From Vampirovibrionales bacterium (GTDB lineage Bacteria > Cyanobacteriota > Vampirovibrionia > Vampirovibrionales > JAGQHJ01): 38,400 nt of DNA. The stretch's first letter is position 1. Each line of letters opens with the position of its first letter. This document shows, one piece after another, positions 1-38,400 of the stretch. The stretch lies in the NCBI GenBank assembly GCA_025449835.1, contig JANWIO010000160.1, positions 1 to 38,400 of the forward strand, given 5' to 3'. A program made the translations under genes and the position numbers. The notes beneath the pieces were generated by a model that saw only the letters and a program-made list of their open reading frames with translations, had not been told where the DNA came from and searched no databases.

Positions 1-324
1 CAAGATAGGACTTTTGGAAACATTAAAACCAACTTAGTTCTCTCTCCACAAAACTTTAGCCGCCTTCTGGAGAAAAAAGCCATTTTTGAAATCAGCGAAG
101 TGGGCACCCACAATCAAACATCAAATCCCCCCATTCAGGCACCTGTGCAAAAATTCTTTTCCCAAGTTCCAAAGGGTCAGCCGTTGGTTTACTTAGGCAG
201 CTCATACGGACCTCACGCTGATGCTCGATTTTTGGAAATCGCTATTAACTTAGGCCATGCCAGTCAGCAGCTCAACATCCACCCATCTCAAGCCAAACAA
301 CTGAGAATCAAACGCATCCGATAA
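1..324 (+). CDS. C-terminal part of an unknown protein (5' end outside window)
   Basis: The reading frame is open from the first base to a TAA at 322-324, giving at least 107 residues, so this is the 3' end of a gene that begins upstream. A GTG at 100 could be read as a start, but the frame is open before it and there is no Shine-Dalgarno site, so I treat it as internal. The segment is mixed polar and hydrophobic with no membrane span and ends in a basic tail (KRIR). It contains a TFGN string near the left edge whose distance from the true N-terminus is unknown. I do not recognise the family. That it is coding is likely but not certain. Confidence 0.6.
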   Translation, partial: QDRTFGNIKTNLVLSPQNFSRLLEKKAIFEISEVGTHNQTSNPPIQAPVQKFFSQVPKGQPLVYLGSSYGPHADARFLEIAINLGHASQQLNIHPSQAKQLRIKRIR

Positions 325-431
325 ACCATTACGAAATGTTTCCGATTGATGGCAATTTTGCATGTCCTTTACTTTTTATTTGTGAAGGTTCTGTGTAGAA
401 TAATCCCTACCGAGGGGGTTACCCAACAATC

Positions 432-437
432 AGGAGG
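432..437 (+). promoter_or_regulatory. Ribosome binding site fixing a TTG start
   Basis: A perfect AGGAGG lies seven bases before the TTG at 445. It decides the start of the nucleotidase, because the reading frame offers no ATG before the conserved NDTHEH motif. Confidence 0.75.
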
Positions 438-444
438 CTAAGGT

Positions 445-2028
445 TTGTTCTCTTCCTCACCCTTAACATGGAATTTTGGCGGGGGATATGCCACTGGACC
501 AAATTATTTTTCCACGTCATCTTCTCACCCTTACCAACAACAGGCTTATACAACCGATAGACTCCGAGTTGTTTATACCAATGACACCCATGAACACAAA
601 CTCTTTGGGATGGTTACGGCGTTTAAACAAGCTAATGCACAGGGTCAACAGTTTCATGAAGATGTTTTAAATGTTGCAGCCGGTGACTGGAACATTAGTA
701 CAGAGCCCAATGAACTTGAATTTAACGTGGGTGTACATAATCAGATGGGAATCCAGTACTCGACACTGGGAAATCATGAATTTGACAGCGGCTCCCCCCC
801 ACTCTCACAAGCACTTTCAAAAGCCAACTTTACCACCATTGCCTCTAACCTTCATATTCCGAAAAGTAGTCAGCTTTATCAACGGTGGCTCGATAGAAAA
901 CTGGCAACCGGTCCCAAAATCTACACAAGTTCCAGTGGTAACCGTTATGGCATTGTCGGCTTAACCGTTCCACACCTTTGGCAATATTTGAATCCTGACG
1001 CAAAAATGGAAGGGGTTGCCTCCTTAAACCTAAAACAGAGTATTCAACGTATCCAAGGGGATGTAGATAAACTCCAGGCCGCCGGTGTGAACAAAATTAT
1101 TTTAATCTCTCACTGTGGTTTTCCGGCAGATCAGGAAATTGCCCAAAAGACCCATGGGATAGATATTATCGTCGGTGGTCATTCTCACACTGAGCTCAAA
1201 GGAGTTCAACAAAACAGAAATTATGTGACTTCCGCCAGTGGCGAACCGGTGATGATTGTTCAAACCGGAAAAGATGCGCATGCATTAGGTGTCTTAGATG
1301 TAGCATGGGATCCGTGGGGACGAGTGACCCCACTCCAAAACCAACTTTACGACCCCAAAAGCTTTCCGGATGACCCGGCTGCTGTTGCCTTGGCCAACTA
1401 TTATTTGGGACCTGAAAAAATACTGGGCTATATGGGGCAGGATGTTGCCAATGAAAACGCCGTCAGCAAAACTGAAAATGGCGTGGCAAACAAGGTGGTT
1501 GATGCCATTCGTAAAGCAACCGGCGCAGATATTGCCTTGTTTCGAGGCACAGAACTGAGAAATGATATCTTTAAAGGCCCCTTTAGCCAACGGGATTTAA
1601 AAATCCTGCTTCCCTTTCGGGACAACATTGTTAAATTTAAAATGACGGGTGCCCAAATTATGGAGGCCCTGAATGAGTCAGCCCGTTGCCTCAAGTTGGA
1701 TGAACATCATCCCGGCATTGTTCACGGCGCAGGATTAAAATACGTGGTGGATAAGCAACGTGGAAAAACCATCAAAGCCGAAATTTTCAACGCCAAAACA
1801 AAAACCTGGGAACCTTTAAAGTTGGATGCTTTCTACACTGTTGCCATGGATTCTTTTGTTGCCAAAAATAAAAAAGAATACCCCGTGTTTAAAACCGTCC
1901 CCATTATTGAACAATTTCCATTTACCGCTCGTGACCTATTTGGCCAATATATCCAGTCTCATCGTGGTGCGCCACTCTACTTTCCAGTAGACGGCCGTCT
2001 CAAAATTGTCGATAACGCTCCCACCTAA
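445..2028 (+). CDS. 5'-nucleotidase / metallophosphatase (UshA/YfkN type), no signal peptide
   Basis: A 527-residue protein with the two domains of the 5'-nucleotidase family. The N-terminal calcineurin-like metallophosphatase shows NDTHEH (about 46-51), AAGD (78-81), GNHEFD (109-114), an SHCG motif and GGHSHT (about 245-250), which supply the usual two-metal ligands. The C-terminal substrate-binding domain starts near 350 with a stretch matching the 5_nucleotid_C pattern. Family members hydrolyse nucleotides or related phosphoesters outside the cytoplasm and normally carry a Sec signal peptide. Here the first 38 residues are polar, Ser/Tyr/Gln-rich, and contain NFGG at 10-13 with no hydrophobic core. 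In the C-terminal domain the usual GGIR-like loop reads GTELR, so specificity may differ. The start is TTG with a perfect AGGAGG. The downstream neighbour is convergent. Confidence 0.9.
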   Translation: MFSSSPLTWNFGGGYATGPNYFSTSSSHPYQQQAYTTDRLRVVYTNDTHEHKLFGMVTAFKQANAQGQQFHEDVLNVAAGDWNISTEPNELEFNVGVHNQMGIQYSTLGNHEFDSGSPPLSQALSKANFTTIASNLHIPKSSQLYQRWLDRKLATGPKIYTSSSGNRYGIVGLTVPHLWQYLNPDAKMEGVASLNLKQSIQRIQGDVDKLQAAGVNKIILISHCGFPADQEIAQKTHGIDIIVGGHSHTELKGVQQNRNYVTSASGEPVMIVQTGKDAHALGVLDVAWDPWGRVTPLQNQLYDPKSFPDDPAAVALANYYLGPEKILGYMGQDVANENAVSKTENGVANKVVDAIRKATGADIALFRGTELRNDIFKGPFSQRDLKILLPFRDNIVKFKMTGAQIMEALNESARCLKLDEHHPGIVHGAGLKYVVDKQRGKTIKAEIFNAKTKTWEPLKLDAFYTVAMDSFVAKNKKEYPVFKTVPIIEQFPFTARDLFGQYIQSHRGAPLYFPVDGRLKIVDNAPT

Positions 2029-2058
2029 CGGAATCTCGGATTTCACTAAAATTGGTAT

Positions 2059-3324
2059 TTATGAACAGAAAACCTGCTGTCGTTGTTCAATTAAGTCACG
2101 ATAAAGCACCACCAAGTCGGATACAATTTTTTCCTGGCTAAAGCAACGGCTCACTTTCTCACGCCCTTTTTGGCGCAGTCCTAGCAATAGGTTAGGATTT
2201 TCCAGCAGCAAGCAAATCGATTCACCAAGGCTCTCCGCATTTATTTCGTTGACCAAAAAACCATCTTCCCCATGGCAAATAATTTCTGTAGGGCCCCCCT
2301 TATTAAATCCCATGGTGGGGGCTTCACAAGCCATAGCCTCAATAAAAACTCTACCAAATGGCTCACAAAGAGAGGGCGCAACAAAAAGATCGCAGGCACT
2401 ATACCAGGCAGGCATCATTTCGTAGGGAATTCTCCCTAAAAAGAAGATTCGGCTAGCGGCGGGGTGGCCCTGAATTTGGTTTCGGATGCGTTGTTCGTAA
2501 TCCGCTTGCCGATAATCAAACTCACCCGCAATGGCTAGGCAAAGGTCCGGGAAACGGGATGCAATCTTGGAGAGAAAAGCCTCAACCAAAAGATGAAGCC
2601 CTTTTTCATAAATCAAACGCCCCGAGTAAAACAAAAATCGGCTTTCGGAACTGAGTCCAAAGGATTCAAAATATCCTGGCGGAATACTCGTAAGAGGCCT
2701 TAATGCCTGAACATCAATAGGCGATTCTGAAACACTCCTGGGACATGGAAATTGGGTCAGATTTAGATATTCCAGGCTCCCATCTAAGGCATGCTTAGAC
2801 ACACCTAGCCAATAATCAGCATCTTTAGCCACTTGACGCAGAAAATATTTGAACCATTTTCGCCGCCCGGCCTTCAGCAACTTAAAACGACCTTCTATCC
2901 GTTCATAGGTTTCTTTATTTTCATGAAATTTAACCACCAAGGGAATTTGAAGTGAAAACCTCTCAAAATGCCCATACATAAAGCTCTCAAAAAATGTGGC
3001 TGGGCATTGCACAATGGAGAAAGGTCGTTCTTGATGGATCTGTCCCAAGGTACCTGCTATTTGGAGGCTATTCCAAAGACAGGTTCCCCCTGTGATAGAA
3101 CGCTTATACATTTTTAATTGGGGAATTCGATTGACCAGAACACCTTGATCCCTTTCCACCCTTGGGTTATCCTGCTCGGTGGCTGAAATAACAATCACCT
3201 CATGTCCCTGCCGAACCAGCTCCCTGGCAATTTGACGGGTATATAAAGCAAGACCGCCTCCCGGATCTGGTGGATAATATCGAGAAATCAGCCCAATTCG
3301 TAATGGCGAGTCAGGTAAGCTCAT
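2059..3324 (-). CDS. Glycosyltransferase family 4 (GT-B fold)
   Basis: A 421-residue GT-B glycosyltransferase. The N-terminal domain begins with RIGLISRYYPPDPGGG, the typical donor/acceptor cleft start with a glycine-rich loop. The C-terminal domain has the retaining-enzyme E-x7-E signature in EPFGRVFIEAMAC (about 325-337), followed by the PTMGFNKGG stretch. Such enzymes add sugars from nucleotide-sugar donors to a lipid-linked glycan at the inner face of the membrane. The ATG overlaps the upstream gene's TGA as ATGA (3321-3324), so translation is coupled. It is the last gene of the minus-strand operon with the second GT4 and the WecG-type enzyme, which points to exopolysaccharide or surface-glycan synthesis. 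The sugar substrate cannot be read from sequence. Confidence 0.92.
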   Translation of the reverse strand: MSLPDSPLRIGLISRYYPPDPGGGLALYTRQIARELVRQGHEVIVISATEQDNPRVERDQGVLVNRIPQLKMYKRSITGGTCLWNSLQIAGTLGQIHQERPFSIVQCPATFFESFMYGHFERFSLQIPLVVKFHENKETYERIEGRFKLLKAGRRKWFKYFLRQVAKDADYWLGVSKHALDGSLEYLNLTQFPCPRSVSESPIDVQALRPLTSIPPGYFESFGLSSESRFLFYSGRLIYEKGLHLLVEAFLSKIASRFPDLCLAIAGEFDYRQADYEQRIRNQIQGHPAASRIFFLGRIPYEMMPAWYSACDLFVAPSLCEPFGRVFIEAMACEAPTMGFNKGGPTEIICHGEDGFLVNEINAESLGESICLLLENPNLLLGLRQKGREKVSRCFSQEKIVSDLVVLYRDLIEQRQQVFCS

Positions 3325-4574
3325 ACCGCAACAGCCTCCCGTTCATAAAACCGTATCAAGTTTTCAATATGATGATTCAAGGTGTAACGCTGTCTCACTT
3401 GCTCCAAACCAGCGTATCCCATACCATCAATGGTTTTCTTCGAGATTAAAGCCATTTTGAAAATGGCGTTTTGCAAGGCTTTTACATTGCCAGGTTCAAC
3501 TAAAAAGCCGTTATGCCCCTCTTCGATTAGCTCGGGAATAGCTCCCACACGGGCGCCAATCACAGGTGTGGCACACGCAAAAGACTCAATAATGGTTAGC
3601 CCAAAAATTTCACCCCAAAGCGATGGCATCAATGTTGCCCGAGCATGTTGTATCCAAGGCACCAAGGCATTTTCATTAAGGTGCCCAAGACATTGAATAT
3701 GATAGAGCTTTTCCTGCTGTATCCGCCTTTGACAATACGCCTCTAGTGGTCCCGTTCCAGCAATATACAGTTTACATGAGGTGAGTGGCGCAAAGGCATC
3801 TATTAAAACCTGAATTCCCTTTTCATTAGCGAGTCTGCCCATATAAAAAAAGTAATCTTCCCTGGTCGAAGATAAATTATCCGGGAAAAAGATATCCGTA
3901 TTCACAAAATTGGGATGATAGCATAATTTATTGGATTCAACCCCAGCCCGGAGCAACAAGTTTTCCAGATAACGGCTGGGAGCCAAATGCAAAGACGGTT
4001 TTTCAATATACCGCCGACGATTCACTTTCAGTTCAAATGCCGAAACCAAACTCCGAAAAATGGATTGATCCTGGCAGGCATGAAGCACACAGTTAACAGT
4101 GTTCCCTCGAATACATGGCATATTCTGGCAATAATGATGGTCACCTTGCAGCAGCTTACCCGTAGGGCAAATGAGCTTGACATAATGATGGGTCTGAATC
4201 ACCGGAATATCTCGAGACGCTGCGGCATCGTATAACGCAGGTGAAAAAGCCCTCATCAACCCATGGACATGAACGATATCCGGTTTAAAATCATCTAAGA
4301 ATGCTGCAAATTGCTGCCCCGCAACAGGATTGTAAAATGTGTGGTACAAATCTTTCGGAAAAGTATGGAGTTTTTTCAAACGAAGCAAATAACGCTGCCG
4401 TTCAACATCCTGGGGAAAATACTTCCGATACGGCGTTTTCCGATTGTTGGCATGAAATTGGGTGAAGAGTTCAACAGTATGCCCCAAGCGTTGCAACGTT
4501 TCTAATTGCACCAAGGCAACTTTATCCATGCCCCCTTCAATCCAATCTCGATGGTTGACCAAGGCAATCCGCAT
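3321..4574 (-). CDS. Glycosyltransferase family 4 (GT-B fold)
   Basis: A 417-residue GT4-type enzyme. I place the start at the ATG 4574-4572, which begins MRIALVNHRDWIEGGMDKVA, a canonical GT-B opening. The open frame continues upstream for about 50 codons, but that stretch lies over the preceding gene and is not family-like. The start overlaps the upstream stop by one base (TAATG), a translational-coupling arrangement. The C-terminal domain contains FYMGRLANEKG and the E-x7-E motif in EIFGLTIIESFACATPVIG. A Cys-rich segment in the middle (CPTGK, CQNMPC, CVLHACQDQ) is of a kind seen in some polysaccharide GT4 enzymes and may bind a metal, although I cannot prove this. It probably extends the same glycan as its two operon partners. 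Confidence 0.92.
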   Translation of the reverse strand: MRIALVNHRDWIEGGMDKVALVQLETLQRLGHTVELFTQFHANNRKTPYRKYFPQDVERQRYLLRLKKLHTFPKDLYHTFYNPVAGQQFAAFLDDFKPDIVHVHGLMRAFSPALYDAAASRDIPVIQTHHYVKLICPTGKLLQGDHHYCQNMPCIRGNTVNCVLHACQDQSIFRSLVSAFELKVNRRRYIEKPSLHLAPSRYLENLLLRAGVESNKLCYHPNFVNTDIFFPDNLSSTREDYFFYMGRLANEKGIQVLIDAFAPLTSCKLYIAGTGPLEAYCQRRIQQEKLYHIQCLGHLNENALVPWIQHARATLMPSLWGEIFGLTIIESFACATPVIGARVGAIPELIEEGHNGFLVEPGNVKALQNAIFKMALISKKTIDGMGYAGLEQVRQRYTLNHHIENLIRFYEREAVAV

Positions 4575-5437
4575 TAATTTAAAAGTTCTCCATCCAATAC
4601 CTTCGTCATCCCGCGATTTAACTGAATTTGAACAGCCAAACGAAGGGCAAATGGAATATCGGTCAACACATATCGCTGAAATAAGTTCCGGTCTCTTTTT
4701 TGGTGATCCAACAAAAGCCGATACAACCATTCCAAACCATAATCCTGCATCCAGGTGGGTGCTCTTCCAACCGTCTTGGCGATATAATCAAAAGCCCCGC
4801 CTACTGGAACAATCAAGCACTCCGGCAACTCGTCCCAATGTTGGTTCACCCACAACGTTTGCCAAGGCGACCCCAGGGCTACAAACAAAATATCCGGCTG
4901 AACCCCATGAATCATCTGCATTAAACATTCCTTAACCATCGGGTTTTCCAGTTTTTTTCGGGGTTCTGCCCAACAAGCAACCGTATCTGGGAGCATGTTT
5001 TTCTCTCGAAGGTGTTTTTTGGCCTGAGCTAGCGTGTCCGGATTCGATCCTAAAATGAAAACCCGATACTCCTGATGTGTTGCCAACTGCATTAATGCCG
5101 GAACCACATCGGTTAATGCAAGTCGCTGCGGAACCGTAAGGCCTGCAAGTTTAGCCAACCAACGGACTGGAACTCCATCCACCAAAACAGCCGAAGCCCG
5201 ATGGTTTAAAACGTCTCGATATTCCCGATTATCTCGAATATTCCACAGGATATCGATGTTGACATTGTCTATCAGTACTTTCTGATGAGCCGAGCGGGAA
5301 GATCGCACAAAAGAAAAAAGATCATCTAAAGTCCATGGCGAAATGGCAACGCCAAATGAGGGGATATAAACATTAGGAGGCAGGGAAACCTGCTTCTTTC
5401 CATCTAATGTCAAGTCATAAATGCCATTTGAGGTCAT
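4574..5437 (-). CDS. WecG/TagA/CpsF-family glycosyltransferase (GT26)
   Basis: A 287-residue member of the WecG/TagA family, which transfers a sugar (ManNAc or ManNAcA in the best known cases) onto an undecaprenyl-diphosphate-linked acceptor. Diagnostic elements are the VDGVPVRWLAKL stretch, VFILGSNPDTLAQAK, ALGSPWQTLWV, VPVGGAFDYIA and the C-terminal RAPTWMQDYGLEWLYRLL block. The ATG at 5437 is chosen because an AAAGGAGG site sits about six bases upstream. A GTG at 5461 lies on the far side of that site and is unlikely. It is the first gene of a three-gene operon with two GT4 enzymes. Family membership is clear, but the actual sugar is inferred only by analogy. An SFG string at about residue 31 belongs to the conserved fold, unlike the leader FG motifs elsewhere in the window. 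Confidence 0.92.
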   Translation of the reverse strand: MTSNGIYDLTLDGKKQVSLPPNVYIPSFGVAISPWTLDDLFSFVRSSRSAHQKVLIDNVNIDILWNIRDNREYRDVLNHRASAVLVDGVPVRWLAKLAGLTVPQRLALTDVVPALMQLATHQEYRVFILGSNPDTLAQAKKHLREKNMLPDTVACWAEPRKKLENPMVKECLMQMIHGVQPDILFVALGSPWQTLWVNQHWDELPECLIVPVGGAFDYIAKTVGRAPTWMQDYGLEWLYRLLLDHQKRDRNLFQRYVLTDIPFALRLAVQIQLNRGMTKVLDGELLN

Positions 5438-5530
5438 ACAAACCCTCCTTTTTTCAGCCACATGCCAAATAAATCTAAAATCAACATCCTGGCAGATTCG
5501 TTATCCTGTCAGTCAGTGCATCGAAAAGGC

Positions 5531-5558
5531 TTTATGAAGAATTTCGAATTCTTATCAA
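5531..5558 (-). promoter_or_regulatory. Predicted sigma-70 promoter of the glycosyltransferase operon with operator dyad in the spacer
   Basis: Read on the minus strand there is TTGATA (5558-5553), a 16-base spacer, then CATAAA (5536-5531). The plus-strand sequence AAGAATTTCGAATTCTT (5537-5553) is a perfect inverted repeat with 7-base arms around TCG and almost exactly fills the spacer. Transcription would begin near 5524, leaving a leader of roughly 85 bases before the ATG at 5437. The position suggests a repressor or MerR-like site, which is inference. Confidence 0.5.
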
Positions 5559-5624
5559 ACACCAAAAACTCCAGACAGAATATCCACCAGGCAGGTATTT
5601 TAATTGCTTCCTTTATCGTTGGTT

Positions 5625-5660
5625 CTGGCTAAAACAATCTCCCAAACTGGTTTAGCCCAG
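5625..5660. repeat. Imperfect inverted repeat
   Basis: CTGGCTAAA at 5625-5633 is answered by TTTAGCCCAG at 5651-5660, nine pairs with one bulged base and a 17-base loop. There is no U-run on either side, so it does not look like a terminator. It could be a regulator site or an RNA hairpin in the plus-strand leader. Confidence 0.35.
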
Positions 5661-5843
5661 CTCACCAATACACAGGCGGGGAATAGCGCAGCCCCTCAGA
5701 TTTCATATACTTTCATTTTCATAAAGAACACTGTTGCGAAAAAGACAAAACAAAAGAGAAAGGCCTTTTAACAGCGCCTCTATTTTTTCTGTCAATTTTT
5801 TGGAATCGCCCCTGATGGAACAAGATGAAAGGGATATAAACCT

Positions 5844-6641
5844 GTGAGTACAAAGACCCTCCAAAGCAATACCCGTAAAAAAATCTATACTCTGCTTTCG
5901 CTATGCCTCACCGATGAAGAGAATAATTTATTATTTCCATTTGATGGTGCTTCGGATAAAGGTGAAGTGTCTTTTAACAACCTCTCCCCTCACAAACAAA
6001 AACAAAAGAAAGAACCAGCAGTCCCCCAGGCCCGTCCTTTTCAGTGGCGGTGCAAGCGTTTACTCGACATCATGTTGAGTGGTATCGGCCTCTTGATGTT
6101 GTGCCCGTTACTTCTGATTGTGATGATTTTAATTAAAGTAGACTCCTCTGGCCCCTGTTTAATTCGTCAGCGTCGGATAGGGTACTTGGGCAAAGAATTT
6201 TATATGTATAAGTTTCGAAGTATGGTGAACAATGCAGATCAACGCTTACAGCATCTTAAACATCACAATGAAACCAATGCGTTAATGTTCAAAATGAAAC
6301 ATGATCCTCGGATTACGCGTGTGGGGAAATGGATCCGCCGGTATAGCATTGACGAATTACCGCAACTGCTCAATGTTTTGAAAGGAGAAATGAGTCTCGT
6401 CGGCCCACGACCCCCTTTGCCTCACGAAGTTCTTCAGTATCGAAAAAGTGATTTAAAGCGCTTGGCAACCATACCGGGCCTAACATGTTATTGGCAAATC
6501 AGCGGTCGTTCAGAGATTAAAGACTTCCAAAAAGTAGTTCAGTTAGATGAACACTATATTCGCCATTGGTCCTTGTGGACTGATCTCCAAATCCTATTTA
6601 AAACAGTTCCTGTCGTCATCAGCGCAAAGGGAGCTTCTTAG
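5844..6641 (+). CDS. Priming sugar-phosphate transferase (bacterial sugar transferase family)
   Basis: A 265-residue polyisoprenyl-phosphate hexose-1-phosphate transferase of the WbaP/EpsL C-terminal-domain type. It starts lipid-linked glycan assembly by moving sugar-1-phosphate from a nucleotide sugar to undecaprenyl phosphate. About 68 polar residues precede a single hydrophobic re-entrant/TM helix (about 73-97, after KRLLDI). Then come [30 protein letters not shown] and MSLVGPRPP, all family hallmarks including the catalytic DE pair. The long N-terminal TM region of full-size WbaP is absent. The start is GTG with AAAGGGA upstream. The gene is followed after about 30 bases by a CpsD-like ATPase and is divergent from the glycosyltransferase operon, so it is the likely first enzyme of that pathway. 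Confidence 0.92.
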
Positions 6642-6670
6642 GCTCAGCCAGAACAAAGGGGAAAATCACA

Positions 6671-7465
6671 ATGGTCACCAACATGCCCAATCCCATTTCA
6701 ACGCAACCTAAAACCCAAAATATCCCACTTTTAGGGTATCTTCCCTGGTTGCCCCCGGCAGTATATGCAGCTTACTATCCTCCCAGTATTTTTAATAATG
6801 AAGACACGTTGAATGGACGTGCCTATAAAACCCTGGCACATAACCTGGATCAATGGGCTAAGCGGCATGCCACAACACCTTGTGTTTTACTGAGTTCCAC
6901 CGGAGCGGGTAAAAGTTCTTCCTGGACGGTCATGAATCTGGCGTACTACCTTTGCCAGCGCAATCAAAAAGTACTTTTGATGGATATGGATTTTGAGAAT
7001 CCTTCAGTTCATCATGCCTTTGACATTAGATTAAATGGGTTAAATGACGGTATCCATTTTTCAAAATGTCTTGGACATGCCCATGAACAACTACAAAGCT
7101 TTGAAGAACACCAAGTCTACTGGCAAGGTGTTTGCGCCACATTAAACACTGTCAACCATATCCCAAGCTTATCGATTTTCCCCAATATGCCCTTTTCGGA
7201 AAACGCAAAAGAAATACTTTGGCAAACGCCTCTTGAACCGTTATTTCAGGTTTTAAAAGAGCGTTTTGATTGGATCCTTCTGGATAGCGCTCCCTTGTTG
7301 AATAACGAAACCGCCATGCGATTTACCCAATATATTGATGGAATCGTTCTTCTGAAAGCGCAAAATACCTCTCGCAATGATATGAAGAAACTTCATGATT
7401 TTGTTGAAAAGCGTGAGTTAAAACTCTTGGGAATGATTGAAAGGCTCGATTTTACCCGTTTATAA
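6671..7465 (+). CDS. CpsD/CapB-like P-loop ATPase (BY-kinase family, no tyrosine tail)
   Basis: A 264-residue ParA/MinD-type ATPase resembling the cytoplasmic half of bacterial tyrosine kinases that control polysaccharide chain length. It has Walker A at about 77-83 (TGAGKSS), Walker A' at about 101-108 (VLLMDMDF) and Walker B as WILLDSAPLL near 200-210. The usual P-G-E-G-K-S/T loop is altered to T-G-A-G-K-S. The C-terminus ends DFTRL without the tyrosine-rich cluster that BY-kinases autophosphorylate, and no Wzz domain is attached. It may therefore be a regulatory ATPase rather than a kinase. It lies 29 bases after the priming transferase, most likely in the same transcript. Confidence 0.8.
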   Translation: MVTNMPNPISTQPKTQNIPLLGYLPWLPPAVYAAYYPPSIFNNEDTLNGRAYKTLAHNLDQWAKRHATTPCVLLSSTGAGKSSSWTVMNLAYYLCQRNQKVLLMDMDFENPSVHHAFDIRLNGLNDGIHFSKCLGHAHEQLQSFEEHQVYWQGVCATLNTVNHIPSLSIFPNMPFSENAKEILWQTPLEPLFQVLKERFDWILLDSAPLLNNETAMRFTQYIDGIVLLKAQNTSRNDMKKLHDFVEKRELKLLGMIERLDFTRL

Positions 7466-7469
7466 GGCT

Positions 7470-8222
7470 TCAACGATTTCGTAACGTCATTGGCCCTTCA
7501 AGAGAGGCATTCGCAAACTGCTTGGCGTAAGGGTTCTCCGTTTCAAAGAATGCATCAATACTTCCTTCCCACTGTATTTTTCCGCCATAAAGCAAACAAA
7601 CCCGATCGGCAATGCGCCGGATGGTTGATAGATTGTGGGTTACCACAATACTGGTGGTACTGATTTGATCCCGTAAGGCCACAATATAATCTTCAATCAC
7701 AGCGGAGGCAATGGGATCTAAGCCCGCCGTAGGTTCATCATAAAATATAATTTTAGGATCGCTCATAATCGCTCTGGCAAAGCTCACCCGTTTTTGCATC
7801 CCGCCCGATAATTCGCTGGGATAAAAGCCCTGGATTCCCTTTAAGCCCACAAGGCGTAATTTTTCTTCTACAATCCGAACCAGCTCCCGATAAGAATACT
7901 TCTTGGGGAGTGCTTTCGGCTTACCGAAATCGGGTGTTTCCAACAGGGAAAACGCCACATTCTCAAAAACAGTTAAAGAATCAAATAAGGCAGAGTATTG
8001 AAAAACCAGGGAAAAGTTATCATCTGCAAGCTTTACGGTGCCTGAATCTGCTTCTTCAAGCCCGCTCATAATTCGTAATAAAGTACTTTTTCCACATCCG
8101 CTGGGGCCAATCACAGCCAATACTTCAAGTGGCTTCACTTGAATATTGATGCCATCCAGAACAACACGTCCAGCATAACTTTTTTTAATATTATTCACCT
8201 GAATCATTGGCTCAACAGGCAT
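7470..8222 (-). CDS. mlaF: ABC transporter ATP-binding protein, MlaF/Ttg2A type
   Basis: A 250-residue ABC ATPase. Walker A is GPSGCGKST (about 38-46), the Q-loop lies in LVFQYSALFDSLTVFENV, the signature is LSGGMQKR, and Walker B plus the catalytic Glu is IIFYDEPTAGLDP. The D-S-L-T-V-x-E-N-V and GGMQKRV wording is typical of MlaF. It powers MlaE to move phospholipids between the envelope membranes. It starts seven bases after the mlaE stop. No MCE-domain (MlaD) gene follows; the next gene is convergent. The assignment to the Mla family is firm, while the transported lipid is inferred. Confidence 0.92.
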   Translation of the reverse strand: MPVEPMIQVNNIKKSYAGRVVLDGINIQVKPLEVLAVIGPSGCGKSTLLRIMSGLEEADSGTVKLADDNFSLVFQYSALFDSLTVFENVAFSLLETPDFGKPKALPKKYSYRELVRIVEEKLRLVGLKGIQGFYPSELSGGMQKRVSFARAIMSDPKIIFYDEPTAGLDPIASAVIEDYIVALRDQISTTSIVVTHNLSTIRRIADRVCLLYGGKIQWEGSIDAFFETENPYAKQFANASLEGPMTLRNR

Positions 8223-8229
8223 TAATTAC

Positions 8230-9054
8230 TTAACTCCCATAAAACAACAGAAAAGATAGTACATAATCAGCAATGGCCATGGCTACAAACGACCACACAA
8301 CTGCCCGTGTTGTTGCGTCTCCCACATCTTTTGAGCCACCAGTAGTTTGCAACCCAATAGAGGTTGAAAACAATGTAATCAAAGCCCCAAAAACACCGGC
8401 TTTTAACATGGTACCCACAATATCTTTGGTCTGCACCTGTCGCCACACAGACTCAAGATAGTTATTGTAGTTTAGGCCCCCAATAACATGGCTTACCACC
8501 ATTCCCCCAACAATGCCCGCCATAGCGGTTAGAATCGTCATGAGCGGTAACATACAGCACGCCGCACAAAAGCGTGGCAAAACCAGATAGCGAATGGGAT
8601 CGACATGAAGAACTTTTAAGGCATCAACCTGCTTTTGAATCTGCATGGTTGCCAACTCGGCTGAGTAAGCAGACCCAACCATCGCAATAACAGCAAAACC
8701 CGTCATAATAGGGGCTAATTCTCTTAAAATAGAGATTGCCACCAGAGCTCCCACAAATTCTCCTGCCCCTTGCTTGGTTAACTCCTGGGCAATCTGAAGC
8801 GCAATCACCATTCCCGAGAATAACGTTAAAATGAGTGAAATCCCTATGGCATCCAACCCGATAAAAGCAGCCTGTTCCAAGAAGGGCTGCCAGGTCAATC
8901 GCCCTTTAAGAAGATAATAAAATGTTTGTTTGGTATTGCAAGCCGTATTTCCCAAAACATAGAGGAAGCTAGAGCTCCCTTCGAAAAGCTTTTGACCCAG
9001 AAATCGAGTATATGGAAAAAGTTGAGACTGCCGCACCAGAATTGATCTATCCAT
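8230..9054 (-). CDS. mlaE: ABC transporter permease, MlaE family
   Basis: A 274-residue MlaE-family permease with five to six hydrophobic segments. The family core reads LREL APIMTG, then GSAYSAELATMQIQKQVDAL, the cytoplasmic coupling region that binds MlaF. The C-terminal STSIGLQTTGGSKDVGDATTRAVV stretch is also characteristic. It forms the inner-membrane dimer of a phospholipid-trafficking ABC complex. It is sandwiched between ubiA (19 bases upstream) and mlaF (7 bases downstream), probably one transcript. The ribosome site is weak. Confidence 0.92.
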   Translation of the reverse strand: MDRSILVRQSQLFPYTRFLGQKLFEGSSSFLYVLGNTACNTKQTFYYLLKGRLTWQPFLEQAAFIGLDAIGISLILTLFSGMVIALQIAQELTKQGAGEFVGALVAISILRELAPIMTGFAVIAMVGSAYSAELATMQIQKQVDALKVLHVDPIRYLVLPRFCAACCMLPLMTILTAMAGIVGGMVVSHVIGGLNYNNYLESVWRQVQTKDIVGTMLKAGVFGALITLFSTSIGLQTTGGSKDVGDATTRAVVWSFVAMAIADYVLSFLLFYGS

Positions 9055-9073
9055 GACAAAACGATATTCTTCT

Positions 9074-9961
9074 TTATCTTAGCAGGTATTCAATGAGTAA
9101 AATCTTATTCAGCAAGATAAAACAAAACACCCCAATGCTGATTAGGCCATTTACTGTGAAAAAAGCTTCATTAATTCGGGTTAAATCCGTATGTGAAACC
9201 AGAGAATGCTCATAAACAAGCATGGCTGCCACTAGCCCCACGGCCAATCCATAAAAGAAATTGAGGTGTGGCAATGTGAACCCAATCCAACATAACAGTA
9301 AAACGGTTAAAACGTGAAACAATCGGCTTAGCTTCAACCCTGTTTTGATACCCCAGGTTACAGGAATACTGAATAAGCCGTACTCCTTATCAAACGAAAC
9401 ATCCTGACAGGCATAGATAATATCAAAACCAGCCACCCAGAATAAAATTGCTAAGCCAAAGGCAATAGCTTGTAAACTTAAACTTCCCGTCACTGCAATC
9501 CAGCCTCCCACGGTAGAAGCCCCTAAAGCCAGTCCCAAAACAAAATGAGCAAAGCTCGAAAACCGCTTAACATAGGAATAAACAGCTAAAATAAAGATTG
9601 CTAAGGGAAGTAATTGAATGCATAAGGTGGGCAAATGAAGTGTTGAAAAGACCATAAGGCATAGGGAAATGATGGTTAAGAGCCAAGCCTCAACAGCTTT
9701 CATTTTACCGGCCGCTAATACCCGGTTACAGGTTCTGGGGTTTGCGCCATCAATCTGCCGATCAATAATCCGATTAAGCCCCATAGCAAACGTTCTACCT
9801 CCCACCATGGCAAGTATAACCCAGAGTACAACATTAAGATGTGGCCATTGATTACCAGAAGCCAGTAGAACAGCAGATAAAGCAAAAGGCAAAGCAAAGA
9901 TAGTATGCTCAAACTTCACCAAATCCGCATACAGCTGAATTTTTTTCAAGACAGTAGCCAC
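9074..9961 (-). CDS. UbiA-family prenyltransferase (quinone biosynthesis, UbiA/MqnP-like)
   Basis: A 295-residue, multi-TM aromatic prenyltransferase. The two Asp-rich motifs that bind Mg-diphosphate are NRIIDRQID and YACQDVSFDKEYG. The second, followed by LFSIPVTWG, is the wording of 4-hydroxybenzoate polyprenyltransferases and of the futalosine-pathway enzyme MqnP, and I cannot separate these. The start is set at GTG 9961 because AAGGAT lies seven bases upstream and the product then begins directly before the usual LVKFEHTIFALPFALSA. A TTG at 9982 extends it by seven residues but lacks a ribosome site. It heads the ubiA-mlaE-mlaF gene string. Confidence 0.88.
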   Translation of the reverse strand: MATVLKKIQLYADLVKFEHTIFALPFALSAVLLASGNQWPHLNVVLWVILAMVGGRTFAMGLNRIIDRQIDGANPRTCNRVLAAGKMKAVEAWLLTIISLCLMVFSTLHLPTLCIQLLPLAIFILAVYSYVKRFSSFAHFVLGLALGASTVGGWIAVTGSLSLQAIAFGLAILFWVAGFDIIYACQDVSFDKEYGLFSIPVTWGIKTGLKLSRLFHVLTVLLLCWIGFTLPHLNFFYGLAVGLVAAMLVYEHSLVSHTDLTRINEAFFTVNGLISIGVFCFILLNKILLIEYLLR

Positions 9962-10014
9962 ATTGAAATCCTTTTTGCTCAAACGGAAAAGAAAAGAGTA
10001 GAATATAAATCATC

Positions 10015-10038
10015 ATGCAACAGAATTTGATTTCATGA
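10015..10038 (+). CDS. Possible 7-codon leader ORF overlapping the htrA start
   Basis: ATG at 10015 opens a frame for MQQNLIS and its TGA overlaps the htrA ATG as ATGA. A TAGAAT at 9999-10004 with TTGCTC 18 bases upstream would place transcription start within a few bases of this ATG. The htrA ATG itself has no clear Shine-Dalgarno site. Translation of the mini-ORF is inferred only from this geometry. Confidence 0.25.
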   Translation: MQQNLIS

Positions 10039-11177
10039 AAGTTCTTCGTCCTTTAATCACAGCAATACTTGCCGTTGCACTACTATTTAGTAGCTTGTGG
10101 GTATACGACCGATTTCTCTCCCCAACCAGAAACCGAGAGCAAGACGAGGTTTTTGCCCAAAACAAAACATCACGCCTCACTCCGCAAGAAGAAAGCACCA
10201 TTAAAATCTACCACGCTGCAAGCCCAGCAGTCGTTAACATCACCTCAATGATACTCAACTATGATTTTTTCCATAATCCTGTGCCCACCCAAGGAACAGG
10301 TTCAGGCGTCATTCTAACCAAAGATGGCTATGTTCTGACCAACAATCACGTGGTTGAGGGCGCAAAATCCCTTACCGTAACCCTGTTAGACCAAAAATCT
10401 TATAAAGCCTTGCTCGTCGGGCGAGATTCCGGAAGTGACTTGGCACTCTTGAAGATTAATAGCCTATCCCCTTTACCTTGCATTGTTTTAGGAGACTCAA
10501 GTAATCTTGAGGTTGGGCAAAGCGTGTACGCCATTGGCAATCCTTTTGGATTAACCAGTACCTTAACAACGGGTGTTATTAGTAGCTTAAATCGCACATT
10601 AAGAGCACCTAACGGGATGTTAATGGAGAATATTATTCAAACAGATGCTGCTATTAACCCTGGCAACTCTGGCGGACCGCTGCTGAACTCATCGGGGGAT
10701 TTAATTGGCATTAATACAGCCATTTTCAGCCCAACAGGATCCTTCGCCGGAATTGGTTTTGCAGTTCCCGCAAACAGAGCAAAGACTGTGGCTTACGATT
10801 TAATGCATTTTGGCAAGGTTATCCGCCCCTATCTGGGGACAACCTTAAGCCTCGAAATTAGCCCTCGGGTGGCCAAGGTTCTAAATCTTCCAATAAAGCA
10901 TGGTATTATGGTGAATGAAGTTTATCCAAACAGTCCAGCAGCTGACGCCGGTATAAAGGGAAGCCACCAAAAGGTATATGCTGATGGGCAAGAAATTAAT
11001 CTCGGTGGAGACATTATTTTGGAGATGGATAAACACCCCATAAATTCTGCCGATGGGTTTATTAGTTACCTTGAGTCGAGGTCTCCAGGAGATAAATTAA
11101 ATTTAACGATTTTGAGAGATAAAAGTAAAATAATGCATGTTACTGTAGAGTTAAAAGAACGGCCGGAGAATTTGTAA
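10035..11177 (+). CDS. HtrA/Deg-family serine protease with one PDZ domain
   Basis: A 380-residue membrane-anchored protease. One hydrophobic helix (about 6-24) serves as signal anchor. A trypsin-like domain follows with catalytic His105 (TNNHVVEGA), Asp135 (SGSDLALLK) and Ser212 (GNSGGPL), and a C-terminal PDZ domain at about 275-370 (GIMVNEVYPNSPAADAGIKG). It would act in the periplasm on misfolded proteins. The single PDZ and N-terminal anchor resemble DegS or cyanobacterial HhoA/HtrA rather than two-PDZ DegP. It is followed after two bases by an OmpR-type regulator, suggesting an envelope-stress unit. No histidine kinase is nearby. Confidence 0.93.
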   Translation: MKVLRPLITAILAVALLFSSLWVYDRFLSPTRNREQDEVFAQNKTSRLTPQEESTIKIYHAASPAVVNITSMILNYDFFHNPVPTQGTGSGVILTKDGYVLTNNHVVEGAKSLTVTLLDQKSYKALLVGRDSGSDLALLKINSLSPLPCIVLGDSSNLEVGQSVYAIGNPFGLTSTLTTGVISSLNRTLRAPNGMLMENIIQTDAAINPGNSGGPLLNSSGDLIGINTAIFSPTGSFAGIGFAVPANRAKTVAYDLMHFGKVIRPYLGTTLSLEISPRVAKVLNLPIKHGIMVNEVYPNSPAADAGIKGSHQKVYADGQEINLGGDIILEMDKHPINSADGFISYLESRSPGDKLNLTILRDKSKIMHVTVELKERPENL

Positions 11178-11179
11178 GT

Positions 11180-11884
11180 ATGGCGACCATTGTTATTGTT
11201 GACGATGATCCTTCGATTTTGGAATTAGTGAAAATCAACCTTGAAATGCAAGGGCACACCGTTATTACAGCCCCAGATGGTGAAACTGGCTATGCATTGG
11301 TTCAACAGCACCGCCCTCAACTGGTGATATTAGATGTGATGATGCCGGGCGTTGACGGTTATACTGTCTGTCAAAGAATTCGTAAGAACCAGGACATTAA
11401 CGAAGTTCCGGTTTTAATGCTAACAGCCCTCGGCGTCGTTGATGATAAAGTTAAAGGCTTTGACGTGGGCGCAGATGACTATTTGGTAAAACCCTTTGAA
11501 ATCCCGGAATTAATGGTACGGGTAAGGGCGTTATTACGTCGTTATAGTTCCACACCAACCTCAACCGTTACCGAGATTCTCAATGTTGGTGATATTACCC
11601 TTATTCCAGAGAACTTGGAAGTTAAAATTGTAGATAAAAAGTGTAAACTCACCCCCACAGAATTTGAGATCTTAAATTGCCTGGTTCAAAACCATGGACA
11701 GGCCATCTCCCTTGGAAAGCTTTTGCAAGATGTTTGGGGTTACTCGCCTGACGATGATGTGGAAACCATCCGGGTCCATGTACGACATTTACGCTCAAAA
11801 TTAGAAAAAGCAGCCCCCGATAGAAAATATATTGAAACCATCTATGGCGGTGGCTATCGTTTACACCCCACAGGCATTTCATAG
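11180..11884 (+). CDS. OmpR/PhoB-family response regulator
   Basis: A 234-residue two-domain regulator. The receiver domain (1-120) has acidic residues DDD at 8-10, phospho-acceptor Asp52 in LVILDVMMPG, the conserved Thr in LMLTALG and Lys in YLVKPFEIPE. The C-terminal winged helix (about 135-232) contains LTPTEFEIL and the recognition-helix stretch ETIRVHVRHLRSKLE. The start follows the htrA stop by two bases with GGAG in the end of htrA, so the pair is co-transcribed and probably coupled. The partner kinase is not in the window. Confidence 0.93.
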   Translation: MATIVIVDDDPSILELVKINLEMQGHTVITAPDGETGYALVQQHRPQLVILDVMMPGVDGYTVCQRIRKNQDINEVPVLMLTALGVVDDKVKGFDVGADDYLVKPFEIPELMVRVRALLRRYSSTPTSTVTEILNVGDITLIPENLEVKIVDKKCKLTPTEFEILNCLVQNHGQAISLGKLLQDVWGYSPDDDVETIRVHVRHLRSKLEKAAPDRKYIETIYGGGYRLHPTGIS

Positions 11885-11905
11885 GCCAACATCAAGATTA
11901 GTCTC

Positions 11906-11937
11906 AAAAAAGGAAGCTTAATTAAGTTTCCTTTTTT
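11906..11937. terminator. Bidirectional Rho-independent terminator
   Basis: An A6 run, GGAAGCTTAATTAAGTTTCC and a T6 run form a near-perfect palindrome with one G-U pair. Read either way it is a stem followed by U residues. It lies between the convergent response-regulator gene and slyD and would serve both. Confidence 0.85.
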
Positions 11938-11965
11938 AAATAACGTAATATTTTTACGCTTAACA

Positions 11966-12442
11966 TTAATGGTGGTGGCTGTGAGCCCCATGGGGATGGC
12001 CATGAGAGAGTTCTTCCTCTGAAGCATCCCGAATGGCGGTAATTTCAACATCAAAAAATAAGGATTTACCCGCTAAAGGGTGATTGGCATCCAGATAAAC
12101 CTCCTCCCCCTCAACTCCAACTACAGCTGCTGCAAAAGCTTCTCCAGCTGAAGAAGAGAGTTCAACCATCATACCAGGCTCGGGAGAATCGCCACCAAAC
12201 TGGGCACGGTTCATTGCAAACTTAAGTTGTGGATCATAAGGACCATAACCTTCATCAGGAGTAATTTCAACATGTTTTCGATCCCCTACATTTAAACCAT
12301 TTAAGGCTTTTTCAAGGCCCATAATAATATTATGGTGTCCCTGTAAGAAATCAAACGATTTACCTTCAGAGGTATCCAAGACATTACCATTCTCATCTTG
12401 AAGCACATACATCATGGAAACCACTTTATTTTCTGTAATCAT
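11966..12442 (-). CDS. slyD: FKBP-type peptidyl-prolyl isomerase, SlyD-like
   Basis: A 158-residue SlyD-type isomerase/chaperone. The FKBP core is interrupted by the insert-in-flap domain: residues from TSEGKSFDFLQGHHNIIMGLEKAL lead to DEGYGPYDPQL, then the flap and the return strand ANHPLAGKSLFFDVEI. The C-terminus is His-rich (HGHPHGAHSHHH), fitting nickel or other metal binding known in SlyD. It is cytoplasmic. A good AAGGAG lies seven bases before the ATG. The gene is transcribed toward the response-regulator gene and shares its terminator. Confidence 0.93.
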   Translation of the reverse strand: MITENKVVSMMYVLQDENGNVLDTSEGKSFDFLQGHHNIIMGLEKALNGLNVGDRKHVEITPDEGYGPYDPQLKFAMNRAQFGGDSPEPGMMVELSSSAGEAFAAAVVGVEGEEVYLDANHPLAGKSLFFDVEITAIRDASEEELSHGHPHGAHSHHH

Positions 12443-12756
12443 ATTATTGCTCCTTAACCATCTGTGGACTGTTTACGTTAACACATTCCAACAACGCTGC
12501 CAACCCGGCTTGTCTTCTGATTTCTATTTTTCCACAAAAGGACGACGTAATCTTGATATTGAAGCTTAGAATATTGTTTTTACGATACCCTTATGAAAAA
12601 GAATCAAACTTGACTGTACATTGATATCCTTTTATGCCATATTGATACTGTCCGTAAGAAAGAAATTGATAACTTGCTTCGGGTACTGTGTTGACAGTGA
12701 GTCTTGTTTTCAGCTAATCTAAACTACCATATGTCGGAATTAAAGGAGATTCTCCC
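12443..12756. other. Divergent control region between slyD and rpsL (314 bp)
   Basis: No gene is seen. It contains several TTGATA/TTGACA-like hexamers on the plus strand at 12553, 12610, 12621, 12642, 12666 and 12691, the last being the probable rpsL -35 box. A GTTTACGTTAAC imperfect palindrome (12471-12482) lies just upstream of slyD and could be a regulator site. Confidence 0.5.
12691..12718 (+). promoter_or_regulatory. Predicted promoter of the rpsL-rpsG-fusA operon
   Basis: A consensus TTGACA at 12691-12696 is followed after 16 bases by GCTAAT at 12713-12718, four of six matches to the -10 consensus. Transcription would start near 12725, about 30 bases before the TTG start. AAGGAG at 12743-12748 is the ribosome site. 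Confidence 0.55.
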
Positions 12757-13146
12757 TTGCCCACAATTGCACAACTGGTCCGCAAAGAGCGCAAAAAAAT
12801 TGAAGAAAAAACCAAGTCACCTGCCCTGATGTCCAACCCTCAGAAGCGAGGTGTGTGTACAAGGGTTTATACAACCACCCCTAAAAAGCCAAATTCAGCT
12901 TTAAGAAAAGTGGCTCGGGTCCGCTTAACCAATGGATATGAAGTAACCGCCTATATTCCAGGAGAAGGTCATAACTTACAAGAGCACTCCGTTGTTATGA
13001 TTCGGGGCGGTCGGGTCAAAGATCTTCCTGGTGTTCGTTACCACATTATTCGGGGCGCATTGGACACTGCCGGTGTAAAATCCCGTAAACAGGGTCGTAG
13101 TAAATACGGTACCAAAAAGAATGAAGCTGTTGCTGCGAAGAAATAA
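12757..13146 (+). CDS. rpsL: 30S ribosomal protein S12
   Basis: A 129-residue S12, full length. The family blocks [42 protein letters not shown] and [13 protein letters not shown] are all present. Lys43 in [11 protein letters not shown] is the wild-type residue at the site where streptomycin-resistance changes arise. The start is TTG, set by AAGGAG eight bases upstream and by the fixed N-terminus of the family. S12 sits at the decoding centre of the small subunit. It is the first gene of the str-type operon. Confidence 0.98.
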
Positions 13147-13180
13147 GCATTATCATTACAGTAAAGGAGTATAAATACCT

Positions 13181-13654
13181 ATGCCTCGTCGCTATAAGCC
13201 TACTCGAAGAGTTCCTAGCCCTGATCCCGTCTTTAATGACATCGAGGTTGCAAAATTCATTAACCGTTTAATGCAACGGGGCAAAAAAAGTGTTGCAGAA
13301 AGAATCTTCTATGATGCTCTGGAAATTATTCGTGGCAGAGTTAAAGAAGATAAGCCTGTAGAGGTCTTTTTAAAGGCTCTTAAAAAAGTAACTCCTTTGG
13401 TTGAAGTAAAAGCTCGACGGGTTGGTGGTTCAACCTACCAAGTTCCTGTAGAAGTTCGGCCTGAAAGAGGATCTGCTCTGGCTTCCAAATGGATTGTAAA
13501 ATTTGCCCAACAGCGTTCTTCAAAATCCATGGCGGCAAAACTAGCTGAAGAACTCGTTTCAGCCTATCATGGAGAAGGGTTATCCATCAAAAAGAAAGAT
13601 GATACCCACAAAATGGCTGAAGCGAACAAAGCTTTTGCGCACTATCGTTACTAA
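13181..13654 (+). CDS. rpsG: 30S ribosomal protein S7
   Basis: A 157-residue S7, the usual length, opening PRRYKPTRR and containing [23 protein letters not shown] and the [20 protein letters not shown] block that contacts 16S rRNA. An AAAGGAG lies in good position before the ATG. It follows rpsL by 34 bases and precedes fusA by 82 bases. S7 nucleates assembly of the 30S head and in enterobacteria represses its own operon. Whether it does so here is unknown. Confidence 0.98.
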
Positions 13655-13674
13655 TTTTAAGGAATATAACGTAC

Positions 13675-13692
13675 AATAGAGCATTCTCTATT
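13675..13692 (+). other. Small hairpin between rpsG and fusA
   Basis: AATAGAG and CTCTATT form a perfect 7-base stem with a CATT loop. It is not followed by a U-run, so it is not an obvious terminator. It lies 45 bases before the fusA GTG and might be an RNA-processing or translational-control element. Confidence 0.4.
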
Positions 13693-13736
13693 ACTCAAAA
13701 TATCAATGTCACCAAGCAAAAGAGGACCTAAGAACC

Positions 13737-15830
13737 GTGGTTAGAAGTGCACCGCTTGAAAAAGTTAGAAATATTGGGATTGCGGCCCATATTGATGCCG
13801 GTAAAACAACAACGACTGAACGTATTTTATACTATACCGGCAAAGTTCACAAAATGGGCGAAGTCCATGAAGGGACTGCTGTAACCGACTGGATGGATCA
13901 AGAGCGGGAGCGCGGAATTACCATTACTTCTGCGGCAATTACCACGTTTTGGAAAGACCACCAGGTTAACATTATCGACACCCCAGGACACGTTGACTTT
14001 ACCATTGAAGTTGAACGTTCACTGCGGGTTTTAGATGGTGTTGTTGCCGTTTTTTGTGCCGTTGGCGGTGTTCAATCACAATCTGAAACCGTATGGCGCC
14101 AAGCAAATCGCTATAACGTTCCACGGATGGTCTTTGTCAACAAAATGGACCGTGTGGGTGCGAATTTCCCAAGAGTCCTTGATCAGATTAAAAACCGCCT
14201 CGGGGCAAATGCTCACCCCATTCAACTTCCTATGGGCAGCGAAGATGCCTTCTCAGGCATTATCGATCTGGTTGAGATGAAAGCCTATCTGTTCAAAAAC
14301 GATATTGGAACTGATGTAGAAGTAACCGATATCCCGGCTGAATATAAAGAAGCAGCTGATGCTGCACACACAAGCTTGCTTGAAGCCATTGTGGAAACCG
14401 ATGACGCCTTAATGGAAAAATTCTTTGAAGGTAGCGCCATCTCAGTAGACGAACTGAAAAAGGCCCTTCGAAAAGCCACATGCGAAGTTAAAATTGTCCC
14501 GGTAACGTGCGGAACCGCCTTTAAAAACAAAGGGGTTCAGTTACTCCTTGATGCGGTTATTGATTTATTGCCCTCTCCGCTTGATGTTCCTGCAATCCAA
14601 GGGCTTTTACCCGATGGGCAAAGTGCAGAACGCCACAGCAGTGACGAAGAACCTTTCTCAGCTCTGGCCTTTAAAATCATGACAGACCCTTATGTGGGCC
14701 GATTAACCTTTATTCGTGTTTACAGCGGAACATTGCAAGCCGGCAGTTATGTGAATAACACCACAAAAGGCAAAAAAGAGAGAATTAGCCGATTGGTCCA
14801 AATGCATGCAGACCAACGTAATGAAATTCAAGAAGTGCATGCGGGTGATATTTGTGCTGTTGTGGGCTTGAAAGATACCACCACCGGAGATACCCTTTCT
14901 AATGAGAATGCGCCCATTATCTTGGAATCCATTCACATTCCAACACCTGTTATCTCAATCGCCATTGAACCCAAAACCAAGGCTGATCAAGAAAAGCTGT
15001 CATTATCCTTAAACAAACTTGCCGAAGAAGATCCCACCTTCCAGGTTCGCCAAGATGAAGAAACGGCCCAAACCATTATTTCCGGGATGGGTGAGCTTCA
15101 CCTTGAAATTATTGTTGACCGGCTTTTACGGGAATTCAAGGTTCAAGCCAACGTGGGTAAACCCCAGGTTGCTTATCGAGAAAGCATTACCAAGGAAATT
15201 GAAATCGAAGGCAAATACATCCGTCAATCCGGTGGTAAAGGTCAATACGGTCACGTATGGCTACGCTTAACACCACAAGAGCGCGGTGCTGGTTATGTCT
15301 TTGAAAACAAAATCGTTGGTGGCTCCATCCCGAAAGAATATATCCCAGCAGTAAACAAAGGGATTGAAGAAGCGTCCCGCGGTGGCGTTATGGCTGGCTA
15401 TGAACTGATTGACTTTAAAGCAGCCTTGTTCGATGGCAGTTACCACGATGTTGACTCTAGCGAGATGGCCTTTAAAATTGCCGGCAGTATGGCATTAAAA
15501 GATGGTGTCAAACGAGCTGGCCCACAACTCCTTGAGCCCGTTATGAAAGTTGAAATTGAAGTTCCTGAAGAGTTTATCGGTGATGTCATCGGCGATCTCT
15601 CCAGCCGACGTGGCCGGGTAGAAGGTATGGAGCCCATTGAAGGAACCCAAACCCAACGGGTTCGAGCAATGGTCCCCTTGGCTGATATGTTCGGGTATGC
15701 AACGGATATCCGGAGTAAAACCCAAGGCCGTGGCACCTTCTCCATGGAGTTTGCACAGTATGAACCGATTCCCAGCAATATTGCTGAAACACTCATCAGT
15801 AAATTCCGGGGTCAAGAGGCTGCTGTATAA
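13737..15830 (+). CDS. fusA: Translation elongation factor G
   Basis: A 697-residue EF-G with all five domains at normal length. The GTPase motifs are [14 protein letters not shown] (about 17-30), the RGITITSAA switch, DTPGHVDF and NKMDR. Domain IV carries [14 protein letters not shown] and the C-terminal part ends with the domain V stretch [19 protein letters not shown]. It drives ribosomal translocation and, with RRF, recycling. The start is GTG with AGAGGA upstream. It is the third gene of the str-type operon, but the usual tuf gene does not follow. Instead an orphan gene with its own ribosome site begins 71 bases later. Confidence 0.98.
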
Positions 15831-15901
15831 ACCCCTCTTCTGATTGCGTCTCGAATTGCTTTATTCTAAACTTGTGAAAACAAGGTTTGGAGGTAAGTTT
15901 A

Positions 15902-16948
15902 TTGCAGCTTTCAGTCAAGGTAAGCAGTCAAAAACCATATTTTTACAGAAAATCCAAATACCCAGCAGGCGTCCAGCAAAGCACAGTTCGATTTGGGGAT
16001 ACCCCATTATTTAACTTTACCGATAAACTGACACCGCAAAACCGTCTTGCCTTACAAACCCAGATATTGGAAGCGGTTCAACAAGATCAGCTTGAAAAAG
16101 CTGCCGCCCTTTATGTACAGAATGTTCTGAATCGCCCCTCAATGGAAGCCCTTAAAAAAGATCCCAATGCCTTCAAAATCCGTAGCGATGCGGAAACGTG
16201 GTATACATTGCATGCATCATTATGGAAAGAAGCTTTTGGAACAGATCGGCCCAAAGAAAGCCTATTGAGCCAACTTACTTCAGGCAAATGGCGCTCAAAA
16301 AGAGATTTAAAAAGTGAACAGGACTGGGAAACAAAGGTCGAACTCCAGAAAAGGCTCCATCGGTATTTGTATAACGAGTTATTGCCTTCTGATTTGGGTC
16401 AAGAGGCAGTTACTGTGCTTCGTCAAATTCCATATTTACCCGTTATACAAGCCGCAAAACTGTATAAAAATACGTTTTTAGATATTAACCTTGATGAATA
16501 CCGAAATGATCCAACCATCCCCCCCCAATATGTGGAAAGTCGCGCTTTCTCTGGGTGGCTCTGCCAATGTGATGAGCTGGCTCGCTTTGTCCAGGACTTC
16601 GATGCAATTGCAGATGGCACGAGTTTTGCACACTCAAATGATCCCCTCTGTTTAAATGGTCCTCTACCAGTTTCCAATAGATTCTTACAAGAACTAGGGC
16701 CAACTCAGGTTGAACAACGGGATCCCTCCGTTCTGAAGTCTTGGCAAAAAGACTTGGAAAATTCTCGCTTGGTGGCTGAAAAAGTACTTTATCTCGCAGG
16801 GTCTTGGCATTATGACAAAATCCAGCATCAATTTCCCGATGAAGATTTTGTCCTCAAGTTTGAGCCTGATTTTATAACGCCCGCTCAACGCAAAGGCTTT
16901 ATGGAGAAGGTTGTTAAACATTTCCCAGGGGGTAACAACTCTGAATAA
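15902..16948 (+). CDS. Orphan protein with N-terminal VRFGD motif
   Basis: A 348-residue protein I do not recognise. The start is set at TTG 15902, with GGAGG (15889-15893) eight bases upstream. An in-frame TTG at 15887 precedes that site and is less likely. The first 28 residues are polar and basic, followed by VRFGD (residues 29-33, bases 15986-16000) and then a mostly helical, soluble-looking body rich in Leu, Gln, Lys and Asp. There is no signal peptide and no membrane span. It has no enzyme motif I can name. It lies directly after fusA and converges on another orphan with a matching LRFGD motif, 9 bases away. That it is a real gene is likely from the long frame and the ribosome site. Confidence 0.8.
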   Translation: MQLSVKVSSQKPYFYRKSKYPAGVQQSTVRFGDTPLFNFTDKLTPQNRLALQTQILEAVQQDQLEKAAALYVQNVLNRPSMEALKKDPNAFKIRSDAETWYTLHASLWKEAFGTDRPKESLLSQLTSGKWRSKRDLKSEQDWETKVELQKRLHRYLYNELLPSDLGQEAVTVLRQIPYLPVIQAAKLYKNTFLDINLDEYRNDPTIPPQYVESRAFSGWLCQCDELARFVQDFDAIADGTSFAHSNDPLCLNGPLPVSNRFLQELGPTQVEQRDPSVLKSWQKDLENSRLVAEKVLYLAGSWHYDKIQHQFPDEDFVLKFEPDFITPAQRKGFMEKVVKHFPGGNNSE

Positions 16949-16957
16949 CAGCAGCTC

Positions 16958-17818
16958 CTATTTGGATTTTGGGATGTTCAATAGACGATTGAGATGAAGA
17001 CGAATCTCAGAAACAACATCATTTGCATAGGCCTTTTTCAAGTCATGGGTCTGCACATCAAAGTAATGGCATAAAAACCAATCCTTCTTCTTATCAATGT
17101 ATTCCTTCAGGTCCGTCATCACTGCCTTTAATTGACGATTACCCTGCAACGCCTCTAACCGATCTGAAAAGCGAAACCAATTGAATTGTGCTTTTTGAAT
17201 CTCTTCCCGTTGCGGATTATATGGAATCTTTAAATCAGGATTACGCTGAGCCATAATTTTTCTCAATGCTTTCTGCGTTTGCTTGAGTTGCGGATCTCTA
17301 TAATCGAGTAAAGAAACAAGCTGAAGCTCAGGACCAGCATAATCAATGCATAGTGCAGCAAGCTCCATCAGATAATTGGTATTATGCTCTGAATTATGCT
17401 CTGAAGGAGCACCTGATGTCGGATCATTACAAATCAATAATATAATCAATTCATCACGAGAATGTTTATCCAGTTGGGCAATCGCTCTCACAAAGGGCTT
17501 ATAAAGTAACGCAAGATTTCTTGAATCCTCAATAAAATCTTTCCCTTCTTGCTGCTCAAAGTATTTTCCACACTCGATAATCACGTTATTTAAGGGTCTT
17601 AACAAACTATCCATTACATCACCTGGATCTTCAAGCTTATAAGGAACACTTCTAATAATTTCATTCAAATCCGATTGAAGATTAGCAGGCATGATAAAGT
17701 GCATTTGGTCTCCAAAGCGAAGCATATTCTCCTTCTTATGAAGCTGAATATGCTTTGAATTAAGAGAAGTAGCAGTTTTTTGTAAACGCAATCCCAACCC
17801 TGATTGGATAGACATCAT
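16958..17818 (-). CDS. Orphan protein with N-terminal LRFGD motif
   Basis: A 286-residue protein of unknown family. About 32 polar residues precede LRFGD (residues 33-37, bases 17708-17722), after which a helical, charged, soluble-looking protein follows. No signal peptide, membrane span, catalytic motif or repeat is evident. Two adjacent ATG codons start it (17818 and 17815), with AAGGGG rather far upstream. It converges with the neighbouring orphan, with nine bases between the stops. The two proteins share the motif and its placement but I see no clear similarity in their bodies. Function unknown. Confidence 0.78.
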   Translation of the reverse strand: MMSIQSGLGLRLQKTATSLNSKHIQLHKKENMLRFGDQMHFIMPANLQSDLNEIIRSVPYKLEDPGDVMDSLLRPLNNVIIECGKYFEQQEGKDFIEDSRNLALLYKPFVRAIAQLDKHSRDELIILLICNDPTSGAPSEHNSEHNTNYLMELAALCIDYAGPELQLVSLLDYRDPQLKQTQKALRKIMAQRNPDLKIPYNPQREEIQKAQFNWFRFSDRLEALQGNRQLKAVMTDLKEYIDKKKDWFLCHYFDVQTHDLKKAYANDVVSEIRLHLNRLLNIPKSK

Positions 17819-17994
17819 TATCGAATAAAGACCCCTTAAAATAACAATCTGTTATATGATTTTACACAAGAAATAAATTCAGACCAAGTATTTTAACTCA
17901 AATATTAAGCCTAAAAATAAGTATCCGCAAAAAACGGGGTCCTCTAGAATGAGGATGCTGGATAAGGGGGCTATGATACAATAGTAATACGAGT

Positions 17995-18031
17995 GGGAGC
18001 AAGTTGAATGGACGAAGCAAATGATATTTAA
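17995..18031 (+). promoter_or_regulatory. Leader ORF with ribosome site overlapping the pseB start
   Basis: GGGAG at 17995-17999 is ideally placed eight bases before an ATG at 18008 that opens a seven-codon frame (MDEANDI, TAA at 18029-18031). The pseB ATG at 18021 lies inside it in another frame. pseB has no good ribosome site of its own and no earlier in-frame start before a TAA at 17985-17987. Reinitiation or coupling is inferred. Confidence 0.4.
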
Positions 18032-19052
18032 AAAGAAAACAGTATTGATTACCGGAGGAACGGGTTCTTTTGGAAAAATATGTGCCCGTCATATCCTCGA
18101 TAACTATGATATTGCCAAACTAATTATTTTTAGCCGTGACGAACTTAAGCAGTATGAAATGGCCAGGGAGTTTTCAGATCCCCGAATTCGCTTTTTCATT
18201 GGGGATGTACGAGATGAAAAGCGTTTATCCATGGCATTTTCAGGAGTTGATATTATCATTCATGCGGCTGCCATGAAACAAATTCCAGCCTGTGAATATA
18301 ACCCATTTGAAGCCATTAAAACCAATGTCCTGGGGGCTCAAAATATTATTGAAACTGCCATTGCCCATAACGTAGAACGAGTGATTGCACTGAGTACAGA
18401 CAAAGCTGCAAACCCCATTAATCTTTATGGCGCAACAAAACTTTGCTCTGATAAATTGTTTACTGCCGCAAACTCTTATGTGGGTAAGGGCAAAAACACT
18501 CGTTTTAGTGTTGTTCGCTATGGCAATGTTATTGGCAGCCGTGGAAGCGTTATTCCCCTGTTTGAAAAGCTCCGAGAAACAGGAACAGTGACTGTAACAG
18601 ACCCAAGAATGACAAGATTTTGGATTACCCTGGATCAGGGGGTTCAGTTTGTTTGCGACAACCTTGAACTGATGCAGGGCGGCGAAATTTTTGTGCCCAA
18701 AATCCCCAGTATGAACATTATGGATCTGGTTAAAGCCATTGCGCCTAAGTGTAAGGTGGAAATTACCGGTATTCGTCCCGGGGAAAAACTCCATGAAGTT
18801 TTAATTACCCATGATGACTCCCGGTATACTCTAGAATATGAAAATCGATTTGTCATCGAGCCTCAAATCAGACATGTTCGATACAAAGCAATCCCTGGCG
18901 GTGAACGGGTGAAAGAGAATTTCTCTTACCGAAGCAATAATAACCCCGAGATTCTTTCTGTTCAGGACTTGAGGCGGTTAATTTACCCTGAGCATCCTGA
19001 AAATACACCCACAAAACCAACCGTTGCTTCCAAGAAGAAAGTTCATGCCTAA
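18021..19052 (+). CDS. pseB: UDP-GlcNAc 4,6-dehydratase (inverting), PseB
   Basis: A 343-residue short-chain dehydratase. The Rossmann NAD(P)-binding loop is GGTGSFG near the N-terminus (TVLITGGTGSFGK). Catalysis residues appear as STDKAANP and the YGATK motif (Y-x3-K). The HAAAMKQIPACEYNP and GSRGSVIPLF stretches are the wording of PseB/FlaA1-type enzymes. It converts UDP-GlcNAc to the 4-keto-6-deoxy-L-arabino sugar, the first step toward pseudaminic acid. The next gene, overlapping by eight bases, is the matching aminotransferase PseC. The remaining enzymes (PseH, PseG, PseI, PseF) are not in the window. The C-terminal 30 residues are low-complexity. Confidence 0.93.
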   Translation: MIFKKKTVLITGGTGSFGKICARHILDNYDIAKLIIFSRDELKQYEMAREFSDPRIRFFIGDVRDEKRLSMAFSGVDIIIHAAAMKQIPACEYNPFEAIKTNVLGAQNIIETAIAHNVERVIALSTDKAANPINLYGATKLCSDKLFTAANSYVGKGKNTRFSVVRYGNVIGSRGSVIPLFEKLRETGTVTVTDPRMTRFWITLDQGVQFVCDNLELMQGGEIFVPKIPSMNIMDLVKAIAPKCKVEITGIRPGEKLHEVLITHDDSRYTLEYENRFVIEPQIRHVRYKAIPGGERVKENFSYRSNNNPEILSVQDLRRLIYPEHPENTPTKPTVASKKKVHA

Positions 19053-20217
19053 TCAAACCGAATTTTCACCGACCCAGACCATCCCCTATGGCCGTCAAAC
19101 CATTGGTGATGAAGAAATCCAGGCCGTTATCGACGTTTTAAAATCGCCTTACATTACCCAAGGCCCCGCCATAGAAAAATTTGAACAAGCTGTGGCTGCA
19201 TATTGTGATGTCCCGTATGCGGTGGGATTCTGCAATGGTACCGCTGCACTTCACGGTGCATACTATGCTGCGGGCATTGGCCCAGGCGATGAAGTCATTA
19301 CCAGCTCCATCACATTTGTTGCAACATCCAATGCTGTTTTATATCAAGGTGGCAAACCCGTTTTTGCAGATATTTCTCCCAACTCGTGGAATATCAATCC
19401 CCAGGAAATTGCCTGCCGCATTACACCCAAAACAAAAGCCATTGCCCCAGTTCATTTTGCGGGCAGCCCTGTTGCACTCGACTCGATTTATCAACTGGCT
19501 GATGAACATCACCTCGTGGTGATTGAAGATGCCTGCCATGCCCTAGGCGCCCGCTACAAGAATACGCCGATTGGTCACTGCCGAGATATGGCTGTTTTCA
19601 GTTTTCATCCTGTAAAATCCATTACCACAGGTGAAGGGGGAATGGTGGTAACGCCGCATCGTCATTTCTATGAGAAGCTTTTAAAATTCAGAACCCATGG
19701 CATTACCAAAGACTCGCAACAATTTAAAGTGTTTGAAGACCAGCCCTGGCAATATGAGATGCAGGACCTCGGCTACAATTACCGGATGACCGATATCCAA
19801 GCGGCTATCGGCACTGTCCAGATGCAGAAACTGGATGGATTTATGGAACGTCGTTCCCAAATTGCCCAACGTTATCGAGAAGCTTTTCGAGATATTCCGG
19901 CCATTCAAACCCAGGAAGAAACGACGGGAGATGCATCCGCTAACCACTTATTCCCCATTTGGATTGATGTAACAAAAACGCCCATCAACCGTACTCAACT
20001 CTTTAAAGCGTTGCAAAATGCCAGAATTGCACCCCAGGTTCATTATATCCCTGTTCATTTGCAACCGTATTATCAGGAACATCTTCGCACCAAACAAGGT
20101 GATTTTCCCGAAGCAGAACGCTACCATGAATCCTGCTTAAGTTTGCCCATATACCCTACTTTGAGCCATGAAGAACAGGATTATGTCATCAAAACCATTA
20201 AAGCGTGTTTAAGTTAA
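19045..20217 (+). CDS. pseC: UDP-4-amino-4,6-dideoxy-N-acetyl-altrosamine transaminase, PseC
   Basis: A 390-residue PLP-dependent DegT/DnrJ/EryC1-family aminotransferase. It opens with IPYGRQTIGDEEI, has the GFCNGTAALH stretch, EDACHALGA and Lys191 in FSFHPVKSITTGEGG, the Schiff-base lysine in PseC's characteristic wording. It aminates the PseB product. I use ATG 19045, which overlaps pseB by eight bases and gives the family N-terminus. A TTG at 19024 is less likely. The 3' end overlaps the convergent adenosyltransferase gene by 20 bases. Confidence 0.93.
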   Translation: MPNQTEFSPTQTIPYGRQTIGDEEIQAVIDVLKSPYITQGPAIEKFEQAVAAYCDVPYAVGFCNGTAALHGAYYAAGIGPGDEVITSSITFVATSNAVLYQGGKPVFADISPNSWNINPQEIACRITPKTKAIAPVHFAGSPVALDSIYQLADEHHLVVIEDACHALGARYKNTPIGHCRDMAVFSFHPVKSITTGEGGMVVTPHRHFYEKLLKFRTHGITKDSQQFKVFEDQPWQYEMQDLGYNYRMTDIQAAIGTVQMQKLDGFMERRSQIAQRYREAFRDIPAIQTQEETTGDASANHLFPIWIDVTKTPINRTQLFKALQNARIAPQVHYIPVHLQPYYQEHLRTKQGDFPEAERYHESCLSLPIYPTLSHEEQDYVIKTIKACLS

Positions 20218-20884
20218 ACAGCGTTAGTTGCTCGGCGTTGTCTTCATGCAGCAGTTTCGTAATCACATCCCGATGACTGTAGACACGGCTGCGTTTACTC
20301 TCAGGATGTTTCCGTCCCAACCAGATCTTTTCCTCTTCCCCCCGTTGAAAACAAAGCCAGCGAGCAAACACAAACAGCTCATCACTGAGTCGATTTAAAA
20401 AGGGTAAAATGACAGGATGCAAGGGTGTTTCATGATCTAAACTGGTACAGATCCTTTCAGCTCTTCGGCAAACCGTTCGTGCCAAATGAATAAAGCTCAC
20501 CAATTCACTACCCCCTGGCAGGATGAAATTCCGGATTTCAGGCAGATCAACCTCCATCTCATCAATGTGCTGTTCTAAAAAGGAAACATCTTCCTGTACC
20601 AGCACCGGCATCGTACTTGCTGGCAAGTTCGCCGTGGCAATCATACTTGAAAGGGTGAATAGCTTATCCTGAATCCACTCAATCAGCTCAACTTGAGACT
20701 TCCAACGGTCATTTTCTATTTTATTTAACTTGGCCAATAATGCAGAAACCACGCCCAGAACACTGGATAATTCGTCAATGGTGCCATAGGCATCAATCCG
20801 TAAATCATCTTTCGGAATCCGACGACCACATGCAAGACTGGTGTCGCCACTATCACCGGTGCGAGTATAAATAGCTCGAGACAT
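20198..20884 (-). CDS. Corrinoid adenosyltransferase, PduO/MMAB type
   Basis: A 228-residue cob(I)alamin adenosyltransferase. The ATP-binding N-terminal motif is YTRTGDSGDTSLACGRR. DAYGTIDELSSVLG, RTVCRRAERI and FLNRLSDELFVFARWL are the other family signatures. It converts cob(I)alamin and ATP to adenosylcobalamin. The ATG at 20884 is chosen for the AAGGGG five to nine bases upstream, over a GTG at 20890. The final 20 bases overlap pseC on the other strand. I looked for a cobalamin riboswitch in the 240 bases upstream and saw no B12 box. Confidence 0.93.
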   Translation of the reverse strand: MSRAIYTRTGDSGDTSLACGRRIPKDDLRIDAYGTIDELSSVLGVVSALLAKLNKIENDRWKSQVELIEWIQDKLFTLSSMIATANLPASTMPVLVQEDVSFLEQHIDEMEVDLPEIRNFILPGGSELVSFIHLARTVCRRAERICTSLDHETPLHPVILPFLNRLSDELFVFARWLCFQRGEEEKIWLGRKHPESKRSRVYSHRDVITKLLHEDNAEQLTLFNLNTL

Positions 20885-21123
20885 GTCCACCCCTTAATGA
20901 GACCTCTCTACGTATCTGGGATTGGTTACTTCCCTAACTCTGCTTTTATTTTAGCATTTTTTGATGCCGTATGAAATCCCCCATGGGCCCTTTTCATAAT
21001 TCTTACACTCGTCACAAAATCGCTTTTACACGACTGGCACCAGCATTTCACTATGTTTGATTTTTTTTATAAATAAAATTAGATTGAATTTTAGGCCTGT
21101 TTATGTTTTAAAACAATCAGGTA

Positions 21124-22080
21124 GTGGTGAGGATCGTTATAAACGTGTTGGGATTTGAGGGAAATATTTCGTCTTGGCAACCAAGCAGGGGGAGAGTCAT
21201 TCATGAAACTTCTTCTTCAAAACATCGGACTCTGTCCTTCGGAAAATTGGTTGAGCCAGAACGCCTCTCATCACCTGCTCCATCCTTAGAGTCTCTTGCG
21301 TCTCAAAAGACTTTCTCACAAAAAATGTTTACAAAACTCAAGCAATTTCCGCGAAAACTACTGAAAGTCACCTGGAAACCCATATTAGTCACAACAGTCG
21401 GCTGGTTAGGAATCTGGGGCGGCGGTCAATTGTATGATGGGGACGGAAAATTACCTGCTTTCAATAATATTGCAACACAATATGCCAAAGAAATTCACCA
21501 AAACACCACCACAAAATTCATCCAAGATAAAATCGCCTCCGAACAACCCATTTCAGATGAAGAAATCTGGCAACACATGCAACCAACCCTAAAACTTTTA
21601 AAAGCGCTTTCACCAGAAATTGCTCAATGGGTTGAAGACTTACATCAGGCAGGCAAAATTCGCTATACAAAGGAACACCCCGAAGGGAACTCGTGTGGAT
21701 TTGATCATATTTCAGGGGAACTCCATCTCCATAAAGTCTTTTTTACCTTGGATAAAGATGGCGAAAAAGCTGCAGAATTAGCCCATGAGTACCGACATGC
21801 CCGACAAAACAAGTGGAAAGTCGTGTCTCATTTTATATCCCCGCAACACCTTTATAATTATTGGGGCGAAAAGGCGGCAAAAAAAATAGGCAAAAAGGTT
21901 TCAACAGAGCAATGGATTTATGGCTCTCGCATTGAAGACGAAGCCCACTTATATGAAAAGCAAGCTTGCCAAGCAATGGGAATCTCATCATCAGGAGTAG
22001 ATCTTTACCTTACTGGCCGAGGTCTCTTCCAGTATCAACAAACAAACTCAGTTCTCCCGCCTAACAAAAACCAGCCCTGA
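21124..22080 (+). CDS. Membrane-anchored HEYRH putative metallopeptidase with LSFGK motif
   Basis: A protein of up to 318 residues. A polar N-terminal stretch of about 80 residues contains LSFGK (residues 37-41, bases 21232-21246). One hydrophobic helix follows at about 86-101 (PILVTTVGWLGIWGGG), then a soluble domain with HEYRH at 221-225 inside AAELAHEYRHARQNK, the HExxH zinc-protease pattern. A Glu-rich segment 40 residues later (RIEDEAHLYEKQA) could give the third ligand. The start is uncertain: GTG 21124, 21127 or 21145 or TTG 21148 are possible, none with a strong ribosome site. A start at an ATG near 21325 would delete the FG segment. Exact family unknown; peptidase activity is inferred from HExxH only. 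Confidence 0.75.
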   Translation: MVRIVINVLGFEGNISSWQPSRGRVIHETSSSKHRTLSFGKLVEPERLSSPAPSLESLASQKTFSQKMFTKLKQFPRKLLKVTWKPILVTTVGWLGIWGGGQLYDGDGKLPAFNNIATQYAKEIHQNTTTKFIQDKIASEQPISDEEIWQHMQPTLKLLKALSPEIAQWVEDLHQAGKIRYTKEHPEGNSCGFDHISGELHLHKVFFTLDKDGEKAAELAHEYRHARQNKWKVVSHFISPQHLYNYWGEKAAKKIGKKVSTEQWIYGSRIEDEAHLYEKQACQAMGISSSGVDLYLTGRGLFQYQQTNSVLPPNKNQP

Positions 22081-22108
22081 CACTTCAAAAGCATCAGGAC
22101 TGGTTTTC
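22071..22108. terminator. Bidirectional terminator between the HEYRH gene and rplT
   Basis: CCAGCCCTGA (22071-22080) pairs with TCAGGACTGG (22094-22103) with one mismatch. T4 follows on the plus strand, and A5 precedes it (T5 on the minus strand). The stem includes the TGA stop of the upstream gene and would end transcripts of both convergent operons. Confidence 0.75.
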
Positions 22109-22125
22109 AAAATAATCAATAAATT

Positions 22126-22485
22126 TTAAGCGGGTAAAGCGTTTTTAGCGGCTTCAGCAATTTTTGCAAATGCAGCTTTATCGCTTACAGCAATATCGGC
22201 TAAATACTTGCGGTTTACTTGAATATTGGCCCGTTTCAATCCAAAGGCAAACCGACTGTAGGACAGCCCGTTTTGCCGAGCAGCAGCATTAATCCGAGTA
22301 ATCCACAAGCGATGCAGATCCCGTTTTTTGTTTCGACGATCCCGATAAGCATATTTCAACGCCTTCATTACAGCCTGATTGGCTACGGTAAAGAGGCGGC
22401 TTCTGCTACCACGAAAGCCTTTTGCAAGCTTTAAAATTTTACGATGTCTATTTTTAAGGACATTTCCACGTTTGACACGAGACAT
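22126..22485 (-). CDS. rplT: 50S ribosomal protein L20
   Basis: A 119-residue L20 of normal length, opening [18 protein letters not shown] with the basic N-terminal extension that binds 23S rRNA. The family block [27 protein letters not shown] is intact. It is the last gene of infC-rpmI-rplT, a standard gene order. In E. coli and B. subtilis this operon is autoregulated by L20 or IF3-dependent leaders. I did not identify such a structure here. Confidence 0.98.
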
Positions 22486-22522
22486 GGTGAATTAAACCTC
22501 AACTTAAGGAGCAACTAAGAGT

Positions 22523-22738
22523 TTAACGAATATACTGCAAATACGGGATTTCATCCAGTATTTTTTTCGCATTGCCAGGGTTAATCTCAATCATCCCTTC
22601 AAGACGTCTTTTCCGAGAGGAAGACTTCTTGGAGTTCAAGTGGCCACGACCAGCTTGAGCCCGGACGAGTTTTCCAGTCCCCGTCAATCTGTAGCGTTTT
22701 GCACCCGCTTTATGGGTTTTCATTTTATTTTTGGGCAT
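22523..22738 (-). CDS. rpmI: 50S ribosomal protein L35
   Basis: A 71-residue L35, slightly longer than the typical 64-66. It has KMKTHKAGAKRYRLTGTGKLVR and HLNSKKSSSRKRRL, both family signatures. AGGA lies close before the ATG. It is flanked by infC 37 bases upstream and rplT 37 bases downstream. Confidence 0.97.
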   Translation of the reverse strand: MPKNKMKTHKAGAKRYRLTGTGKLVRAQAGRGHLNSKKSSSRKRRLEGMIEINPGNAKKILDEIPYLQYIR

Positions 22739-22775
22739 CTTTCCTATCTAAACTCCTATTCAGGATATTAAGAAC

Positions 22776-23330
22776 CTATTTTTTCTTGGAGGAAGACATC
22801 ACCAGGATGATCTGTCGGCCTTCCATCTTAGGAGGCGCTTCGACGCTTCCAAAGTTTTCTAAGTCTACAACAAACTTATTCGCAAGGTCAAAGGCTAAAT
22901 TTGGATGTTGTACTTCCCGTCCCCGGAGCCTAATGGTCAGCTTAAGCTTGTGACCATGTTCCAAGAAGCCTTCTCCTCTCTTCACCTTCACTTCATAATC
23001 ATGGGTATCAATGCGAACACCCATTTTAATTTCTTTGACATCCACAGTGTGTTGCTTTTTCTTGGCTTCCCGAGCCTTTTTCTCTTTTTCAAACTTGAAT
23101 TTGCCAAAATCCATCAGGCGAACAACCGGTGGTGATGAGTCTAGGCTCATCACAATTAAATCAAGACCTCTTTCGGCTGCAATTCTTTCTGCTTCGGCTC
23201 GTGATACAACACCAAAGGTTTCATCATCAGAAACAAGGCGAACTTCCTGTGCCTTTATCTTATCGGTTAAAAGTTGGGGGCCTTTTGATGCGGATGATGA
23301 ATTTGATGGCTGGTTTTGAAAAGGTTTCAT
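22776..23330 (-). CDS. infC: Translation initiation factor IF-3
   Basis: A 184-residue IF-3. Both domains are present: the N-terminal domain (KIKAQEVRLVSDDETFGVVSRAEAERIA), the Lys-rich linker (FEKEKKAREAKKKQH) and the C-terminal domain (KEIKMGVRIDTHDYEVKVKRGEGFL). It begins with about 20 low-complexity residues (Ser/Gln/Asn) before the conserved start. I use ATG 23330 with AGGAAC about twelve bases upstream. Most infC genes use a rare AUU-type start for autoregulation. Here an ATG is available in frame, so that control may be absent. Confidence 0.96.
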   Translation of the reverse strand: MKPFQNQPSNSSSASKGPQLLTDKIKAQEVRLVSDDETFGVVSRAEAERIAAERGLDLIVMSLDSSPPVVRLMDFGKFKFEKEKKAREAKKKQHTVDVKEIKMGVRIDTHDYEVKVKRGEGFLEHGHKLKLTIRLRGREVQHPNLAFDLANKFVVDLENFGSVEAPPKMEGRQIILVMSSSKKK

Positions 23331-23640
23331 ATGTTAAATCGAAGGTTCCTCTTTTGTTACAACATGACACTGATAAAAAAATGGGTTCATAACTACCATG
23401 AATTATATAAGAGTTTATTCGGCAACGCTATCTTACAAACTTCTTGTTGCCCCATCTCTTGATATGAAGATTGATAGTATCGCATAAAAATAGCACCAGC
23501 AATACCGTATTTAGGCGAAAAAAGCGCCATTATTATTGTTTTAATTTCAAAATGCACTGCTTTAAAGTTTTAGCCAACTTGGGTACAATACCGTTAAACA
23601 ACAACACGCTATCATCATGCGTTTTATTGAGGAGATTGGC
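23331..23640. other. Divergent intergenic region infC / proC (310 bp)
   Basis: No gene is evident. It holds a minus-strand TATAAT (23407-23402), a plausible -10 box for infC without a good -35 box, and a plus-strand promoter for proC at 23561-23589. A GGCG-A6-GCGCC small inverted repeat near 23514-23528 is seen but has no clear role. Confidence 0.5.
23561..23589 (+). promoter_or_regulatory. Predicted promoter of proC-rocD
   Basis: TTTAAA (23561-23566, four of six matches), a 17-base spacer, then TACAAT (23584-23589, five of six). Transcription would begin near 23596, about 45 bases before the proC ATG at 23641. Confidence 0.5.
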
Positions 23641-24465
23641 ATGGCACTTTCCACACAGAAGTTAGGGGTTATCGGGGCAGGCGTAATGGGATATGCTCTG
23701 ATTCAAGGGCTCATTGAAACCCAAACGGTGGACCCCAAACAAGTGTGGGCAGCAGCTAGAACAGAGGCATCATGCCAAAAAGTAAGACAAGAATTAGAGA
23801 TTTCGGCCTATACCGACTATAAAAAAGAGCTTGCTGACACCGACGTTCTTCTGTTATGCGTAAAACCCTCCAGTATGGGGAAAGTTTTGGAGTATTTAAA
23901 GTCAAATCACATCCCCAAGGAAACATTAGTCATCTCCATCTCTGCCGGAACCTCTATCGAGTATATTGAAAAAATAATAGGACAACCCAATCCCGTGATT
24001 CGGGCCATGCCCAATACCCCATGCATCGTTGGGCAAGGCATGACCATTGTTTGCCCAGGAAGTCATGCAAAGCCCTCGGATATGGACGTTGCTTACCAGA
24101 TTTTTGAAGCGGTGGGAGAATGCTTGGAGCTTGAGGAGGCGCATTTTGATGCCGTCACCGGCTTAAGTGGTAGTGGACCAGCTTATTTTTACCTCATAAT
24201 GGAAGCCCTTGCCGATGGCGGGGTTCGGGTAGGATTGCCTCGGGAGGTTGCCTTGAAAATTGTGACCCAAGTTGTTCTGGGTGCCGCAACCATGGTCCAA
24301 AAAACAGGCCGTCACCCTGCAGCCTTACGTGATGATGTCACCACCCCGGCAGGATGCACTATTGGTGGGCTTTTAATTATGGAAGATGGTAAAATCCGCT
24401 CAGTTCTGGCACGAGCGGTTGAAGAAGCGACACAAATTGCAGGACAATTGGGCCAGAAGTCGTAA
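23641..24465 (+). CDS. proC: Pyrroline-5-carboxylate reductase
   Basis: A 274-residue P5C reductase that makes proline from 1-pyrroline-5-carboxylate with NAD(P)H. The Rossmann start is LGVIGAGVMGYALIQG, followed by RAMPNTPCIVGQG and the C-terminal signatures LSGSGPAYFYLIMEALADGGV and VTTPAGCTIGGL. The ATG at 23641 is preferred over one at 23617 because GAGGAG lies six bases before it. It is followed by rocD after 45 bases. The gene pair takes ornithine to P5C to proline. Confidence 0.96.
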   Translation: MALSTQKLGVIGAGVMGYALIQGLIETQTVDPKQVWAAARTEASCQKVRQELEISAYTDYKKELADTDVLLLCVKPSSMGKVLEYLKSNHIPKETLVISISAGTSIEYIEKIIGQPNPVIRAMPNTPCIVGQGMTIVCPGSHAKPSDMDVAYQIFEAVGECLELEEAHFDAVTGLSGSGPAYFYLIMEALADGGVRVGLPREVALKIVTQVVLGAATMVQKTGRHPAALRDDVTTPAGCTIGGLLIMEDGKIRSVLARAVEEATQIAGQLGQKS

Positions 24466-24510
24466 TAAGATGAATGTTGGCGGTACGTAAAAATGGAAAA
24501 GGAACAACCC

Positions 24511-25716
24511 ATGTTGAATCAAGCCTCAACAACCCAAGAATATATTGCTTTAGAAGAGCAATATGGTGCCCATAATTATCATCCTCTCGATATTGTCATC
24601 GATCGAGCCCAAGGTGTGTGGGTATACGATGTGGAAGGAAAACGGTATTTGGATTGTTTGAGTGCCTACTCAGCCGTAAACCAAGGACATTGCCATCCTG
24701 CCATTTTAAAAGCCTTAAAAGAACAAGCTGAAAAAGTGACCCTCACCTCAAGAGCCTTCCGAAACAGCCAACTGTCTCTTTTTTACAAAGAACTCACTGA
24801 AATCACTGGCACAGAAAAAGTTTTACCGATGAATAGCGGCGCAGAAGCTGTTGAAACAGCTCTTAAAACAGCACGAAAATGGGGTTATAAAGTAAAAGGA
24901 ATCCCTGAAGGTAAAGCCGAGATTATTGTTTGCAAAAACAATTTCCATGGACGCACCACCACCATTGTTGGCTTCTCCACCGAGCCCCAATATCAAGACG
25001 GCTTTGGTCCATTTACCCCTGGCTTTAAAGTGATTCCCTTTGGTGACGCAGACGCTTTAAAAAGTGCCATTACGCCCAACACATGCGCATTCTTGGTTGA
25101 GCCCATTCAAGGTGAAGCTGGTATTTTAATCCCGCCTGATGGCTATCTCAAAGCGGTCGCAGATATTTGTAAAGCCAACAATGTTCTTCTCGTGGTGGAT
25201 GAAATTCAAACCGGCCTGGGACGTACCGGTAAACTCTTTGCATTCCAGCATGAAGGCATTACACCAGATGTTATCATTATTGGTAAAGCTCTCTCAGGTG
25301 GTTTTTATCCCGTATCAGCCATGTTAACCACTGAAAAAATTATGTCTGTCTTCCATCCAGGAGATCACGGCAGTACCTTTGGTGGTAACCCACTCGGATG
25401 TGCCGTGGCCCGGGCTGCCTTAAAAGTGATTGTGGATGAAGAGCTGGTTGCTCGTTCTGAATCATTGGGAACTTATTTCATTGATAAATTAAAGACACTG
25501 AAAAACCCTCATATCCTGAACATTCGTGGCAAAGGGCTTTTTATTGGCATCGAACTCGATATCAAAGCTCGCCCCTATTGCGAAGCTCTCAAGGAAGAAG
25601 GGATTCTGTGCAAAGAAACCCATGATAACGTCATTCGCTTTGCGCCGCCTCTCGTGATTACCCAAGAGGAATTGGATTGGGCCTTTGAGCGGATGCAAAA
25701 AGTGTTGGGTGCCTAA
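24511..25716 (+). CDS. rocD: Ornithine aminotransferase
   Basis: A 401-residue class III aminotransferase. [37 protein letters not shown] and Lys259 in [16 protein letters not shown] are the wording of ornithine delta-aminotransferase, including the PLP lysine. It converts ornithine plus 2-oxoglutarate to glutamate semialdehyde, which cyclises to P5C. I use ATG 24511 with AAGGAA seven bases upstream; an ATG at 24493 would add six residues. It is co-oriented with proC. The stop lies four bases from the convergent proA stop. Confidence 0.95.
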
Positions 25717-25720
25717 TTAA

Positions 25721-27022
25721 CTATAATTTTTCGTGAAGAAAAGACTTGGCATGTTCTCCCACATAGGTGGAAACAACATGCCCAGCTCCACGAAGCTTGT
25801 ATTTATAGATTACAAGACCTTCTAGCCCCACAGGCCCTCTCGCATGAGTTTTGGCCGTACTAATCCCTACCTCAGCGCCAAGCCCAAAGCGAAAACCATC
25901 GGCAAATCGAGTGGAGGCGTTGATAAACACATTCGCCGAATCCACTCCTGTAAGAAAGGCTTCTTGCGCTGCTTTATCCTGAGCCAAAATACCATCGGTA
26001 TGGTGAGACCCATAGGTGTTAATATGCGTAATCGCTTCCTCCAAACCCGAGACCACTTTCACGGCCAGTGTGAGTTCCCCATATTCGGTTTGCCAATCCA
26101 CCTCAGTGGCCTGTGCAATATGGGGTAAAATGGCACAGGTTTTTTCACAGCCACGCAGGGTAATGTTGGCCTGGGTTGCAGCTTCAAAAAATTGGGGTAA
26201 AAAAGTGTTTGCAATGGCTTCATCCACCAGCAATGTTTCCAAAGCATTACAAGCAGAAGGGTATTGCGATTTTGAGTCAATGGCCACGGCAATGGCATTC
26301 TGAAGACCAGCACTGGGATGAACATAAAGATGACAAATCCCATCGGCATGGCCCATCACAGGGATCTTCGTAGACGCCATAATGGATTGAACCAATTGGT
26401 TAGAGCCACGGGGGATAATCAAATCCACATATTGATTGTAGGCAAGCATCTCCTGAACTGCTTGACGGCCATCCAATAGCTGTGCCCAATGTGGTGGTAA
26501 CCAAGGACACTGGGCATTCATCTTTTCCACCAGATCCATAAAAGCAAAGTTTGAATTTAGCGCTTCTTTGCCGCCTTTTAAAACCACGGCATTCCCACTT
26601 TTCAAAGCCAATGCTAAAATCTGCGGAATGACATCAGGGCGAGATTCAAAAATAATGCCAATAACGCCGATGGGCACGGAGACCTTTTCTAAAATAAGAT
26701 TCTCATCCATTTTGGTTGTTGCCAAAAGCTGTCCCACCGGATCAGGAAGCCGAATGACATCATAAATACCCTGAGCCAACTGCAACAGCTTTTCTCGATC
26801 CAGTTTTAACCTCTGATATAAGCTATTAGATATTTTACCAACCTGGCTATCCAAATCCTGATGGTTTGCATGCAACAACAAAGACGTGTTTTCTTCGATT
26901 AATTGGGCAAAAATTGTTAAAGCATGGTTCTTTTGCTCGGTAGTTAATGCCCCAAGAACATAAGACGCACTGCGGCTCTGTTGTAATAATTGGGCCATAT
27001 CCTTGGTTTCAGCAGGGGTCAT
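25721..27022 (-). CDS. proA: Glutamate-5-semialdehyde dehydrogenase
   Basis: A 433-residue gamma-glutamyl phosphate reductase of the aldehyde dehydrogenase superfamily. VPIGVIGIIFESRPDV, GNAVVLKGGKEA, RGSNQLVQ and the catalytic Cys in SQYPSACNALETLLVD are all present. The C-terminal HTDGILAQD and FADGFRFGLGAEVGISTAKTHARGPVGLE blocks complete the family. It reduces glutamyl-5-phosphate to the semialdehyde. It overlaps proB by four bases (ATGA), so the pair is translationally coupled. Confidence 0.97.
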   Translation of the reverse strand: MTPAETKDMAQLLQQSRSASYVLGALTTEQKNHALTIFAQLIEENTSLLLHANHQDLDSQVGKISNSLYQRLKLDREKLLQLAQGIYDVIRLPDPVGQLLATTKMDENLILEKVSVPIGVIGIIFESRPDVIPQILALALKSGNAVVLKGGKEALNSNFAFMDLVEKMNAQCPWLPPHWAQLLDGRQAVQEMLAYNQYVDLIIPRGSNQLVQSIMASTKIPVMGHADGICHLYVHPSAGLQNAIAVAIDSKSQYPSACNALETLLVDEAIANTFLPQFFEAATQANITLRGCEKTCAILPHIAQATEVDWQTEYGELTLAVKVVSGLEEAITHINTYGSHHTDGILAQDKAAQEAFLTGVDSANVFINASTRFADGFRFGLGAEVGISTAKTHARGPVGLEGLVIYKYKLRGAGHVVSTYVGEHAKSFLHEKL

Positions 27023-28173
27023 ACGGAATACTCCTGATAAATCACTAAATTATCACGATGAATGACCACTTCATGGTCAAGATCATTCAATCCCAAAATT
27101 TTAGAAATCTCTTGGCTTTGCTGCCCTTGAATTTGGCGTGTTTCCTGAGCCGAAAAATGAATTAGCCCTCTGCCCAGCTCAATACCATCTTCATCTTGGA
27201 TGCTCACAATCTGCCTGCTTTGAAAATCGCCTTGTACATCGACAATACCAATGGGGAGTAAGCTAGCACCTTTAGAAACCAGAGCTTGCTTGGCCCCATC
27301 ATTCACAACAACAACACCATTATACCCTGAAGCCAGACCAAGCCAACGCTTACGCCCAGGAATGGCATTTTGAGCCATAATCCATGTCCCTGGAATATCC
27401 TTTCCTTGGCATGCATCCAGCAGAATATTTTCCGTTAAGCCCGATGCAATAAGTGTATGAACCCCACTCATCGATGCAATTTTAGCGGCTTCAACTTTTG
27501 TGGCCATGCCTCCCCGGCCGTACATAGACTTCCCATCCAAGCCAATCTCTTTTAGTTGTTCAAAACCTTCAATAATAGGAATAAGCGCTGCATCTGGATG
27601 GGTTAATGGGTTTTGGGTATAGATCCCCGCCACATTAGTGAGGATAATCAATAGATCTGCATCTAATTTACTGGCGACCAAGGCCGAAAGCTTATCATTA
27701 TCACCAAAACTTTTCGTTTTATCTTCCTGAATTTCCGTAATAGAAACCGTATCATTCTCATTAATCACCGGAATCACCCCAAAATCCAACAACTTTTTAA
27801 ATGTCTCTTTCAAATTTAAATAGCGTTGACGGTCTGAGAAATCCAGTGCTGTGAGCAACAATTGTGCCGTCACCAGCTGATGCTTTTCAAAGCTTTCCCG
27901 GTAAAGATCCATCAAAAGGTTTTGCCCCACAGCCGCGCATGCTTGTTTTTCCGCCAAAGCCAGCTTCGGCTCTTTCAAGTTTAGCACCTGACGTCCCAGA
28001 CCAACGGCCCCTGAAGAAACCAGCAACACGTTACGTCCTTCACAAACCAATTGTGCGCATTGAGAAATCAAAGAATGAAGTCGGTCTTCCGCCAAGGATC
28101 CGTCTTCTTGAATCACAATCTGAGTGCCAAGTTTAATGACAATTCGCTTTGCCTGAATTACGTTTTCCAGCAT
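27019..28173 (-). CDS. proB: Glutamate 5-kinase
   Basis: A 384-residue glutamate 5-kinase with the amino-acid kinase domain (RIVIKLGTQIV, LLVSSGAVGLGR, PVINENDTVS, FGDNDKLSALVASKL) and a C-terminal PUA domain from about residue 285. It phosphorylates glutamate and is normally the proline-feedback step. I use ATG 28173 because GAGGAT lies just upstream. An ATG at 28203 would add ten residues that are not family-like. It is the first gene of proB-proA. Confidence 0.97.
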   Translation of the reverse strand: MLENVIQAKRIVIKLGTQIVIQEDGSLAEDRLHSLISQCAQLVCEGRNVLLVSSGAVGLGRQVLNLKEPKLALAEKQACAAVGQNLLMDLYRESFEKHQLVTAQLLLTALDFSDRQRYLNLKETFKKLLDFGVIPVINENDTVSITEIQEDKTKSFGDNDKLSALVASKLDADLLIILTNVAGIYTQNPLTHPDAALIPIIEGFEQLKEIGLDGKSMYGRGGMATKVEAAKIASMSGVHTLIASGLTENILLDACQGKDIPGTWIMAQNAIPGRKRWLGLASGYNGVVVVNDGAKQALVSKGASLLPIGIVDVQGDFQSRQIVSIQDEDGIELGRGLIHFSAQETRQIQGQQSQEISKILGLNDLDHEVVIHRDNLVIYQEYSV

Positions 28174-28339
28174 GAAATCCTCGAAACAACCCTTTTTATG
28201 CAAAAGCCATCAAAATTGAGAGCCAACATCAGGGACCTCTTAAGTAAAGCACTGGGCATCACATTTTATGGAATCCTCATAAAAGGCGCTGCCTAAATTT
28301 TCTATCGACAAAATCAGCCAATCTTTGAGTTTATTTTTC

Positions 28340-28368
28340 TGGATTTCAAGAGGGAGTCGGCCTATAAT
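28340..28368 (+). promoter_or_regulatory. Predicted promoter of lgt
   Basis: A perfect TATAAT at 28363-28368, with TGGATT (three of six matches) 17 bases upstream at 28340-28345. Transcription would begin near 28375, a short leader ending at the lgt ATG (28403). TAGAGG at 28388-28393 is the ribosome site. Confidence 0.5.
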
Positions 28369-28402
28369 GCAGATGATATAAACACCCTAGAGGCTTTTGA
28401 TT

Positions 28403-29191
28403 ATGCATCCCATTTTGTTCCACATTGGTTCCCTCACAATCTATACTTACGGTGTATTAGTCGCTTTGGGATTTATGGTAGGTAGCCTATGGGTTGCCCA
28501 ACGAGCAAAAGAGGCAGGAGAAAATGTTGATCTTTATCTTCAAGGCATTCTAGGCATTATTATCGCTGGGTTCATTGGTGCCCGAGTACTTTACGTTATT
28601 TATTTTCCGCAAACCTATCTGGAACACCCGATTCGAATCATCCTTGATCGGGGAGGCCTAGTTTGGTATGGCGGTTTAATTGCAGCTGGTATTACCTCCT
28701 TCTGTATCATGAAGCTTAATAAACTTTCTATTGCAAAATTTGGGGATATTGTGATGGTGCCCGCAGCGTTAGGTTTGGCTATCGGTAGAATTGGTTGTTT
28801 TATGGCAGGTTGCTGCTATGGCAAACCCACCAATATGCCATGGGGTGTTCAATTTCCACCTTACCACCTCACCTATCCAGCATTTGTTCACCCCACAGAG
28901 CTTTATGAAAGTGCTTCTCTGATTTTGCTCACTATCATACTTCAATCGATTTATACACGCTCAAAAACGCCCGGCGTCACCATGGCACTCTTTTTCGTCG
29001 GATATGGCATTATCCGGTTTACCATTGAATATCTTCGAGGCGATGTGGTTTACTGGATCGGGCACATTTTTACGGCGTCTCAGGTGTTTAGCCTGATTGG
29101 AATCCTGGTGGGATTACTGGCCATCTGGTTTCTTAAACATCAAAGAGCCACCAAATCCAATACTTTATCCACCTCTCCCAGTCAGTCTTAG
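28403..29191 (+). CDS. lgt: Prolipoprotein diacylglyceryl transferase
   Basis: A 262-residue inner-membrane enzyme with about seven TM helices. It moves diacylglycerol from phosphatidylglycerol to the lipobox Cys of prolipoproteins. HPILFHIGSLTIYTYGVLVALG is a family N-terminus, and the Lgt signature reads GRIGCFMAGCCYGKPT, with the essential Arg of GRIG retained but N-G-E replaced by A-G-C-C. The HGG motif of E. coli Lgt reads YGG here (DRGGLVWYGGLI). Such variants occur among Lgt proteins of other phyla. ATG 28403 is preferred to TTG 28397 by ribosome-site spacing. Its presence implies lipoproteins. Confidence 0.9.
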   Translation: MHPILFHIGSLTIYTYGVLVALGFMVGSLWVAQRAKEAGENVDLYLQGILGIIIAGFIGARVLYVIYFPQTYLEHPIRIILDRGGLVWYGGLIAAGITSFCIMKLNKLSIAKFGDIVMVPAALGLAIGRIGCFMAGCCYGKPTNMPWGVQFPPYHLTYPAFVHPTELYESASLILLTIILQSIYTRSKTPGVTMALFFVGYGIIRFTIEYLRGDVVYWIGHIFTASQVFSLIGILVGLLAIWFLKHQRATKSNTLSTSPSQS

Positions 29192-29241
29192 TTAACGCTG
29201 CTCAGTTCAGCTTATTATTGTTTGTAAAAGGAGAAACATTC

Positions 29242-29619
29242 ATGGGAATCACCAAAGTTGCGTTTTTTGTCTATTTTGTAAAAGACATCGATCGGGCAAA
29301 AGCCTTTTACACGGATGTGTTAAACTTACCGGTTTCTTACGAAACCCCAGCCTGGGTCCAATTTAAAACCGAAGGTGGTACATTAGCCCTCCACCTCGCA
29401 GATGCAGAATCTACAGATGTTACCAATGAAAAAGCCGGTGGTATTATTGGTTTTCAAGTGGATAACTTGGAGCAATACGCTGAATACCTCAAACAGCACA
29501 ATGTAAAACTGAAAAATGACATCCGAAATGAGCACTTTGGAAAACTCTTAGACATTTACGATCCCGATGGCAATAGCATTAATCTGTTCGAACCTGCCCA
29601 CGTAGCACACGCCCATTAA
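29242..29619 (+). CDS. VOC-family (glyoxalase/bleomycin-resistance fold) protein
   Basis: A 125-residue single-subunit protein with two beta-alpha-beta-beta-beta modules. The first module begins FFVYFVKDIDRAKAFYTDVLNLPV and carries His in LALHLAD; the second ends with DPDGNSINLFEP, the common VOC ending with a metal-ligand Glu. The substrate cannot be told, since the superfamily includes lyases, dioxygenases and binding proteins. The ATG at 29242 has AAAGGAG in good position. A His-rich tail (HVAHAH) closes the protein. Its TAA directly abuts the stop of the convergent marC-like gene (TAATTA). Confidence 0.9.
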   Translation: MGITKVAFFVYFVKDIDRAKAFYTDVLNLPVSYETPAWVQFKTEGGTLALHLADAESTDVTNEKAGGIIGFQVDNLEQYAEYLKQHNVKLKNDIRNEHFGKLLDIYDPDGNSINLFEPAHVAHAH

Positions 29620-30255
29620 TTAAGCGTGAAAAACAGACTTTAGTAAGGGCATAATACCATTTACGATATATTGAACCCCGACACACAATAAAATAAAGCC
29701 CATAATCCGGGCAAAGGATTTCATCATCGTGGTTCCCATGCGGTGGGTAATTTCGTGTGACAACCGCATCATAATGTAGCACGTTAATGCAACCAAACAA
29801 ATTGTCACTAAGATAATGCCATATTGAAGAACCGACTTGGCATCGGTTGTCATCCCAATAATTACAGCAATGGCTCCAGGACCACTTAGTAAAGGCATTG
29901 CTAAAGGGGAAAAAGCGATATCCTCTTTTTCTTCTGATTCTTGTTGCTCAATGGGAAGCAACCGATCTTTCTTTTGCAACATCTCAGCTGCAGAGCCAAT
30001 AATCATCAGACCCCCAGCAATCCGAAGCCCTTCTAAGGAAATCCCAAAAAACTTCAGAATTAATCCGCCTGCAATAAAAAACACCAATAAAATCCCCAAC
30101 ACATATAAACTGGCCCGCTTCGCCGTTTGAACACGCTGTATTTTGGAATGTTGCTCGGTTAAAGAAGCAAACACCGGCACCGCCAATAGCGGGTCAACGA
30201 TGGAAAACAGGGCGACAAAAGAACCAATAAAAAAGATTAAGACTTCATGGATCAT
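29620..30255 (-). CDS. MarC-family integral membrane protein
   Basis: A 211-residue protein with six predicted TM helices and the MarC (UPF0056) hallmarks: IVDPLLAVPVF in the first repeat, then ALPLLSGPGAI-like wording (AMPLLSGPGAIAVIIG) in the second. A charged cytoplasmic loop (about 105-118, KKDRLL to EEKED) separates the halves. The family's transport substrate is not established. It ends exactly where the convergent VOC gene ends, and is transcribed away from suhB, which lies upstream in the same direction. Confidence 0.88.
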   Translation of the reverse strand: MIHEVLIFFIGSFVALFSIVDPLLAVPVFASLTEQHSKIQRVQTAKRASLYVLGILLVFFIAGGLILKFFGISLEGLRIAGGLMIIGSAAEMLQKKDRLLPIEQQESEEKEDIAFSPLAMPLLSGPGAIAVIIGMTTDAKSVLQYGIILVTICLVALTCYIMMRLSHEITHRMGTTMMKSFARIMGFILLCVGVQYIVNGIMPLLKSVFHA

Positions 30256-30334
30256 CGTTCTACTTCAATCCTTCCAGCCAAGGACTTCTCAAGGGATCGG
30301 GTGATATTAAGTTTATTGTATCAGGTTCCCTTGC

Positions 30335-31159
30335 TTAGACGGAAAATCCAGAGGTGACCTGGATCAATTCGTCATGAAATTGGTTATTGGAGCCCACGAT
30401 GTTAATTCGACGCTGTGATAGATCCAGTTTTTCGCCAGCGAGCCCTGTTACTTTGCCACCTGCACATTGAATCATTAAAATCCCAGCGGCAACATCCCAT
30501 GGGGCAAGGCGAAGCTCCCAAAAACCATCCAGTCGTCCACAGGCCAAATACGCTAAATCTAAGGCGGCCGCCCCAGCCCGACGAATCCCATGAGTTAAGT
30601 TGAGAAACTGAGAATGCAAATCGATATTATTGTGCCGAGAATCCGAGGTTTTCAAATCATAGGGAAACCCAGTGGCCAAAAGTGCTTTTGAAAGAGAATC
30701 AATGGCGCTGACATGAATGGGAAGTCCATTTTTATGGACCTCACCAGACTCAATGGCCGTGAACATTTCATTTTTAAAGGGATCAAAAATGACCGCGGCT
30801 TTGGGCTCACCTTCCTCCACATAGGCAATAGAAACCGCAAATTGCGGAAACCCATGGGCATAGTTGGTGGTACCATCCAGAGGATCAATGACCCAGGTAT
30901 TGGATAAATCAATGGGTTGGCCTTCTTCAAAAGTTTCTTCCGTTACAATCTTATCTTCTGGGAATTCTTCCCTTAAAACTTCACGAATCAATTCATCGGA
31001 CTCGATATCAACCTGAGTTACCAAGTCCACATCGCTGGATTTGGTATTCACAGTTTGTTGCTGGCCATAATTGGCCATAATAATATGACCTGCCATTTGT
31101 GCAACACGACGGGCAGTTCGCAAGCGAGCATGCAGATTCGTTTTTCCAAGGGTTGGCAT
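30335..31159 (-). CDS. suhB: Inositol monophosphatase family protein, SuhB-like
   Basis: A 274-residue Mg-dependent phosphatase. The metal ligands sit in VTEETF (Glu), WVIDPLDGTTNYAHGFP (the IMPase signature with Asp residues) and WDVAAGILMIQCAGG (Asp). These enzymes dephosphorylate inositol-1-phosphate or related sugars; SuhB in enterobacteria also acts in rRNA antitermination. The ATG at 31159 has no clear ribosome site. It is divergent from dusB, with only 30 bases between the two starts, and the dusB promoter overlaps its start codon. Confidence 0.92.
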   Translation of the reverse strand: MPTLGKTNLHARLRTARRVAQMAGHIIMANYGQQQTVNTKSSDVDLVTQVDIESDELIREVLREEFPEDKIVTEETFEEGQPIDLSNTWVIDPLDGTTNYAHGFPQFAVSIAYVEEGEPKAAVIFDPFKNEMFTAIESGEVHKNGLPIHVSAIDSLSKALLATGFPYDLKTSDSRHNNIDLHSQFLNLTHGIRRAGAAALDLAYLACGRLDGFWELRLAPWDVAAGILMIQCAGGKVTGLAGEKLDLSQRRINIVGSNNQFHDELIQVTSGFSV

Positions 31160-31180
31160 TTTTCGGGTTCACCGTATAAT
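31153..31180 (+). promoter_or_regulatory. Predicted dusB promoter, giving a leaderless or near-leaderless message
   Basis: TTGGCA (31153-31158), a 16-base spacer and a perfect TATAAT (31175-31180). The start of transcription falls near 31187, within a few bases of the dusB ATG at 31190, so no room remains for a ribosome site. The -35 box covers the suhB start codon on the other strand. Confidence 0.6.
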
Positions 31181-31189
31181 AATGAAACG

Positions 31190-32182
31190 ATGTCTCTATT
31201 TAACATCAAAAATGTTCCCATACACAGCCGTGTTATGCTAGCACCCATGGCGGGTGTTACGGATATTGTCTTTAGATCATTGGTCCGCCGATGGGCGCCT
31301 GATTCATTGATTTGCACCGAGATGATCAGCTCCAACGGGATGATTTATTCTCGCCAACGCAAAGCCCGGATACTGGATCATACGGAATCAGACCACCCCA
31401 TTGCCTATCAACTGGCTGGACACAGAGAAGACATCTTACTTGAAGCAGCCCATCAGGTCATCGAAGATCATGCACCTGACACCTTGGATTTAAACATGGG
31501 ATGCCCCGTCAAAAAGATAACCGGCAATTTTGAAGGCTGTGCCCTCATGAAAGAACCGGATCTGGCAGCCGCTTTAATCAGTTCATTGGTGAAAGAGGTT
31601 GATATCCCTGTCACGGTAAAGTTCAGACTGGGCTGGGATCACAACAGCATTAACTTTCTGGATTTTGCAAAACGATGCGAAGACGCAGGGGCCAGCATGC
31701 TAACCCTTCACGCCAGAACCCGTTCTCAAGGCTATCAACCCGGGTGCAAATGGGAAGCTTTCGGGGAACTCAAACAGGCGGTTTCTATTCCGGTTATTGC
31801 TAATGGAGATATCCGTTCTGCAGAAGATGCAAAATATATCATTGACACTTACGGCGTAGATGGTGTGATGATTGGTCGCCATTGCCAAGGCCAACCTTGG
31901 ATTATCGGTGAACTTGACCAACATCTTAAAACCGGAAAACCGGTTCAAGAGAGAACATTAAAGGAGCGTTTAAACGTAGCTTTTGAGCATGCCCAAGCCC
32001 TTTGTGATTATCGGGGAAACCAAATTGGCGTTCGGGAAATCCGAAAACACCTCACCTGGTATGCCCAGGGATTTTCAGGTGTAAGGGCCTACCGAAACCG
32101 ATTAACCCAAGTGAATTCTCTGGAAGAGATTCAAGCCATTTTCGATGAAATTCTCACCGAACAGTACGCCATTGCCATCTAA
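31190..32182 (+). CDS. dusB: tRNA-dihydrouridine synthase, DusB type
   Basis: A 330-residue flavin-dependent tRNA-dihydrouridine synthase. It opens VMLAPMAGVTDIVFR, carries the catalytic Cys105 in LNMGCPVKK, then VKFRLGWD, TLHARTRSQGYQPG, IANGDI and GVMIGRHCQGQPWI, all from the DUS TIM barrel. The C-terminal helical tRNA-binding domain includes REIRKHLTWYAQGF. I place the start at ATG 31190. The frame is open for 45 codons further back, over suhB's 5' end, but that extension is not family-like. There is no ribosome site, in keeping with a leaderless transcript. Confidence 0.93.
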   Translation: MSLFNIKNVPIHSRVMLAPMAGVTDIVFRSLVRRWAPDSLICTEMISSNGMIYSRQRKARILDHTESDHPIAYQLAGHREDILLEAAHQVIEDHAPDTLDLNMGCPVKKITGNFEGCALMKEPDLAAALISSLVKEVDIPVTVKFRLGWDHNSINFLDFAKRCEDAGASMLTLHARTRSQGYQPGCKWEAFGELKQAVSIPVIANGDIRSAEDAKYIIDTYGVDGVMIGRHCQGQPWIIGELDQHLKTGKPVQERTLKERLNVAFEHAQALCDYRGNQIGVREIRKHLTWYAQGFSGVRAYRNRLTQVNSLEEIQAIFDEILTEQYAIAI

Positions 32183-32187
32183 TGGCC

Positions 32188-33897
32188 TTATAACCGAGTA
32201 AAATTAGGTCGGCTAGCAGTATCCAGTTGGTATAATTTCTCGTATTTATTCCAGAGATAATTCAAAAAGTACTTTGGATTGAGATCTTCACCCGTTACTC
32301 GGCGGATAATGTCATTGGGGTCTTCCATTTTACCGTAGCGATGAATCTTTTCTTTTAACCAGCCCCGAAGATTTTTCAATTGCGTTTTATTTAAAGGTTT
32401 TTCCAAATCCAAACCCAATTCTGCTTGGGCTTTGTGGAAAAATTGGGCTGAATAGAGATTTCCCAAGGTGTACGTGGGGAAATATCCAAACAAGCCGCTC
32501 GACCAGTGAACGTCTTGAAAAGCACCTTCTGCAAGATTTTTAGGCGAAACCCCTAAATATTGCTGCATTTTTTGATTCCAGTGTTCGGGCAAATCCTTCA
32601 CATCAAGCTTCCCTTCAATCATATCTTTTTCCAGTTCAAACCGGGTGAGTACATGAAGGTTATACGTTACTTCATCAGCCTGAATACGGATTAAAGAGGG
32701 TGTTACTTTATTAAGCGCTTGATAAAACTGCTTTAAAGTAACATTTTTTAAGGCTTTTGGAAAAACTTTTTTAAAGACCGGCAAATATGTCGCCCAAAAC
32801 CCTTTGCTTCGGGCCACGATATTTTCCCACATCCGAGATTGAGACTCATGAATCCCCAAAGATGTCCCTGCTCCCAAAGGCGTTCCGGCTAACTTTGGCT
32901 CAATCCCTTGTTCGTAGAGGGCATGACCACCTTCATGAACTGATGAAAAGAAGCCATCAAAGAGATCGTTTGGGTTGATATTGGTCAGGATTCTGGCATC
33001 ATAGGGAGCACCAACGGAAACTTGGCAAGGATGGGTCGTAAAATCCTGACGTCCTGATTTAAAATCATAGCCGATATCCGTTAAAACCTTATTAATAACG
33101 GCGAGTTGTTTATCTTTACTATAATTTTTACGACGAAAAGCATCATCGACAGAAACAGGCGATGAATGGATTGCCTTAATTAAGGGAACTAGCCCAGCTT
33201 TTAACCCATCAAACACTATTTCAAGCTTTTCAGATGTCATGCCGGGTTCATACTCATTCAGCAAAGCATCATAAGGTGACTTTTTAAAGCCAAGGGCATG
33301 GGCTTTTTCTCGTTGTAAATCAACCATTTCCTGTAATTTCACAGCAAAGCCGTCAAAATTACCTTTCCCTTTTTTGGCTTTATTCCACAATAAATACCCT
33401 TCACTCTCTGTCTTGGCAATACGATGTACCAAATCCGCAGAAAGTGATTTTTCACTGTCATAATCTCGCTTTACCACTTTCACCATTTTTTGCGTCACCA
33501 AATCCAGAGACTTGAAGACGGCTGGGTCACTTAAGCCCTTCAAAACTTTCTCCGTCTTGGGCGAAACAAGGTTATCATGCTTCATCTGGGTTAAGGTTGC
33601 GACCTGGGTGGGACGGATATTTTCTGCATTCTCTGGCATATAGGAAGATTGATCCCACCCCATGAGCTCAAGAGCTGCTTCTAAACTGCTATCAACATCA
33701 GCAAAGTTTTTTAACGCCTTTAATAATGCATCTTTTTGTTGAAGTCCCATGTCCTGCCTCTTCTTTTTTGCACCAAACTGAACGGTTGTTTGCCGAATAA
33801 TTTGAGACTGCTTTCGAGAAATAGAAGCAGTCTGTGCCGAAAATAGGGGTGTTTTTCCTAAACTTGGCTTGAAAGGCAGATTGGTGTTCACGTTCAT
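32188..33897 (-). CDS. Carboxypeptidase Taq (peptidase M32) with N-terminal VQFGA leader
   Basis: A 569-residue zinc carboxypeptidase. The metal motif is HEGGH at about 321-325, with the third ligand in IHESQSRMWEN. HPCQVSVGAPYDARILTNI and the DVHWSSGLFGYFPTYTLGNLYSAQFF block are family signatures. It removes C-terminal residues from peptides, and M32 enzymes are normally cytosolic with about 500 residues. Here about 50 extra polar residues precede the first conserved helix and contain VQFGA (residues 39-43, bases 33769-33783). ATG 33897 is preferred over 33903 because GGGGAGG directly abuts the latter. It converges on dusB with five bases between stops. Confidence 0.92.
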   Translation of the reverse strand: MNVNTNLPFKPSLGKTPLFSAQTASISRKQSQIIRQTTVQFGAKKKRQDMGLQQKDALLKALKNFADVDSSLEAALELMGWDQSSYMPENAENIRPTQVATLTQMKHDNLVSPKTEKVLKGLSDPAVFKSLDLVTQKMVKVVKRDYDSEKSLSADLVHRIAKTESEGYLLWNKAKKGKGNFDGFAVKLQEMVDLQREKAHALGFKKSPYDALLNEYEPGMTSEKLEIVFDGLKAGLVPLIKAIHSSPVSVDDAFRRKNYSKDKQLAVINKVLTDIGYDFKSGRQDFTTHPCQVSVGAPYDARILTNINPNDLFDGFFSSVHEGGHALYEQGIEPKLAGTPLGAGTSLGIHESQSRMWENIVARSKGFWATYLPVFKKVFPKALKNVTLKQFYQALNKVTPSLIRIQADEVTYNLHVLTRFELEKDMIEGKLDVKDLPEHWNQKMQQYLGVSPKNLAEGAFQDVHWSSGLFGYFPTYTLGNLYSAQFFHKAQAELGLDLEKPLNKTQLKNLRGWLKEKIHRYGKMEDPNDIIRRVTGEDLNPKYFLNYLWNKYEKLYQLDTASRPNFTRL

Positions 33898-34212
33898 GGG
33901 CATCCTCCCCGGGGTGTCTCACTCACAACATAGCCTTACTTTTATGACAAAACCGATAACCAATCAAGTTAAATTGCAAATTTGAAACATTTTTATATCA
34001 AAATCCCTTCTAGAAGCCTACCTATTCTTATCCACATAGCCCAATTCAAGGGGGAAAGAATCCTAAAGCCATAAATATTGGCCAGTGGAGGGATTTTATC
34101 TCCCCAAACAACGGATATGCTCCAAAGTGCAATAACTTTTCCAACCATCATCGTCTTTAAGAATTGATGGCAAAAGCATTCTACTCAATGTAGCAAATTG
34201 GTAATCCCTGCA
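33898..34212. other. Intergenic region upstream of the small membrane protein (315 bp)
   Basis: Divergent region between the M32 gene and the next plus-strand gene. It is AT-rich, and I see no gene, no convincing promoter hexamer pair, no terminator and no tRNA-like fold. A TTGATG near 34164 could serve as a weak -35 box. Confidence 0.4.
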
Positions 34213-34566
34213 ATGATTCATATCACCAAAATTCGCCCAGATGAATGGATTTTTCTCGCCATATTGATTACCGTTGTGGCACTCAATATTTTCTTTCTGT
34301 TGGTAAGTTTTAAACGAAGCCATTTAGATGACTTAGAATGCAGCAAATATAGGGTATTTACCAACGATCCCTTTTCAAAAGACCACCCAAAACCTGAGCC
34401 ACCGTTTTATTGCAAGTTAAACTACCCCAAAAGTCACTCCTTATGGCAAAAAGACATGGAAACTAACAGAAACTGGATTTGGCTCATCATTTTCATCTCA
34501 CTAGTATGGCTTCTGGTGATTCTTGGGGCGTTTCTCTCCAGCCATGTCATGATTCACATGCATTAA
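34213..34566 (+). CDS. Small two-TM protein of unknown function
   Basis: A 117-residue protein with two hydrophobic helices, at about 10-30 (FLAILITVVALNIFFLLV) and 88-110 (WIWLIIFISLVWLLVILGAF). They enclose a polar, Pro- and Cys-containing loop (SKYRVFTNDPFSKDHPK, then CKLNYPKSH). The tail ends with several His/Met (HVMIHMH). I chose ATG 34213 over a TTG at 34198; neither has a clear ribosome site. It lies 108 bases before the TPR glycosyltransferase gene in the same direction. It is probably a genuine small membrane protein, but I do not recognise the family. Confidence 0.55.
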   Translation: MIHITKIRPDEWIFLAILITVVALNIFFLLVSFKRSHLDDLECSKYRVFTNDPFSKDHPKPEPPFYCKLNYPKSHSLWQKDMETNRNWIWLIIFISLVWLLVILGAFLSSHVMIHMH

Positions 34567-34674
34567 GAAGCACCCTGCCGATGCCATCCACTTTGCACTC
34601 AGAATCACCCATTGGGGTCTTAAAATCTAATGCTGTAAGCCGTGATAAAATAAAAACAACCCTAGAGAGAAAGC

Positions 34675-36963
34675 GTGACACACATATTTATGGCATCTCA
34701 TCCTCCCCATGCAGAACAATCTGCCTCCCAACTCATTGACGCCGCATTGCAACACCATATGGCGGGTCAGTTGCAACAGGCGGAAGCGATTTATAAAAAA
34801 ATTCTGGCACAAAATCCCCATCACCCAGAAGCACTGCATTTACTTGGCGTTGTTTATAGTCAATATGGCCAAAACAATTTGGCCATTGAGTCGATTCAAA
34901 AAGCAATTGAACAGAGCCCGGAGCCCCTTTTTTACAACAACCTGGGGGTTGTGTTTCAAAGCACTGGCAATGTTGAGAAGTCTATTGAGTGCTATGAACA
35001 CGCCTTGCAATACAAACCCAATGACGCTAAAGCCTATTTTAATTTAGGTGTGGCCTACCAAGCATTAAATAATGCCGACAAAGCCTTACATTACTACCAA
35101 CAAGTACTACAGATTAACCCTAACTTTGCTGAGGCATACCACAACATTGGTTTTATCTTCTATCAACAGAATCAATTCCAAGAAGCCCTACACTGTTATC
35201 AGCAAGGGTTACGTCTCAAACCTGATTTTCCGGATCTGCAAATTAACTTAGGTAACGTGTACCATAAATTAAACATGTTTCCCCAGGCCATTGCCTGTTA
35301 TGAACAACTCATCAAGACAGAACCAACACGAGTAACACCTTTTAATAATTTAGGAGCCATTCATCGAGAGTTGGGAAACTTAGTAGAAGCATCTGATTTG
35401 TTTCAAAAAGCCATCACTCTAGACCCCGCTTGTACAGCAGCTTTGAATAATTTGGCTTTGGTCTATAAAGACCAATATCAGCTTAAGGGAGCCATTACTT
35501 ATTTAAAAAAAGCTGTTGACACAGATCCAAACTTTTTTGATGCCCAGAAAAATCTGGGAGAAGCCCTTATCAGTGCCGGTGATATGGAAGAAGGACTCCA
35601 GGCTTACGAAAAATCAGTGGCATTGCAACCCAGTGATGGTCTACGGATTCGGATGGCTACGGCTTTACCTCCCATCTACCAAACCCTCAAAGAGGTTGAC
35701 GATTGGCATCGACGGTTTATTGATGAAGTGACCCAATTGCAAAATCAGTCGCTCCAGATTCAAGATCCCATTACTGAAATTTCCATCACCCCCTTTTTAC
35801 TTGCCTATCAGGGGCGCAATGATAAAACAGCGCAGCAAGCCTTGAGTAAGCTTTATGAATCGTTAAACCTTTGGATACAAACCCCACCAACAACATCCAA
35901 TCCAAAGCCCAAAATCGGGTTTATTTCACGGTTTTTATCCAAAAATCACACCATTGGCAAAGTCTTTTTAGGGCTGGTCGAAAACATGTCTCGCGAAAAA
36001 TTTGAGATTGTCCTTTTCAACATTGGTCATTCCCATCAAAGCCCGGTCACAGCCCCGCATACTTATATCAACTTATTTCCCAGCGACCTGCCGAAGGCCT
36101 GCCAAACTATTGGAAATCAAAATCTGGATGTCTTAATCTATCTCGATATTGGCATGGAGCCCCTCACTTATTTTCTGGCCTTCAACCGACTGGCAAAAAC
36201 CCAATGTGTGACGTGGGGACACCCTACTACAACAGCCATGGACACCATTGATTATTACCTTTCCAGCGAGCTTTTTGAAACCAAGAGTAGTGATGACTAT
36301 TACTCAGAAAAATTGGTTCGATTTAAAAGCATCCCAGCCTATTACACGCGCCCCATCTTAGATGAGCCCCTCTTACCCAAAAGCCATTTTGGGTTCCAAG
36401 ACGCTGATCATCTCTATCTTTGCCCCCAATCGTTATTTAAGTTCCATCCAGACTTTGATGAGATTCTGGGTGACATTCTCCGCAAAGACATCGCTGGCAT
36501 TCTAGTCCTTGCAAACGCCTATCATGCCCAATGGAGCGAGCGACTACTTCAGCGCTTTCAAAAAACGCTTCCTGATGTACTGGATCGGATTCGTATTCTC
36601 GATAAGATGTCCTATGCGGAGTATCTACACTTGCTTTCAATAGGCAACGTGATGCTTGACACCCTCCATTTTGGCGGAGGTAACACTTCCTACGAGGCTC
36701 TTGCCATGGGAACACCGGTTGTGACAATGCCTGGCTCTCTTTTACGTGGTCGGATGACCTATGGCTTATACACCAAGATGGGAATCAAAGACTGCATTGT
36801 GGATAGCCCCAAAAAATACGTGAACCTGGCGGTAAAATTGGGAACCAACACTGATTATCGTCAAAAAATTCACCAAAAAATTATGCAAGCCCATTCGGTA
36901 TTATTCGAAGATCATGGTGCAGTAAGTGAACTGGAAGACTTTTTAAGCCAAATTACACAATAA
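34675..36963 (+). CDS. TPR-repeat O-GlcNAc transferase-like glycosyltransferase (GT41)
   Basis: A 762-residue two-part protein. Residues 18-330 hold about nine TPR repeats, each with the A-x-x-x-L-G and Y-x-x-A-L-x-x-x-P pattern (for example NLGVVFQSTGNVEKSIECYEHAL). From about 405 the GT41 catalytic region follows: IGFISRFLSKNHTIGK, CVTWGHPTTTAMDTIDYYLSS, CPQSLFKFHPDFDEI and LDTLHFGGGNTSYEALAMGTPVVTMPG, which match the UDP-sugar site of SPINDLY/OGT enzymes. Bacterial versions O-glycosylate proteins on Ser/Thr. The start is GTG 34675 with a weak GAGAGA site. Its target is unknown; it sits 14 kb from pseB-pseC. Confidence 0.9.
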   Translation: MTHIFMASHPPHAEQSASQLIDAALQHHMAGQLQQAEAIYKKILAQNPHHPEALHLLGVVYSQYGQNNLAIESIQKAIEQSPEPLFYNNLGVVFQSTGNVEKSIECYEHALQYKPNDAKAYFNLGVAYQALNNADKALHYYQQVLQINPNFAEAYHNIGFIFYQQNQFQEALHCYQQGLRLKPDFPDLQINLGNVYHKLNMFPQAIACYEQLIKTEPTRVTPFNNLGAIHRELGNLVEASDLFQKAITLDPACTAALNNLALVYKDQYQLKGAITYLKKAVDTDPNFFDAQKNLGEALISAGDMEEGLQAYEKSVALQPSDGLRIRMATALPPIYQTLKEVDDWHRRFIDEVTQLQNQSLQIQDPITEISITPFLLAYQGRNDKTAQQALSKLYESLNLWIQTPPTTSNPKPKIGFISRFLSKNHTIGKVFLGLVENMSREKFEIVLFNIGHSHQSPVTAPHTYINLFPSDLPKACQTIGNQNLDVLIYLDIGMEPLTYFLAFNRLAKTQCVTWGHPTTTAMDTIDYYLSSELFETKSSDDYYSEKLVRFKSIPAYYTRPILDEPLLPKSHFGFQDADHLYLCPQSLFKFHPDFDEILGDILRKDIAGILVLANAYHAQWSERLLQRFQKTLPDVLDRIRILDKMSYAEYLHLLSIGNVMLDTLHFGGGNTSYEALAMGTPVVTMPGSLLRGRMTYGLYTKMGIKDCIVDSPKKYVNLAVKLGTNTDYRQKIHQKIMQAHSVLFEDHGAVSELEDFLSQITQ

Positions 36964-36983
36964 TTTCCAACACTCAACCCCCC

Positions 36984-38396
36984 TTACAAAGAGGAGACAA
37001 GGCTTTGGAGTGACGATCTTAAATGTTGGGTCAGCGCTCGAATGGTTTCTTGTTTTTGAGATTCATACCCAGGCAACAGCGATGTTAAGGAAATGGGGGC
37101 GCCCACTTGAATTTTGGTTTTACGAGGCCCGATATCTGCCATCATCGACGATTCATTCTGAGTTAAAATAAAGTCTAGCTTAAACAACGTTTCTGCTAAG
37201 CGCTCTTGCGTCACGTGAGACGATAAATAATCGGTTGAAAATTTTTGAAACTCATATGCCGTATTTAAGCGAGGCTTATAAATCTGATCAAACCTTTTCT
37301 TGACACCCTCTGGCATACCCCCTGGCTGTATACGCTGAGAACGATAAAAATGCCGAATATTCTTAATTCGTAGGGCAAAGGAGGTATCCTTTTCAGCCGC
37401 CAGTCCAAAGGATTTTTCGACGGAGCCAATCAATGCCTCGGTTACCTGAAGATGTCGTTCTGACAAGTCGTTAGGCAAGGTTTTCAATAAATTCTGAGGT
37501 AAACCCTCCTGTTGAAGCATCTTGAGATACTCTTTTTCCAGGACTTTCATCCATAACGCTTCCACTCGTGGCGTTAAATTTTCCAGAGTCGGTTCAATCC
37601 CCGTTTTGTGAACTGAAATAGACAGCTGCGTTTCCAGGTTATCAATTATTTTTTGGAGTTGTTTTAAAGAAGGACGTTGAAAACGATGCTTAATACCAAT
37701 GGGGAAGATAACAACATCTTCCAGTTGCTTCATATTGCCTTGCTGATATTGCTTTTTAAGTTCAGATGCGGCTTTTAAACCAAGGGCAACCGTACCATAC
37801 TGCATTTCACTCACTTGGTCATTTTGCCAGCTATAATGCCCCTCAGGGAAAATGATCAAGGGATATTTGCCTTCTTTCACCACATCAATACTCGCCTTCA
37901 TAGCCCCATGATCTTTCACATCAGAGTGAACGGGAAAAAGACCAAAATGACTTAAAAGCCAGTTCATAATGGGTTGGCCATATTTCTTGGCCAACCGAGG
38001 ACTTCGTATCGCATGGAAAAGCCCCACCTGCCCCATCACCGCACCAGGCTGCTTAGACGCAACAGATATCAGTGGAACCATATAAACATCCCCAAAACCA
38101 GGATGGTTGGGGGCTAAAATGACATGCTTCTTCTCTTGTAAAGCCTTCCGAATTTGTTCAGCGCCCTGAATATGAATGTGGGCAATTCGCTCATTAAACC
38201 GTAAATGCCACTGAACATAACATTTTGCAATCCAGAGAATGAGCTTATTGGGCCTTGGCGGAAGGGTCAAAGCGGGTAGATCCATCTGGTCTCCCCGCAG
38301 ATCAACAGCACCAAACCGTGGAACAGCTTGTTTTAAATAATTTTGTGTATGCCGAATGTGCTTCGGACTCGTTGTTGACTGAATTGTAAAGGGCAT
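36984..38396 (-). CDS. PlsC-type acyltransferase with N-terminal PRFGA leader (start near window edge)
   Basis: A 470-residue protein with a 1-acyl-glycerol-3-phosphate acyltransferase domain. The HX4D motif is NHPGFGD, the glycerol-phosphate stretch is FPVHSD, motif III is IIFPEGHYSW and motif IV is VVIFPIGIKHRF. It probably acylates a lipid or lipid-like acceptor at the inner membrane. About 240 residues follow the catalytic core, longer than simple PlsC. The leader contains PRFGA at 26-30 (bases 38307-38321) before the first conserved region. An ATG lies at 38396, but only four bases of upstream sequence remain, so an earlier start outside the window cannot be ruled out. No signal peptide is visible. 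Confidence 0.82.
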   Translation of the reverse strand: MPFTIQSTTSPKHIRHTQNYLKQAVPRFGAVDLRGDQMDLPALTLPPRPNKLILWIAKCYVQWHLRFNERIAHIHIQGAEQIRKALQEKKHVILAPNHPGFGDVYMVPLISVASKQPGAVMGQVGLFHAIRSPRLAKKYGQPIMNWLLSHFGLFPVHSDVKDHGAMKASIDVVKEGKYPLIIFPEGHYSWQNDQVSEMQYGTVALGLKAASELKKQYQQGNMKQLEDVVIFPIGIKHRFQRPSLKQLQKIIDNLETQLSISVHKTGIEPTLENLTPRVEALWMKVLEKEYLKMLQQEGLPQNLLKTLPNDLSERHLQVTEALIGSVEKSFGLAAEKDTSFALRIKNIRHFYRSQRIQPGGMPEGVKKRFDQIYKPRLNTAYEFQKFSTDYLSSHVTQERLAETLFKLDFILTQNESSMMADIGPRKTKIQVGAPISLTSLLPGYESQKQETIRALTQHLRSSLQSLVSSL

Positions 38397-38400
38397 CCCC

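Follow-up and report, generated by a model that had tools for sequence, protein, structure and literature searches.

Two neighbouring orphan proteins of a Vampirovibrionales bacterium share the end of an N-terminal leader that recurs throughout their genome

The window, by which we mean the whole stretch of 38,400 nucleotides analysed here, holds a pair of converging genes whose products resemble no recognised family. Orphan protein 1 (ORF 1; 15902-16948, forward strand, 348 residues) and orphan protein 2 (ORF 2; 16958-17818, reverse strand, 286 residues from an ATG start) lie tail to tail and are separated by the nine bases 16949-16957, as the preliminary description had stated. The mechanical frame of ORF 1 opens at TTG 15887, but TTG 15902 is the better and most likely start because it is preceded at a distance of 7 bases by GGAGGT (15889-15894). 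Numbered from there, ORF 1 begins with a leader, MQLSVKVSSQKPYFYRKSKYPAGVQQST (15902-15985, forward strand), which contains no acidic residue and is followed by the tag VRFGD (15986-16000; residues 29-33), with a PSSM score of 17.8 bits. ORF 2 begins with a leader containing one acidic residue (17723-17818, reverse strand), followed by LRFGD (17708-17722; residues 33-37; 13.7 bits), so that both motifs were found at the residues first reported. The tag is encoded by GTT CGA TTT GGG GAT in ORF 1 and by CTT CGC TTT GGA GAC in ORF 2, and because these codons differ, the RFGD match is one at the protein level. Structure predictions made without an alignment gave a mean pLDDT of 37.8 for ORF 1 and 49.7 for ORF 2; behind its leader and tag, protein 1 has a body that is predicted to be mostly helical in this low-confidence model. 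The gene directly upstream of ORF 1 (13737-15830) reads by eye as elongation factor G. Orphan 1 thus stands directly behind an EF-G gene (window 15830-15902), the slot that the EF-Tu gene occupies in many bacteria.

Searches against Pfam and NCBIfam profiles returned no family at E <= 1 for either ORF, which bears out the description of both proteins as unrecognised and leaves neither body with a match to a well-known family. The bodies also lacked a mutual match, the best BLASTP piece having an E value of 0.074. Persistence of the tag in orthologues had been proposed as a check; no orthologue of ORF 1 or ORF 2 was detected at E <= 0.001 among 17 other genomes of the order, and the sole relative found was a distant paralogue of ORF 2 on contig 6 of the same genome (33% identity over residues 34-171; 42 of 135 residues, or 31%, identical in a second alignment). 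The paralogue carries VTFAG, at most one residue away from the LRFGD position in the alignment. Judged from this comparison, ORF 2 and its paralogue retain the tag although their leaders differ.

The tag is genome-wide and not particular to this pair, and it is as part of this wider pattern that the match between the two proteins exceeds chance. The genome is a 91.9% complete draft of 2.90 Mb in 167 contigs, from which we sampled 571 kb (stretches of the first 40 of the 167 contigs plus the window) and called 433 non-overlapping mechanical ORFs of at least 120 residues. The strict motif [VILP]RF[GSA], which was picked after examples had been seen, occurred within residues 11-65 of 28 of the 433 ORFs, compared with 2 of 1144 equal-length internal windows taken as controls from the same genome (odds ratio 39.5, p = 2e-14); leaving out ORF 1 and ORF 2, it was present in 26 of 431. 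A broad form of the motif was found in 53 of 433 ORFs, compared with 22 of 1144 background windows. In the genome as a whole, more than a hundred proteins seem to open with an acid-poor leader of this kind. Twenty-six of the 28 strict leaders passed a filter requiring no hydrophobic segment and at most two acidic residues, the other two failing through acidic residues, and the reversed motif under the same filter gave no ORF at all. With a trained PSSM, 69 of 433 ORFs scored above 8 bits, compared with 26 of 1309 internal windows, a difference that is overstated, since these N-termini were the training set. The dipeptide FG, counted in the 227 ORFs of the first sample half, peaked at residues 31-40 (22 of 2270 positions, or 9.7 per 1000), compared with 0.8-4.9 per 1000 per bin elsewhere up to residue 300. 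Enrichment extended to [VILP]KF[GSA] (8/433 vs 2/1144), and no N-terminal enrichment of RYG, [VILP]RL[GSA], [VILP]RW[GSA] or GFR was detected in the 433-ORF sample. All starts in this sample are mechanical; of the 28 strict-tagged ORFs, 17 open at an ATG and 17 show a Shine-Dalgarno-like sequence, as against 192 of 377 untagged ORFs. One of the 28, at window position 31055, was judged to combine a wrong start with a chance match.

The strict leaders average 31 residues, mostly 20-40, and the Phe of the tag falls at residues 22-40 in 25 of the 28 proteins (mechanical starts). Aspartate and glutamate make up 3.1% of the leader, compared with 8.6% of untagged N-termini and 11.0% of bodies, and rebound to 11.3% in the 30 residues behind the tag. 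Serine (12.8% vs 8.0%), proline (8.4% vs 5.8%) and lysine (9.3% vs 6.2%) are all more frequent in the leader than in untagged N-termini, and Ile or Val occupies residue 3 of 10 of the 28 strict-tagged proteins compared with 56 of 377 untagged ones. A motif acting in RNA or DNA was rejected as an explanation: the tag Phe is encoded by TTT in 28 of 28 cases, but TTT accounts for 82% of all Phe codons (87-91% of those after Arg or before Gly) and its dominance makes this no evidence. The codons for the tag Arg and for Gly, Ser or Ala vary, and selection therefore acts on the protein.

The preliminary description had taken the common RFGD core to suggest that the neighbours share a handling pathway and possibly have related functions. 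The former interpretation gains support, as the tag closes a leader present on many proteins of the genome, whereas the latter is not supported. Of 355 neighbour pairs, 14 had the broad motif in both members, compared with an expectation of 5.9; outside three tandem arrays the count was 5 of 316 (ORF 1 and ORF 2 included), against 3.0 expected. With bodies that are unrelated and adjacency outside arrays that is close to the expectation from tag frequency, we rejected a relation specific to this pair. The arrays themselves consist of tagged, mostly unrecognised ORFs in tandem at L064:4868-11110 (contig 35), L056:1236-7451 (contig 27) and L014:190-5335 (contig 11), and the broad tag is borne by 4 ORFs of the contig 11 array, 7 of the contig 27 array and 7 of the contig 35 array. 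Some array ORFs have a hydrophobic segment behind the tag, and one on contig 11 consists of ankyrin repeats.

Further tagged proteins are encoded in the window. An acyltransferase-domain protein (36984-38396, reverse strand) has VPRFGA at residues 25-30; its frame runs to the window end and it stands outside the 433-ORF count. An M32 carboxypeptidase (32188-33903, reverse strand) has an N-terminal extension of about 58 residues with VQFGA at residues 41-45. On the forward strand, an orphan at 21124-22080 carries the weak tag TLSFGK (Phe at residue 39; 6.8 bits), and a 5'-nucleotidase-type protein (445-2028) has a weak NFGG at residues 10-13, outside the strict motif; no hydrophobic signal was seen by eye in the first 40 residues of the latter.

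The carboxypeptidase allowed a comparison of enzyme copies with and without a leader. Its HExxH lies at residue 322, compared with a median of 264 in 71 named M32 relatives (80 loci were taken, 9 of which had no usable ORF), and the strict tag was found in none of the 71 and the broad tag in one. The same genome encodes a second M32 copy on contig 90, in which GGGAGG precedes an ATG (MNELTSL); counted from there, HExxH comes 266 residues in and there would be no extension. The genome thus likely has one tagged and one untagged copy, a contrast that hinges on the start site because a longer mechanical ORF would contain PLFGK (9.1 bits). The three weakest of the M32 matches from the class show VSFKS, VSFKS and QSFGL near the N-terminus, and the three better ones (two in G113, one in G094) lack a tag of strict form. 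Two M18 aminopeptidases of the genome, 57% identical, carry VRFSGQ and LLRFSGE; their relative in the order genome G010 (50%) carries the related VYFSGH, which is without Arg and obtains no tag score from the PSSM. To the extent that these alignments show it, the tag outlasts the leader: relatives hold the tag while their leaders diverge. Deoxyribose-phosphate aldolase was matched in 73 of 77 class genomes, in none of which the match starts before query residue 35, leaving the leader unaligned. The frames in family f4 are mostly 216-235 residues long, with no room for a leader; several relatives in the order measure 262-310 residues, which gives room for one, and these longer proteins may carry leaders too.

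We next consider which proteins bear the leader. A Pfam family was assigned to 14 of 36 tagged proteins selected by hand (E <= 0.01; E <= 1 for ORF 1 and ORF 2), compared with 18 of 20 untagged ORFs drawn at random among those with 180 or more residues and held to the stricter threshold of E <= 0.0001 (p = 2e-4), some of the scanned tagged proteins being shorter than the controls. The tagged set is thus rich in orphans. The tagged hydrolases assigned to Pfam families were M32, M18, trypsin-like, RNase_T, PLD, GDPD and 5'-nucleotidase, and the other families were acyltransferase, DeoC, nucleotidyltransferase, PALP, amine oxidase and two ankyrin proteins; the tags of the 5'-nucleotidase, the GDPD protein and the orphan at 21124 are weak or outside the strict motif. 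In NCBIfam, the nucleotidyltransferase came nearest to NadD and the trypsin-like protein nearest to HtrA, both below cut-off, and DeoC (deoxyribose-phosphate aldolase) scored above it. No flagellar or effector family was found among the tagged proteins scanned.

We examined how far the tag extends among relatives. In the same family, the strict motif was enriched in G002 (5/56 vs 1/139, p = 0.008) and not significantly so in G001 (4/94 vs 3/254, p = 0.09), both samples being small. There was no significant enrichment in the sampled G004, G012 and G013 (families f2 and f3) or in the photosynthetic G019. In G029, from another family of the class, it occurred in 4 of 283 ORFs vs 1 of 759 (p = 0.02), just one of which passes the leader filter. 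A looser class-wide motif, [VIL]xF[GSAKT][GSA], was tried in G029 and rejected (12/283 vs 20/759, p = 0.13; forward 7, reversed 5). Single G029 proteins appear leader-like. Whole genomes were scanned with a nucleotide pattern (ATG-A..-[IV], then the RFG codon pattern 36-66 bases on) and with a backward control: the genome under study gave 16 matches vs 2 backward, and of the other genomes some likewise surpassed their controls (G013, 21 vs 6) and some did not (G004, 8 vs 8). In the 16 genomes whose matches were listed (G016 and G017 left out), the matches were in frame in 24 of 47 cases (22 open) in the genome's own family f1, in 4 of 23 (4 open) in f2 and in 20 of 80 (15 open) in f3, so that f1 alone exceeds the one-third expected to be in frame (p = 0.009). 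Several genomes of the order contained leaders that lack acidic residues, close with RFG and are in frame and open. As to photosynthesis, photosystem II reaction centre proteins were found in 20 of 59 genomes drawn from the phylum and were absent from the genome under study, the 20 other class members drawn and 18 further genomes of the phylum. From this we take the class to be a non-photosynthetic one of Cyanobacteriota, probably Vampirovibrionia.

The leader resembles several known N-terminal signals without coinciding with any of them. Organelle presequences are basic, acid-poor and hydroxyl-rich, measure 20-60 residues, contain a semi-conserved Arg/aromatic element and are set on an ordinary enzyme body. 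The RFG leader is like them in these respects, but it is bacterial, and an import receptor, a processing peptidase and cleavage would be hypothetical in its case. It shares with Sec signal peptides the nature of an N-terminal extension missing from cytosolic homologues; unlike Sec and Tat signal peptides, it has no hydrophobic core. Double-glycine leaders have Gly-Gly, Gly-Ala or Gly-Ser before the cut. These and prepilin leaders are, like the RFG leader, short with a Gly near the end; in the RFG leader, however, the residue behind Phe-Gly varies (D, E, Q, S, A and others). It is Asp in both window proteins, neither of which has a hydrophobic helix after the site.

Delivery of hydrolases by a type IV secretion system (T4SS) has been proposed for one species, Vampirovibrio chlorellavorus (PMC4451040). 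The cargo described here resembles that proposed there in being hydrolytic and in coming from a related lineage, and differs in that VirB4 was not found: the 91.9% complete draft gave no match, and 2 of 18 order genomes have VirB4, namely G017 and G013, the sample of G013 being tag-poor. A contractile sheath gene was likewise not found in the draft and is present in 3 of 18 order genomes. Cargo of a T4SS or of a contractile injection system was therefore rejected as an explanation, the machinery not having been found in this draft genome. The three VirB4-family matches of G013, on C1, C2 and C13, would fit a Vampirovibrio chlorellavorus-like genome with conjugative plasmids.

Given what is shown above (a motif enriched at a set position, the make-up of the leader, a cargo rich in orphans and the retention of the tag amid leader divergence), we favour, with slightly less than even confidence, the reading that the RFG leader is a genome-wide sorting leader, read by a receptor and most likely serving Sec-independent export. 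The leader resembles a targeting signal in that it is variable, N-terminal and non-hydrophobic, has a short conserved end, stands before unrelated bodies and is present on probably one of two enzyme copies. The RFGD shared by ORF 1 and ORF 2 would then be the end of a leader used throughout their genome. A common receptor would read this leader and sort a particular set of cargo, comprising lineage-specific orphans, ankyrin proteins, tandem small-protein families, peptidases and enzymes that degrade lipids or nucleotides. Their destination would be somewhere other than the free cytosol, most likely outside the cell and reached without Sec, where they may act as digestive or interaction proteins; we infer receptor recognition, export and route, and consider Sec-independent export the most likely destination because the cargo consists of orphans, ankyrin proteins and hydrolases. 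Tagged proteins of cytosolic or metabolic look, the NadD-like protein (below NCBIfam cut-offs) and deoxyribose-phosphate aldolase, count against this reading, as do the failure to find VirB4 and a contractile sheath in this draft, the results for F+4 and for residues 3-4 given below, and the lack of strict-tag enrichment in the sampled f2 and f3 genomes despite the FHIPEP export gate in all 18 genomes of the order.

The same metabolic enzymes make an internal destination conceivable. The leader could be a tag for localisation or assembly inside the cell, a short linear motif through which cargo would dock to a scaffold, to a compartment or at the membrane, with no export at all; the NadD-like protein and DeoC carry the leader, docking motifs also are short with a variable linker, and no fitting export machine was found. 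We nevertheless regard this as unlikely, given that the cargo contains ankyrin proteins, tandem orphan arrays and families such as 5'-nucleotidase and HtrA-like trypsin, which are usually located outside the cytosol. Another account is export through a flagellar-type gate, with the leader as a type III N-terminal signal read by one of two gates. FHIPEP was matched in 18 of 18 order genomes, in 16 of them as two full-length copies, so that there may be a second, diverged flagellar-type export system order-wide. The two full-length copies of the present genome lie on contig 14 (L017:17391-19999) and contig 153 (24996-26969), and the second adjoins a FliI/SctN-family ATPase; the portion of it that was covered is closer in score to FlhA than to SctV, which counts against this account. 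The leader is like type III signals in being N-terminal, acid-poor, to some extent Ser-enriched, variable and attached to unrelated bodies in a genome with export gates. It is unlike them in its defined [VILP]RF[GSA] end, without a hydrophobic residue at F+4 and without an excess of aliphatic residues or Pro at positions 3-4.

These features were compared with the signal rules for P. syringae effectors (PMC3338616: acid-free first 12 residues, Ser above 10%, aliphatic residue or Pro at 3-4). The first 12 residues were free of acid in 23 of 28 strict-tagged proteins vs 136 of 330 untagged ones without a hydrophobic N-terminus, in keeping with type III signals, and Ser exceeded 10% of the first 50 in 11 of 28 vs 61 of 330 (p = 0.012), an enrichment that concerns a minority. 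An aliphatic residue or Pro at 3-4 was no commoner in tagged proteins (16/28 vs 183/330, p = 0.51), and all three rules held for just 5 of 28, compared with 19 of 330 (p = 0.03). In early flagellar subunits, the motif recognised by the export gate generally comprises a Phe and a hydrophobic residue at F+4. In FlgD, whose signal has two parts, the motif is FLTLL (PMC8983047). A hydrophobic residue at F+4 was found in 4 of 28 tags, compared with 282 of 929 other Phe at residues 11-63, and since it is rarer in tags, the tag is not the gate recognition motif. As the tag-poor sampled genomes possess gates as well, we hold a type III signal to be a distinctly unlikely account. The tag could instead mark a propeptide, a protease cutting close to R-F-[GSA] and thereby maturing or regulating the protein wherever it acts: a sharp Arg-Phe-small consensus ends an acid-poor stretch (3.1% Asp+Glu, then 11.3%), and an acid-poor stretch so closed resembles the processing sites of organelle presequences. 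Yet cleavage is hypothetical, three of the 28 tags lie deep (Phe at residues 51-62) and those of L056:1236-2252 and L056:2256-3302 look doubled, and we find processing improbable. That the RFGD match is a mere coincidence between unrelated neighbours draws on the lack of kinship between the bodies and the ease with which short motifs recur; against 28 of 433 vs 2 of 1144, 26 forward vs 0 reversed, and diverged paralogues that keep the tag, it is hardly credible.

Returning to the sorting leader, no description of such a leader was found, by title or abstract opening, in the open-licence PubMed Central literature, and it has the appearance of an address label, so far undescribed, borne by a particular group of proteins. 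It is conceivable, if somewhat unlikely, that a dedicated sorting pathway exists in Vampirovibrionia, or in one family of them at least, in which a transit-peptide-like R-F-[GSA] leader directs proteins to a Sec-independent destination, possibly prey or host. Should this hold, and with the same reserve for the whole, the strict motif (28/433) would put about 6% of the proteome under this leader and the broad motif (53/433) roughly a tenth, and the cargo would include digestive hydrolases and orphan families. Such a label in the sequence would allow the cargo of a pathway to be listed from genomes alone, could be tested by one reporter fusion, and would group many lineage orphans by destination instead of fold.

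Two further loci were noted. The product of L019:14374-16758 has Pfam Cas3 domains and is a nuclease/helicase of Cas3 type, so that the genome may possess a type I CRISPR system. In the window, a sugar-nucleotide dehydratase-like ORF is followed by an aminotransferase-like ORF (18021-20217), which we take to be reminiscent of a nonulosonic acid pathway.
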